Assembly: GCF_900103285.1 (NCBI RefSeq)
Contig: NZ_FNGS01000009.1
Span: forward strand, 206,772-246,491
DNA: 39,720 nucleotides
Reading direction: 5' to 3'
Origin: Siphonobacter aquaeclarae
GTDB lineage: Bacteria; Bacteroidota; Bacteroidia; Cytophagales; Spirosomataceae
The notes beneath the pieces were generated by a model. The model saw nothing but the letters and a program-made list of their open reading frames with translations. It had not been told where the DNA came from and did no database searches. The translations under genes and the position numbers were made by a program. Shown one piece after another: positions 1-39,720 of the stretch; positions within the stretch are counted from its first letter, which is position 1; every line of letters begins with the position of its first letter.

Positions 1-53
<53 letters not shown>

Positions 54-58
54 AAGCC

Positions 59-1519
59 ATGCCCCAACTCGCCCTATTCCACGAAGCAGCGATCGGCTGG
101 GAGAACCAGCCGTTGATCAAAGGCCTCAACTGGACCATTCAGGAAGGAGAACACTGGGCCGTTGTCGGGCCTACGGGCTCCGGAAAATCGCTGCTCCTGG
201 CTGTATTGGCGAACCGCCGCTCGGTGGTTAGCGGAACGTTCCAGCGGCAAAAGGAAGGGGTTGAACTGGTACCGATCGATTTCAGTTTCAACCGGAACGT
301 ATCGGCGACAGCCACCTTCTACCAGCAACGCTTTAACAGCTACGCCTCCGAAGAAAGCCCGACCGTCTGGGAAGTACTCCAGGAACAGGTCAAGCCTGCC
401 GGTACGGTCGACGCCCATTCGGTGGAATTACCCCCGCCGCTGTATGACGAATCGTACCTGCTCGAAGTCGCCGGACTGCTCAAGGTAACTCACCTGCTTT
501 TCCGGCATGTGACGTCCCTTTCCAACGGCGAAACGCGCCGTACCCTGCTCACCCGCAGCTTTCTCAAAAAACCGAAAGTACTGCTGCTGGACAACCCCTT
601 CATCGGACTGGACGTCGCCAGCCGGAAGATACTCCACGAAAACCTGAACCACATCGCCGAATCAGGAACGACGCTCGTGCTCGTAGCGCCGGCGTCGGAA
701 ATTCCCGCAGCCGTTACCGATGTACTGCAATTGCCGGAAGGAAAGGCAACGCCTAAAAGCGCGTTTGTACCTCCTGTCGCTCATGCCTCCGGTACGGACC
801 AGCTCGTGCTGCCCCCGTACGAAGGAAAGACCTGGCCGGCGTTTGACTATGCCATTCGCCTGCGGGATGTTTCCATCCGGTACGGCGAAACGCAGATCCT
901 GGACCATATTTCCTGGGAAGTGAAAAGAGGAGAGAAATGGGCGGTACTCGGGCCGAACGGCTCCGGAAAATCTACCCTGCTGAGCCTCATCACCGCCGAT
1001 AACCCCCAGGCCTATGCCAATGATTTTGACCTGTTTGACCGGAAAAGAGGTACCGGAGAAAGCATCTGGGACATCAAACGGAATATCGGATTTGTCTCTC
1101 CCGAACTGCACCTGTACTTCCCGCGGGAGCAGACGGTCTGGAAAGTTATCGCCTCCGGCCTGTTTGATACGATGGGACTCTTCAAGCAACTGAAAGACCA
1201 CGAAAAAGAATATGCAGACCGTTTTCTGGCCGCTTTCCGGCTCGGAGACTTCCGGGACAAACGCCTGGCGCAGCTGTCTACCGGGCAGCAGCGGCTGGTA
1301 CTGCTCGCCCGCGCCCTCATCAAAAATCCGCCCCTGCTTATTCTCGATGAGCCGTGTCAGGGACTGGATACGGATCAGATGGTGCTTTTCCGGGATACGG
1401 TGGATGCGCTCAGCCTGCATTCCGACCGTACGCTGCTGTATGTATCGCACTATTCCGAAGAAATTCCGTCGTGTGTGACGAAAACCCTGCGCCTCGAAGC
1501 GGGCCGCCGGATCGAATAA
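59..1519 (+). CDS. ABC transporter ATP-binding protein with two ATPase domains (ModF/PhrA-like)
   Basis: A 486-residue cytoplasmic protein with two fused ABC ATPase domains and no membrane segment. Domain 1 has Walker A GPTGSGKS (residues 37-44), signature LSNGE and Walker B LLLDNP. Domain 2 has Walker A GPNGSGKS, signature LSTGQ and Walker B LLILDEP. The size and tandem layout fit the ModF/PhrA group, whose role is poorly known and which has been linked to molybdate systems; no permease or binding protein is next to it, so substrate is not assigned. Domain 1 carries Asn where the catalytic Glu normally follows the Walker B Asp, while domain 2 keeps Glu, so the two sites are probably asymmetric. 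The ATG lies 5 bases after a heptad array; no Shine-Dalgarno sequence is visible, as is usual in Bacteroidota. Confidence 0.85.
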   Translation: MPQLALFHEAAIGWENQPLIKGLNWTIQEGEHWAVVGPTGSGKSLLLAVLANRRSVVSGTFQRQKEGVELVPIDFSFNRNVSATATFYQQRFNSYASEESPTVWEVLQEQVKPAGTVDAHSVELPPPLYDESYLLEVAGLLKVTHLLFRHVTSLSNGETRRTLLTRSFLKKPKVLLLDNPFIGLDVASRKILHENLNHIAESGTTLVLVAPASEIPAAVTDVLQLPEGKATPKSAFVPPVAHASGTDQLVLPPYEGKTWPAFDYAIRLRDVSIRYGETQILDHISWEVKRGEKWAVLGPNGSGKSTLLSLITADNPQAYANDFDLFDRKRGTGESIWDIKRNIGFVSPELHLYFPREQTVWKVIASGLFDTMGLFKQLKDHEKEYADRFLAAFRLGDFRDKRLAQLSTGQQRLVLLARALIKNPPLLILDEPCQGLDTDQMVLFRDTVDALSLHSDRTLLYVSHYSEEIPSCVTKTLRLEAGRRIE

Positions 1520-1596
1520 TCTTTTTCCTTTCCCAGGTGCCGGGGTACTGTTTTTTAGGGAAGATTTCGTTGTTTGTATAACCAGCGAAGATTCTG

Positions 1597-3558
1597 ATGA
1601 GAAACAGTACCCTCGCCTTTGTGGCGCTCTTCTTCTTTTTTCGGGCATCCGGACAGGACTATCCCATCCGCCCGGTGCCGTTTACTTCGGTCAAAATCAC
1701 TTCTTCCTTCTGGCAGCCGAGGCTTGAAACCAACCGGCTGGTGACGATTCCGTTTGCGTTTCAGAAATGCGAGGAAACCGGGCGGATTGATAACTTCGCC
1801 ATCGCCGGAAAACGCAAAAAAGGTGAATTCCGCGGGCAGCGGTTTGATGATTCGGACGTCTTCAAAGTCATCGAGGGCGCGTCCTACTCCCTGGCCAGTC
1901 ACCCGGACAAAAAACTCGAAACCTACCTCGATACCCTCATTTCCTACATTGCCGCTGCACAGGAACCCGACGGCTACCTCTACACGATCCGTACCATTTT
2001 GAAAGACAGGATCATGGAGGTCGACTGGCGGTCGGGCTATACCCGCTTTAATTTTCTCAACGGTTCACATGAGCTGTACAACGTCGGGCACTTGTATGAG
2101 GCTGCGGCCGCGCATTATCAGGCGACGGGCCGGAAGAACCTGCTCGACGTCGCCACCAAAAACGCCGATTACCTCCTGAAAGTCTTCGGGCCGGATAAGC
2201 TCATCGAAGTACCCGGGCACGAGGAAATAGAACTGGGGCTGGTCAAACTCTACCGCGCCACGGGAAAGAAAGACTACCTCAAACTGGCGAAGTTTTTCAT
2301 CGACATGCGGGGGCGGAGTGATCTGCGGCGGATACTCATCGTTCAGCAGCCCGACGGCAGCGCATCCCACCTCGACAGCCTTTATTTTCAGGACCATATA
2401 CCCGTTACGAAACAGACCGAAGTAGTGGGGCATGCCGTCCGGGCGGGGTACCTCTACGCCGGCATGACGGACGTTGATGCCGTCATGGGGGCCAAAACCT
2501 ATGGAAACGCGCTGCGCAAGCTATGGCACAACGCCGCCGATCAGAAAATGTACCTCACCGGCGGAGTAGGAGCAAACCGCAACGGCGAAGGCTTCGGCGA
2601 TAACTACCAGCTCCCGAACCAGGAAGCCTACGCTGAAACCTGCGCATCAGTCGCCCAGATGCTCTGGAACTACCGCATGTTTTTGCAGTCCGGAAACGGA
2701 GACTACCTCGATATATTTGAGCGCATATTGTATAATGGATTTTTGTCGGGTGTATCGCTCGACGGTACCCATTTCTTCTACCCCAACCCACTGGCTGCCG
2801 ATGGAGTAACCGGTTTTAACGGCGAAGCGACCCGTGTGCCCTGGTTTGCTACTTCCTGCTGTCCGACGAATGTCGTGCGCGTGCTTCCGTCCCTGCCGGG
2901 CTACGTGTATGCCACGCAGGGAAAGAATCTATACCTCAATCTGTTTATGGCGGGGGAAGCGAAGGTGCCGGTTGCCGGGCAGCCGGTCGTCCTTACCCAG
3001 GAAACCAATTATCCCTGGCACGGCTCGCTGCGCCTGAAAGTGGAGCCGGCGCAGGCAGCCGCTTTTACGCTTCATCTCCGTATTCCGGGCTGGGCGAAGG
3101 GAAAACCGGTTCCCGGGAATTTGTACCGGTATGAAAACGCGGAGGCGCCGGTTATTCCCGTCAGGGTAAACGGGCAGGCTGTTCCGTACCGGCAGGAAAA
3201 CGGATTTGCGCTGCTGAACCGAACCTGGAAGAAAGGAGATATCGTCGAAATCGAGCTGCCGATGCCTGTACGCAAAGTACTGGCGCATGAAAAAGTAACA
3301 GCGGATAAGGGGCGTGTAGCGCTCGAACGCGGCCCGGTGGTATACTGTGTGGAAGGTGTGGATAACGGCGGGACGGTCAAAAAGGTATCCGTTGGCGCAC
3401 AAACCACCCTTCACACCGTCAACGCGCCGGATTTCATCACTGAAAGCGTACTGATCAAAGGAGAAAGCCCGGACGGGGCGCGGTTTACGGCTATTCCGTA
3501 TTGCCTGTGGAGCCACCGCGGAGTGGGGGAGATGGCGGTCTGGCTACCGGCCCGGTAA
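1597..3558 (+). CDS. Glycoside hydrolase family 127 (beta-L-arabinofuranosidase-like, DUF1680)
   Basis: A 653-residue secreted enzyme: a signal peptide (residues 1 to about 20, ending near ASGQ) precedes an (alpha/alpha)6 barrel of the GH127/DUF1680 type and C-terminal beta domains. The zinc and cysteine-nucleophile site known from GH127 is visible as E347-T-C349 and the C421-C422 pair in the motif TSCCPTN; the spacing matches the Glu-x-Cys and Cys-Cys ligands of the characterised Bifidobacterium enzyme HypBA1. Likely action is removal of beta-linked L-arabinofuranose from plant glycans or glycoproteins in the periplasm; the exact linkage is inference. The 3' end overlaps the convergent glycosyltransferase gene by 15 bases. 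Confidence 0.88.
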   Translation: MRNSTLAFVALFFFFRASGQDYPIRPVPFTSVKITSSFWQPRLETNRLVTIPFAFQKCEETGRIDNFAIAGKRKKGEFRGQRFDDSDVFKVIEGASYSLASHPDKKLETYLDTLISYIAAAQEPDGYLYTIRTILKDRIMEVDWRSGYTRFNFLNGSHELYNVGHLYEAAAAHYQATGRKNLLDVATKNADYLLKVFGPDKLIEVPGHEEIELGLVKLYRATGKKDYLKLAKFFIDMRGRSDLRRILIVQQPDGSASHLDSLYFQDHIPVTKQTEVVGHAVRAGYLYAGMTDVDAVMGAKTYGNALRKLWHNAADQKMYLTGGVGANRNGEGFGDNYQLPNQEAYAETCASVAQMLWNYRMFLQSGNGDYLDIFERILYNGFLSGVSLDGTHFFYPNPLAADGVTGFNGEATRVPWFATSCCPTNVVRVLPSLPGYVYATQGKNLYLNLFMAGEAKVPVAGQPVVLTQETNYPWHGSLRLKVEPAQAAAFTLHLRIPGWAKGKPVPGNLYRYENAEAPVIPVRVNGQAVPYRQENGFALLNRTWKKGDIVEIELPMPVRKVLAHEKVTADKGRVALERGPVVYCVEGVDNGGTVKKVSVGAQTTLHTVNAPDFITESVLIKGESPDGARFTAIPYCLWSHRGVGEMAVWLPAR

Positions 3559-4653
3559 GGTTTCATAGAGACGGAAGAGCTTTTGTTCTTCCGTCGCCCA
3601 ATTGTACTGAGCGTGAACAGCCGCGATGCCCCGTTCGCCCATTTCCTGCCGGATGGCAGGGTTTTCGATGAAAAACCGGAGCGCTTCATACAGCTTTTCC
3701 GCGTCGTCCGGTTCAAGGCAGAAGCCGCAGGCATGCGTTTCGACAACGGACTGGTACAACGGAAAAGCCGATGTAATCACCGGAAGACCAAGCCCCATGT
3801 ACTCAAAAATCTTCGTCGGGTACGAATCCGGAAAATCACCGACGGGCCGCAGCAGGGCAATTCCCGCCAGGCAGGTTTTTCCGACGGCATAGGCTTCCGG
3901 CGCGGAAACCTGCCCGTGGAAAAGCAGGTTGTCTTTCACTTCACTGAATCCCGGCAATTGGTGGATATCTTCCCAGCCGGCGAGGTCAAACCCCGGTTTC
4001 CCGAAAATATGCCAGCGAAAATCCGGATACTGCTGCCGGAGCATGCCTGCCGCCAGGATCATGACATCCAGGCAGCGGGCCTTGCTGAGCTGACCGAGGT
4101 AAAAAAAAGAAAGATCCCGTTCGTTTGCCGGTTGCGGTAGTTGATGGATATCCGGGAAGTTATGGATGACTTCAAACGGCTTGCGCAAGTCAGGATACGA
4201 GGCGAGGTAAGCATCCTCCGCGAAAATAAACCGGAACTGCTTCCGCGCGATTCGATCAAACCAGCCGAATACCTTCCGGAAGAGCCACTGGTTGTTGACT
4301 GTCTTTCCCGACAACTGCTTGCCCATGTTTTCGTACACGTCGTATATCACTTCCGTTCCGAAAAAAGACAGGAGCCAGGCAATGGGCAGAGCCTCCGGTG
4401 CGTGGACGTGCACAATGGCCGGGCGCAGCCGCAGGCAATGCCTCAAAACACGCGGATGCACAAACACGAGCCGCTTCCACAGGGAAGCGTAATAGGGTAT
4501 CTGGATAAATGTCAGGGAAGGGTCGGAGAGAAAAGGGGGAGTCGCCAGTACGGTGGTAGGGTACCGGCGGGCCGTTGACCGCGCCATTTTCAGGACCATC
4601 CGGGAGTCGTCGCCCCGGTGGAGGGTCGTCAGGTGCAGGACGGAAGCCGGCAT
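3544..4653 (-). CDS. Glycosyltransferase family 4-like protein
   Basis: A 369-residue cytosolic GT-B fold glycosyltransferase. The N-terminal half starts with an acceptor-side Rossmann strand (SVLHLTTLHRGDDSR), and the C-terminal half carries the donor-site pattern of GT4 enzymes: KIFEYMGLGLPVITS followed by acidic residues, with a Glu about 8 residues before the Gly-Leu-Pro turn. The substrate cannot be told; such enzymes build polysaccharide or lipopolysaccharide from nucleotide sugars. Its ATG overlaps the stop codon of the upstream 4Fe-4S gene by one base (TAATG arrangement), so the two are probably translationally coupled. Confidence 0.85.
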   Translation of the reverse strand: MPASVLHLTTLHRGDDSRMVLKMARSTARRYPTTVLATPPFLSDPSLTFIQIPYYASLWKRLVFVHPRVLRHCLRLRPAIVHVHAPEALPIAWLLSFFGTEVIYDVYENMGKQLSGKTVNNQWLFRKVFGWFDRIARKQFRFIFAEDAYLASYPDLRKPFEVIHNFPDIHQLPQPANERDLSFFYLGQLSKARCLDVMILAAGMLRQQYPDFRWHIFGKPGFDLAGWEDIHQLPGFSEVKDNLLFHGQVSAPEAYAVGKTCLAGIALLRPVGDFPDSYPTKIFEYMGLGLPVITSAFPLYQSVVETHACGFCLEPDDAEKLYEALRFFIENPAIRQEMGERGIAAVHAQYNWATEEQKLFRLYETLPGR

Positions 4654-4871
4654 TACTTCGGTTCTTCCGAGAAGCTGAGCGCGCCGGAAGGGCAGGCTTT
4701 GACCTGTTCGCGAATTCGGTCTGTTTCAGCGCCTTCCATGTTGATCCACGGGTGTTTGCGGGGGTCGAATACCGCCGAAAGCTGCCGCCAGCAGAAGGTC
4801 GAGTGAATGCACTTGGACGGTTCCCAGGTGACCGTCAGCCCGTCGCGGGTGTACTGTTTGATAATATTCAT
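4653..4871 (-). CDS. Small divergent 4Fe-4S mono-cluster protein (Fer4_19, YjdI-like)
   Basis: A 72-residue soluble protein. Cysteines in SKCIHSTFCWRQ and VKACPSGAL, together with the Trp-Ile-Asn segment between them, match the divergent 4Fe-4S family Fer4_19 (YjdI type), which has fewer cysteines than classical ferredoxins. The role in this family is not established; small electron carrier or redox sensor is likely. It is the first gene of a two-gene unit with the glycosyltransferase, sharing one base with the start of that gene. Confidence 0.8.
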   Translation of the reverse strand: MNIIKQYTRDGLTVTWEPSKCIHSTFCWRQLSAVFDPRKHPWINMEGAETDRIREQVKACPSGALSFSEEPK

Positions 4872-5195
4872 GAGCAGGCCCGTTGTTTGGGGAAGGGCGA
4901 CCCGAAATTACGAAGGGAAATTGAAAACGGCAGCAAGCCGGCACGCGGCGCAAGCTCGACGGAAAACCCGTGTAGCTACATCAAAATGAAGCTGTCTTCT
5001 GCTTGGATTTCCGCAAAATATTCCTCATTTTCAGACCCTGAACCTTCACTTTCCCGTATGTCTGGGTGAAAATTGCAGGTATCGTTCTTTCTTTTCTTCG
5101 TAGCAGTAAGGATTTCTTCTTTCAGTAGCGTACCAGTACCGCCAGTAACTGCAACCCAAAACCAGAACCCAACATACTTTAGGCGTTGTACACGT
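4872..5195. promoter_or_regulatory. Divergent intergenic region with weak promoter-like box
   Basis: 324 bases between the divergent 4Fe-4S gene and the DUF4136 lipoprotein gene. On the minus strand TAATTTCG at 4903-4910 differs by one base from the Bacteroidota -7 consensus TAnnTTTG and lies about 30 bases before the 4Fe-4S ATG. On the plus strand TACTTTAG at 5175-5182 is also one base off. No clear -33 box accompanies either, so both are tentative. The stretch 4976-5150 read on the minus strand has a protein-like acidic translation without a start codon (see findings). Confidence 0.35.
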
Positions 5196-5738
5196 ATGAA
5201 ACAGTCTTTCCTTCTCCTTGTTACGCTGGCCGTCATCGGCACGGCCTGTAATCCCAAGAGCCTGGTCATCCATTCGGGCTATGCTCCCAATTACACACAC
5301 CTGTATAACACATACTGCATAGCGTTCGACCCGATCACGGCCGAGGATACCACGCTGCAGCATGATATCATCACAGCCGAGATCAACCGGCAGATGCAGG
5401 TACGCGGCTTTCAGTACACCACCCAGAATCCCGACATGCTGGTCTTTTATTCCCTTCATCCGGACAAAATCAAGCTCAATACCTATGTAAAGAGTTACCG
5501 GTACCCGGAAGTGGATTATGTGGTGGACAAAGCCTTTCTGCGCAAGGGAACGCTCCTGATTCAGTTTCAGGATACGTTCATGAACAAGACGGTCTGGCAG
5601 GGGTACGCCGCGCGCGTATCGCCGGAAGGCTTTTTCGACAAAAAGGCCATCCGCACCGCTGCCCGGAACGTACTCCTGGGCTACCATACCTTCTCCCTGA
5701 CGTACCAGGCGCAGAACCGCGAGCGTTCGTCGTTCTGA
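5196..5738 (+). CDS. DUF4136 domain lipoprotein
   Basis: A 180-residue envelope lipoprotein. The start at 5196 is chosen because it yields a clean type II signal peptide (MKQSFLLLVTLAVIGTAC) with the lipobox Cys at residue 18; upstream in-frame starts would add an unrelated Arg/Thr-rich leader. The body has the pattern of DUF4136: an N-terminal strand and turn (YNTYCIAFDP), a run of strands including DMLVFYSL, and a C-terminal AARNVLLGY helix. Function of the family is unknown. It stands alone between divergent and convergent neighbours; the convergent purN gene begins 8 bases after its stop. Confidence 0.78.
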   Translation: MKQSFLLLVTLAVIGTACNPKSLVIHSGYAPNYTHLYNTYCIAFDPITAEDTTLQHDIITAEINRQMQVRGFQYTTQNPDMLVFYSLHPDKIKLNTYVKSYRYPEVDYVVDKAFLRKGTLLIQFQDTFMNKTVWQGYAARVSPEGFFDKKAIRTAARNVLLGYHTFSLTYQAQNRERSSF

Positions 5739-5746
5739 GTGACGGC

Positions 5747-6313
5747 CTATTGACCCAGTACGGCTTTCTCGATGACGGCCGGAAAATGCGCGTATTCCAA
5801 TGCGTGGATTTTCCGGGCGACTTCATCGGGCGTATCGCCGGGTTCAACCGGGACCGTCGCCTGAAAGAGAATAGCTCCTTCGTCGTAGTGTTCGTTCACG
5901 AAGTGGATGGTAATCCCGGATTCGGTTTCACCCGCGGCGACCACGGCTTCGTGGACGTAGTGACCATACATGCCTTTTCCGCCGTATTTCGGCAATAGCG
6001 CAGGGTGAATATTCAGGATACGATCGGGGAAGGCTTCGACGAGGTTTTTCGGCACCAGCCAGAGGAATCCGGCCAATACTACCCAGTCGATCCCCGCTTC
6101 AGTGAGCCAGCCCGCTACTTCTCCGGAGCGGAACTGCTCCCGGTTGAAGAGGCGCAGCGGAATACCCAGGCGTTTGGCCCGTTCGATTACACCCGCTTCA
6201 GGGTTGTTGCACAGGATCATCTCCACCGAAACGGAGGGATGCTCCCGGAAGTACCCGGCGATGTTTTCGACATTGGTGCCGGAGCCGGAGGCAAATAGGG
6301 CGAGTTTTTTCAA
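5747..6313 (-). CDS. purN: Phosphoribosylglycinamide formyltransferase
   Basis: A 188-residue cytosolic enzyme of purine synthesis that transfers formyl from 10-formyltetrahydrofolate to GAR. It begins with the Rossmann-like strand KLALFASGSGTNVENI (GAR phosphate-binding loop GSGTN at residues 10-14) and carries the catalytic Asn and His in LNIHPALLP and the catalytic Asp in YDEGAI, the positions equivalent to N106, H108 and D144 of the E. coli enzyme. The length is typical. It follows the PyrR-like gene by 20 bases on the same strand, so a two-gene nucleotide operon is likely. Confidence 0.95.
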   Translation of the reverse strand: MKKLALFASGSGTNVENIAGYFREHPSVSVEMILCNNPEAGVIERAKRLGIPLRLFNREQFRSGEVAGWLTEAGIDWVVLAGFLWLVPKNLVEAFPDRILNIHPALLPKYGGKGMYGHYVHEAVVAAGETESGITIHFVNEHYDEGAILFQATVPVEPGDTPDEVARKIHALEYAHFPAVIEKAVLGQ

Positions 6314-6333
6314 GAGTCTTCGGAAAGAAAGGC

Positions 6334-6837
6334 CTAGCGGAGGTATACCCCGGTTTCAGGGCCTTCGAGGATAACATCGATGTGATCGTTGAGGGTCGTC
6401 ATGAGCGCATACCCCGTGAAATCGGCCGACACCGGGTAGCGGCGGTAGTTGCGGTCGACAAGCACCGACACCTGCAGCCGTTTCACCCGGGTCTGGAAGA
6501 AAGGCATCAGGCTGTAGGCCATGGTCCGGGCCGTATACAGGACGTCATCGCAGACGACGACGCACTTGCCGGCCAGTTCGTTCGGATCTACATTCAGCTG
6601 AACGGACCCGGGGTCTGTTTTCTGAATGCGGATGTCGATCTGCTGAACACGCAGGGGAGAAATGCTTTCCAGCTGTTCTTTCAGCAGGGAAGCCAGGACA
6701 GTTCCCTGTCCGGAAACGCCCGCGAGGACAATTTCCTGTTCCTCAAAATTCCGTTCGTATACCTCAAACGCAATCCGGCGGATTTTCTGTCTGATCTGCT
6801 CGGCGTCGAGGAGCAGGGTCTTTTCCATTGAAATCAT
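6334..6837 (-). CDS. pyrR: PyrR-like phosphoribosyltransferase (uracil PRTase / pyr regulator family)
   Basis: A 167-residue type I phosphoribosyltransferase. The PRPP-binding motif VVVCDDVLYTART is present, with the two acidic residues and the TAR turn typical of PyrR, and the preceding flexible-loop region and IDIRIQKTD strand also agree. In Firmicutes PyrR attenuates pyr operons by RNA binding; in Bacteroidota the family may act mainly as an enzyme. No pyr attenuator is visible here, and the gene sits with purN rather than with pyrimidine genes. The start could be the first or the second in-frame ATG (6837 or 6828). Confidence 0.85.
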   Translation of the reverse strand: MISMEKTLLLDAEQIRQKIRRIAFEVYERNFEEQEIVLAGVSGQGTVLASLLKEQLESISPLRVQQIDIRIQKTDPGSVQLNVDPNELAGKCVVVCDDVLYTARTMAYSLMPFFQTRVKRLQVSVLVDRNYRRYPVSADFTGYALMTTLNDHIDVILEGPETGVYLR

Positions 6838-6993
6838 GGGTAAAAGTTACGGCGGCGGCATGAGAGCCGCATCGTTTCCGGTGTAAAATTGGCGAATACC
6901 GGCCAGTGAATGAAATCCCGGCGGGAACATTTTCGGGGCCGGACCGGCGGCAAGATATCCGGGCAGGGTCTTCCTTTGGCGTCTTCCTTTTCG

Positions 6994-7001
6994 TATTTTT
7001 G
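6994..7001 (+). promoter_or_regulatory. Candidate -7 promoter box for the YcxB-like gene
   Basis: TATTTTTG matches the Bacteroidota -7 consensus TAnnTTTG exactly, 42 bases before the chosen ATG at 7044. An upstream TTTG at 6975-6978 is closer than the usual 19-21 bases, so the -33 element is weak. Confidence 0.5.
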
Positions 7002-7043
7002 CATTCCATTTGGGATTTATCCCCGCTCATTCGTTTTGAAAAC

Positions 7044-7607
7044 ATGGCAAAAGCCCCGGTAAATCGATACCAACAGCCTTACATTAACAACGGCCCTGTC
7101 GGCATGCCCCAAGGCATCCGCACGAAAAAGTATGGCCTGGAGCCCAAGATGTACATCAATCTGGCACTTCGGGAGTGGATTCAGAAAGAATGGTTCTGGT
7201 TTCTCATTCCGGTCGGTGTGATTGTGGTGAATGTGATCCTGAACGTAACAAACGTATACCCGAACTGGTGGATCTACCTTGTCGGCGTACTCGGCGCTGC
7301 GGCGTTTGGGCTGTTCCGCGCGATGCAGTTTACCGCTACCACGCAGGTGGAACAGAACAAGCCGATGTTCGAGAAATTCGTCTATGAATTCGATAACCGT
7401 CAGATATTCGTCTGGAAAAACCGTGAGAAGAAAGAAGGCGGCCAGCTTCCCTGGAACATGATCCAGTCGGTGAAGAAAGAAAAGGATGCCTACCTGTTCA
7501 TCCTCGGAAAATACCAGTACGTGCACATCCCGTTTGCGATTTTCAATTCAGAGCACGACATCAAGATGTTTGAGACGCTGCTCTCCCGGAAGGAACTGCT
7601 TAAGTAA
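7044..7607 (+). CDS. YcxB-like C-terminal domain membrane protein
   Basis: A 187-residue protein with two adjacent transmembrane helices near residues 50-95 (WFWFLIPVGVIVVNVIL, then a second helix around IYLVGVLGAAAFGLF) followed by a soluble beta-rich domain (FEKFVYEFDNRQIFVWKN, LPWNMIQSVKKEKDAYLF, YVHIPFAIF) that resembles the YcxB C-terminal domain, a PH-like fold. Function unknown. The start at 7044 is chosen over upstream in-frame starts because it follows a good -7 box and gives a hydrophilic N terminus without the odd leader. A strong terminator follows 20 bases after the stop. Confidence 0.75.
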   Translation: MAKAPVNRYQQPYINNGPVGMPQGIRTKKYGLEPKMYINLALREWIQKEWFWFLIPVGVIVVNVILNVTNVYPNWWIYLVGVLGAAAFGLFRAMQFTATTQVEQNKPMFEKFVYEFDNRQIFVWKNREKKEGGQLPWNMIQSVKKEKDAYLFILGKYQYVHIPFAIFNSEHDIKMFETLLSRKELLK

Positions 7608-7626
7608 GATTTTTCGGATGCCTATG

Positions 7627-7657
7627 AAAGCCGGTGGATTGCCATCGGCTTTTTTTG
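7627..7657 (+). terminator. Rho-independent terminator
   Basis: An 11-bp stem (AAAGCCGGTGG with CCATCGGCTTT, one G-T pair), loop ATTG, then seven T bases. It follows the YcxB-like gene and precedes the ARGCNNT inverted array. Confidence 0.85.
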
Positions 7658-7661
7658 CTTT

Positions 7662-7835
7662 AGGCTTTAAGCCGTAGGCCGTAAGCTTTAGGCAGGTGCG
7701 GCTGTTTGAATCCGAAAGTTCTTCGATCTGGCATCCAATACTAAAAAGAGTGCCTAAATTTCCGAGTCGTAAGACCGGTTTGATGTCCGTACCCGAGGCC
7801 TAAAGCTTACTGCCTACAGCTTAAAGCTGACAGCC
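7662..7835. repeat. Inverted heptad arrays, ARGCNNT family, with 97-bp spacer
   Basis: The left arm (7662-7696) is five heptads: AGGCTTT, AAGCCGT, AGGCCGT, AAGCTTT, AGGCAGG. The right arm (about 7794-7835) carries the complementary units TAAAGCT, TACTGCC, TACAGCT, TAAAGCT, GACAGCC. The arms face each other across about 97 bases with no ORF or other structure I can name. The element fills nearly all of the gap between the YcxB-like terminator and the DUF3050 gene (starting 7862). Confidence 0.85.
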
Positions 7836-7861
7836 GACAACCATCCCCATAAACCCGCTTC

Positions 7862-8632
7862 ATGAACCCAACTACCATTGAACACCGCCTGACTCCCCTC
7901 CGGGAGCAACTCATTCAGCACCCTCTCTACCGCCGGCTGGATTCCCTGGAATCGCTCCGTCATTTTACCGAAAGCCACATTTTCGCCGTCTGGGATTTCA
8001 TGTCGCTGCTGAAGGCCCTTCAGCGGGAGCTGACGTGTGTCGACGTGCCCTGGGTACCCGTCGGCAAGCCTTCCACCCGCTACCTCATCAATGAAATCGT
8101 AGCCGGAGAGGAGAGCGATATCGATCAGCACGGCGTCCGGATGAGCCATTTTGAGCTGTACCTGCGCGCGATGCAGGAGCTCCGCGCGGATACGTCGGCC
8201 GTGGTGAACCTGCTGACAGACCTGCAATCGGGAAAAACCGTCCGGGAAATTTTGACTCAGTCTAAATTGCCGGCAGGCGTAGCGGAATTTGTCGGATTCA
8301 CGTTTGAAATTATTGAGAGGAACCGGCTTCATGAACTCGCGGCTGTGTTTACCTTCGGAAGGGAAGACCTGATTCCGGATATGTTTGTCGAACTGGTCGC
8401 CGGCCTGAGCGACCGCTTCCCCGGGCAGGTAGAAACGTACCAGTATTACCTGGAGCGCCATATTGAGGTCGACGGCGGTCACCACGGCCACCTCGCCCTG
8501 GAGATGGTACGCGAGCTGTGTGGGGAAGACCCCGTTAAATGGGAAGAAGCTGCGGCCGCGGCAGAAGACGCTCTCCGGCACCGGATCGGGCTTTGGACGG
8601 CGATTGCGTCGGGTTTGCCGGGGAAAGAGTAG
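7862..8632 (+). CDS. DUF3050 domain-containing protein (heme-oxygenase-like fold)
   Basis: A 256-residue soluble all-helical protein covering the full DUF3050 family. Conserved features visible are the N-terminal HPLY...L.FTESHIFAVWDF segment, LINEIVAGEESD, and late helices with VDGGHHGHLALEMV. The His and Glu residues in SHIFAVWDF, EEsD and DGGHHGH are placed like metal ligands of heme-oxygenase-like diiron enzymes; that reading is inference, and no activity is established for DUF3050. No signal peptide. It stands as a single gene after the inverted heptad array, 127 bases before the GMC gene. Confidence 0.85.
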   Translation: MNPTTIEHRLTPLREQLIQHPLYRRLDSLESLRHFTESHIFAVWDFMSLLKALQRELTCVDVPWVPVGKPSTRYLINEIVAGEESDIDQHGVRMSHFELYLRAMQELRADTSAVVNLLTDLQSGKTVREILTQSKLPAGVAEFVGFTFEIIERNRLHELAAVFTFGREDLIPDMFVELVAGLSDRFPGQVETYQYYLERHIEVDGGHHGHLALEMVRELCGEDPVKWEEAAAAAEDALRHRIGLWTAIASGLPGKE

Positions 8633-8759
8633 CCCGAACCCGATTTTTTTCAGTAAAGTCCCGGGGAGCACTCAGGAAAAGACCGGTAAATTTCGACTTA
8701 GTACGGGAACCCGTCCCCTTTTGTAACATTCTACAACGAGTTCTATACCTATTTTTCAA

Positions 8760-10505
8760 ATGAACAATTTCCATATCCAGGAAGCCCCCAAGGTGTACGA
8801 TGTCATTATCGTCGGGTCCGGGGCGGGTGGAGGCATGGCTGCTTACCAGCTGTCGAAGGCAGGAGCGAAGGTTTGTTTGCTGGAAGCAGGGGGCTACTTC
8901 GACCCCGCTGATCCCAAGTACATTACGCAGTTGAAATTTCCGTGGGAGTCTCCCCGCCGCGGGGCGAGTACCACACGCCCTTTCGGTGATTTTGACGCTG
9001 CCTGGGGTGGCTGGCAAATCGACGGCGAACCGTATTCCGCGAAGCAAGGCACTGAATTTCACTGGTTCCGCAGCCGGATGCTCGGCGGTCGGACCAACCA
9101 CTGGGGCCGGATTTCGCTTCGTTTCGGGCCGGACGATTTCCGCCGCGGAAGCCTGACCGGCATCGGCGACGACTGGCCGATCAGCTACGAAGATGTTGCT
9201 CCGTACTACGACAAAGTAGACAAGCTGGTCGGTATTTTCGGGTCGAAAGAAGGCCTCCGCAATGAGCCGGACGGACACTTCCTTCCCCCGCCGAAAGCCC
9301 GTCTCCACGAGCTGATGATCAAGAAGGCCGGCAAGAACCTCGGTATTCCCGTGATTCCTTCCCGTCTTTCCATCCTCACGAAAAAAATCAACGACGAGCG
9401 TGGACAGTGTTTTTACTGTAACCAGTGCGGCCGCGCCTGCCAGGCGTATGCCGACTTTTCCTCGTCGTCCGTACTCTGTAAACCGGCCGTCAAGACCGGT
9501 AACGTTACCCTCATCAACGGCGCCATGTGCCGCGAGGTACTGACGGATCAGAAAACCGGTTTGTGTACCGGCGTTTCCTATGTCGACAAGGCAACGATGG
9601 AAGAGAAGACCGTTCGCGGAAAGATCGTTGTACTGGCGGCTTCCACGTGCGAATCGGCCCGTCTGCTCCTGAACTCGAAGTCTTCCCGCTTTCCGAACGG
9701 TCTGGCCAACTCCAGCGGCGTCATCGGCAAATACCTCAACGACTCTACGGGCGCGAGCCGCTCGGCTTTTATCCCGGCCCTCATGAACCGCAAGCGGTAC
9801 AACGAGGACGGCGTTGGCGGGATGCACGTCTACACCCCCTGGTGGCTGGACAACAAGAAGCTGGACTTCCCCCGCGGCTACCACATCGAGTACGGCGGCG
9901 GCATGGGTATGCCCGGCTACGGCTTCGGAATGGGTATCCAGAACATGAACGGAAAGTATGCTTACCCGGACGGAACCAAGTTGCCGTCAGGCGGTTACGG
10001 TTCCCGTCTGAAAGATGACGCCTACCGTTTCTATGGAGCGTATGTAGGTATGGCCGGCCGTGGTGAACCTATCCCCCTGGAAAGCAACTACTGCGAGATC
10101 GATCCGAACGGCGTGGATAAATACGGTATTCCGACGCTGCGTTTCCACTACAAATGGTCGGACAACGAAGTGAAGCAGGCCAAGCACATGCAGGATACCT
10201 TCGAGCAGATCATCCATGAACTGGGTGGTATTCCGATGGGCGACAAGCCCGGCGCCGACCGCAACTACGGTCTGGAAGCCCCCGGCCGTATCATCCACGA
10301 AATCGGAACGGTACGGATGGGCAGCGATCCCTCCAAGTCGGCACTCAACAAGTACATGCAGGGCCACGACGTGAAGAACCTGTTTGTGGTTGACGCCGCT
10401 CCGTTCGTCACCCAGGGCGACAAAAATGTCACCTGGACCATCCTCGCCATGTCCTGGCGGACCAGTGATTTCATTATTGATCAGGTGAAGCAGAAGAATC
10501 TGTAA
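8760..10505 (+). CDS. GMC family FAD oxidoreductase (sugar/alcohol dehydrogenase large subunit)
   Basis: A 581-residue flavoprotein. The FAD-binding Rossmann motif GSGAGGG lies near residues 20-26, and the C-terminal GMC domain includes HEIGTVRMGSDP and NLFVVDAAPFVTQGDKNVTW, with the catalytic-region His and Asn. A cysteine group C217, C220, C223 and C227 (pattern CxxCxxCxxxC) lies where the FAD glucose dehydrogenase alpha subunit holds a 3Fe-4S cluster, which suggests an Fe-S relay. There is no signal peptide; in known systems this subunit is carried out by a Tat-signal small subunit, which is present downstream (11096). The likely substrate is a sugar or polyol, not assignable from sequence. 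The two subunit genes are separated by the four-helix-bundle cassette. Confidence 0.9.
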   Translation: MNNFHIQEAPKVYDVIIVGSGAGGGMAAYQLSKAGAKVCLLEAGGYFDPADPKYITQLKFPWESPRRGASTTRPFGDFDAAWGGWQIDGEPYSAKQGTEFHWFRSRMLGGRTNHWGRISLRFGPDDFRRGSLTGIGDDWPISYEDVAPYYDKVDKLVGIFGSKEGLRNEPDGHFLPPPKARLHELMIKKAGKNLGIPVIPSRLSILTKKINDERGQCFYCNQCGRACQAYADFSSSSVLCKPAVKTGNVTLINGAMCREVLTDQKTGLCTGVSYVDKATMEEKTVRGKIVVLAASTCESARLLLNSKSSRFPNGLANSSGVIGKYLNDSTGASRSAFIPALMNRKRYNEDGVGGMHVYTPWWLDNKKLDFPRGYHIEYGGGMGMPGYGFGMGIQNMNGKYAYPDGTKLPSGGYGSRLKDDAYRFYGAYVGMAGRGEPIPLESNYCEIDPNGVDKYGIPTLRFHYKWSDNEVKQAKHMQDTFEQIIHELGGIPMGDKPGADRNYGLEAPGRIIHEIGTVRMGSDPSKSALNKYMQGHDVKNLFVVDAAPFVTQGDKNVTWTILAMSWRTSDFIIDQVKQKNL

Positions 10506-10506
10506 T

Positions 10507-11060
10507 CAGTTTTCAGTTTCGCGGTTTTCAGTTTTCTGTTGGTGGCAGTATGGCGACGGTTCATCGGTTAGAGGAGTTGAATGTCTGGAAAAAGGCCCGG
10601 GAGTTTTCGGGGATTATTTTCCGGTTGACGGAGACGGGTGCGTTGTCGTCCGACTTTGACCACCGTCGCCAGATCAGACGCTCGGCCGATTCGGTCATGG
10701 ATAACATCGCCGAAGGATTTGGAAGAGGAAGCCGGGGGGAGTTTATCCAGTTTCTGGGTATTGCGAAAGGCTCGCTGACAGAGTCAAAATCGCAGCTCTA
10801 CCGGGCGCTCGACCGCCACTATATCGGGAAAGATACCTTCGATTCCGTTTATCGGGATGCAGATGAGTTAAGTGGGATGATCGCCCGGTTTATAGGGTAT
10901 CTCAATGCCACAACCATCAAAGGATCAAAGTACAAACCGCTGACAGGCGTCAGCCTGTTGCGCGAACCCGAGGACTGGTCAGACTGGACAACCGGCGATT
11001 AAATGGAACACAGGTTCCGGCAGTCCAACTGAAAACCGAAAACCGAAGACAGAAAACAGC
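10507..11060. mobile_element. Putative cassette: four-helix-bundle gene between inverted GAAAACY heptad arms
   Basis: The left arm (10507-10538) starts one base after the GMC stop codon and reads as GAAAACY-type heptads on the minus strand (for example TGAAAAC, CAGAAAA). The right arm (11029-11060) reads GAAAACC, GAAAACC, GAAGACA, GAAAACA on the plus strand. The arms are imperfect inverted repeats of about 31 bases enclosing one gene. The cassette lies between two genes that belong to one enzyme, which suggests insertion. I see no target-site duplication and no transposase, so mobility is inferred from layout only. Confidence 0.6.
10550..11002 (+). CDS. Four helix bundle protein (S23 / intervening-sequence protein family)
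   Basis: A 150-residue soluble, nearly all-helical protein. It has the hallmarks of the S23/IVP-like four-helix-bundle family (TIGR02436 type): LNVWKKAREF at the start, DFDHRRQIRRSADSVMDNIAEGFGRGS in the middle with the conserved R-R-S-A...N-I-A-E-G core, then FIQFLGIAKGSLTESKSQLY, and a tail with DELSGMIARFIGYL. The family was first seen encoded in 23S rRNA intervening sequences and is also related in fold to the Avd accessory protein of diversity-generating retroelements. The biochemical role is unclear. Here there is no rRNA and no reverse transcriptase nearby; instead the gene is bracketed by inverted heptad arms. Confidence 0.9.
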   Translation: MATVHRLEELNVWKKAREFSGIIFRLTETGALSSDFDHRRQIRRSADSVMDNIAEGFGRGSRGEFIQFLGIAKGSLTESKSQLYRALDRHYIGKDTFDSVYRDADELSGMIARFIGYLNATTIKGSKYKPLTGVSLLREPEDWSDWTTGD

Positions 11061-11095
11061 ATACACCATCGATTTCACGTCTCAATTCGACACAA

Positions 11096-11710
11096 ATGAA
11101 ACGTCGCGATACACTCAAATCCATTGCACTGGGGTCGTTGGGAATGGCCACGGTGCCTTCTACCGATCTGGTAGCTGCGCCGCCGGAAGCACCCGTGAAG
11201 GTGCCCGGGGGCCGTCAGAAAGAAGAAGCCATCCGGGATGCCAAGCTGATGGCCGAGAAGTTCTTCACGCCGCATGAACTGAAGACTGTTACCATCCTCT
11301 GCGACATTATCCTGCCGGCAGACAAAAAGACGGTAAGCGCCTCTCAGGCCGGCGTACCGGCTTTCATCGAGTTCATGGCGAAGGATCAACCGGCCAACCA
11401 GGTACCCCTGCGCGGCGGTCTCCGCTGGCTCGACAGCGAAAGCATCAAGCGCTTTGAAAAGAAATTCGTGGAAATTACCCCCGCGCAACGCATCGAAATC
11501 GTTGACGACATCGCCTATCCCGAACAGGCGAAGCCCCAGTTTTCCCAGGGCGTCGCGTTTTTCAGCAAAATGCGGGATATGACCATGACGGGCTTTTTCA
11601 CGACCCGCGCCGGGTTCGATTTCCTCGGCTACGTCGGGAATACCCCCAACGTATGGAACGGCGTACCCGATGAAGTCCTGAAGCAGTATAACCTCAGCTA
11701 CGACAGCTAG
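11096..11710 (+). CDS. Gluconate 2-dehydrogenase subunit 3 family protein (Tat-exported small subunit)
   Basis: A 204-residue protein with an N-terminal twin-arginine type signal (KRRDTLKSIALGSLGMATVP), then the Gluconate_2-dh3 domain (FTPHELKTVTILCDIILPAD, then VPAFIEFM and the C-terminal FFTTRAGFDFLGYVGN). In gluconate and FAD glucose dehydrogenases this gamma subunit is needed for folding and Tat export of the GMC catalytic subunit. Its partner is therefore the GMC gene ending at 10505, which has no signal of its own. A cytochrome c subunit is not in the window. The gene ends 10 bases before the convergent GH13 gene. Confidence 0.88.
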   Translation: MKRRDTLKSIALGSLGMATVPSTDLVAAPPEAPVKVPGGRQKEEAIRDAKLMAEKFFTPHELKTVTILCDIILPADKKTVSASQAGVPAFIEFMAKDQPANQVPLRGGLRWLDSESIKRFEKKFVEITPAQRIEIVDDIAYPEQAKPQFSQGVAFFSKMRDMTMTGFFTTRAGFDFLGYVGNTPNVWNGVPDEVLKQYNLSYDS

Positions 11711-11720
11711 GATTGCCCGC

Positions 11721-13256
11721 TTATTTTCCCAGCACTACCACGCTATACGGCTCGACCGAGAGGGTGGTAGTGCTTTTTTTCGCCCCCTTGCCCGACTGGA
11801 ATTTCACTTTCGGGTAGTTCGATGCGGTGGTACCCAGGGAGACGGTGAGCGGACGGCTCCCTAGGTTATGAACCACCAGTACGTTTCCGGAAGCATGCGG
11901 ACGGACAAAAGCCAGCAGCCCTTCCTGCGGTGCCAGTCCGGCTTCTTCCAGGCGTGGAGGTACCACGTCGGCCAGGGCCGGCTGACTTTTCCTGAACGCA
12001 ATCAACCGGCGGAAATGCTGGTAAATCGAGCCGGGCTGCGTCTGCTGAACCGCCAGGGGGGCTACCGTTGCGTCGGTACTGTAACGGGGTGTAATCCAAT
12101 GGGTTCTGGCTTTGTCCCGGTCGGCCCGGTCCCACAAAAACGGCTCGCGGATATACTCGTCGGGTTTCTGACCAAGCATGCCGATTTCTTCGCCATAGTA
12201 TAGCCAGGGCTCTCCCGGCAGCGTCAGGAGCAGGTTGGCGGCTACTTTCAGGCGGTTCGGGTCGCCGCCGAGTATGCTGGCAATGCGGTTCTGATCGTGG
12301 TTTCCGGCCATCGTGGCGTCTACAAAATGCGGATTTTCCTTACCAAAGACGGCATAATCCGACCGAAGAAGACGGACAAGACTGCTGTCATGGCCCGTCC
12401 GGGCAATTTTCTGCAACGCAAAACAGAGATCAAAGTGGAAGTTGGCGGGCAGCCCCCGGAAGTACGGCGCCACCTGATCGGCCGTACTCCAGATTTCCCC
12501 TACAAGGTATACGTCCGGTTTGACTTCCTGCATTTCTTTGCGGAATTCCTGCCAGAAGGCTTGTGATTTCGGCGCTTCCTCATCGGGATAGATATGCTTC
12601 GCCGCATCCAGGCGGAAGCCATCCACGCCTGCTTCTTTCAGCCAGTATTTTCCGATGTCGTAAATGGTCCGGCGTACGACGGGGTTATCGAAATTCAGAT
12701 CGGGCATTCCTCCCCAGAACAGGCCGTAGTACTTTTCCCGGTCGCCGGGTTGGCCGGTATGCCAGGGAGAGGCTTCGTGCGAGTCGCCGGTCCGCTCCCG
12801 CGTCGCAATACCAAGGGAATCGATCTTCCGCTGGGACAGCCAGACATAGTAATTCCGGTACGGGTTATCCGGGCCTTTCTGCGCTTCCAGAAACCAGGGG
12901 TGCTGGCTGGAGGTATGGTTGACGACGAGGTCCATGACTACCTGGATTTTCCGGCGGTGCGCTTCCTGAATGAGGCGCTTGTAGTCGGCCAGGGTACCAT
13001 ACGCCGGATCAATGGCCTTGTAGTCCGTTACGTCGTACTTGTGGTAGCTGGGCGACGGGTGGATAGGCGTGATCCAGAGTACGTCAATACCCAGGTCATG
13101 AAGGTAATCCAGCCGGGAGGTAATCCCGTTCAGGTCCCCGATACCGTCGCCGTCCGAATCGGCGAACGACCGGATGAATATCTCATAACCAACGCGCGGC
13201 GTCTGGGCGCTGAGCGAATAACTCAGCAACGTCAGGGCAAGTAGTAATTTTTTCAT
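11721..13256 (-). CDS. Secreted GH13 alpha-amylase family enzyme
   Basis: A 511-residue secreted enzyme. The start at 13256 gives a signal peptide (MKKLLLALTLLSYSLSAQ); a longer in-frame start at 13319 would bury it behind an unrelated leader. The TIM barrel shows all four GH13 signature regions: DLVVNHT (about residue 110), GFRLDAAKH with the nucleophile Asp (about 216), LVGEIW with the acid/base Glu (about 250) and GNHDQNR with the third Asp (about 320). A small C-terminal beta domain follows. Hydrolysis of alpha-glucans or malto-oligosaccharides is likely; oligo-1,6-glucosidase and alpha-amylase activities cannot be separated by eye. It is the last gene of the CAZyme run, 171 bases after the alginate lyase family gene. 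Confidence 0.9.
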   Translation of the reverse strand: MKKLLLALTLLSYSLSAQTPRVGYEIFIRSFADSDGDGIGDLNGITSRLDYLHDLGIDVLWITPIHPSPSYHKYDVTDYKAIDPAYGTLADYKRLIQEAHRRKIQVVMDLVVNHTSSQHPWFLEAQKGPDNPYRNYYVWLSQRKIDSLGIATRERTGDSHEASPWHTGQPGDREKYYGLFWGGMPDLNFDNPVVRRTIYDIGKYWLKEAGVDGFRLDAAKHIYPDEEAPKSQAFWQEFRKEMQEVKPDVYLVGEIWSTADQVAPYFRGLPANFHFDLCFALQKIARTGHDSSLVRLLRSDYAVFGKENPHFVDATMAGNHDQNRIASILGGDPNRLKVAANLLLTLPGEPWLYYGEEIGMLGQKPDEYIREPFLWDRADRDKARTHWITPRYSTDATVAPLAVQQTQPGSIYQHFRRLIAFRKSQPALADVVPPRLEEAGLAPQEGLLAFVRPHASGNVLVVHNLGSRPLTVSLGTTASNYPKVKFQSGKGAKKSTTTLSVEPYSVVVLGK

Positions 13257-13427
13257 GGAAAGGAGGTCTGCGTAGAATACCGGCAAAGTTGCAGACTGCC
13301 GGAACGCGGGTCGTCCCACTTTCCGGAATACGTAATTTTTCCACGAAAAAATAGTAATATGTTTAATATGAGGCGATTAAGGAATGCGGAACGGCGCGGT
13401 TTCCGAAAGTGGTACCAATACCCCGCC

Positions 13428-14573
13428 TCATTCCAGCCAGAGAATCGGATGCCGGATAGGCAGGTTCCGGATGACTTCTTCCGTTTCCGGCTGATGATCA
13501 AGCCGTTCCCATAGCCGAACCCAGTCGGGTCGGCGGGCTGCCAGTCCCCCGAAAAGTAAAAACGGATGTGCTACCGGCCACTCCTTCCAGTACATGACAT
13601 CCGGCGGAAGCGGCCAGACGGATTTATCGGCCACAAACGGCGCCAGGTACCGGATGCCCTGCGGAATACTCTTCCCGTCGGCAGTTTGGTACTGCCAGAG
13701 CGAATCTCCCAGAATCTGGCAGATCATCGCCATGGCATCGAGGTTAAAAAGGGAGTAGCCGTACGGTTTGGTACGCTTCAGTTCGAGGGGAAAACTGCCG
13801 TCGGTCGCCATCTGATTGGGCAGCAATACCGTTTTGAACCGGTTCCGGCAGTAGGCGAGCAGGGTAGTATCTGCTGTCAGGCGGGCAAAAGCGGCGACCT
13901 GCATGACCCAGCAGGTACCGTGGTTGTTTTTGGCGTCCCGTTCTTCAAGGCCATAGGGGTGGGTGGTCAGCCAGTGAAGATACGCTGAGAACCAGCGGCG
14001 TACTTCGGCGGTAACAGCCGGATCGGCGCCTTTGGCCCGCTCTGTCACCCGCACCGCTTCCGCGACTTCCATCAGGTGAATGGTATCGATAACGCCGATG
14101 CCCCGGCCCGTAGCCCGGCCCTGAATGGCCTGGGCATAGCGCAGCGACGGATTCATGCGCGTGGCGGTATCGGCAAACCAGGCCTTGAGGTGCCGGTACA
14201 GCGGCGCAACATACCGGGTGTCCCCCGTGAGCCGATACGCCGATGCCAACGCGCCGGCGATACGGCTGAAGCGGATCATCAGCTGCCGGTGCGCGACGAA
14301 GTTATCAGGGTTCGTCATCCCGTCTTTCTGGATGTATGGGCCGGAAGGATTTGCCGGGTCGGGCCACCAGTAGTCGCCCTCCGAAAAGAAGTCGTGCCGA
14401 GTACCGTGGCTGCGGGTACTGAATGCCGACGTGACCGTTTCCGGGTTCTGCCGGAGCGCCCATTCCGCCTCGCGCAGGATGTGCGGGCGGAGCGTGCGGG
14501 AAACTTCCCGGGGGATCGGATTTCCGGCCAGGAGGTATCCCGGCAGCAAAAGCAACAGCAGCAAGCGTTTCAT
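13428..14573 (-). CDS. Alginate lyase family protein (secreted polysaccharide lyase-like)
   Basis: A 381-residue protein with a signal peptide (MKRLLLLLLLPGYLLAG) and an alpha/alpha-toroid alginate_lyase domain. Visible family features are SHGTRHDFFSEGDYWWPDP near the N terminus, then MNPSLRYAQAIQGRATGRGIGVIDT in the middle (read as two motifs: SLRYAQAI and GRGIGVID), and NNHGTCWVMQVAAF with the Asn-Asn-His. This type of domain is common in Bacteroidota PULs and occurs in several lyase families; whether alginate, another uronate polymer or some other substrate is cut is not known. Its ATG is directly adjacent to the stop codon of the GH31 gene. Confidence 0.85.
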   Translation of the reverse strand: MKRLLLLLLLPGYLLAGNPIPREVSRTLRPHILREAEWALRQNPETVTSAFSTRSHGTRHDFFSEGDYWWPDPANPSGPYIQKDGMTNPDNFVAHRQLMIRFSRIAGALASAYRLTGDTRYVAPLYRHLKAWFADTATRMNPSLRYAQAIQGRATGRGIGVIDTIHLMEVAEAVRVTERAKGADPAVTAEVRRWFSAYLHWLTTHPYGLEERDAKNNHGTCWVMQVAAFARLTADTTLLAYCRNRFKTVLLPNQMATDGSFPLELKRTKPYGYSLFNLDAMAMICQILGDSLWQYQTADGKSIPQGIRYLAPFVADKSVWPLPPDVMYWKEWPVAHPFLLFGGLAARRPDWVRLWERLDHQPETEEVIRNLPIRHPILWLE

Positions 14574-16697
14574 CTAGTTCGTCATAAAGCGGAACGTAAT
14601 CTGGCCATAGGAGTCGGGCTGACCCGGACCGGGCGCCGAGACCGTACCGCTCAGTTTGCCGTCGGCCTGCTTCCGGACGGTGATTTTTCGCCAGGAATAG
14701 CGGCCTTTTTCGTAATCGTACGTCTCTCCGTCGTCGTCGTACAACTCATACGAACGCTCCCGCGAGCCATATACCCGGATTTCGAGATCGGTTTTTTCAC
14801 CGGCGACCGGCGCATGCAGGAGCGGCGGCATAAACGGGATGATACCGCCGTCTTTCACGAAAACGGGAATTTTGTCGAGGCCGGGTTCCACCGTAATAAC
14901 TTCTCCGTCTCCTGCGTATTTCCCTGTATAGAAATCATACCATTTTCCTTTGGGAAGGACGACTTTCCGGGAGGTCTGCCCTGTAAAAACGGGCGCGACG
15001 AGCAGGTATTCTCCCGCCATGTACTGGTCCCGGATTTCGCGGGCGACAGCCACCGCGTATGGATTTTCTTCCAGATTCGTATTGGTTTTTTCCTGACGGA
15101 TATCCGGCGCAAAGCCTTCCTCCAGCTGCATGGAGCGGAACGGCGGTATGCCCTGGAAATGATACTTCGCGAACTCGGAATACCAATACGGCATCATCTG
15201 CATGCGAAGCCGGGCAATGGCCTTGACCTGGTCCGCTACTTCCGGAAAACTCCAGGGCTGGGTACCGCTGGCCCAGGCGTTGATCATTGCCATCGGGGAG
15301 AAGCAGACGGTTTGCATGCGCCGGAGCCATTCCTCTCCGGTTTTGGAGGCGCGGACTTCCGGCGTCCACAATACCCCGGAATACCCGCTGTTAATCAATG
15401 CGGTAATAAAATCCTGGTGACTGTAGTTGTCGTTGTAGATGACGTAGGGGAACGACGCGCCACCGGCATTGGAAGCCCGGACGAGCCCGTATGTCCGCTG
15501 ATTTTTCCGATGGTAAAGCTCCGTACTTTGTTGCTGGACAAGAAGGCCGTAGGTCTGCCGGATCTGCTCCGCACTGTGCCCGGAGGGGAAAGTAGCTACG
15601 TCCGGCCAAAGCCAGGCATCTCCGCCGTCGACCTCGTCGATCTTGTACCCGCTGACGCCGATGGAGACATGCTCGCGGTCGAACTTGTCCCAATAGACTT
15701 TCTTCGCCGCCGGTATTGTCAGGTCCGGTACCGCGCCGACCCATACCGAGTGGGACCCGGCGTATGGTTTGATGGCGGGGTAGAGCGGAGCCTTGGGAGA
15801 TACATAGGGATTGGTCCACAGATTGACCCGTACCTTCTTCTTTCCCAGGGTATTGACGAAGGCCGCAGGGTCGGGAAACCGGGTTTTGTCCCATTCAAAC
15901 GTACAGGGATAGGAAGCGCTCTGCCAGCCGGGTTCCAGCCCGATGAAATCAAGCGGATACTCCTTTTCTTCAAACAACGCAGCCTCTTTCAATACCTGAT
16001 CGGCAGTATACAGCCGGTGGACGCGCTGGGTAAAGCCCAGGCCCCAGCGTGGAGGGAGGCATCCTCCGCCCTGAAAAAGGATAAAACGGCGGATAGCATC
16101 CAGCGTCTTCGGCCCGGCAAAAACATATACATCAACGCCTGTGGCGGGAACCAGTACTTCCACGGCGTCGGAATAGGGGTGCGCCGACCAGTTCGGGTCG
16201 GTGTTGCGGTCCTGCACCGGCGGCGGATTCGGACTATCCAACCGCACCGCCGATCCGGCGTATACCGTCAGGTACCGGGCTGAATTGATGAAGACGCCAT
16301 ATCCTTCCGACGATACGTAAAACGGCACCGGCGCATGCGTACGCCCGTTATCTGTATTGCCGTAGTGATCAACATGCAGGTTAAAAATCCGGCCCCGCTG
16401 GTGTACATGCTGAAACTGCAAGCCGAACCCGTACAACTGTTCTTGTTTTTGCAGGGGAAAGCGGAGGTAGGTTTTTCCATCGGCGGCAGTTGCCTTGACG
16501 TCCGCCTTGTTGAGCGGAAAAGTGGCCGTACCGAGCGCGGCAAGGCCTTTTTTATCGGGAGAAACGGCGGCGGCCGTCAGCAGGTCGTATGCTTCGGGCT
16601 TCCCGATTCGGGCTTTCCAGATACCGGGAGCTACTTCGGTCCAGGTTTGAGCCCCCAACCGGAGCGTCACCAGAAAAAAGAGAAGAAAAAGGCGCAT
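14574..16697 (-). CDS. Secreted glycoside hydrolase family 31 enzyme
   Basis: A 707-residue enzyme with a signal peptide (ending near LRLGAQ), an N-terminal beta-sandwich (LYGFGLQF), a TIM barrel and C-terminal beta domains (DFYTGKYAGDGEV, then YDDDGETYDYEKGRYS). The probable nucleophile is D354 in GYKIDEVDGGD; the likely acid/base Asp lies in YNDNYSH. The nucleophile motif differs from the WxDMNE of common alpha-glucosidases and from the KxDFGE of alpha-xylosidases, so substrate is left open (alpha-galactoside, alpha-xyloside or other). The gene lies between GH95 (7 bases upstream) and the alginate lyase family gene (no gap), so these three are surely cotranscribed. Confidence 0.9.
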   Translation of the reverse strand: MRLFLLFFLVTLRLGAQTWTEVAPGIWKARIGKPEAYDLLTAAAVSPDKKGLAALGTATFPLNKADVKATAADGKTYLRFPLQKQEQLYGFGLQFQHVHQRGRIFNLHVDHYGNTDNGRTHAPVPFYVSSEGYGVFINSARYLTVYAGSAVRLDSPNPPPVQDRNTDPNWSAHPYSDAVEVLVPATGVDVYVFAGPKTLDAIRRFILFQGGGCLPPRWGLGFTQRVHRLYTADQVLKEAALFEEKEYPLDFIGLEPGWQSASYPCTFEWDKTRFPDPAAFVNTLGKKKVRVNLWTNPYVSPKAPLYPAIKPYAGSHSVWVGAVPDLTIPAAKKVYWDKFDREHVSIGVSGYKIDEVDGGDAWLWPDVATFPSGHSAEQIRQTYGLLVQQQSTELYHRKNQRTYGLVRASNAGGASFPYVIYNDNYSHQDFITALINSGYSGVLWTPEVRASKTGEEWLRRMQTVCFSPMAMINAWASGTQPWSFPEVADQVKAIARLRMQMMPYWYSEFAKYHFQGIPPFRSMQLEEGFAPDIRQEKTNTNLEENPYAVAVAREIRDQYMAGEYLLVAPVFTGQTSRKVVLPKGKWYDFYTGKYAGDGEVITVEPGLDKIPVFVKDGGIIPFMPPLLHAPVAGEKTDLEIRVYGSRERSYELYDDDGETYDYEKGRYSWRKITVRKQADGKLSGTVSAPGPGQPDSYGQITFRFMTN

Positions 16698-16704
16698 GAT
16701 CAGG

Positions 16705-19209
16705 CTATTGAGGGATCAGGGTGTAGGTCTTGCCGGCTTCGGCGTGAAGGGTGAGAATGCTTGTCGCCGGTGCGGTAAACGCCTCATTTCCGGCCGCCGG
16801 ACTTTTCTCAAACGGCGGCGTCGGTGGCGCCTGAAGCAGGGAATTGGCAGCCGTCGTTTTCCCATCGGCTTCGGCGAGGCGCATGCCTTTCGGCGTACGG
16901 ATGCGGAGCGTGCCTGCTACTGCCGGCGTAATCCGTGCCTGCGTGAGCGCGCCGTTTTTCCACTCCAGGTCTACGCCGACATTCCCACGCGCCCGGAGGC
17001 CGGAGATAGCGCCGTTTGTCCAGGCGTCGGGCAGGGCAGGCAGCAGGTGCAGCTCGCCGAGGTGGCTTTGCAGGAGGAGTTCGGCCATACCGGCCGTTCC
17101 GCCGAAATTACCGTCGATCTGGAACGGCGGGTGTGCGTCAAACAGGTTGGGATAGGTGCCGCCGCCCTTCGCGCCTTTGTTTTTCGGGCCGATGTAGGCC
17201 AGACCGTCTTTCAGGATTTTGTAGGCATGGTTGCCGTCGCCGAGGCGGGCCCACCAGTTAATCTTCCAGGCCATCGACCAGCCCGTGCTGATGTCTCCGC
17301 GCTGATGGAGTGTCTGGCGTGCCGCGGCGGCAAGTTCCGGCGTTTGCTCCCGGGATAATTGCTTTCCCGGAAAAAGACCGAAGAGATGGGAAATGTGCCG
17401 GTGTTTGTCGTCCGGACTATCCCAATCCTGAAACCATTCCTGCAACTGGCCGTGCCTGCCGATATGGTATGGGTAGAGCCGGGTCGTCCAGGATTCCAGT
17501 TTCGGTCGCCAGGCGGCATCGGTTTGAAGCGTAAGCGATGCCTGGCGCGTCGCTTCAAAAAGCTCCCGGATAATAGCGATGTCCATCGTCGTAGCCATGC
17601 TCAGTTCATATTCCTTTCCGTTGAGAACGAAGACGTTTTCGGGTGTGGAAGAAGGTGACGTGACGAGGTGACCCTTCCCGTCGTCGATCAGCCAGGCGCC
17701 CATAAACTGCGCCGCGCCTTTGATGAGGGGGTAGGCTTCCTTCAGAAAGGCCTTGTCGCCGGTATAGAGGTAGTGTTCCCAAAGATGGAGGCTGAGCCAG
17801 GCGCCGGCCATGGGCCAGCACGACCACCGCGGCGAGCTCGAACGGTCTTTGTCGTAATTACCTGCCGGTGAGCTTTTCGCCCAGACATCGGAGTTGTGGT
17901 GGGCACACCAGCCTTCGCTAATGCCGTAGTTGATGCGGGCGGTTTCGGCACCGTTTTTCGCCAGATCCCGTACAAAATGCAGCAGCGGCGCATGGCACTC
18001 GGCGAGGTTGGTAACCTCTGCCGGCCAGTAGTTCATCTGCGTATTGATGTTGATGGTGAAGTTACTGCCCCAGGGCGGCTGGATGTGGTAGTTCCAGATT
18101 CCCTGGAGATTAGCCGGTATGGCGCCGTTGCGGGAGCTGGAAATCAGGAGATAACGGCCAAACTGAAAGTACAGCGTCTGAAGCTGTGGATCGCTTTCGC
18201 CGCGGGCGAACCGGATCAGGCGCTCGTCCGTCGGCAGGCGGAGCGCTTCGGCATTGGTACCGAGATCAAACCGGACGCGCTGAAACAGCCGCTGGTAATC
18301 CCGGACGTGGGCGGTTTTGAGTGTTTCGAATGATTTCGCGGAAACCTTGTTTTGAGCGAGTAATGCGGTTGGGTCTTTTCCTTCTTTCCCCGGAGACTTG
18401 TCCGGACCGTTGTAGCTTGTCGCCTCCGTAAGGTATAGCGTTGCGTTGTCGGCGTTTTCGACAAGGAGCTGCCCGTTTTCAGCGCGGAGTTTTCCGCCAC
18501 TGAGCCGTATTTCGAGACGGACATCGAAGTTCATGCCTTCCTGCCCGTCATAGACAATCTGGTTCGGGTCATAGGCCCGGTGGGCTACGTATTTCGGTGC
18601 TTTTCCGTGGAGGATCACGCGGTTTCCTTCTGCCGAAACCTGAAATTTGAGCACACTCGACAGCCCGGCTTTGAACGATACTTTTCCTTTCTGATCAGCC
18701 TTGAGGAAAATAACCAGCGCCTGATCCGGAAAGCTGACGAAGCTCTCCCGCGAGAAACCCACGCCATTTTTAGTGTAGCGAACGGAAGAAACCGCCGTAT
18801 TCAGGTCCAGGTCACGGGTATAGGAACTGACGGTGGAGTCGGGGCCGAAGTCGAGCGTCAGGTTGGCCATCGGCAGGTACCGGGCTGAATAGGGCCCCTG
18901 CATCTTTTTCCAGAGCAGGGCTGCGCGACCGTAATCCCCTTCGGCAATGGCCTTGCGGACTTCCGGGAGGACTTTCGGACCATCCGGGTTGTTACCTGGA
19001 TCAGGGTATCCCGACCACAGGCTATGGTCGTTGAGCTGATACCGCTCCCGCCCGGCGCTGCCCCATACCATCGCGCCGAGGCTGCCGTTTCCGAGCGGCA
19101 GCGCCTCTTCCCAGATGCGGGCGGGCTGATCGTACCAGAGTTTCAACGGGTCCTGGGCATGGAGAAGACCCGAAAGGAGCAGGAGCGCTCCGGCAAAGAC
19201 GTGTCGCAT
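16705..19209 (-). CDS. Secreted glycoside hydrolase family 95 (alpha-L-fucosidase/galactosidase type)
   Basis: An 834-residue secreted enzyme; the start at 19209 gives the signal peptide [19 protein letters not shown]. The N-terminal beta-sandwich opens with [19 protein letters not shown], typical of GH95. The (alpha/alpha)6 domain holds the catalytic Asn residues in [10 protein letters not shown] (about residues 385-395), the Glu in SSTPEN (about 523) and the catalytic Asp in FQIDGNFGG (about 698). These match the residues of the characterised inverting 1,2-alpha-L-fucosidase. Activity may be alpha-fucosidase or alpha-L-galactosidase. It heads the minus-strand CAZyme run and is divergent from the riboswitch-controlled receptor gene. 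Confidence 0.92.
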
Positions 19210-19302
19210 GGTATAGAGGTATTTCCCCCAAAAGACGCCCGGCAAGCGATGCTACCCTTTCTTCCGGACAGACCCTGCTTCGGGAAGGTGAATAATTTTC
19301 GG

Positions 19303-19310
19303 TACTTTTG
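19303..19310 (+). promoter_or_regulatory. -7 promoter box for the cobalamin riboswitch leader
   Basis: TACTTTTG matches the Bacteroidota -7 consensus TAnnTTTG exactly and sits just before the riboswitch. No convincing TTG -33 element is seen at 19-21 bases upstream. Confidence 0.55.
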
Positions 19311-19315
19311 CGGCA

Positions 19316-19500
19316 CGTTTCAGGTTCCCGGGATTCAGTCTCCGGGATGAAAAGGGAACACCGGTGTAAATCCGGGGCTATCCCCGTAGCTGTAAGCTCC
19401 TGTACCAGTTTCCGGTATCATGCCACTGTCGGTCCGACGGGAAGGCGCCGGAAACGGAGCAAGCCAGAAGACCTGCCTGATCCGGATCACCACCGGGCTT
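19316..19500 (+). promoter_or_regulatory. Cobalamin (AdoCbl-type) riboswitch
   Basis: The leader carries the conserved pieces of a cobalamin riboswitch in the right order: GGTTCCCGGG and GGGATGAAAAGGGAA, then ACCGGTGTAAATCCGG, then GCTGTAAGC, ATGCCACTG, GGGAAGGC, and the B12 box GCCAGAAGACCTGCC at 19463-19477. It precedes the BtuB-like gene by about 110 bases. A GGAGGA at 19517-19522 can pair with TCCTCC at 19600-19605, six bases before the ATG, so the expression platform could act at translation start. The cobTSC genes lie after the receptor and its terminator. Confidence 0.93.
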
Positions 19501-19610
19501 TCGGGTGAAAAGCCGAGGAGGAAAGAAGGACATTCCCGCTGTGACGTCCGGCAGGCTGTGCTTCGTATTTCTCTTCCCTTTTTCAGGAAAGCTCATTTAT
19601 CCTCCAGATA

Positions 19611-21560
19611 ATGAGCAAGTTTACCAGGTTTTTTCTCTTTTTCTCCGGCCTCGCGCTGGGGCTGCAGGCGCAGGACCGCCAACTCGATGAGGTGACCGTT
19701 ACGGCCAACCGCACCGATCAGAAACTTTCCCATACCGGTAAAGTCGTCGTGGTGCTGACGGATTCTGTCCTTCAGAAATATGCTACGCAAAGTGTTGCCG
19801 AACTGCTATCCAGGCAAACCGGCTTCCAGATCAACGGCGCCAACGGGCCGCAGGGCTCGCAGCAGGACGTGTATTTCCGCGGCGCGGGTACCGGAAACCT
19901 GCTGGTTCTGATCGACGGTATCCCGGTTTACGATCCGTCCGGTATTGCCAATACGTTTGATTTTAACCTGTTGACCGTCGGAGAGTGTGATCGTATCGAG
20001 ATTCTCCGCGGTACGCAATCCACCCTATACGGTTCCGATGCCGTAGCCGGCGTGGTCAATATCATCACCCGGAAAAGCAGCCGGAGACCTATCGAAGGGG
20101 CCGTTTCGCTCCAGGGAGGCAGCTACGGAACCTTCCGCGGCGGCATAGGACTCAATGGCGCTATCGGAAAAGGCAGTTTTCAGGTCCGGTATACCCGCCA
20201 GAGTACCAACGGCTTTTCCTCCGCGCGGGATACGACGGGTAAAGCCGGGTTTGACCGGGATGGCTTCCGGTCTGATAACCTGCTGGCTGCCATTAGTTTG
20301 CCGCTTTCATCGCGCCTGCTGTGGAAAGCGCGGGGACTGTATTCGCATTACCGGACCGACGTCGACGCAGGGGCCTTCGCCGACGAAAAGGACTTTACAT
20401 TCCGGAATACCTTCCGCTCGCTGGCGACGGGAATTGAATTTTCGCACCGGTTGGGCAAGCTGACCGCGAACTACAGCATAAGCGACTACAGCCGACGGTT
20501 TGTCGACGATTCTACCTGGGTGGCTCCCGGCGCATATAATACCTATTCGCGGGATACCTACGACGGCGTCGCGCAGTATGCGGAAGTATACCATACGCTG
20601 CGGGTCAATAAACAGCTACAGGTAGTCGCCGGTATCGATTTCCGCGCGCAAAACACCGATCAGGCATATGTTTCGTACAGTTCTTTCGGGGAATACCGGT
20701 CCACGCCGATCGATAAAGATACCGCCCGCACCCGCCTGCTCAGCGGATACCTGACGGCCCTTTTCCGGACTGAGACCGGCCTCGCCGTTGAGCTCGGGGG
20801 CAGGTATAATCACCATTCGCTGTACGGCAACAATTTCACCTGGTCGTTCAACCCTTCCTACCTGCTGATGGAGAAGCTGAAGGTATTTGTGAATGTGTCG
20901 ACCGGGTTCCGGGCGCCGTCGCTGTACCAGTTGTATTCCGTGTATGGTAACAAGGGTCTTCGTTCCGAAAAAAGTACCTCCTTTGAAGGCGGAGCGGCTT
21001 ATGGAACGGACAGGAATCAATTGCGGGTCGTGTATTTCGACCGGCAGATCAAAGATGTTTTTGTCTTTCAGTCGATGAGCGTCGATCCCTATGGCCGGTA
21101 TGTCAACTTCGACAAACAGCATGATCACGGCGTGGAAGTAGAAGGCCGGCTGGCAATCGGAAAGCTCAGCCTGAGCGGAAACGCTACCTTCCTGACCGGC
21201 AAGGTGCAAACCAAAAACGAGACCGGTAAAGACACGACTTTCTTCAACCTCTTCCGCCGGCCGAAGCAACTGTTTAACCTGACGGCCGGGTACCAGGTAC
21301 TGCCGGAACTGTTCGTCTCGGCTTCCCTGCGCTCCGTAGGCGACCGGAAAGAACAGTACTACAACGGCGCGACGTACAAAACGGACATCGTCCGCCTCGA
21401 TGCCTACACCACGATTGACGTTTACGCCGAGTACCGGATCACGCCCCGCCTGCGCGTTTATGGCGATGTACGCAACCTGTTTGATCAGACCTACGCCGAT
21501 CAGTATGGCTTCAATACCCGCCGCCGGAATGCTGCCGGCGGGCTTCAGTTGACGTTCTGA
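19611..21560 (+). CDS. btuB: TonB-dependent vitamin B12 receptor (BtuB-like)
   Basis: A 649-residue outer-membrane receptor. A signal peptide (MSKFTRFFLFFSGLALGLQAQ) is followed directly by the TonB-box-like LDEVTVTANR, a plug domain (about residues 35-150, with VYFRGAGTGNLLVLIDGIPV and IEILRGTQSTLYGSDAVAG) and a beta-barrel ending in the aromatic-terminated strand AAGGLQLTF. Length is close to BtuB and shorter than SusC-type receptors. Cobalamin as ligand is supported by the riboswitch in its leader and by cobT, cobS and cobC downstream. A terminator hairpin follows immediately. Confidence 0.92.
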   Translation: MSKFTRFFLFFSGLALGLQAQDRQLDEVTVTANRTDQKLSHTGKVVVVLTDSVLQKYATQSVAELLSRQTGFQINGANGPQGSQQDVYFRGAGTGNLLVLIDGIPVYDPSGIANTFDFNLLTVGECDRIEILRGTQSTLYGSDAVAGVVNIITRKSSRRPIEGAVSLQGGSYGTFRGGIGLNGAIGKGSFQVRYTRQSTNGFSSARDTTGKAGFDRDGFRSDNLLAAISLPLSSRLLWKARGLYSHYRTDVDAGAFADEKDFTFRNTFRSLATGIEFSHRLGKLTANYSISDYSRRFVDDSTWVAPGAYNTYSRDTYDGVAQYAEVYHTLRVNKQLQVVAGIDFRAQNTDQAYVSYSSFGEYRSTPIDKDTARTRLLSGYLTALFRTETGLAVELGGRYNHHSLYGNNFTWSFNPSYLLMEKLKVFVNVSTGFRAPSLYQLYSVYGNKGLRSEKSTSFEGGAAYGTDRNQLRVVYFDRQIKDVFVFQSMSVDPYGRYVNFDKQHDHGVEVEGRLAIGKLSLSGNATFLTGKVQTKNETGKDTTFFNLFRRPKQLFNLTAGYQVLPELFVSASLRSVGDRKEQYYNGATYKTDIVRLDAYTTIDVYAEYRITPRLRVYGDVRNLFDQTYADQYGFNTRRRNAAGGLQLTF

Positions 21561-21566
21561 CCGAAA

Positions 21567-21602
21567 AAAGGCCGGTATGGGAATAGCCGCATACCGGCCT
21601 TT
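21567..21602 (+). terminator. Rho-independent terminator after btuB
   Basis: A 10-bp perfect stem (GGCCGGTATG with CATACCGGCC), preceded by six A and followed by TTT; 13-bp if the A-T pairs are counted. It separates btuB from cobT by strength of the stem, so cobTSC may use its own start or read-through. Confidence 0.75.
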
Positions 21603-21730
21603 CCACGATAAAATAGGAATACAATGGGTCATTATTGGCAGATGTCCCGTAATTTTAAACGCGGTCAGGCGTTTCGATTCTGACACACCGGCCGTGTCAG
21701 TTTCATCCAGCCTCTGCTACCGTTTTTCAT

Positions 21731-22768
21731 ATGTACACTTCTTCTCTTGAGCAGACGCTCCGTCGGAAAATCGATTTCAAAACCAAGCCTCTGGGCGCGC
21801 TGGGCCTGCTCGAAAAGCTCGCTTTCCGGATTGCCATGATTCAGAAGACGGAGACGCCGGTTTTGTCGGACCCGACGATAGTCGTTTTTGCCGGAGACCA
21901 CGGCATCGCTTCCGAGGGCGTCAGTGCCTATCCGCCGGAAGTGACGTTTCAGATGGTGGAAAACTTCATTGCGGGAGGCGCCGCCATCAACGTATTCTGC
22001 CGCCAGAACGGGCTTGGTCTTCGCGTGGTGGATGCCGGTGTCCGGTATGATTTCTCCGAAAACGCCCCTATTATTCACGCTAAAGCAGCGCCGGGTACGG
22101 CCAACTTCCTGCGGGAGCCGGCCATGACTGACGTGCAGCTGGCGTTTTGCCTGGAGCAGGGTGCGCTGGTCGTGCACAACCTGCGGCGGGACGCGTCTAA
22201 CGTAGTCGGTTTTGGGGAAATGGGTATCGGCAATACGTCTTCAGCCAGTGTGCTGATGAGCCTGCTGACGGGATTGCCGCTGGATGCCTGCGTGGGTCGC
22301 GGAACAGGCCTGTCCAACGAAAAATTCGCGCGGAAGAAAGAAATCCTGGCAGAAGCCATCCGCGTGAACGGCGTACAGACCGATCCGCGCGAGGCGCTGC
22401 GGACATACGGTGGCTTCGAAATCGCTCAGATGGTCGGCGCGATACGCGCTGCCCGGTCGGCAGGAATGACCATTCTCATCGACGGATTTATCTCAACAGC
22501 CGCCGCGCTCGTAGCCTTTCGCATGCAGCCGAACGTATTAGATAATATTATCTTCAGCCACCGGTCAGAAGAACAGGGCCACGCGCTGCTGCTGGATTAC
22601 CTCGGGGCGGAGCCGGTGCTCCAGCTTCAACTGAGACTCGGGGAGGGAACGGGCTGTGCACTGGCGTACCCGGTTCTCAAAAATGCCGTTGCTTTCCTGA
22701 ATCAGATGTCCAGCTTCGAAGAGGCCGGCGTTTCCGGAAAAACAGAGGAGCAACGGATCGAAGAATAG
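21731..22768 (+). CDS. cobT: Nicotinate-nucleotide--dimethylbenzimidazole phosphoribosyltransferase
   Basis: A 345-residue cytosolic enzyme that makes alpha-ribazole 5'-phosphate, the lower ligand of B12. Typical motifs are DPTIVVFAGDHGIASEGVSAYP near the N terminus (GDHG), MVENFIAGGAAINVF, FGEMGIGNTSSASVL in the centre and the C-terminal ILIDGFISTAAAL and LLDYLGAEPVLQLQLRLGEGTG (shown here as separate conserved runs), with the catalytic Glu in the LGEGTG region. The length matches CobT. It is the first of three cob genes in close order. Confidence 0.95.
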   Translation: MYTSSLEQTLRRKIDFKTKPLGALGLLEKLAFRIAMIQKTETPVLSDPTIVVFAGDHGIASEGVSAYPPEVTFQMVENFIAGGAAINVFCRQNGLGLRVVDAGVRYDFSENAPIIHAKAAPGTANFLREPAMTDVQLAFCLEQGALVVHNLRRDASNVVGFGEMGIGNTSSASVLMSLLTGLPLDACVGRGTGLSNEKFARKKEILAEAIRVNGVQTDPREALRTYGGFEIAQMVGAIRAARSAGMTILIDGFISTAAALVAFRMQPNVLDNIIFSHRSEEQGHALLLDYLGAEPVLQLQLRLGEGTGCALAYPVLKNAVAFLNQMSSFEEAGVSGKTEEQRIEE

Positions 22769-22786
22769 CCGTACCTCCCTTTTTCT

Positions 22787-23554
22787 ATGAAAAAAGAAAT
22801 CCGTCTCTTTCTGACGGCCGTTTTGTTTTATACGCGGATTCCCGGCCCGGCGTGGGTAGGGCATAGCAGCGACCAACTGAACGCCTCCCGGAAGTATTTT
22901 CCCCTCATCGGATGGGTAGTCGGCGGAATCGCGGCGGCGGCGCTCGAAAGCAGCCGATTGGTGTTTCCGGTATCGATCAGCCTGTTGCTGTCGCTGGCTG
23001 CAGGTATCCTGACTACCGGGGCTTTCCACGAAGACGGTTTTGCTGATACCTGCGACGGCTTCGGCGGCGGATGGACCAAAGAGCAGATTCTTGCCATCAT
23101 GAAAGACAGCCGGCTGGGTACCTACGGGGCCGTCGGCATCGCCTTGTTACTTTCCCTGAAATTTCTGACGCTGGTTGAGCTCGACAAGTTTCCCGGCCTC
23201 TGGCGGGTACTCATCGCCGGACATGTTGTGAGCCGGTTTATGGCGTCGATTACCCTCGAAACCCACGAATACGTCCGCGATACCGGTGACGCCAAAGCCA
23301 AGCCCATGGCCTCTTCCCGCCTGGGCTGGAAGGGCCTGATTCCCGGAGCGGTTGCCGTGGTACTGGCATTGCTGCTATTACCTGACTACTGGCTCTGGCT
23401 GGCAGTAGCCGGCGCGCTGGCCGCGCAGCAATACCTTTCCTGGTACTTCAAAAAGTGGATAGGCGGGTACACCGGCGATTGCCTGGGTGCTATCCAGCAG
23501 GTCAGTGAGTGCGTCTTTTACCTCTGTCTGTACGCCATATGGAGTTGTTTGTGA
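22787..23554 (+). CDS. cobS: Adenosylcobinamide-GDP ribazoletransferase (cobalamin synthase)
   Basis: A 255-residue polytopic inner-membrane enzyme that joins alpha-ribazole to AdoCbi-GDP, the last assembly step of B12. The conserved acidic motif GAFHEDGFADTCDGFGGG is complete (about residues 78-95), with the following KDSRLGTYGA; several hydrophobic helices follow. It starts 18 bases after cobT and its 3' end overlaps cobC by 16 bases. Confidence 0.95.
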   Translation: MKKEIRLFLTAVLFYTRIPGPAWVGHSSDQLNASRKYFPLIGWVVGGIAAAALESSRLVFPVSISLLLSLAAGILTTGAFHEDGFADTCDGFGGGWTKEQILAIMKDSRLGTYGAVGIALLLSLKFLTLVELDKFPGLWRVLIAGHVVSRFMASITLETHEYVRDTGDAKAKPMASSRLGWKGLIPGAVAVVLALLLLPDYWLWLAVAGALAAQQYLSWYFKKWIGGYTGDCLGAIQQVSECVFYLCLYAIWSCL

Positions 23555-24117
23555 TCCGGCATACCTCCGTTTCCGGAACGTCTGGGCTCTGTTACGGGCA
23601 GTCGGAAGTACCGCTGGCCGATTCTTTCGACGCCGAGACCGCAATACTGCTGCAAGCGTTTTCAGAACCAGCGGACGTAGTCTTTACCAGTCCGCTCGAA
23701 CGCTGCCGCCGCCTGGCAGAGCGGCTGCCTGCTGCGAAACGGATCTCCGATGACCGTCTGAAGGAAGTATTTTTCGGGGAATGGGAAGGCCGGCAGTGGG
23801 ACGAACTGCCGGAAGCGGATGTCCGCGCCTGGGCCGACGACTTCGTATATGCGCGCCCGCCGGGAGGTGAAAGCCTTGTTTCACTGGCAGCCCGGACAGC
23901 GGATTTTCTGGAAGAATTGCGCGGACAGCCGTACAAACGTGTTGCTGTAGTCACGCACGCCGGTTTTGTCCGGTGCGTATGGGCGCATTTGCTGGGCATT
24001 CCGCTTTCGCATATCTTCCGGCTCGATATACCGTATGGTCACGGCTATCGGTTCGGACTGGGTACTTCGCCGGCTTTTGATCGCTGGCTGGGTAGTTTCC
24101 CCGCCGTTTCCTTCTAA
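23539..24117 (+). CDS. cobC: Histidine phosphatase, probable alpha-ribazole phosphatase
   Basis: A 192-residue cytosolic histidine phosphatase. The start at 23539 is chosen because the catalytic RHT motif (VIRHTSVSG) lies at residues 6-8 as usual; an earlier in-frame start adds ten unrelated residues. The second half has the conserved acidic EVFFGEWEG and the VVTHAGFVR motif with the second catalytic His. Family members include phosphoglycerate mutases; CobC is called because the gene overlaps cobS and follows cobT. Its product would dephosphorylate alpha-ribazole phosphate or cobalamin phosphate. Confidence 0.88.
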   Translation: MELFVIRHTSVSGTSGLCYGQSEVPLADSFDAETAILLQAFSEPADVVFTSPLERCRRLAERLPAAKRISDDRLKEVFFGEWEGRQWDELPEADVRAWADDFVYARPPGGESLVSLAARTADFLEELRGQPYKRVAVVTHAGFVRCVWAHLLGIPLSHIFRLDIPYGHGYRFGLGTSPAFDRWLGSFPAVSF

Positions 24118-24128
24118 CCTGATACACA

Positions 24129-25247
24129 ATGCAACGTACCTCTTTCCTTTCCGGACTGCTGATTCTGCTGGTTGCCGGCGCCTGCCGTCATACTCCTTCT
24201 TCTCAGCAAACCGCCGCCTTACCCGATTCAACCGGAACCGGCTGGGCGTTGATGCCTTTTGTCAAAGCAGACAGCGTCAACCCGGTACTGACGCCAGCGG
24301 CGAGCCAGGTATTCCGCGACCCTATCTGGAAAAAAGAGGTAAAGTGGGAGGAAAAGGACGTCTTCAATCCGGCCTGCGTTGTTCGCGACGGGAAAATATG
24401 GATGCTGTACCGCGCGGAAGACAAGCTCGGAAAGTATGCCGGGGTATCACGGCTGGGGCTGGCCATCAGCAACGACGGCCTGCATTTCAAAAAAGAGCCT
24501 GCTCCTGTTTTTTATCCGTCGGACGATGCCTGGAAGAAGTACGAATGGGAGGGAGGCTGTGAAGATCCCCGCGTAGTAGAGCACCCCGACGGCGGCTATA
24601 TCCTGACCTATACCGCATACGATGGCAAAACTGCCCGCCTGCTGCTGGCCACATCTAAAGACCTGCACACCTGGACGAAATACGGCCCAGTCCTGGGCGA
24701 AGGAAAGCACCTGCATACCTGGTCAAAATCGGGTGCGATCATTGCCCGACGCCAGGGCGACCGCTTCGTCGCCGAAAAAATCAATGGCAAATACTGGATG
24801 TATTTCGGAGATACGAGTCTGTTTCTGGCTTCGTCTGACGACCTGATTCACTGGACGCCGCTTGAAGACGGCAAAGGCGGTCTGGCGCCGGTTCTCCGGC
24901 CCCGCCCCGGGAAATTTGACGGGCAGTTGGTTGAGCCGGGACCGTTTGCATTGCTCGGCGAGAAAGGTATTCTGCTGATTTACAATGCCGCCACGCCCAA
25001 CAAGACCGGCGCGTTGGTGTATTCGGCCGGGCAGGCGCTTTTTGACGCGAAAGACCCGTCGAAACTGTCAGCGCGACTGGCCGAGTCCTTTTTCGTTCCC
25101 GACAAACCGTATGAGCTCACCGGCCAGGTCAATAATGTCGTGTTTCTGGAAGGGCTCGCGCCGCTGAAGGGGAAGTGGTTCCTGTACTACGGAACGGCGG
25201 ATTCGAAGATAGCGGTCGCCGTGGCCGATGATCAGAGCGACAAATAA
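24129..25247 (+). CDS. GH130-like beta-propeller glycosidase/phosphorylase lipoprotein
   Basis: A 372-residue lipoprotein: the signal ends in the lipobox LLVAGAC, then a five-blade beta-propeller. DVFNPACVVRDGKIWMLYRAED and WEGGCEDPRVVEHPDGGYILTY (GCEDPR at its core) are typical of GH130, which acts on beta-mannosides by phosphorolysis or hydrolysis. Export as a lipoprotein makes hydrolysis more likely than phosphorolysis, because phosphate-using members are normally cytosolic; this is inference. It starts 11 bases after cobC, so it may be in the same transcript although its role is unrelated to B12. Its 3' end overlaps the convergent rhodanese gene by 16 bases. Confidence 0.82.
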   Translation: MQRTSFLSGLLILLVAGACRHTPSSQQTAALPDSTGTGWALMPFVKADSVNPVLTPAASQVFRDPIWKKEVKWEEKDVFNPACVVRDGKIWMLYRAEDKLGKYAGVSRLGLAISNDGLHFKKEPAPVFYPSDDAWKKYEWEGGCEDPRVVEHPDGGYILTYTAYDGKTARLLLATSKDLHTWTKYGPVLGEGKHLHTWSKSGAIIARRQGDRFVAEKINGKYWMYFGDTSLFLASSDDLIHWTPLEDGKGGLAPVLRPRPGKFDGQLVEPGPFALLGEKGILLIYNAATPNKTGALVYSAGQALFDAKDPSKLSARLAESFFVPDKPYELTGQVNNVVFLEGLAPLKGKWFLYYGTADSKIAVAVADDQSDK

Positions 25248-25522
25248 GCCTCAATACCGCCTTCGAGGTGGTCCACACCGGTGAATCCCCGTTTGGCAAG
25301 AATGCGGGCGGCAATAGCACTTTGCAGTCCGGTACCGCAGTATACAATCACCTCGTTTTCCTTCCAGTCTGCCGGAATTTCATCAATCCGGAGCAGCAGT
25401 TCGTCGAGCGGCAAATGCAACCCGCCCAGCGAAAAGGAATCCCGTTCGTACGGTGTCCGGATATCGAGGAGGCGGGGAAGTTGGCCGGAGGCAAGTCGTT
25501 GCCGGAAGAGTTCGGGAGTCAT
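25232..25522 (-). CDS. Rhodanese-like single-domain protein
   Basis: A 96-residue cytosolic single rhodanese domain. The catalytic loop is YCGTGLQSA (Cys followed by the five-residue loop), after the strand NEVIVYC; the N-terminal LLDIRTPYERDSFSLGG pattern is typical. Sulfur transfer or redox role is likely, with no specific partner visible. It is the second of two paralogues in tandem; an inverted CRCAGANNT nonamer element lies between them. Confidence 0.88.
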   Translation of the reverse strand: MTPELFRQRLASGQLPRLLDIRTPYERDSFSLGGLHLPLDELLLRIDEIPADWKENEVIVYCGTGLQSAIAARILAKRGFTGVDHLEGGIEAYLSL

Positions 25523-25529
25523 AAAACCG

Positions 25530-25595
25530 TTTCTGTGAATTCCGGGTGTTTTGTGAGGCTTGTTTTTCTCACAGAAAACGCAGAATTCACAGAAA
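25530..25595. repeat. Inverted nonamer array, CRCAGANNT family, 10-nt loop
   Basis: The right arm (25568-25595) reads CTCACAGAAAA, CGCAGAATT, CACAGAAA; the left arm (25530-25557) is its imperfect complement (TTTCTGTGAATTCC to TTTTGTGAG); the loop is GCTTGTTTTT. The whole element fills the gap between two rhodanese genes and could also fold as a long hairpin in the transcript. Confidence 0.85.
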
Positions 25596-25623
25596 GAAAG
25601 GTAGTTGAGAGTCGGAGCGGAGA

Positions 25624-25917
25624 CTACAGTTCGTTCCAGGCCAGGATACCGCCGAGTACGTTGCGCACGTTTGTAAATCCTTGTGCTTCAAGGAATTGTT
25701 GTGCGCGTGCGGAACGGGCGCCGGACCGGCAGTGAATCAGTACTTCTTCGTCTTTGAGGTTTTCGATTTCTTCGATCCGATCCGGCAGATCACCCAGGGG
25801 GATCAGCAGGCCGCCGATGTTTTGCTCTTCGTATTCGTCCGGGTTGCGGACGTCGATCAGATTCAGCTTTTCGCCCTTGTCAAGGCGTTCTTTCAATTCC
25901 TGAACGGTGATATCCAT
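25624..25917 (-). CDS. Rhodanese-like single-domain protein
   Basis: A 97-residue cytosolic rhodanese domain with NLIDVRNPDEYEEQNIGG near the N terminus and the active loop HCRSGARSAR (Cys plus RSGAR), as in GlpE/PspE-type proteins. It lies 24 bases after the T9SS gene and 101 bases before a second rhodanese gene on the same strand. The two share the domain layout but differ clearly in loop sequence (CRSGAR against CGTGLQ), so they probably have different acceptors. Confidence 0.9.
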   Translation of the reverse strand: MDITVQELKERLDKGEKLNLIDVRNPDEYEEQNIGGLLIPLGDLPDRIEEIENLKDEEVLIHCRSGARSARAQQFLEAQGFTNVRNVLGGILAWNEL

Positions 25918-25941
25918 GGTGCAGTGAAAAAAGTGTTGGTT

Positions 25942-27807
25942 CTACTTCTCGATGATCAATTTCCGGACGAAAGTCTGCTTTTCGTTTGAAAGACGCAACA
26001 GGTACATGCCCGGAGTCAGGCCGGACAGGTCGGCGCCCGGATCAGTCAGGCCGCTTTTCTGCCAATGCAGGCGGCCGCTGAGATCGTATACCTGCAGGGT
26101 ATGAAGTTCTTTGCGTTTCCACCGGATGGGGCCGGGCGTCGGATTCGGGAATACCTGAACGTCTTTCTCTTCCAGTTCTTCAACGCCGGTGACCACCTGA
26201 AGCGTACCCTTGCCGAACACGGGTCGGATCAGAAAAGCTCCCTCCAGGTCGGTATTCTGCGCCCAGGCATTGCCCAGGTTGTAGTAAATGTGTTTGCGGA
26301 ACTGGGGCGTGTTTTTGTCAAGACCGATCGCCAGCATGTCTTCCGACAACTGCTGAAAAGCTACCCAGAATGTATCGGAAACGACGATCGCGTTCCGGAA
26401 GGCAAACTCGGCAAACCCCGTCGGAACGTCCGGGTATTTGACGGTAAAGGCCTGCTGAATCAGGGTTTGAGACGGCTTCCCGTTTGCATTTCCCCAAATG
26501 GAAAGCGTAAAGGTTTGATTACTAAGATCTTTTCGGTAGAAGACCGTCTGGATGCGAACGGCCCTCAGGGTATCGGCCTTGCGGGCCACAAACCGGACGG
26601 CGACAATCCCGAACTTCTGGTTGATTCCCCCCGCGTACTCGGCTGAGCCGTCGTCATAGGCAAAGTAATTCGCCAGTTCCGTCTCCGAAGTAATCGTATT
26701 GTTCCGGCTGAAATCGACACCGGGAATGACAGGGTTGTTTTTGTCGGCCATGGAATACGAAAACGTCGCCCGGATAACCGCCGATGTATCCCTGAACGAG
26801 GTCAGCGGTTGCGGCTTGAGCCACGCCCGCTGCTGAAAGCCCGGATGGGGCAGCTTCGGATCGTCGTAATCGGTAGCCGGAACGTTTCCAGGCGCGGTAG
26901 CGCCGGTGAAAAAGACCGTGTTACGCTTTACTTCCTTTAGTTCCAGAAAGGTTTCGGTCTGGTCGTTATTGCTGTTGAGGTTGGTAATGGAGGTCGTCAG
27001 CGTATCGGCCGTTTCGGCTGTCGGGTTCAGCCGGTAGTGCGACAGCGGCATGGTCCGGTAGTGCTTGAGGAACGGACTGACCGGTTGCCGCGCCGAAATA
27101 TCCCGGAAATAGCGGTCCCGTCTTGTCCGGTTTTTATTGAGGTAGACATAATCGATATGCCAGGCGTCGAACGCGCCCGACTGACGACCGTATGTTCTGA
27201 ACCGGAACTGAAACCCTGCATGCAGGTAAATGGCTGATTTTATGGGAATAAAGGCCTGTTGGAATTCAGTGGGAAGGATACCGCCCTTCATCGACCAGAC
27301 GGTTTGCCAAAGCCCTCCGTTGGTCAGAAACTGCACCTGAAGCGAATCGTTGGCGTCGGGCTGGTCGCCCAGGCCCTTCGTCAGCCAGAAAAAACTGAGG
27401 TAGAGGGAGTCGCGGATACTGCTGGCGGACAGGTCAATCGCCAGGGAAGTCAGGGTATCGGTCGGGCCCTGCGCCAGATCGTAGTCCAGGTTATAGGGAA
27501 TACCATCGCGGCGAAGTCCGTCAAAACTTGCCACATTCAGGGTTGGATGGTTGACCGTCATCGTGTTATTGACGACGGTACCTCCGCCGCCCACCCACAG
27601 GGCCGGATCAGGCGTACCGTTTCCGGAACCTGAAAAATCATCAAAAAAGGGCAATGTCAGGGCAGCGGTACGGCCCGGGCGTGCGGTCTTTTCGGTACCG
27701 GCGCGGGAGATCGGAACGGTCGTAAACTGTGCCGAAACAGTATCGACAACAGCAACCGAACCCAGCAGCCAGAGCAGGGCAATCCGGAACAGGTAAAAGC
27801 GGGTCAT
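25942..27807 (-). CDS. T9SS type A sorting domain-containing secreted protein
   Basis: A 621-residue secreted protein: signal peptide (ending near TVSAQ), a long central part with beta-rich, jelly-roll-like stretches (LPFFDDFSGSGNGTPDP and FQFRFRTYG), and a C-terminal type A sorting domain (VQVFPNPTPG, LQVYDLSGR, LTPGMYLLRLS, KLIIEK). The C-terminal domain targets the protein through the type IX secretion system to the cell surface or medium. Substrate or partner is unknown. It follows the PASTA gene by 12 bases and precedes the first rhodanese gene, so it is probably part of a four-gene minus-strand unit. Confidence 0.9.
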   Translation of the reverse strand: MTRFYLFRIALLWLLGSVAVVDTVSAQFTTVPISRAGTEKTARPGRTAALTLPFFDDFSGSGNGTPDPALWVGGGGTVVNNTMTVNHPTLNVASFDGLRRDGIPYNLDYDLAQGPTDTLTSLAIDLSASSIRDSLYLSFFWLTKGLGDQPDANDSLQVQFLTNGGLWQTVWSMKGGILPTEFQQAFIPIKSAIYLHAGFQFRFRTYGRQSGAFDAWHIDYVYLNKNRTRRDRYFRDISARQPVSPFLKHYRTMPLSHYRLNPTAETADTLTTSITNLNSNNDQTETFLELKEVKRNTVFFTGATAPGNVPATDYDDPKLPHPGFQQRAWLKPQPLTSFRDTSAVIRATFSYSMADKNNPVIPGVDFSRNNTITSETELANYFAYDDGSAEYAGGINQKFGIVAVRFVARKADTLRAVRIQTVFYRKDLSNQTFTLSIWGNANGKPSQTLIQQAFTVKYPDVPTGFAEFAFRNAIVVSDTFWVAFQQLSEDMLAIGLDKNTPQFRKHIYYNLGNAWAQNTDLEGAFLIRPVFGKGTLQVVTGVEELEEKDVQVFPNPTPGPIRWKRKELHTLQVYDLSGRLHWQKSGLTDPGADLSGLTPGMYLLRLSNEKQTFVRKLIIEK

Positions 27808-27819
27808 GTAATCCGTTTA

Positions 27820-28626
27820 TTAGGGTTGGTCCTCGATCTTTCCCTCGCCCGTGTCGTTGTCAGGCGTGCCGGCAATCCAGATATCGATGATTTCACCAAC
27901 ATGGACCTTCACACCGCTGTTGGCGGCCGGGCGCTGCTCGACAACCGTACCGGGTTTCGCGCCGGGTACCGTCTTATACAGCACCGTACCTACGCGGAGG
28001 TCGGAGCCTTTGATGTAGATCTCGGCTTCTTCCTGTGATAATCCGATGAGGCTTGGTACATCGAGTTCGGTATTGCCGATGCCGTTTCCGACGACGAGGT
28101 CAATCCGCGATCCCTTCGGCAGCTGGGTACCCGGTTCGATCTTCCGGCCGTTGTACCATTGTTCGAGAATCGCGTTTTCGGCGATATCGGGAATATAGCG
28201 GATCGTACCTTCGGCCAGGCCTACGCTGCGGAGGTAGGACTGAGCACTGCGGAGGCCGTTGCCGATGAGATCCGGCATGCGGATCATCGGGGCAGTACCC
28301 ATCGTCACGGTGAGGTAAATATTGCGGCCTTCCTTTACCAGAGAATTGGGGAAGGGATATTGCGAGAGGACTGTGTAGGGAGCAACACCCGGAACGAAGG
28401 TACAGTCAGACACCACGTAGTCGAGGCGGCGTTCGTCCAGCGCTGAACGGACGTCGTCAAGATTCATTTTCCGCAGGTCCGGGACGGTGATACTCTGTCC
28501 GTGGTTGGTCGACCAGGGCAGGTATACAAAGAAAAATCCCAGAAAAGCGGCCAGAAACAGACTGATAACCAAGGATAAGTGGATAAGGAGGTCTTTTCTG
28601 GTGCGTGTGCTGATGTCAATCGCCAT
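27820..28626 (-). CDS. PASTA domain-containing membrane protein
   Basis: A 268-residue protein with one N-terminal transmembrane helix (about residues 16-36) and three PASTA domains of about 65-70 residues, recognised by the repeated pattern VPDLRKMNLDDVRSAL, MPDLIGNGLRSAQSYL and VPSLIGLSQEEAEIYI. PASTA domains bind peptidoglycan fragments in Gram-positive kinases and penicillin-binding proteins. Here there is no kinase or transpeptidase domain, a form common in Bacteroidota whose role is unclear. It is the first gene of the minus-strand unit leading into the T9SS and rhodanese genes. Confidence 0.9.
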   Translation of the reverse strand: MAIDISTRTRKDLLIHLSLVISLFLAAFLGFFFVYLPWSTNHGQSITVPDLRKMNLDDVRSALDERRLDYVVSDCTFVPGVAPYTVLSQYPFPNSLVKEGRNIYLTVTMGTAPMIRMPDLIGNGLRSAQSYLRSVGLAEGTIRYIPDIAENAILEQWYNGRKIEPGTQLPKGSRIDLVVGNGIGNTELDVPSLIGLSQEEAEIYIKGSDLRVGTVLYKTVPGAKPGTVVEQRPAANSGVKVHVGEIIDIWIAGTPDNDTGEGKIEDQP

Positions 28627-28805
28627 AATCAGGTATACAATCCGGAATGTCAGTCGGAGGAAGGGATTTCAGGTCTTCTAACGAAAAAAGGCCCTGCCAT
28701 CCGGATACAAGTTTACGGAAAATACAAGGAAATCGAGGAAAGAGTGTCTGTTTGGCGCAGGAAGGAATATTTTCGTGTCCGGACGACTCTTAATGAAAAG
28801 GCAAA

Positions 28806-29246
28806 ATGAAAGTACGACCTTCTGTTCTGTTACTCGAAAACGGCCACGTGTTGCTGACGCGGTACCGGTACGGCGATACCGATGTGTTTCAACTGCCCGG
28901 CGGTAACCCCGATCCGGGTGAAACCATGCCGGAGACCATCATCCGCGAACTGCGGGAAGAATTGAACCTCGAGACAGAAGTGCAGGGGCTGCTCGTTGCC
29001 GGCGAAGTACTCCTGCCGCAGCTGAAGCAGGGCGTGCTGCATTGTGTTTTCGCCGGATCCATCATCGGAGGTATTCCGATCATTAATCCGGCCGAAACTA
29101 CGGCGCAGGAAGTGGTCTGGAAGCCGCTGCAGGCCCTGCCGGAACTGAATCTCTACCCGAACGTCGGAACGGAGCTGCTGGAGCTGGCTTCGGGCCTCCG
29201 TACCTCGCCGTATATCGGAAAAATCCGGCAGGAGTGGTTTGGCTAG
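28806..29246 (+). CDS. NUDIX hydrolase
   Basis: A 146-residue cytosolic Nudix hydrolase. The box GGNPDPGETMPETIIRELRE (continuing EELN) at about residues 35-59 fits GX5EX7REUXEEXGU closely. Substrate not assignable; nucleotide diphosphate derivatives are usual. It starts 179 bases from the divergent PASTA gene, and the DyP peroxidase gene begins 40 bases after its stop. Confidence 0.92.
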   Translation: MKVRPSVLLLENGHVLLTRYRYGDTDVFQLPGGNPDPGETMPETIIRELREELNLETEVQGLLVAGEVLLPQLKQGVLHCVFAGSIIGGIPIINPAETTAQEVVWKPLQALPELNLYPNVGTELLELASGLRTSPYIGKIRQEWFG

Positions 29247-29286
29247 TATCCCTTTCCCTTATTCCCCCGAGCATAGCAACGAACCG

Positions 29287-30231
29287 ATGGAACCCAGAAC
29301 TACCCCCCAGAACATTACCGATTCACCCAACAGCAATACCCTGTTTTCTGTCTGGAAATTCAGGGAAGGCGCTGATTACAAGCCCGCTTTCGAGACCGTA
29401 TGTGGTCTGATCGGCAACCTCAACCGCTCGATGGCCATCCGGGTCGTCAACAGCGGCGCGAGCTGCGTGATGGGCATCGGGCACGACGCCTGGCTGAAGC
29501 TGGGCCTGCCGACGCCCCTGCCGAAAGAGCTCACGACCTTCAAGCCGATAGCCGGCAGGAAGCACGTGGCCGTTTCCACACCCGGAGACCTCCATTTTCA
29601 CCTGCGGGCCAGCAGTACAGCCGTGTGTTTTGACATGGCAAAGGCCCTTTCGAACGCGCTGAGCCCCGTTGCCGAGTGCCTGGAAGAAATTCATGGTTTC
29701 CGGTACTGGGACGGCCGGTCGGTAATCGGCTTTGTGGACGGGACCGAAAACCCGGTCGGAGATGAGCGCAGTCAATTCGGCCTTGTCGGCGACGAAGACC
29801 CGGCCTACCGCGGAGGCAGCTACCTTTTCGTGCAGAAATACCTGCATAATCTGACCGCCTGGGAGGCGCTGCCCGTTGAAGCGCAGGAAAAAATCATCGG
29901 CCGCTACAAGCAGAGTGATGTGGAAATGCCGGACGATGTCAAGCCTTCCAATGCCCACAGCGCCCTGGCCAATCTGACGGACGACGACGGAAACGACCTC
30001 AAAATCGTCCGCGATAACATGCCTTTCGGACACCCGCAGAAAGGCGAGTTCGGCACCTATTTCATTGCTTACGCCAATACCTTCAGTACCACACGGAAAA
30101 TGCTCGAACGGATGTTCCTCGGCGTACCGGAAGGGAATTACGACCGGCTGCTGGACTTTAGCACGGCACATACCGGAACGTTGTTTTTTGTGCCGACGAT
30201 GGAGATGCTGGACGGGTTTTCGGAGGGATGA
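29287..30231 (+). CDS. Dyp-type peroxidase
   Basis: A 314-residue heme peroxidase. The GxxDG motif is present in GFVDGTENP with the distal Asp, preceded by the family pattern FHLRASSTAVCFDMA, and followed by GSYLFVQKYLHNL and the segment FGTYFIAYA; a distal Arg region is likely near the C terminus. There is no signal peptide, so it acts in the cytoplasm or inside a compartment; no encapsulin gene is visible in the window. The ATG at 29287 is preferred; an in-frame TTG at 29239 would overlap the Nudix gene. A palindromic nonamer array starts right after the stop codon. Confidence 0.92.
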   Translation: MEPRTTPQNITDSPNSNTLFSVWKFREGADYKPAFETVCGLIGNLNRSMAIRVVNSGASCVMGIGHDAWLKLGLPTPLPKELTTFKPIAGRKHVAVSTPGDLHFHLRASSTAVCFDMAKALSNALSPVAECLEEIHGFRYWDGRSVIGFVDGTENPVGDERSQFGLVGDEDPAYRGGSYLFVQKYLHNLTAWEALPVEAQEKIIGRYKQSDVEMPDDVKPSNAHSALANLTDDDGNDLKIVRDNMPFGHPQKGEFGTYFIAYANTFSTTRKMLERMFLGVPEGNYDRLLDFSTAHTGTLFFVPTMEMLDGFSEG

Positions 30232-30304
30232 TTGTCTGTGTAGTCTGTGAAGTCCGTGAGAAAATTAAAATTGCTCACAGACTTCACAGACTTCACAGAA
30301 AGAG
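30232..30304. repeat. Inverted nonamer array, CRCAGANNT family, 13-nt loop
   Basis: The right arm (30274-30304) is CTCACAGACTT, CACAGACTT, CACAGAAAG; the left arm (30232-30260) is the near-complement (TTGTCTGTGTAGTC, TGTGAAGTCCGTGAG); the loop is AAAATTAAAATTG. The left arm begins at the base after the DyP peroxidase stop codon. The element resembles the one between the rhodaneses in unit, loop-proximal CTCACAG and loop size. Confidence 0.88.
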
Positions 30305-30356
30305 TATCAAGAGGTAGATCCGGTATTCATAGAGCAGAACCTCCGGACTTTTTTAC

Positions 30357-31922
30357 ATGAATGCTCTCCGCCCTATTCTGGTATTCCCGCTTTGGGTATT
30401 GCTGTCGCTTTCCTCTTTCGCACAGCAAAAGCCCAACGTCATTTACATCCTCGCCGACGACATGGGCGCGGGGATGCTTTCTCATTACAGGCAGCGGTAT
30501 TTGACGACACCGGCCATTGACCGCCTCGCCCGGGAAGGCGTCGTTTTCGAAAATTCATACTCCAGTGCCTATTGCGCGCCTTCGCGGGCCACGTTACTGA
30601 CCGGCTATAACGATTGCCGGAAAGGAAAATACCTGTTGACGAGAGGTGGTATTTATACGAAGACGGTCACCGCCGGCCTGAGCGATACAGAGGCCCAGGC
30701 GAAGGTCAATGCCATAGTCGGAAACGAACCCGATGTCCAATACCTGCCGCAGGTCTTCAAGGCGGCGGGGTATGTCACGGCGGAGATCGGTAAGCTTGAC
30801 TGGGGTTTTGCCACATCCAATGAGCAGTTGAAACGCCACGGGTGGGACGAGCACTACGGATATTACGATCACATTCAGTGTCACGGTTTTTATCCCATGT
30901 TTTTGCACGAAAACGGGCAGCGGATCGCGATACCCGGCAATACAGATCCGGAAGCGGGCAAATCCGGCGAGTGGGGATCGGATAGTCTTCAGGAGCAGGA
31001 ACGGTGGAACCGGAATGGCAAACAGGTGTATTCGCAGGACCTGTTTCTTCAAAAGATGCTGTCGTTTATCCGGAAAAATAAAGACCGGCCTTTTTTCCTC
31101 TTTCACCCGACGCAACTACCGCATGGGCCGGTTGCCATTCCGGCCATTCACCCGGAAGTAGCCCTGCGCACCGATCTGACACCCATCGAAAAATCCTATG
31201 CTTCGATGGTAAAACGCCTGGACGATGATGTAGCCGTTATCCTCGAAGAACTGAAACGCCTCGGTATCGCGGAGAATACGATGATAGTTTTTTCATCCGA
31301 CAACGGGCACGAACTCTATTACAGCTTCAAAGGGCGCGTCGAGAAGCCGTACCGGGATATGCGGACGGGCAAACTTTTCACCGACGTAGCAGATAAGTTT
31401 TATAGTAGGGTGGGCGGAGATGTGTTCGACGGCAACCACGGCCTCGCCGGCCTCAAGCGCAGCAACTGGGAGGGCGGTGTGCGTGTGCCGCTGTTTGTCT
31501 ACTGGCCGGGAAAGTTCCGGAAAGGGCTGGTATCCAAGCGATTGGTAACGAATTATGACTTTCTGGCGACCGTCGCCGACTTGCTTCATGTACCATTAAA
31601 AGACGGGAAGGACGGCGTATCCTACCTCTCGGTGCTGCAACAAAAGCCCGTTAAAAATTCCCCCGATCATTCCGCCATCGCTTTCGGGTCGTTTATGGGG
31701 CCGGCGCTGGTCACTGCTGATGGCTGGAAGCTCCGTTATTACGCCCCGAAGAAACTCTTTCAACTATACTTTCTCCCCAAAGACCCCCGCGAAGAAACGG
31801 ACCTGGCCTCTACCCACCCCGAAAAGGTAAAGCAACTCCAGCAGGTCCTGCTCGAAAAGTGCGATGGAGAGTTGGAGAACGGATGGTTCAGTGATGAGAA
31901 GAATACGGTGGAGGTGAGGTAG
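30357..31922 (+). CDS. Secreted sulfatase (arylsulfatase A-like, S1 family)
   Basis: A 521-residue secreted sulfatase. A signal peptide (ending near SSFAQ) precedes the alkaline-phosphatase fold. The metal-binding DD (residues 34-35 in ILADDMG) and the formylglycine site CAPSR (Cys73, in SSAYCAPSRATLLTG) are complete, so this is a Cys-type enzyme that needs a maturase encoded elsewhere. FFLFHPTQLPHGP and IVFSSDNGHELYY complete the active site. Action is removal of sulfate from carbohydrates; the substrate is unknown. It stands alone; a bidirectional terminator follows one base after the stop. Confidence 0.93.
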   Translation: MNALRPILVFPLWVLLSLSSFAQQKPNVIYILADDMGAGMLSHYRQRYLTTPAIDRLAREGVVFENSYSSAYCAPSRATLLTGYNDCRKGKYLLTRGGIYTKTVTAGLSDTEAQAKVNAIVGNEPDVQYLPQVFKAAGYVTAEIGKLDWGFATSNEQLKRHGWDEHYGYYDHIQCHGFYPMFLHENGQRIAIPGNTDPEAGKSGEWGSDSLQEQERWNRNGKQVYSQDLFLQKMLSFIRKNKDRPFFLFHPTQLPHGPVAIPAIHPEVALRTDLTPIEKSYASMVKRLDDDVAVILEELKRLGIAENTMIVFSSDNGHELYYSFKGRVEKPYRDMRTGKLFTDVADKFYSRVGGDVFDGNHGLAGLKRSNWEGGVRVPLFVYWPGKFRKGLVSKRLVTNYDFLATVADLLHVPLKDGKDGVSYLSVLQQKPVKNSPDHSAIAFGSFMGPALVTADGWKLRYYAPKKLFQLYFLPKDPREETDLASTHPEKVKQLQQVLLEKCDGELENGWFSDEKNTVEVR

Positions 31923-31954
31923 AAAGAAGGCTCGCCATTCGGCGAGCCTTCTTT
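31923..31954. terminator. Bidirectional terminator between sulfatase and the ribbon-helix-helix-like gene
   Basis: A perfect 14-bp stem (AAAGAAGGCTCGCC with GGCGAGCCTTCTTT) with loop ATTC. The A and T flanks allow use on both strands; it overlaps the last stop-codon bases of the convergent small gene by two bases. Confidence 0.85.
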
Positions 31955-32120
31955 ACGTTGATGCTTGCTGTTTCGCAAGCTCTTCCAAGTATTTCGACAA
32001 CAGCTCTCCAGCCATTTCACTGAGAGCCGTAACGGCATGTCCGGAGATTTTTCGCTCTAATTGCAGCTTAAGGAGCTGTTTATGGGCTTCGTCGGTAATG
32101 GATATGGTGAATTTCTTCAT
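31953..32120 (-). CDS. Small ribbon-helix-helix-like protein
   Basis: A 55-residue gene. The product reads MKKFTISITDEAHKQLLKLQ and continues with a Lys/Ser/Gly turn and two more helices (TALSEMAGELLSKYLEEL). A short N-terminal strand of alternating residues (KFTISIT), followed by two helices with a hydrophobic periodicity, is the layout of Arc/MetJ/CopG-type DNA-binding proteins such as antitoxins and plasmid or phage repressors. That assignment is by pattern only. No toxin gene is adjacent on the same strand. The region just upstream holds six copies of a GTTGTT-type motif that could be its operators. Confidence 0.7.
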   Translation of the reverse strand: MKKFTISITDEAHKQLLKLQLERKISGHAVTALSEMAGELLSKYLEELAKQQAST

Positions 32121-32133
32121 GGTTCAAAGGTAA

Positions 32134-32226
32134 GGTTGTGAATGGTTGTTGAAAATAGTTGCCGGATTATTTTGTAGTCAATAGTTGTTGATTGTTATTT
32201 GTAGTCGATGGTTGTTAATAACAACT
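32134..32226. promoter_or_regulatory. Cluster of AT(A/G)GTTGTT motifs, candidate operators
   Basis: Upstream of the ribbon-helix-helix-like gene the motif AT(A/G)GTTGTT(G/A) recurs: ATGGTTGTTG (32142-32151), ATAGTTGCC (from about 32155), ATAGTTGTTG (32181-32190), ATGGTTGTTA (32208-32217), and an inverted copy TAACAACTA (32218-32226); GGTTGTG at 32134-32140 is a partial match. Two of them lie in a 19-bp direct repeat with 17 identities and a period of 27 bases (32171-32189 and 32198-32216). Repeated short sites are what ribbon-helix-helix regulators bind. Confidence 0.55.
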
Positions 32227-32268
32227 AAAATATCATTTCGCGATTTTATTGACCATATCCAACTACTC

Positions 32269-32559
32269 ATGGAAACAACTGAAAAGGAATTAGCAGGTAC
32301 CGAACCTATAGAAACCCGCTATGTCGGAATTGTGGAATTACTCCGACTGGTACCTGAAATAGAATTAAAGCTTATGACCTTTAATGGCAGTTCGTGCAGC
32401 GCTGTTGTAGACGAAGAAGGCAGAATTTGGATATATTGCCCAGGACAGGAAATTTTCCGAATCAGCTTTTGGGTTACGTTGGATGGATATGGGGAGGGGA
32501 GAGATTATGTGGAGTTTTGGACGTTGGTGGGGGTGGGATTGAAGTGTTCGAATAATTGA
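32269..32559 (+). CDS. Hypothetical protein
   Basis: A 96-residue ORF in the AT-rich patch, starting with METTEKELAGTEPIET. The middle (RYVGIVELLRLVPEIELKLM) is helix-like and the end has several beta strands (GRIWIYCPG, FRISFWVTLD). I do not recognise a family. The first ATG at 32269 is used; a TTG at 32185 would extend it into the repeat cluster. It is divergent from the small ribbon-helix-helix-like gene, so both could be controlled from the motif cluster between them. Confidence 0.5.
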   Translation: METTEKELAGTEPIETRYVGIVELLRLVPEIELKLMTFNGSSCSAVVDEEGRIWIYCPGQEIFRISFWVTLDGYGEGRDYVEFWTLVGVGLKCSNN

Positions 32560-32652
32560 TTTTGAGAATTTGATCGAGATCTATGACAATAATATTCGAT
32601 ATTGAAACTAATACTAATTTATACGCTCTCCACAAAATGTCTTTTTTTGCCT

Positions 32653-33426
32653 ATGGACTTTTTTAAAAAAATGGTGGAGAATCCGACAGTTGCTTTTGTC
32701 ATAACTGTTATTGCGGGCTTTTTGGCTTTTATCTTTTTATGCATCTCGGCATACTTGCAACGGGGGAAGGCCTTGAAAGATAGTCGTGTAGGAGCAGAAA
32801 GGGAGGCGAATCGCGTAGAAGAGCATAAAGATCTTCAGAATAGGAGCAATGAAATTATTGAATCGGCGAAATATTTAATTGAAAAACAAAACGAGAGCTT
32901 GTCTGCGTCCTCTACCGTAATTCAAAAGCAAAATGAGTTAATTGATAGTCAAAAGATATTGCTTGAACAGCAATCGAATACTTTACGAGAAATCACAGGA
33001 GGAGACGGAGTTCCTCGGCTTTTCGTTAGAATATTTAATGGAACCAGTTCGAGGGAAGGAAAAATAGAATTTCGGCTGGAGAATAAAAATGATTTACCAG
33101 TGAGGAGCTGTTTTGTTTATTTTGTTTATAAGGTGGCGGCGGAACCATCCTCGAGAGAGTTTGAAAATATTTCTTTAAACGACCTTCCTGTGGAAAGTAG
33201 TAAAGTGATACGAACGACCTCTTTTGAACTAAAAGATGGAAGATTGGAATTTGATATTGTTATTTATTGGCTGAAGGGGTGGTATCGGGTCCAATCCCAT
33301 ATAGATATTTCTGGCGGAGCTGTTAAAACAAATGAAGTAGTTGATAGAGGCGCGGATTTTATACACCAAGCCGAAAGAAAAGTCCATTATTTTAGACTAG
33401 AGAACAACATAGGTTCGAATAAATAG
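32653..33426 (+). CDS. Hypothetical membrane protein with coiled coil
   Basis: A 257-residue ORF in the AT-rich patch. One transmembrane segment lies near residues 13-34 (VAFVITVIAGFLAFIFLCIS), then a long coiled coil about residues 38-115 rich in Glu, Gln, Asn and Lys with similar 10- to 12-residue blocks (IEKQNESLSA, IQKQNELIDS, LEQQSNTL), then a beta-rich soluble domain (RLFVRIFNG, IEFRLENKN, LEFDIVIYWLKGW). I do not recognise the family. The low GC and lack of relatives in the surrounding genes suggest recent acquisition. Start: ATG at 32653; an earlier TTG at 32602 would add an odd leader. Confidence 0.65.
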   Translation: MDFFKKMVENPTVAFVITVIAGFLAFIFLCISAYLQRGKALKDSRVGAEREANRVEEHKDLQNRSNEIIESAKYLIEKQNESLSASSTVIQKQNELIDSQKILLEQQSNTLREITGGDGVPRLFVRIFNGTSSREGKIEFRLENKNDLPVRSCFVYFVYKVAAEPSSREFENISLNDLPVESSKVIRTTSFELKDGRLEFDIVIYWLKGWYRVQSHIDISGGAVKTNEVVDRGADFIHQAERKVHYFRLENNIGSNK

Positions 33427-33495
33427 ACGATCGAATTCATACAGATGAGTCGGTCTTAGCCCCCTTTGGAAGAAGCTATTCAATAAAATCAAAAC

Positions 33496-33529
33496 AAAAA
33501 TCCCTCGCCGTTTCCAGCAAGGGATTTTT
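33496..33529 (-). terminator. Terminator of the tRNA-Gln transcript
   Basis: The stem AAAAATCCCTCGC pairs with GCAAGGGATTTTT (one mismatch); read on the minus strand it ends in five T bases, 13 bases after the tRNA 3' end. Confidence 0.75.
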
Positions 33530-33542
33530 ACCATTTCTTCGT

Positions 33543-33612
33543 TGACCGACAAGGATTCGAACCCTGAATAAGAGAACCAAAATCTCCTGTGTTACCATTA
33601 CACCATCGGTCA
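33543..33612 (-). tRNA. tRNA-Gln (anticodon TTG)
   Basis: On the minus strand a 70-base cloverleaf: acceptor TGACCGA with TCGGTCA (7 perfect pairs), D-arm GTGTAATGGTAACAC, anticodon arm GGAGA-TTTTGGT-TCTCT with anticodon TTG at the centre of the loop, a 4-base variable loop and T-arm CAGGG-TTCGAAT-CCTTG. CCA is not encoded. It reads CAA. Confidence 0.95.
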
Positions 33613-33629
33613 TTTCCGTGTTGGTGGTG

Positions 33630-33661
33630 CAAAGATAGGGGGTTTTGAGGTCGCTTGTCAA
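33630..33661 (-). promoter_or_regulatory. Promoter of tRNA-Gln
   Basis: On the minus strand TTGACA at 33656-33661 is followed after about 18 bases by TATCTTTG at 33630-33637, an exact TAnnTTTG -7 box. The tRNA 5' end lies 18 bases downstream. This is the clearest Bacteroidota promoter in the window. Confidence 0.8.
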
Positions 33662-33758
33662 GCGGTTTCACGGAAAAAAGTGAAAAAATGCGGCGGAAAA
33701 GCCCGTGGAACACGCTAAGCCGCTGATTTCGAATAAGCTGCGTCAGCACTTTTTTTCG

Positions 33759-36700
33759 TCAGGGGGCCAGGCTCAGCAAGGCGCCGGTACCCAGTTGCAC
33801 CGTCCCGTTCAGCAGCAGCTGATGTACCTGCGCAGTGGTGTTGTCGGGTATGGAAATGACGTGGCCGGCCTGAATCACGACGTCGTCCGTCAGTGCCGGG
33901 ACCGCATGGCACGACCAGGTCGCCGGATCCGTCCAGGTACCCGTCAGCCGGGTGACGAAGGATTTTTCTCCGATAACCAACGGTACTTCCGCACTCACGA
34001 CCGACTGGTTTACGATCCGTAATTTGTACGCAGCACCGGTAGCGATGGTATCGGGAAACGTAACGGTTACCGGAGAGGTCGTTCCGCTGCCGACTACCGT
34101 CATACCTGCTCCGAATACCCCCGAAGCATCCGACAACTGTACCTGAAAAGGCGCGGAATAGCTGCCCGTCGCATTGAAAGCTACCTGCCATGCTACTCCC
34201 CGGCAGGCAGAGTCTACTGAAGCGACAGCAATCGACGCCGGAACCGTGATGGTCATGCCTACCGAATTACCGCTCAGTTTCCCGCAAAATCCAGGCAACG
34301 CCGCCTGAAAAGCCGAAAAGGCAGTATTGACGTAACCCGACAGATCCGTTCCGCCGGCATACGACAACCCGTATACCTGGTAACTACCTGCCGGGTATAC
34401 CGACGGATTACTGAAGTCGCTCGTCGCGCTGAAACCCTTAACCATACCACCCGAAACAGCCAGATAGGTATACGAATAAGGAGAATTGACCCCCGGAACG
34501 AGCGGCGTGAGCTTTCCGCCGGAAGCCGAACTCGCCGAAATCGTGTAGGACGAAGGCAGCGCGGGATAGCCGCTGCCGTAATTATGAAGCACGAGGGAGT
34601 AGGTTACTCCGGCCGTCAGCGTTACCGACAGGCTATTGTTAAGATATACTGTGCTACCGTTCAGGTTGGCCGTCGACTTCAGAAAACCAGTACAGGGAGA
34701 AGAAGCGTTAAACGTTCCCTGAAAAACAGACAGAATCAACCCCAGACTCGACGCTGTAGAAAAAGACAGAGTGTACGTACCCGTCTGCGTCACGCGGAAG
34801 GTCCGCAAATCAAAATAGGACGTATTCGAAAATGTGTTGCAGGACGTCCCGCTGGCGTACAAACTCACACCCAGCGGAGAGTCAAGCGTGGTAAGCGTAC
34901 CGGCGAAGGCAAGCGTATCCTTGCCAACCGCAAACAGATCAGGGTGCAGCGTTCCAGCCGGTCCGCTGAGGTCCGTAGTCGGCTGGATAACCGAATACTC
35001 CGGAGCACAGGTATTCGTGATCGTGATCGGATAGTCGTTGAGATCGAAAAAGATATTACCGATTGCTTCGATTCTGATCCGTCCGGTATTGGTCGTTACG
35101 TTGGGAATCGTGACGACCTGGGAGCCATCATTCGGCGTACTTGCCGCGAGTACGGTCGGGTAGGTAAGACCGCCGTCGGTCGACAGGCTGATTTTAACAT
35201 TCGCACAACTGATCGGAGCGGCATTGGTATTCGCGATGTCCCAGGTAATCGTGGCCGTACTGTTGCTCTGCCACAGCGTCGAACCATTCTGGGAGGTAAG
35301 CCGGAAAGGGCCGGAAAGGCTGTCGACGATCACATCTACATTGTCAATTCCGATGGAGCCGCCCGTGACCTTGTTATCATAGGCTATAAAACGAAAGTGC
35401 ATCGTACGGCCTACTGCCGGAAGCGCTTCTCCGCTTTGATCCGGATTACTATTCAGCAGGTAGGGAAGCGAGGGAAATGTCCGTGAGGTAGCGGTCGACG
35501 GCGCATAGCTCCGGAACAGCGCTGCTGCCGGGTCATTTACCGCTGATTTGCCGCCCGCTCCGGCGATCATACCCAGTGCGCCGGCGTTGTTGTAGGAAAT
35601 GTCGTACTGCTCCCAGTTATACGTTAGCGGATCTCCGTCGGCATCGGTCGCTGAACCTGTCAGTACAAAAGGCGTCTGCCGGGGAATGACATAGTCCGGC
35701 CCTCCGTTTGCCTGGGGCGTCTGGTTATTCGTCGGCGAAGTCACCGGGCAGGTAGTGGTACCGACAAACGAGGCGATGTTGTAGATACTTCTGACGTGAA
35801 AAAAATCAATGTTTCCGGTGTTGATAAGGTTCTGCGCGGGGTCGCAAAGGCCGGGGTACCCCATGATCGAGGCCCCACTGCCGGGTTCGAAAGCGCTGGA
35901 GTAGGATCGCTGTGCCGTACAGTACTGCCCGACGCCGTTGAAGGTATGCGGCGTACCCAGTTTATGACCCATTTCGTGGATAAATACCCGCTGGAAACCG
36001 TTGAGCGTCGAAACGCCCGACCAGCCACCGCCCTTGTACAGGTTGACGCAGGCGGAGTTGAGGTAAGCGATACCTCCGCCTGAGTTGTGGATAACGTGGG
36101 CGAGGTCATAGTTGGCGGCGCCGAAGTCATTGGGAATGAGGGTCATGGCATCGTCGAGTGACTGATACCGCAGCCGGTTGGCGACCGGCGCTGCATTTTC
36201 TCCCAGGGTCGAATCGGGCTGGTGATAAAAGTGGATCGTCGCGTCGCTGAGCGGGCTGATAAGCGTAAAACGGATCGACAGCGTCCGGGTATAAAACCCG
36301 TTGACGTCGTTCATCAGCTGCTGCACCGCGGCCTCGACACTCGCGTTGGTATTGCCGTTCTGCTGGTAAAATTCATGCGTGAGAAGCAGGGCAAGTTTGT
36401 AATCCCGCAATGTACCTCCATAGCTGAAGGACTGGGTGACAGCACTTTCCCGCCCGCTGTTAGGCGTAGTCAGCAGCTTGCAGCCGAAGGGGAGTACGGG
36501 TTCGTCGGTTTCGAGCTGGTAGCGGGCACCGTCCGGCGACGGATCAAGGGAATAGATGCCGCCTGCGTGTTGATACTGCACGTGCAGCCCGCGCATCGAA
36601 AGGGTAATACGGCAGGTCAGATCCGGATTTTGAAGACTGACGCCGGAAAAAGTCCGGATATCCGGCCGCTTGAGTGCATCGGACAGGGGAACGACAGGTG

Positions 36701-36914
36701 TCGGAACGACCGAAAAGGACTGTTGCCCTTCCAGGGTCGGAAGGGAAAGTACGGTCCCGGTTGCCGTTCGGCCCGAAGCAGACAGGACCGGGAGTTGATT
36801 ACTGACCCGCGCGAGATCGACGGTAACAGGTACGACGCGCTGGGCGGAGGCGCTGAGACTCAGAAAAAACAGAAGTCCCAGCACCCGCGGAAGGTTGCTG
36901 GTTAAGAGGTGCAT
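33759..36914 (-). CDS. Large secreted zinc metalloprotease (reprolysin-like, M12B type)
   Basis: A 1051-residue secreted protein with a signal peptide (ending near SLSASAQ), a propeptide-like region of about 180 residues and a metzincin catalytic domain whose zinc site HEMGHKLGTPH lies near residues 312-322. Then come a cadherin/Ig-like segment (FVLTGSATDADGDPLTYNWE near 410), further beta domains and a C-terminal stretch beginning GTWTDPATWSC with the pattern W..P...DDVVI..GHVI. It ends at LLSLAP without a recognisable T9SS sorting domain, which similar proteins usually have after that stretch. A secreted protease acting on proteins in the medium is likely. Confidence 0.88.
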   Translation of the reverse strand: MHLLTSNLPRVLGLLFFLSLSASAQRVVPVTVDLARVSNQLPVLSASGRTATGTVLSLPTLEGQQSFSVVPTPVVPLSDALKRPDIRTFSGVSLQNPDLTCRITLSMRGLHVQYQHAGGIYSLDPSPDGARYQLETDEPVLPFGCKLLTTPNSGRESAVTQSFSYGGTLRDYKLALLLTHEFYQQNGNTNASVEAAVQQLMNDVNGFYTRTLSIRFTLISPLSDATIHFYHQPDSTLGENAAPVANRLRYQSLDDAMTLIPNDFGAANYDLAHVIHNSGGGIAYLNSACVNLYKGGGWSGVSTLNGFQRVFIHEMGHKLGTPHTFNGVGQYCTAQRSYSSAFEPGSGASIMGYPGLCDPAQNLINTGNIDFFHVRSIYNIASFVGTTTCPVTSPTNNQTPQANGGPDYVIPRQTPFVLTGSATDADGDPLTYNWEQYDISYNNAGALGMIAGAGGKSAVNDPAAALFRSYAPSTATSRTFPSLPYLLNSNPDQSGEALPAVGRTMHFRFIAYDNKVTGGSIGIDNVDVIVDSLSGPFRLTSQNGSTLWQSNSTATITWDIANTNAAPISCANVKISLSTDGGLTYPTVLAASTPNDGSQVVTIPNVTTNTGRIRIEAIGNIFFDLNDYPITITNTCAPEYSVIQPTTDLSGPAGTLHPDLFAVGKDTLAFAGTLTTLDSPLGVSLYASGTSCNTFSNTSYFDLRTFRVTQTGTYTLSFSTASSLGLILSVFQGTFNASSPCTGFLKSTANLNGSTVYLNNSLSVTLTAGVTYSLVLHNYGSGYPALPSSYTISASSASGGKLTPLVPGVNSPYSYTYLAVSGGMVKGFSATSDFSNPSVYPAGSYQVYGLSYAGGTDLSGYVNTAFSAFQAALPGFCGKLSGNSVGMTITVPASIAVASVDSACRGVAWQVAFNATGSYSAPFQVQLSDASGVFGAGMTVVGSGTTSPVTVTFPDTIATGAAYKLRIVNQSVVSAEVPLVIGEKSFVTRLTGTWTDPATWSCHAVPALTDDVVIQAGHVISIPDNTTAQVHQLLLNGTVQLGTGALLSLAP

Positions 36915-37015
36915 GGCGGATCAGAGGTCAGAAATAATATACTCTCGAATGGTAAGGTGGTAGTGGTGGTCTCATAAATAGCGGATACCGCGGGTAAATG
37001 GAAATGCTTAAATAT

Positions 37016-37049
37016 AGAAAAACCTTCCCGAAATGGGGAAGGTTTTTCT
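37016..37049 (-). terminator. Terminator after fabD
   Basis: The stem AGAAAAACCTTCCC pairs with GGGAAGGTTTTTCT around a 6-base loop; on the minus strand it ends in TTTTTCT, 21 bases after the fabD stop codon. Confidence 0.8.
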
Positions 37050-37070
37050 CAGTCAATTTTAGAAAAATAC

Positions 37071-37964
37071 TTAGATGATAACAGCGGCTGTTTCGGCTGT
37101 TGCAATGATTTTCTTAACCAGGCCCTGGAGTACTTTCCCCGGACCGCATTCGGTGAAGAGTGTGGCGCCGTCGGCACTCATGTTCTGTACAGACTGGGTC
37201 CAGCGCACAGGGGCGGTAAGCTGGGCGATCAGATTTGCCTTGATGACAGAAGTATCGGTTGCCGGGAGGGCATTTACGTTCTGATACACAGGGCAGCTGG
37301 GGCTGCGGAAGTTGGTCAGTTCAATCGCCGCCGCGAGTTCTTCGCGGGCGGGCTCCATCAGGGGCGAGTGGAAAGCGCCACCTACCGGCAGCGGCAGTAC
37401 ACGCTTGGCTCCCGCTTCTTTCAGGCGCTCACCGGCAATCCGGACGCCTTCATGCGAGCCGGAAATAACCAGCTGGCCGGGGCAGTTGTAGTTGGCCGCC
37501 ACCACGACTTCACCGGTTTCCTGCTGTACCGCCTGGCAGAGTTCGGCTACCTGCTCGTCGGGAAGGGAGCTGAGGACGGCCGCCATCGTCGACGGGTTGA
37601 TTTCACAGGCCCGCTGCATCGCCTGGGCGCGTTGGAAAACCAGCTTCAGGCCGTCTTCGAATGACAAGGCGCCTGCGCTGACAAGCGCCGAAAACTCGCC
37701 GAGAGAGTGTCCTGCTACCATCGCAGGCTGGAATTCAGCCGCGACAGACGCCAGTACAACAGAGTGAAGGAAGATAGCCGGTTGCGTAATTTTGGTCTGT
37801 TTGAGTTCCTCATCAGAGCCTTCAAACATGGTATCGGTCAGGCGGAAGCCCAGGATCTCGTTAGCCTGTTCAAACAGCTGACGTGCTTTTTCCGAAGAAG
37901 AATAGAGCTCTTTGCCCATTCCGGAAAACTGGGATCCCTGACCGGGAAAAACATAAGCGTTCAT
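37071..37964 (-). CDS. fabD: Malonyl-CoA--acyl carrier protein transacylase
   Basis: A 297-residue cytosolic enzyme that loads malonyl from CoA onto ACP in fatty acid synthesis. The start at 37964 gives MNAYVFPGQGSQFSGMG, the normal N terminus; an upstream in-frame start adds 19 unrelated residues. The catalytic Ser is in VAGHSLGEFSA (GHSLG), the Arg in LVFQRAQAMQ and the second active-site His in GAFHSPLM. It lies 44 bases after the DCC gene on the same strand. No other fab genes are adjacent, unlike many bacteria. Confidence 0.95.
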   Translation of the reverse strand: MNAYVFPGQGSQFSGMGKELYSSSEKARQLFEQANEILGFRLTDTMFEGSDEELKQTKITQPAIFLHSVVLASVAAEFQPAMVAGHSLGEFSALVSAGALSFEDGLKLVFQRAQAMQRACEINPSTMAAVLSSLPDEQVAELCQAVQQETGEVVVAANYNCPGQLVISGSHEGVRIAGERLKEAGAKRVLPLPVGGAFHSPLMEPAREELAAAIELTNFRSPSCPVYQNVNALPATDTSVIKANLIAQLTAPVRWTQSVQNMSADGATLFTECGPGKVLQGLVKKIIATAETAAVII

Positions 37965-38008
37965 AGAGACGAGTTTATTACCGCTGGCAAAAATAGGAAG
38001 TATCCCGT

Positions 38009-38410
38009 TCAGTTTTGCCATTCCGGAAACCGTGCCCGTTCGGCCGGCGTCGGAATCCGGCAGGCGTCCTGCTTTCCGAACCAGCGATACCGCCGACGGG
38101 CTATGAATCGGTAAACGCTATCCCGGAGTACTTTCGGAAGAAAACGGAAGGCTGCCAGCCACTTCCAGCCGCGTACCTGCGCCGCGATACGTAGCGCCGC
38201 ATCGGATTCTTCGTACAGGCGGTTCCCGTCGATCAGCAGTACCGAATCCGGCAGGGGGCGCTGCCGCTCAAAGCGACTGAGTACTTTTCGGGCATAGTCC
38301 GACTGCAGCGCGGCAAACTGAAATACCCCGTCGTCGTGATCCATGATGTAATTGACGGTTCCGTTGCAGAAGTTACAGACGCCGTCGAAGAGGATGAGCT
38401 TGGTGGGCAT
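38009..38410 (-). CDS. Thiol-disulfide oxidoreductase DCC family protein (DUF393)
   Basis: A 133-residue protein of the DCC/DUF393 family. The name-giving motif is FDGVCNFCN (CxxC, residues 11-14 region), followed by VNYIMDHD, QSDYARKVL, GSD/ESDAAL and a tail with YRFIARRRYRWFGKQDACR. Redox activity is suggested by the CxxC but not proven for the family. The start at 38410 is used because MPTKLILFDG is the standard N terminus; the in-frame ATG at 38431 adds seven residues encoded entirely by the CCCCNTG heptads. The ATG used is itself the last unit of that array. Confidence 0.88.
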   Translation of the reverse strand: MPTKLILFDGVCNFCNGTVNYIMDHDDGVFQFAALQSDYARKVLSRFERQRPLPDSVLLIDGNRLYEESDAALRIAAQVRGWKWLAAFRFLPKVLRDSVYRFIARRRYRWFGKQDACRIPTPAERARFPEWQN

Positions 38411-38647
38411 GGGGCAGAGGGCATGGGGCATAGGGTGAAATCCGCGTGCCCGGCCGTGTTACAATAAAAAAGAAAACCGTGACAGGGTTCCATCCTGTCA
38501 CGGTTTTCTTGGGGCTTTAAGCAATAGGCGATAAGCTGTAAGCAATAGGCTATAAGCTGTAAGCAACAGACCCCTCCTTCTTTGCCTAAAGCTTATGGCC
38601 TACAGCTTAAAGCCCTCTGCTCCCTGCCCCCTGCCCCATGCCCCCTG
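38408..38647. repeat. Nested inverted heptad arrays, CCCCNTG outside and ARGCNNT inside
   Basis: The outer left arm (38408-38435) is four heptads on the minus strand (CCCTATG, CCCCATG, CCCTCTG, CCCCATG, the last one being the DCC start codon). The outer right arm (38620-38647) is CTCCCTG, CCCCCTG, CCCCATG, CCCCCTG on the plus strand and ends on the base before the next gene's stop codon. Inside are ARGCNNT arms: left 38519-38569 (AAGCAAT, AGGCGAT, AAGCTGT, AAGCAAT, AGGCTAT, AAGCTGT, AAGCAAC) and right 38583-38614 (TAAAGCT, TATGGCC, TACAGCT, TAAAGCC). The terminator lies between. Almost the whole 237-base gap is repeat. Confidence 0.88.
38470..38510. terminator. Strong bidirectional terminator hairpin
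   Basis: A perfect 17-bp stem (AAGAAAACCGTGACAGG with CCTGTCACGGTTTTCTT) and 7-base loop GTTCCAT. It follows the T9SS type B gene on the minus strand and sits inside the outer pair of heptad arms. Confidence 0.85.
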
Positions 38648-39720
38648 CTACCTAACCACCTGCACCCATCCCTTCACCACAACAGGTTTGTTCTCATCGG
38701 CTTTGTTGAGGCGCTGGTAGAAGACCTGTGCTTCGTAGTAGTAGGTGCCTGCGGCGACGTCCTTTCCGCCGTCGGTTTTGCCGTCCCAGCGGATGAGGAT
38801 GTCGTCGCTTCGCTCAAAGACCTTGACGCCCCAGCGGTTGTAAACCCGGAAGACGACCCGGTTGACAAAGCGGGGACACTTCATGGGTTCGAAGGTGTCG
38901 TTTTTGCCGTCGCCGTTGGGAGTGATGACGTTGGGCAGCAGGTAGTCGGGACAGTTGTCCTGACAGGCGGTATTGCTGGGTTTGGATTCGACGCCGAACC
39001 GGTTGACGGATGTGACGTAGTAACAGCCGGCATAGCTGTCCAGGTTGTCGTGGGTGAAGTTGCGGCTGGGCGGCGTGGGCGGGCTCTTGGTTTCGCCTAC
39101 TTTGGCAAAGTCGCCGGCATCCCCATAGCGCTTGTAGTAAATGTTGTATTGGACGATGTTTTTGTCGCAGGCTTCTCCACCGGGACCTGTGGTGGCATCG
39201 ACCCAGCTCATTTTGTTGCTGTAGGGTCCGTCCTGACAGGCGCCCTGGAGGTAGGCCGGGCAGTCGAGCAGCTCCAGGCTGAGCACCGGCGGACAGGGCC
39301 GGGTGGTATCGGTGGGCGACAGGCACAACTTCTGGGAGAAGTTGAAAAGCAGGCCTGAATGAATGCGGGTATCGTTGTAGGAGCCTGCGGTTTCGACGCG
39401 GTAGCAGTAGGAGGAATCCGGATGCAGGGTGGTGGAGATGTCACCGTCGGAGGTGACATGGTCCTTGCCGTCGTCGACAAAGACATAGGTGCCGGCTCCC
39501 TGAACGGCTACCTGCTGGATGAGGTTGAAAGCGCCGGAGGGGCTCTGACGGTAGACGCGGTGAGTCTGGTTGTCGTTGCTCCAGGGGACATTGGCCTGCC
39601 AGGAAAGGCGGATGGAGCGGGAGAGGGGCGCTCCGGTGAGCCAGACGCTGCTGGCCGAGGCGGAAGAATCGACGCGTGCTCCCGCGGCGGTGAAGACATC
39701 GACCCGGTAGGTGTAGGGCG
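38648..39720 (-). CDS. T9SS type B sorting domain-containing protein (3' part, cut by window edge)
   Basis: The reading frame is open to the window edge; at least 357 residues of the C-terminal part are visible and the start is outside. The visible part has fibronectin-type III-like repeats (YTYRVDVFTAAGARVDSS, RLSWQANVPW, YCYRVETAGSY, KMSWVDATTG) and then the type B (CHU_C, gliding-motility-associated) sorting domain: NVITPNGDGKNDTF, RVYNRWGVKVFE, WDGKTDGGKDVAAGTYYY. It is exported by the type IX system; a large surface adhesin or gliding-related protein is likely. The apparent start at 39328 (TTG) is internal. The stop codon abuts the CCCCNTG array. Confidence 0.9.
   Translation of the reverse strand, partial: PYTYRVDVFTAAGARVDSSASASSVWLTGAPLSRSIRLSWQANVPWSNDNQTHRVYRQSPSGAFNLIQQVAVQGAGTYVFVDDGKDHVTSDGDISTTLHPDSSYCYRVETAGSYNDTRIHSGLLFNFSQKLCLSPTDTTRPCPPVLSLELLDCPAYLQGACQDGPYSNKMSWVDATTGPGGEACDKNIVQYNIYYKRYGDAGDFAKVGETKSPPTPPSRNFTHDNLDSYAGCYYVTSVNRFGVESKPSNTACQDNCPDYLLPNVITPNGDGKNDTFEPMKCPRFVNRVVFRVYNRWGVKVFERSDDILIRWDGKTDGGKDVAAGTYYYEAQVFYQRLNKADENKPVVVKGWVQVVR

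Follow-up and report, generated by a model that had tools for sequence, protein, structure and literature searches.

The locus described here raises the question of why a gene for an S23-like protein, enclosed by two facing runs of heptads, stands between the genes of a GMC oxidoreductase large subunit and a Gluconate_2-dh3 small subunit. The window, i.e., the whole stretch of DNA analysed, comprises 39,720 nucleotides of the genome of Siphonobacter aquaeclarae (G000; 6.19 Mb), which contains two PF05635 genes. The features concerned are as follows.

8760 to 10505, forward strand: GMC oxidoreductase large subunit gene (GMC_oxred_C, GMC_oxred_N), ending in TAA; left host gene of the junction
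10507 to 10538, forward strand: left arm of GTTTTC heptads, reading CAGTTTTCAGTTTCGCGGTTTTCAGTTTTCTG
10550 to 11002, forward strand: S23-like four-helix-bundle gene, 453 bases, 150 amino acids (PF05635, TIGR02436)
11029 to 11060, forward strand: right arm of GAAAAC heptads, inverted relative to the left arm, reading CTGAAAACCGAAAACCGAAGACAGAAAACAGC
11096 to 11710, forward strand: Gluconate_2-dh3 small subunit gene (Pfam family match); right host gene of the junction
7664 to 7827, no strand: gene-less hairpin of GCYNTAR heptads (inverted-repeat search), the kind that frames the second S23 gene (C11:244742, locus L002)
38512 to 38615, no strand: gene-less hairpin of GCYNTAR heptads (inverted-repeat search)

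The preliminary description had placed an S23-like gene, framed by facing GAAAACY heptads, between the two host genes, and its coordinates and families have been confirmed. It had also let the left arm begin one base past the GMC stop, which is correct: the stop ends at 10505, base 10506 is T, and the arm starts at 10507. The window also contains, at 25530-25595 and 30235-30299, hairpins built from 9-base TCTGTGNNN units, which belong to a dispersed kind.

The S23-like protein and its arms

The window protein matches 23S_rRNA_IVP (PF05635) with an E-value of 7.9e-33 (113.3 bits; curated cut-off 33.8) and TIGR02436 (four helix bundle protein) with 106.9 bits (cut-off 24). PF05635 is its sole Pfam match at E-values up to 1e-3, at which no Y1 (HUH) transposase was matched. 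Its predicted structure has four long helices and a loose C-terminal tail (pLDDT 83), and the best solved matches to this model were 2gsc, an S23/IVP structure solved since 2006, and 2rld, followed by Avd (chain 4dwl_D; TM 0.87 by target length, Foldseek E 0.02, identity 8%). Relatives with the Avd fold form pentamers. The Avd model NF033474 did not match the window protein at 1e-3, and an S23 protein of an Anabaena plasmid reached 28.2 bits against this model's cut-off of 80. Among 187 S23 genes, residues N52 (186/187), E55 (187/187), G56 (186/187), and E78 (187/187) are nearly invariant. For the two least saturated gene pairs, dN/dS is approximately 0.09 (pN 0.064 and pS 0.479 for L038/L040; pN 0.050 and pS 0.406 for L102/L105), and in three further, more distant pairs dS is nearly or fully saturated; judged from these substitutions, the S23-like gene is under purifying selection. 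A known defence protein was rejected, since PADLOC gave no match for either of two S23 proteins tried. In the available part of one report, S23/IVP proteins are said to have no known function (PMC4990558).

We gathered 192 unique S23 genes from all loci, 187 of which have usable flanks. Inverted arms with scores of at least 12, 16, and 20 were found in 152, 109, and 61 of the 187 genes, respectively. The corresponding numbers were 12, 0, and 0 for 301 control ORFs from the same loci, and 8, 4, and 2 for 260 genes of a stricter control, each flanked on both sides by 40 or more intergenic bases; the arm pair of the window scores 18.0. When the upstream flank of one gene was combined with the downstream flank of another, 2.15% of 2792 mismatched pairs reached 16. 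For the named loci alone, arms were present in 66 of 74 S23 genes and in 15 of 306 controls, five of 79 genes having been dropped for flanks or reading frames that were too short. Other S23-like genes thus do carry such arms, and the objection raised beforehand, that they might lack them, falls away. Scores below 12 were obtained for 35 of the 187, including the junction gene of G009 (8.5). Self-matching of the flanks is maximal at a lag of 7 (0.369 and 0.368; controls 0.282 and 0.277), and also at 14. Over 131 arms with a score of at least 14 and a length of at least 18, the best period was 7 in 87, 8 in 24, 9 in 11, and 10 in 1, with none in 8.

When arm kinds were arranged by eye in the order of the S23 tree, the large subfamily to which the window gene belongs had GTTYNNR arms, and other subfamilies had GCTNTYR, GGAGGAAAG-like, AGTCGAT, AGGCANN, AGACAAG, and more. 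A Mantel test of arm sequence against S23 protein, which excluded 538 pairs with similar outer flanks and 36 armless genes, gave an r of 0.473, reached in none of 500 permutations (best 0.105). Arms were also shuffled among the S23 genes within each genome (22 genomes and 49 genes, 48 scored), and the observed match was reached in 0 of 5000 tries; therefore, genome composition is not the explanation of the arm-protein match. Of 14 cassettes at GMC junctions, only four had their own arm pair as the top match in the row, because arms of the same kind fit each other across genomes. At the level of sequence, these tests show a dependence of the arms on the S23 subfamily.

Armed S23 genes have also been found outside the family. 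Among 19 plasmid records with an S23 match, eight were examined, of which seven are cyanobacterial, and arms were present in all eight (scores 14.5-30), with units including GGGAACA and GGTGACA. Three cyanobacterial plasmid S23 genes with heptad arms lie between cas genes (L342, L344, and L345; cas6/cas4 twice and cas10/cmr3 once). Matching repeats elsewhere on three cyanobacterial plasmids with an armed S23 gene, searched as 50-kb pieces, amounted to none, one hairpin, and one array, and the plasmid searches gave no usable empty sites for S23 cassettes. One 102-kb Riemerella record labelled as a plasmid (L339, NZ_CP081938.1) carries lepA, an iron-sulphur assembly gene, S23, and sufB, and so may be a chromosome fragment. 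No recombinase or reverse transcriptase travelling with S23 was found among five scanned of the 14 largest neighbour clusters (SufC, SufB, RND permease, PurE, and another S23).

Dispersed repeats and their matching S23 genes

Matches to GAAAACNGAAAACNGAAAAC with up to two mismatches were found in 319 + 324 windows of the G000 genome and those to the reversed control in 0 + 2, overlapping windows within one array being counted separately. The earlier idea that arms and gene form a unit was right in essence; it was too narrow in missing that the arms belong to this dispersed palindrome family. In a 460-kb sample of G000, 47 inverted repeats scored at least 16 (48 before exclusion of one run of N), 43 of them with arms mostly outside ORFs, and a crude shuffle gave none. 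By eye, about 11 were assigned to GCYNTAR, the kind of the second S23 gene's arms, five to GTT, the kind of the window S23 gene's arms, and eight to TCTGTGNNN, for which there is no matching S23 gene in G000.

For 121 genomes of the family, AAACNNN arrays were compared with S23 genes of subfamily A1, and GCTGTAR arrays with those of subfamily A2, by using cut-offs set after seeing the data (A1, at least 115 bits; A2, at least 149 bits; AAAC-rich, matches minus control of at least 60; GCT, at least 2). An A1 gene is present in 18 of 28 AAAC-rich genomes and 6 of 93 others (Fisher p 7.6e-10). An A2 gene is present in 11 of 13 GCT genomes and 8 of 108 others (p 4.0e-9); two of these 19 (G015 and G020) have a stop in the match, and the A2 bit scores thin out near the cut-off without a sharp gap. 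The p-values became 1.4e-5 (A1/AAAC) and 8.8e-6 (A2/GCT) when training genomes were excluded, and cross pairs of a subfamily with the other heptad gave 0.07 and 0.46. In permutations inside the varying genera (6 and 7), p was 0.005 for A1/AAAC, and 0 of 20000 permutations matched the observation for A2/GCT. The exceptions are 10 of 28 AAAC-rich genomes without A1 (G023, G062, G073, G087, G090, G095, G097, G105, G124, and G132), 6 of 24 genomes with A1 that are not AAAC-rich (G019, G043, G053, G071, G112, and G119), 2 of 13 GCT genomes without A2 (G069 and G122), and 8 of 19 genomes with A2 and fewer than two GCT matches (G010, G015, G041, G046, G077, G080, G100, and G131). Among six Siphonobacter genomes, the A2 gene is found only in G000, which has 135 GCT arrays, and there are none in each of G001-G005. 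As a statistical tendency with clear exceptions, these counts show that genomes with a given S23 subfamily hold many arrays or hairpins of the matching heptad.

Two further kinds of structure were observed. At L117 (G112:C1:330802), an S23 gene has very long arms of GATAGTC units (score 85), and in this genome, G112, the reversed AAAC control pattern matches 196 times. A palindrome whose arms are 105 bases long lies at L306:18124-18432 and at L298:12662-12954; it has GTTTTC heptads at its ends and an inner part resembling another genomic palindrome, as if an element were nested in an element.

Exchange at the GMC junction and rewriting of gene-less hairpins

In a first set of 27 junction loci, an S23 gene is present in eight (G000-G005, G007, and G009) and absent from 19, with gaps of 2-172 bases. 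It is also present in G056, G058, and G072 of a second junction set and at the junction of a second GMC pair in G113, G075, and G129. At a GMC junction of G113 and G129, a gap of 114 bases holds a gene-less heptad hairpin, and in G044 a junction gap of 223 bases holds a truncated S23 reading frame with both arms kept. Since a gene-less hairpin and both intact and decayed cassettes are found at GMC junctions of relatives, gene-bearing and gene-less units occupy the same spot. Other hairpins lie at GMC junctions of G097, G087, G105, G075, G121, and G061, and in L042, L044, L047, and L062 the S23-less gap is occupied by a short hairpin belonging to another kind of repeat. CTCTGCG, CGCAGATTTACACAG, or CTCTGAT hairpins are frequent in S23-less gaps (these four loci and the six genomes except G075); because the gap often holds hairpins of other kinds, the GMC junction looks like a hot spot.

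A private recent insertion was rejected, since S23 stands at the junction in all six Siphonobacter genomes. One old, vertically inherited insertion was also rejected: for the family because a single clade of all 14 junction S23 genes is rejected (AU p 0.00036, 4 to 5 changes), and for the genus, in which the six junction genes do form one clade (100/97), because the S23 and flank trees differ. The proposal of a mobile unit between the subunit genes therefore stands in part: gene and arms behave as exchangeable together and 19 of 27 junction loci are without the unit, but its recent private insertion is excluded. The opposite expectation, a gene kept in place while its arms drift, is correct for the gene, kept in all six Siphonobacter genomes, but not for the arms, which change kind together with it. 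No target-site duplication was seen at the GMC junction in the window, at the relatives' junctions, or in the alignment of G001 with G004.

The genomes G001 and G004 are 92.5% identical over 330 kb, and their junction flanks are 92-100% identical per 50 bases in the nearest 300 bases on each side and 98-100% in the nearest 100. Their cassettes (528 and 556 bases) are only 68% identical, with 66% DNA identity between the S23 genes and arms of different kinds, and G002 and G003 repeat this picture (flanks 89%, S23 67%). The flank tree supports (G001,G004) and (G003,G002,G005), each with 100/100, whereas the S23 DNA tree separates (G000,(G001,G002)) from (G004,(G003,G005)) with 100/100. The position of G000 is unsure because the S23 protein tree, unlike the DNA tree, places it beside G003-G005. 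Arms are of GTTTTC type in G000, G001, and G002 and of GTTTTGGGTTTAG type in G003, G004, and G005, which takes one change on either S23 tree and two or more on the flank tree. As read from these alignments and trees, a change of the gene at this fixed operon junction is accompanied by a change of the arms, but not of the flanks.

Some gene-less hairpins have been rewritten likewise. At orthologous gaps of G001 and G004, the kind changed in both arms of four of eight heptad hairpins (G001:C1:3144546, 3169457, 3218760, and 3253406; flanks 94-100%), one is the same (3154138), and three are similar or partly changed (3114277, 3302922, and 3304512). Median identity over length was 0.79 in 13 flagged gaps, of which eight were judged by eye to be heptad hairpins, and 0.93 in 168 heptad-free gaps (p 4.5e-4), 11 other mapped gaps being in neither group. 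For the window hairpin at 7664-7827, no counterpart was found in the corresponding gap of G001-G004, and for that at 38512-38615 none in the corresponding gap of G001, G003, and G004, G002 being unmapped; flank identity at these gaps is approximately 65-79%, too low for base-exact junctions. A clean filled/empty pair of a gene-less hairpin was found neither for these gaps nor between G001 and G004, the relatives being too far or both sites filled.

A proposed helper for palindromes and its comparison with known systems

We regard the chances as about even that arms plus gene represent a single copy of a selfish, REP/RAYT-like palindrome system in two parts, whose helper is not a transposase. 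The S23-like protein, an Avd-fold four-helix bundle, would bind its own heptads in a folded strand, more likely single-stranded DNA than mRNA; aided by replication or repair enzymes of the host, it would allow copies of matching palindromes to be placed in operon gaps or to overwrite them. The gene-bearing cassette would be the helper and the gene-less hairpins non-autonomous copies; the action of the protein, on DNA or RNA, we infer. This helper model is favoured because arms, mostly of period 7, frame S23-like genes far more often than control genes, because the Mantel and swap tests show specificity and A1/AAAC and A2/GCT are associated, because cassettes are exchanged as units and half of the eight hairpins are rewritten in place, and because hairpin, intact, and decayed cassettes share the GMC junction, the gene is under purifying selection, and the fold matches 2gsc, 2rld, and Avd. 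It is weakened by the exceptions to the heptad/S23 association, the TCTGTGNNN hairpins without a matching S23 gene, the 35 genes of low score, the cyanobacterial plasmids nearly without copies, the own arms being best in only 4 of 14 cassettes, and the lack of a target-site duplication or clean filled/empty hairpin pair. A further point against it is that in Coxiella, according to the available part of that report, the S23 protein is apparently not made and its ORF is decaying (PMC4990558).

A post-transcriptional regulon is possible but unlikely. The S23-like ring would then be a TRAP-like RNA-binding regulator reading heptads, the hairpins between operon genes would be its sites, and S23 would be autoregulated via its own arms. 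The hairpins are indeed mostly intergenic (43 of the 47 above), the RNA of 10500-11066 folds well, closed by both arms (-213.5 kcal/mol, z -4.69, an energy that none of 100 shuffles reached), the predicted fold resembles Avd of DGR ribonucleoproteins, and S23 lies inside operons, 11 of the 79 named loci having it between sufB and sufC; these 11 come from several Bacteroidota families (L170, L172, L173, L177, L184, L186, L187, L201, L217, L227, and L229). However, arm mismatches in the 152 armed genes have no RNA signature, G-T, tolerated by gene-strand RNA, being as frequent as A-C (170 and 161, p 0.66), so there is no sign of RNA-strand selection on the arms, and switching of hairpin kind at fixed sites between sister genomes is odd for regulatory sites. 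We lean towards a process more at the DNA level; transcripts may be affected too.

Replication slippage and quasipalindrome correction are mechanisms invoked for palindrome upkeep, and heptad palindromes might arise and stay complementary through them, with the S23 gene merely resident in some. The strand symmetry of the mismatches, the hairpins outlasting the gene in 10 AAAC-rich genomes without A1, and the TCTGTGNNN hairpins without S23 agree with this; we consider it improbable, since it does not predict arms that track the protein subfamily, two subfamilies each with its own heptad, or purifying selection on the gene. Similarly improbable is an explanation of the exchange alone by ordinary homologous recombination between Siphonobacter species, or by two old alleles kept by balancing selection, with no element activity: two cassette alleles are common to several species at one site, but the G001/G004 flanks have no divergent donor tract by the cassette and four of eight gene-less sites are rewritten likewise.

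Extending the helper model, we consider it possible, though not probable, that S23-like proteins as a class are sequence-specific helpers of palindromes whose spread and in-place overwriting involve no transposase, each subfamily reading its own 7-9-base unit. Such an element would then have been noticed only as the rRNA intervening sequence (IVS), and the heptamer families of Bacteroidota and cyanobacteria would be largely gene-less copies; the S23 genes of the family, those of plasmids, and the Coxiella rRNA IVS would form one class. The protein-to-repeat correspondence gives a direct functional hypothesis for S23/IVP proteins, and the results describe a family of palindromes whose members are rewritten in place although no recombinase is visible. 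Among the titles and abstract openings covered, in which subscription papers are scarce, none tied S23-like genes to dispersed heptads.

As in 23S rRNA IVSs, an S23-family ORF lies within an inverted-repeat stem, and in Coxiella the available text describes tandem GACAGAT heptamers ahead of the ORF (PMC4990558). IVSs lie inside the 23S rRNA gene and are excised from RNA by RNase III, whereas the window cassette, known from sequence alone, lies between two protein genes and its arms have many gene-less relatives in the genome. The heptamer repeats (TAACTGA etc.) of Beggiatoaceae, cyanobacteria, and Bacteroidetes likewise form intergenic arrays in overlapping phyla, and some arrays are present in one genome and absent from a close relative, as reported in the part available (PMC4679880); they are described there as direct repeats, in a main text that, as far as available, does not use the terms S23 or four helix. 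A link of these repeats to S23 could explain their spread, reported in that part without a mechanism. Avd of diversity-generating retroelements resembles the predicted window protein in fold only, differing in its 8% identity and the missing NF033474 match, and no reverse transcriptase family was named among the host genes scanned at the junction. In REP/REPIN and RAYT systems, according to the available part of one account, dispersed intergenic palindromes accompany a distinct gene that is present in one copy, with palindromes of its own kind on its flanks (PMC3116915), and the window genome also has dispersed palindromes of the same kind as its S23 arms. RAYTs are tyrosine (Y1) transposases, whereas the window protein matches PF05635 only and its arms are heptad runs. 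The system is best seen as a family of palindromes with an S23-like cognate helper, which would work like REP/RAYT but is no member of it.
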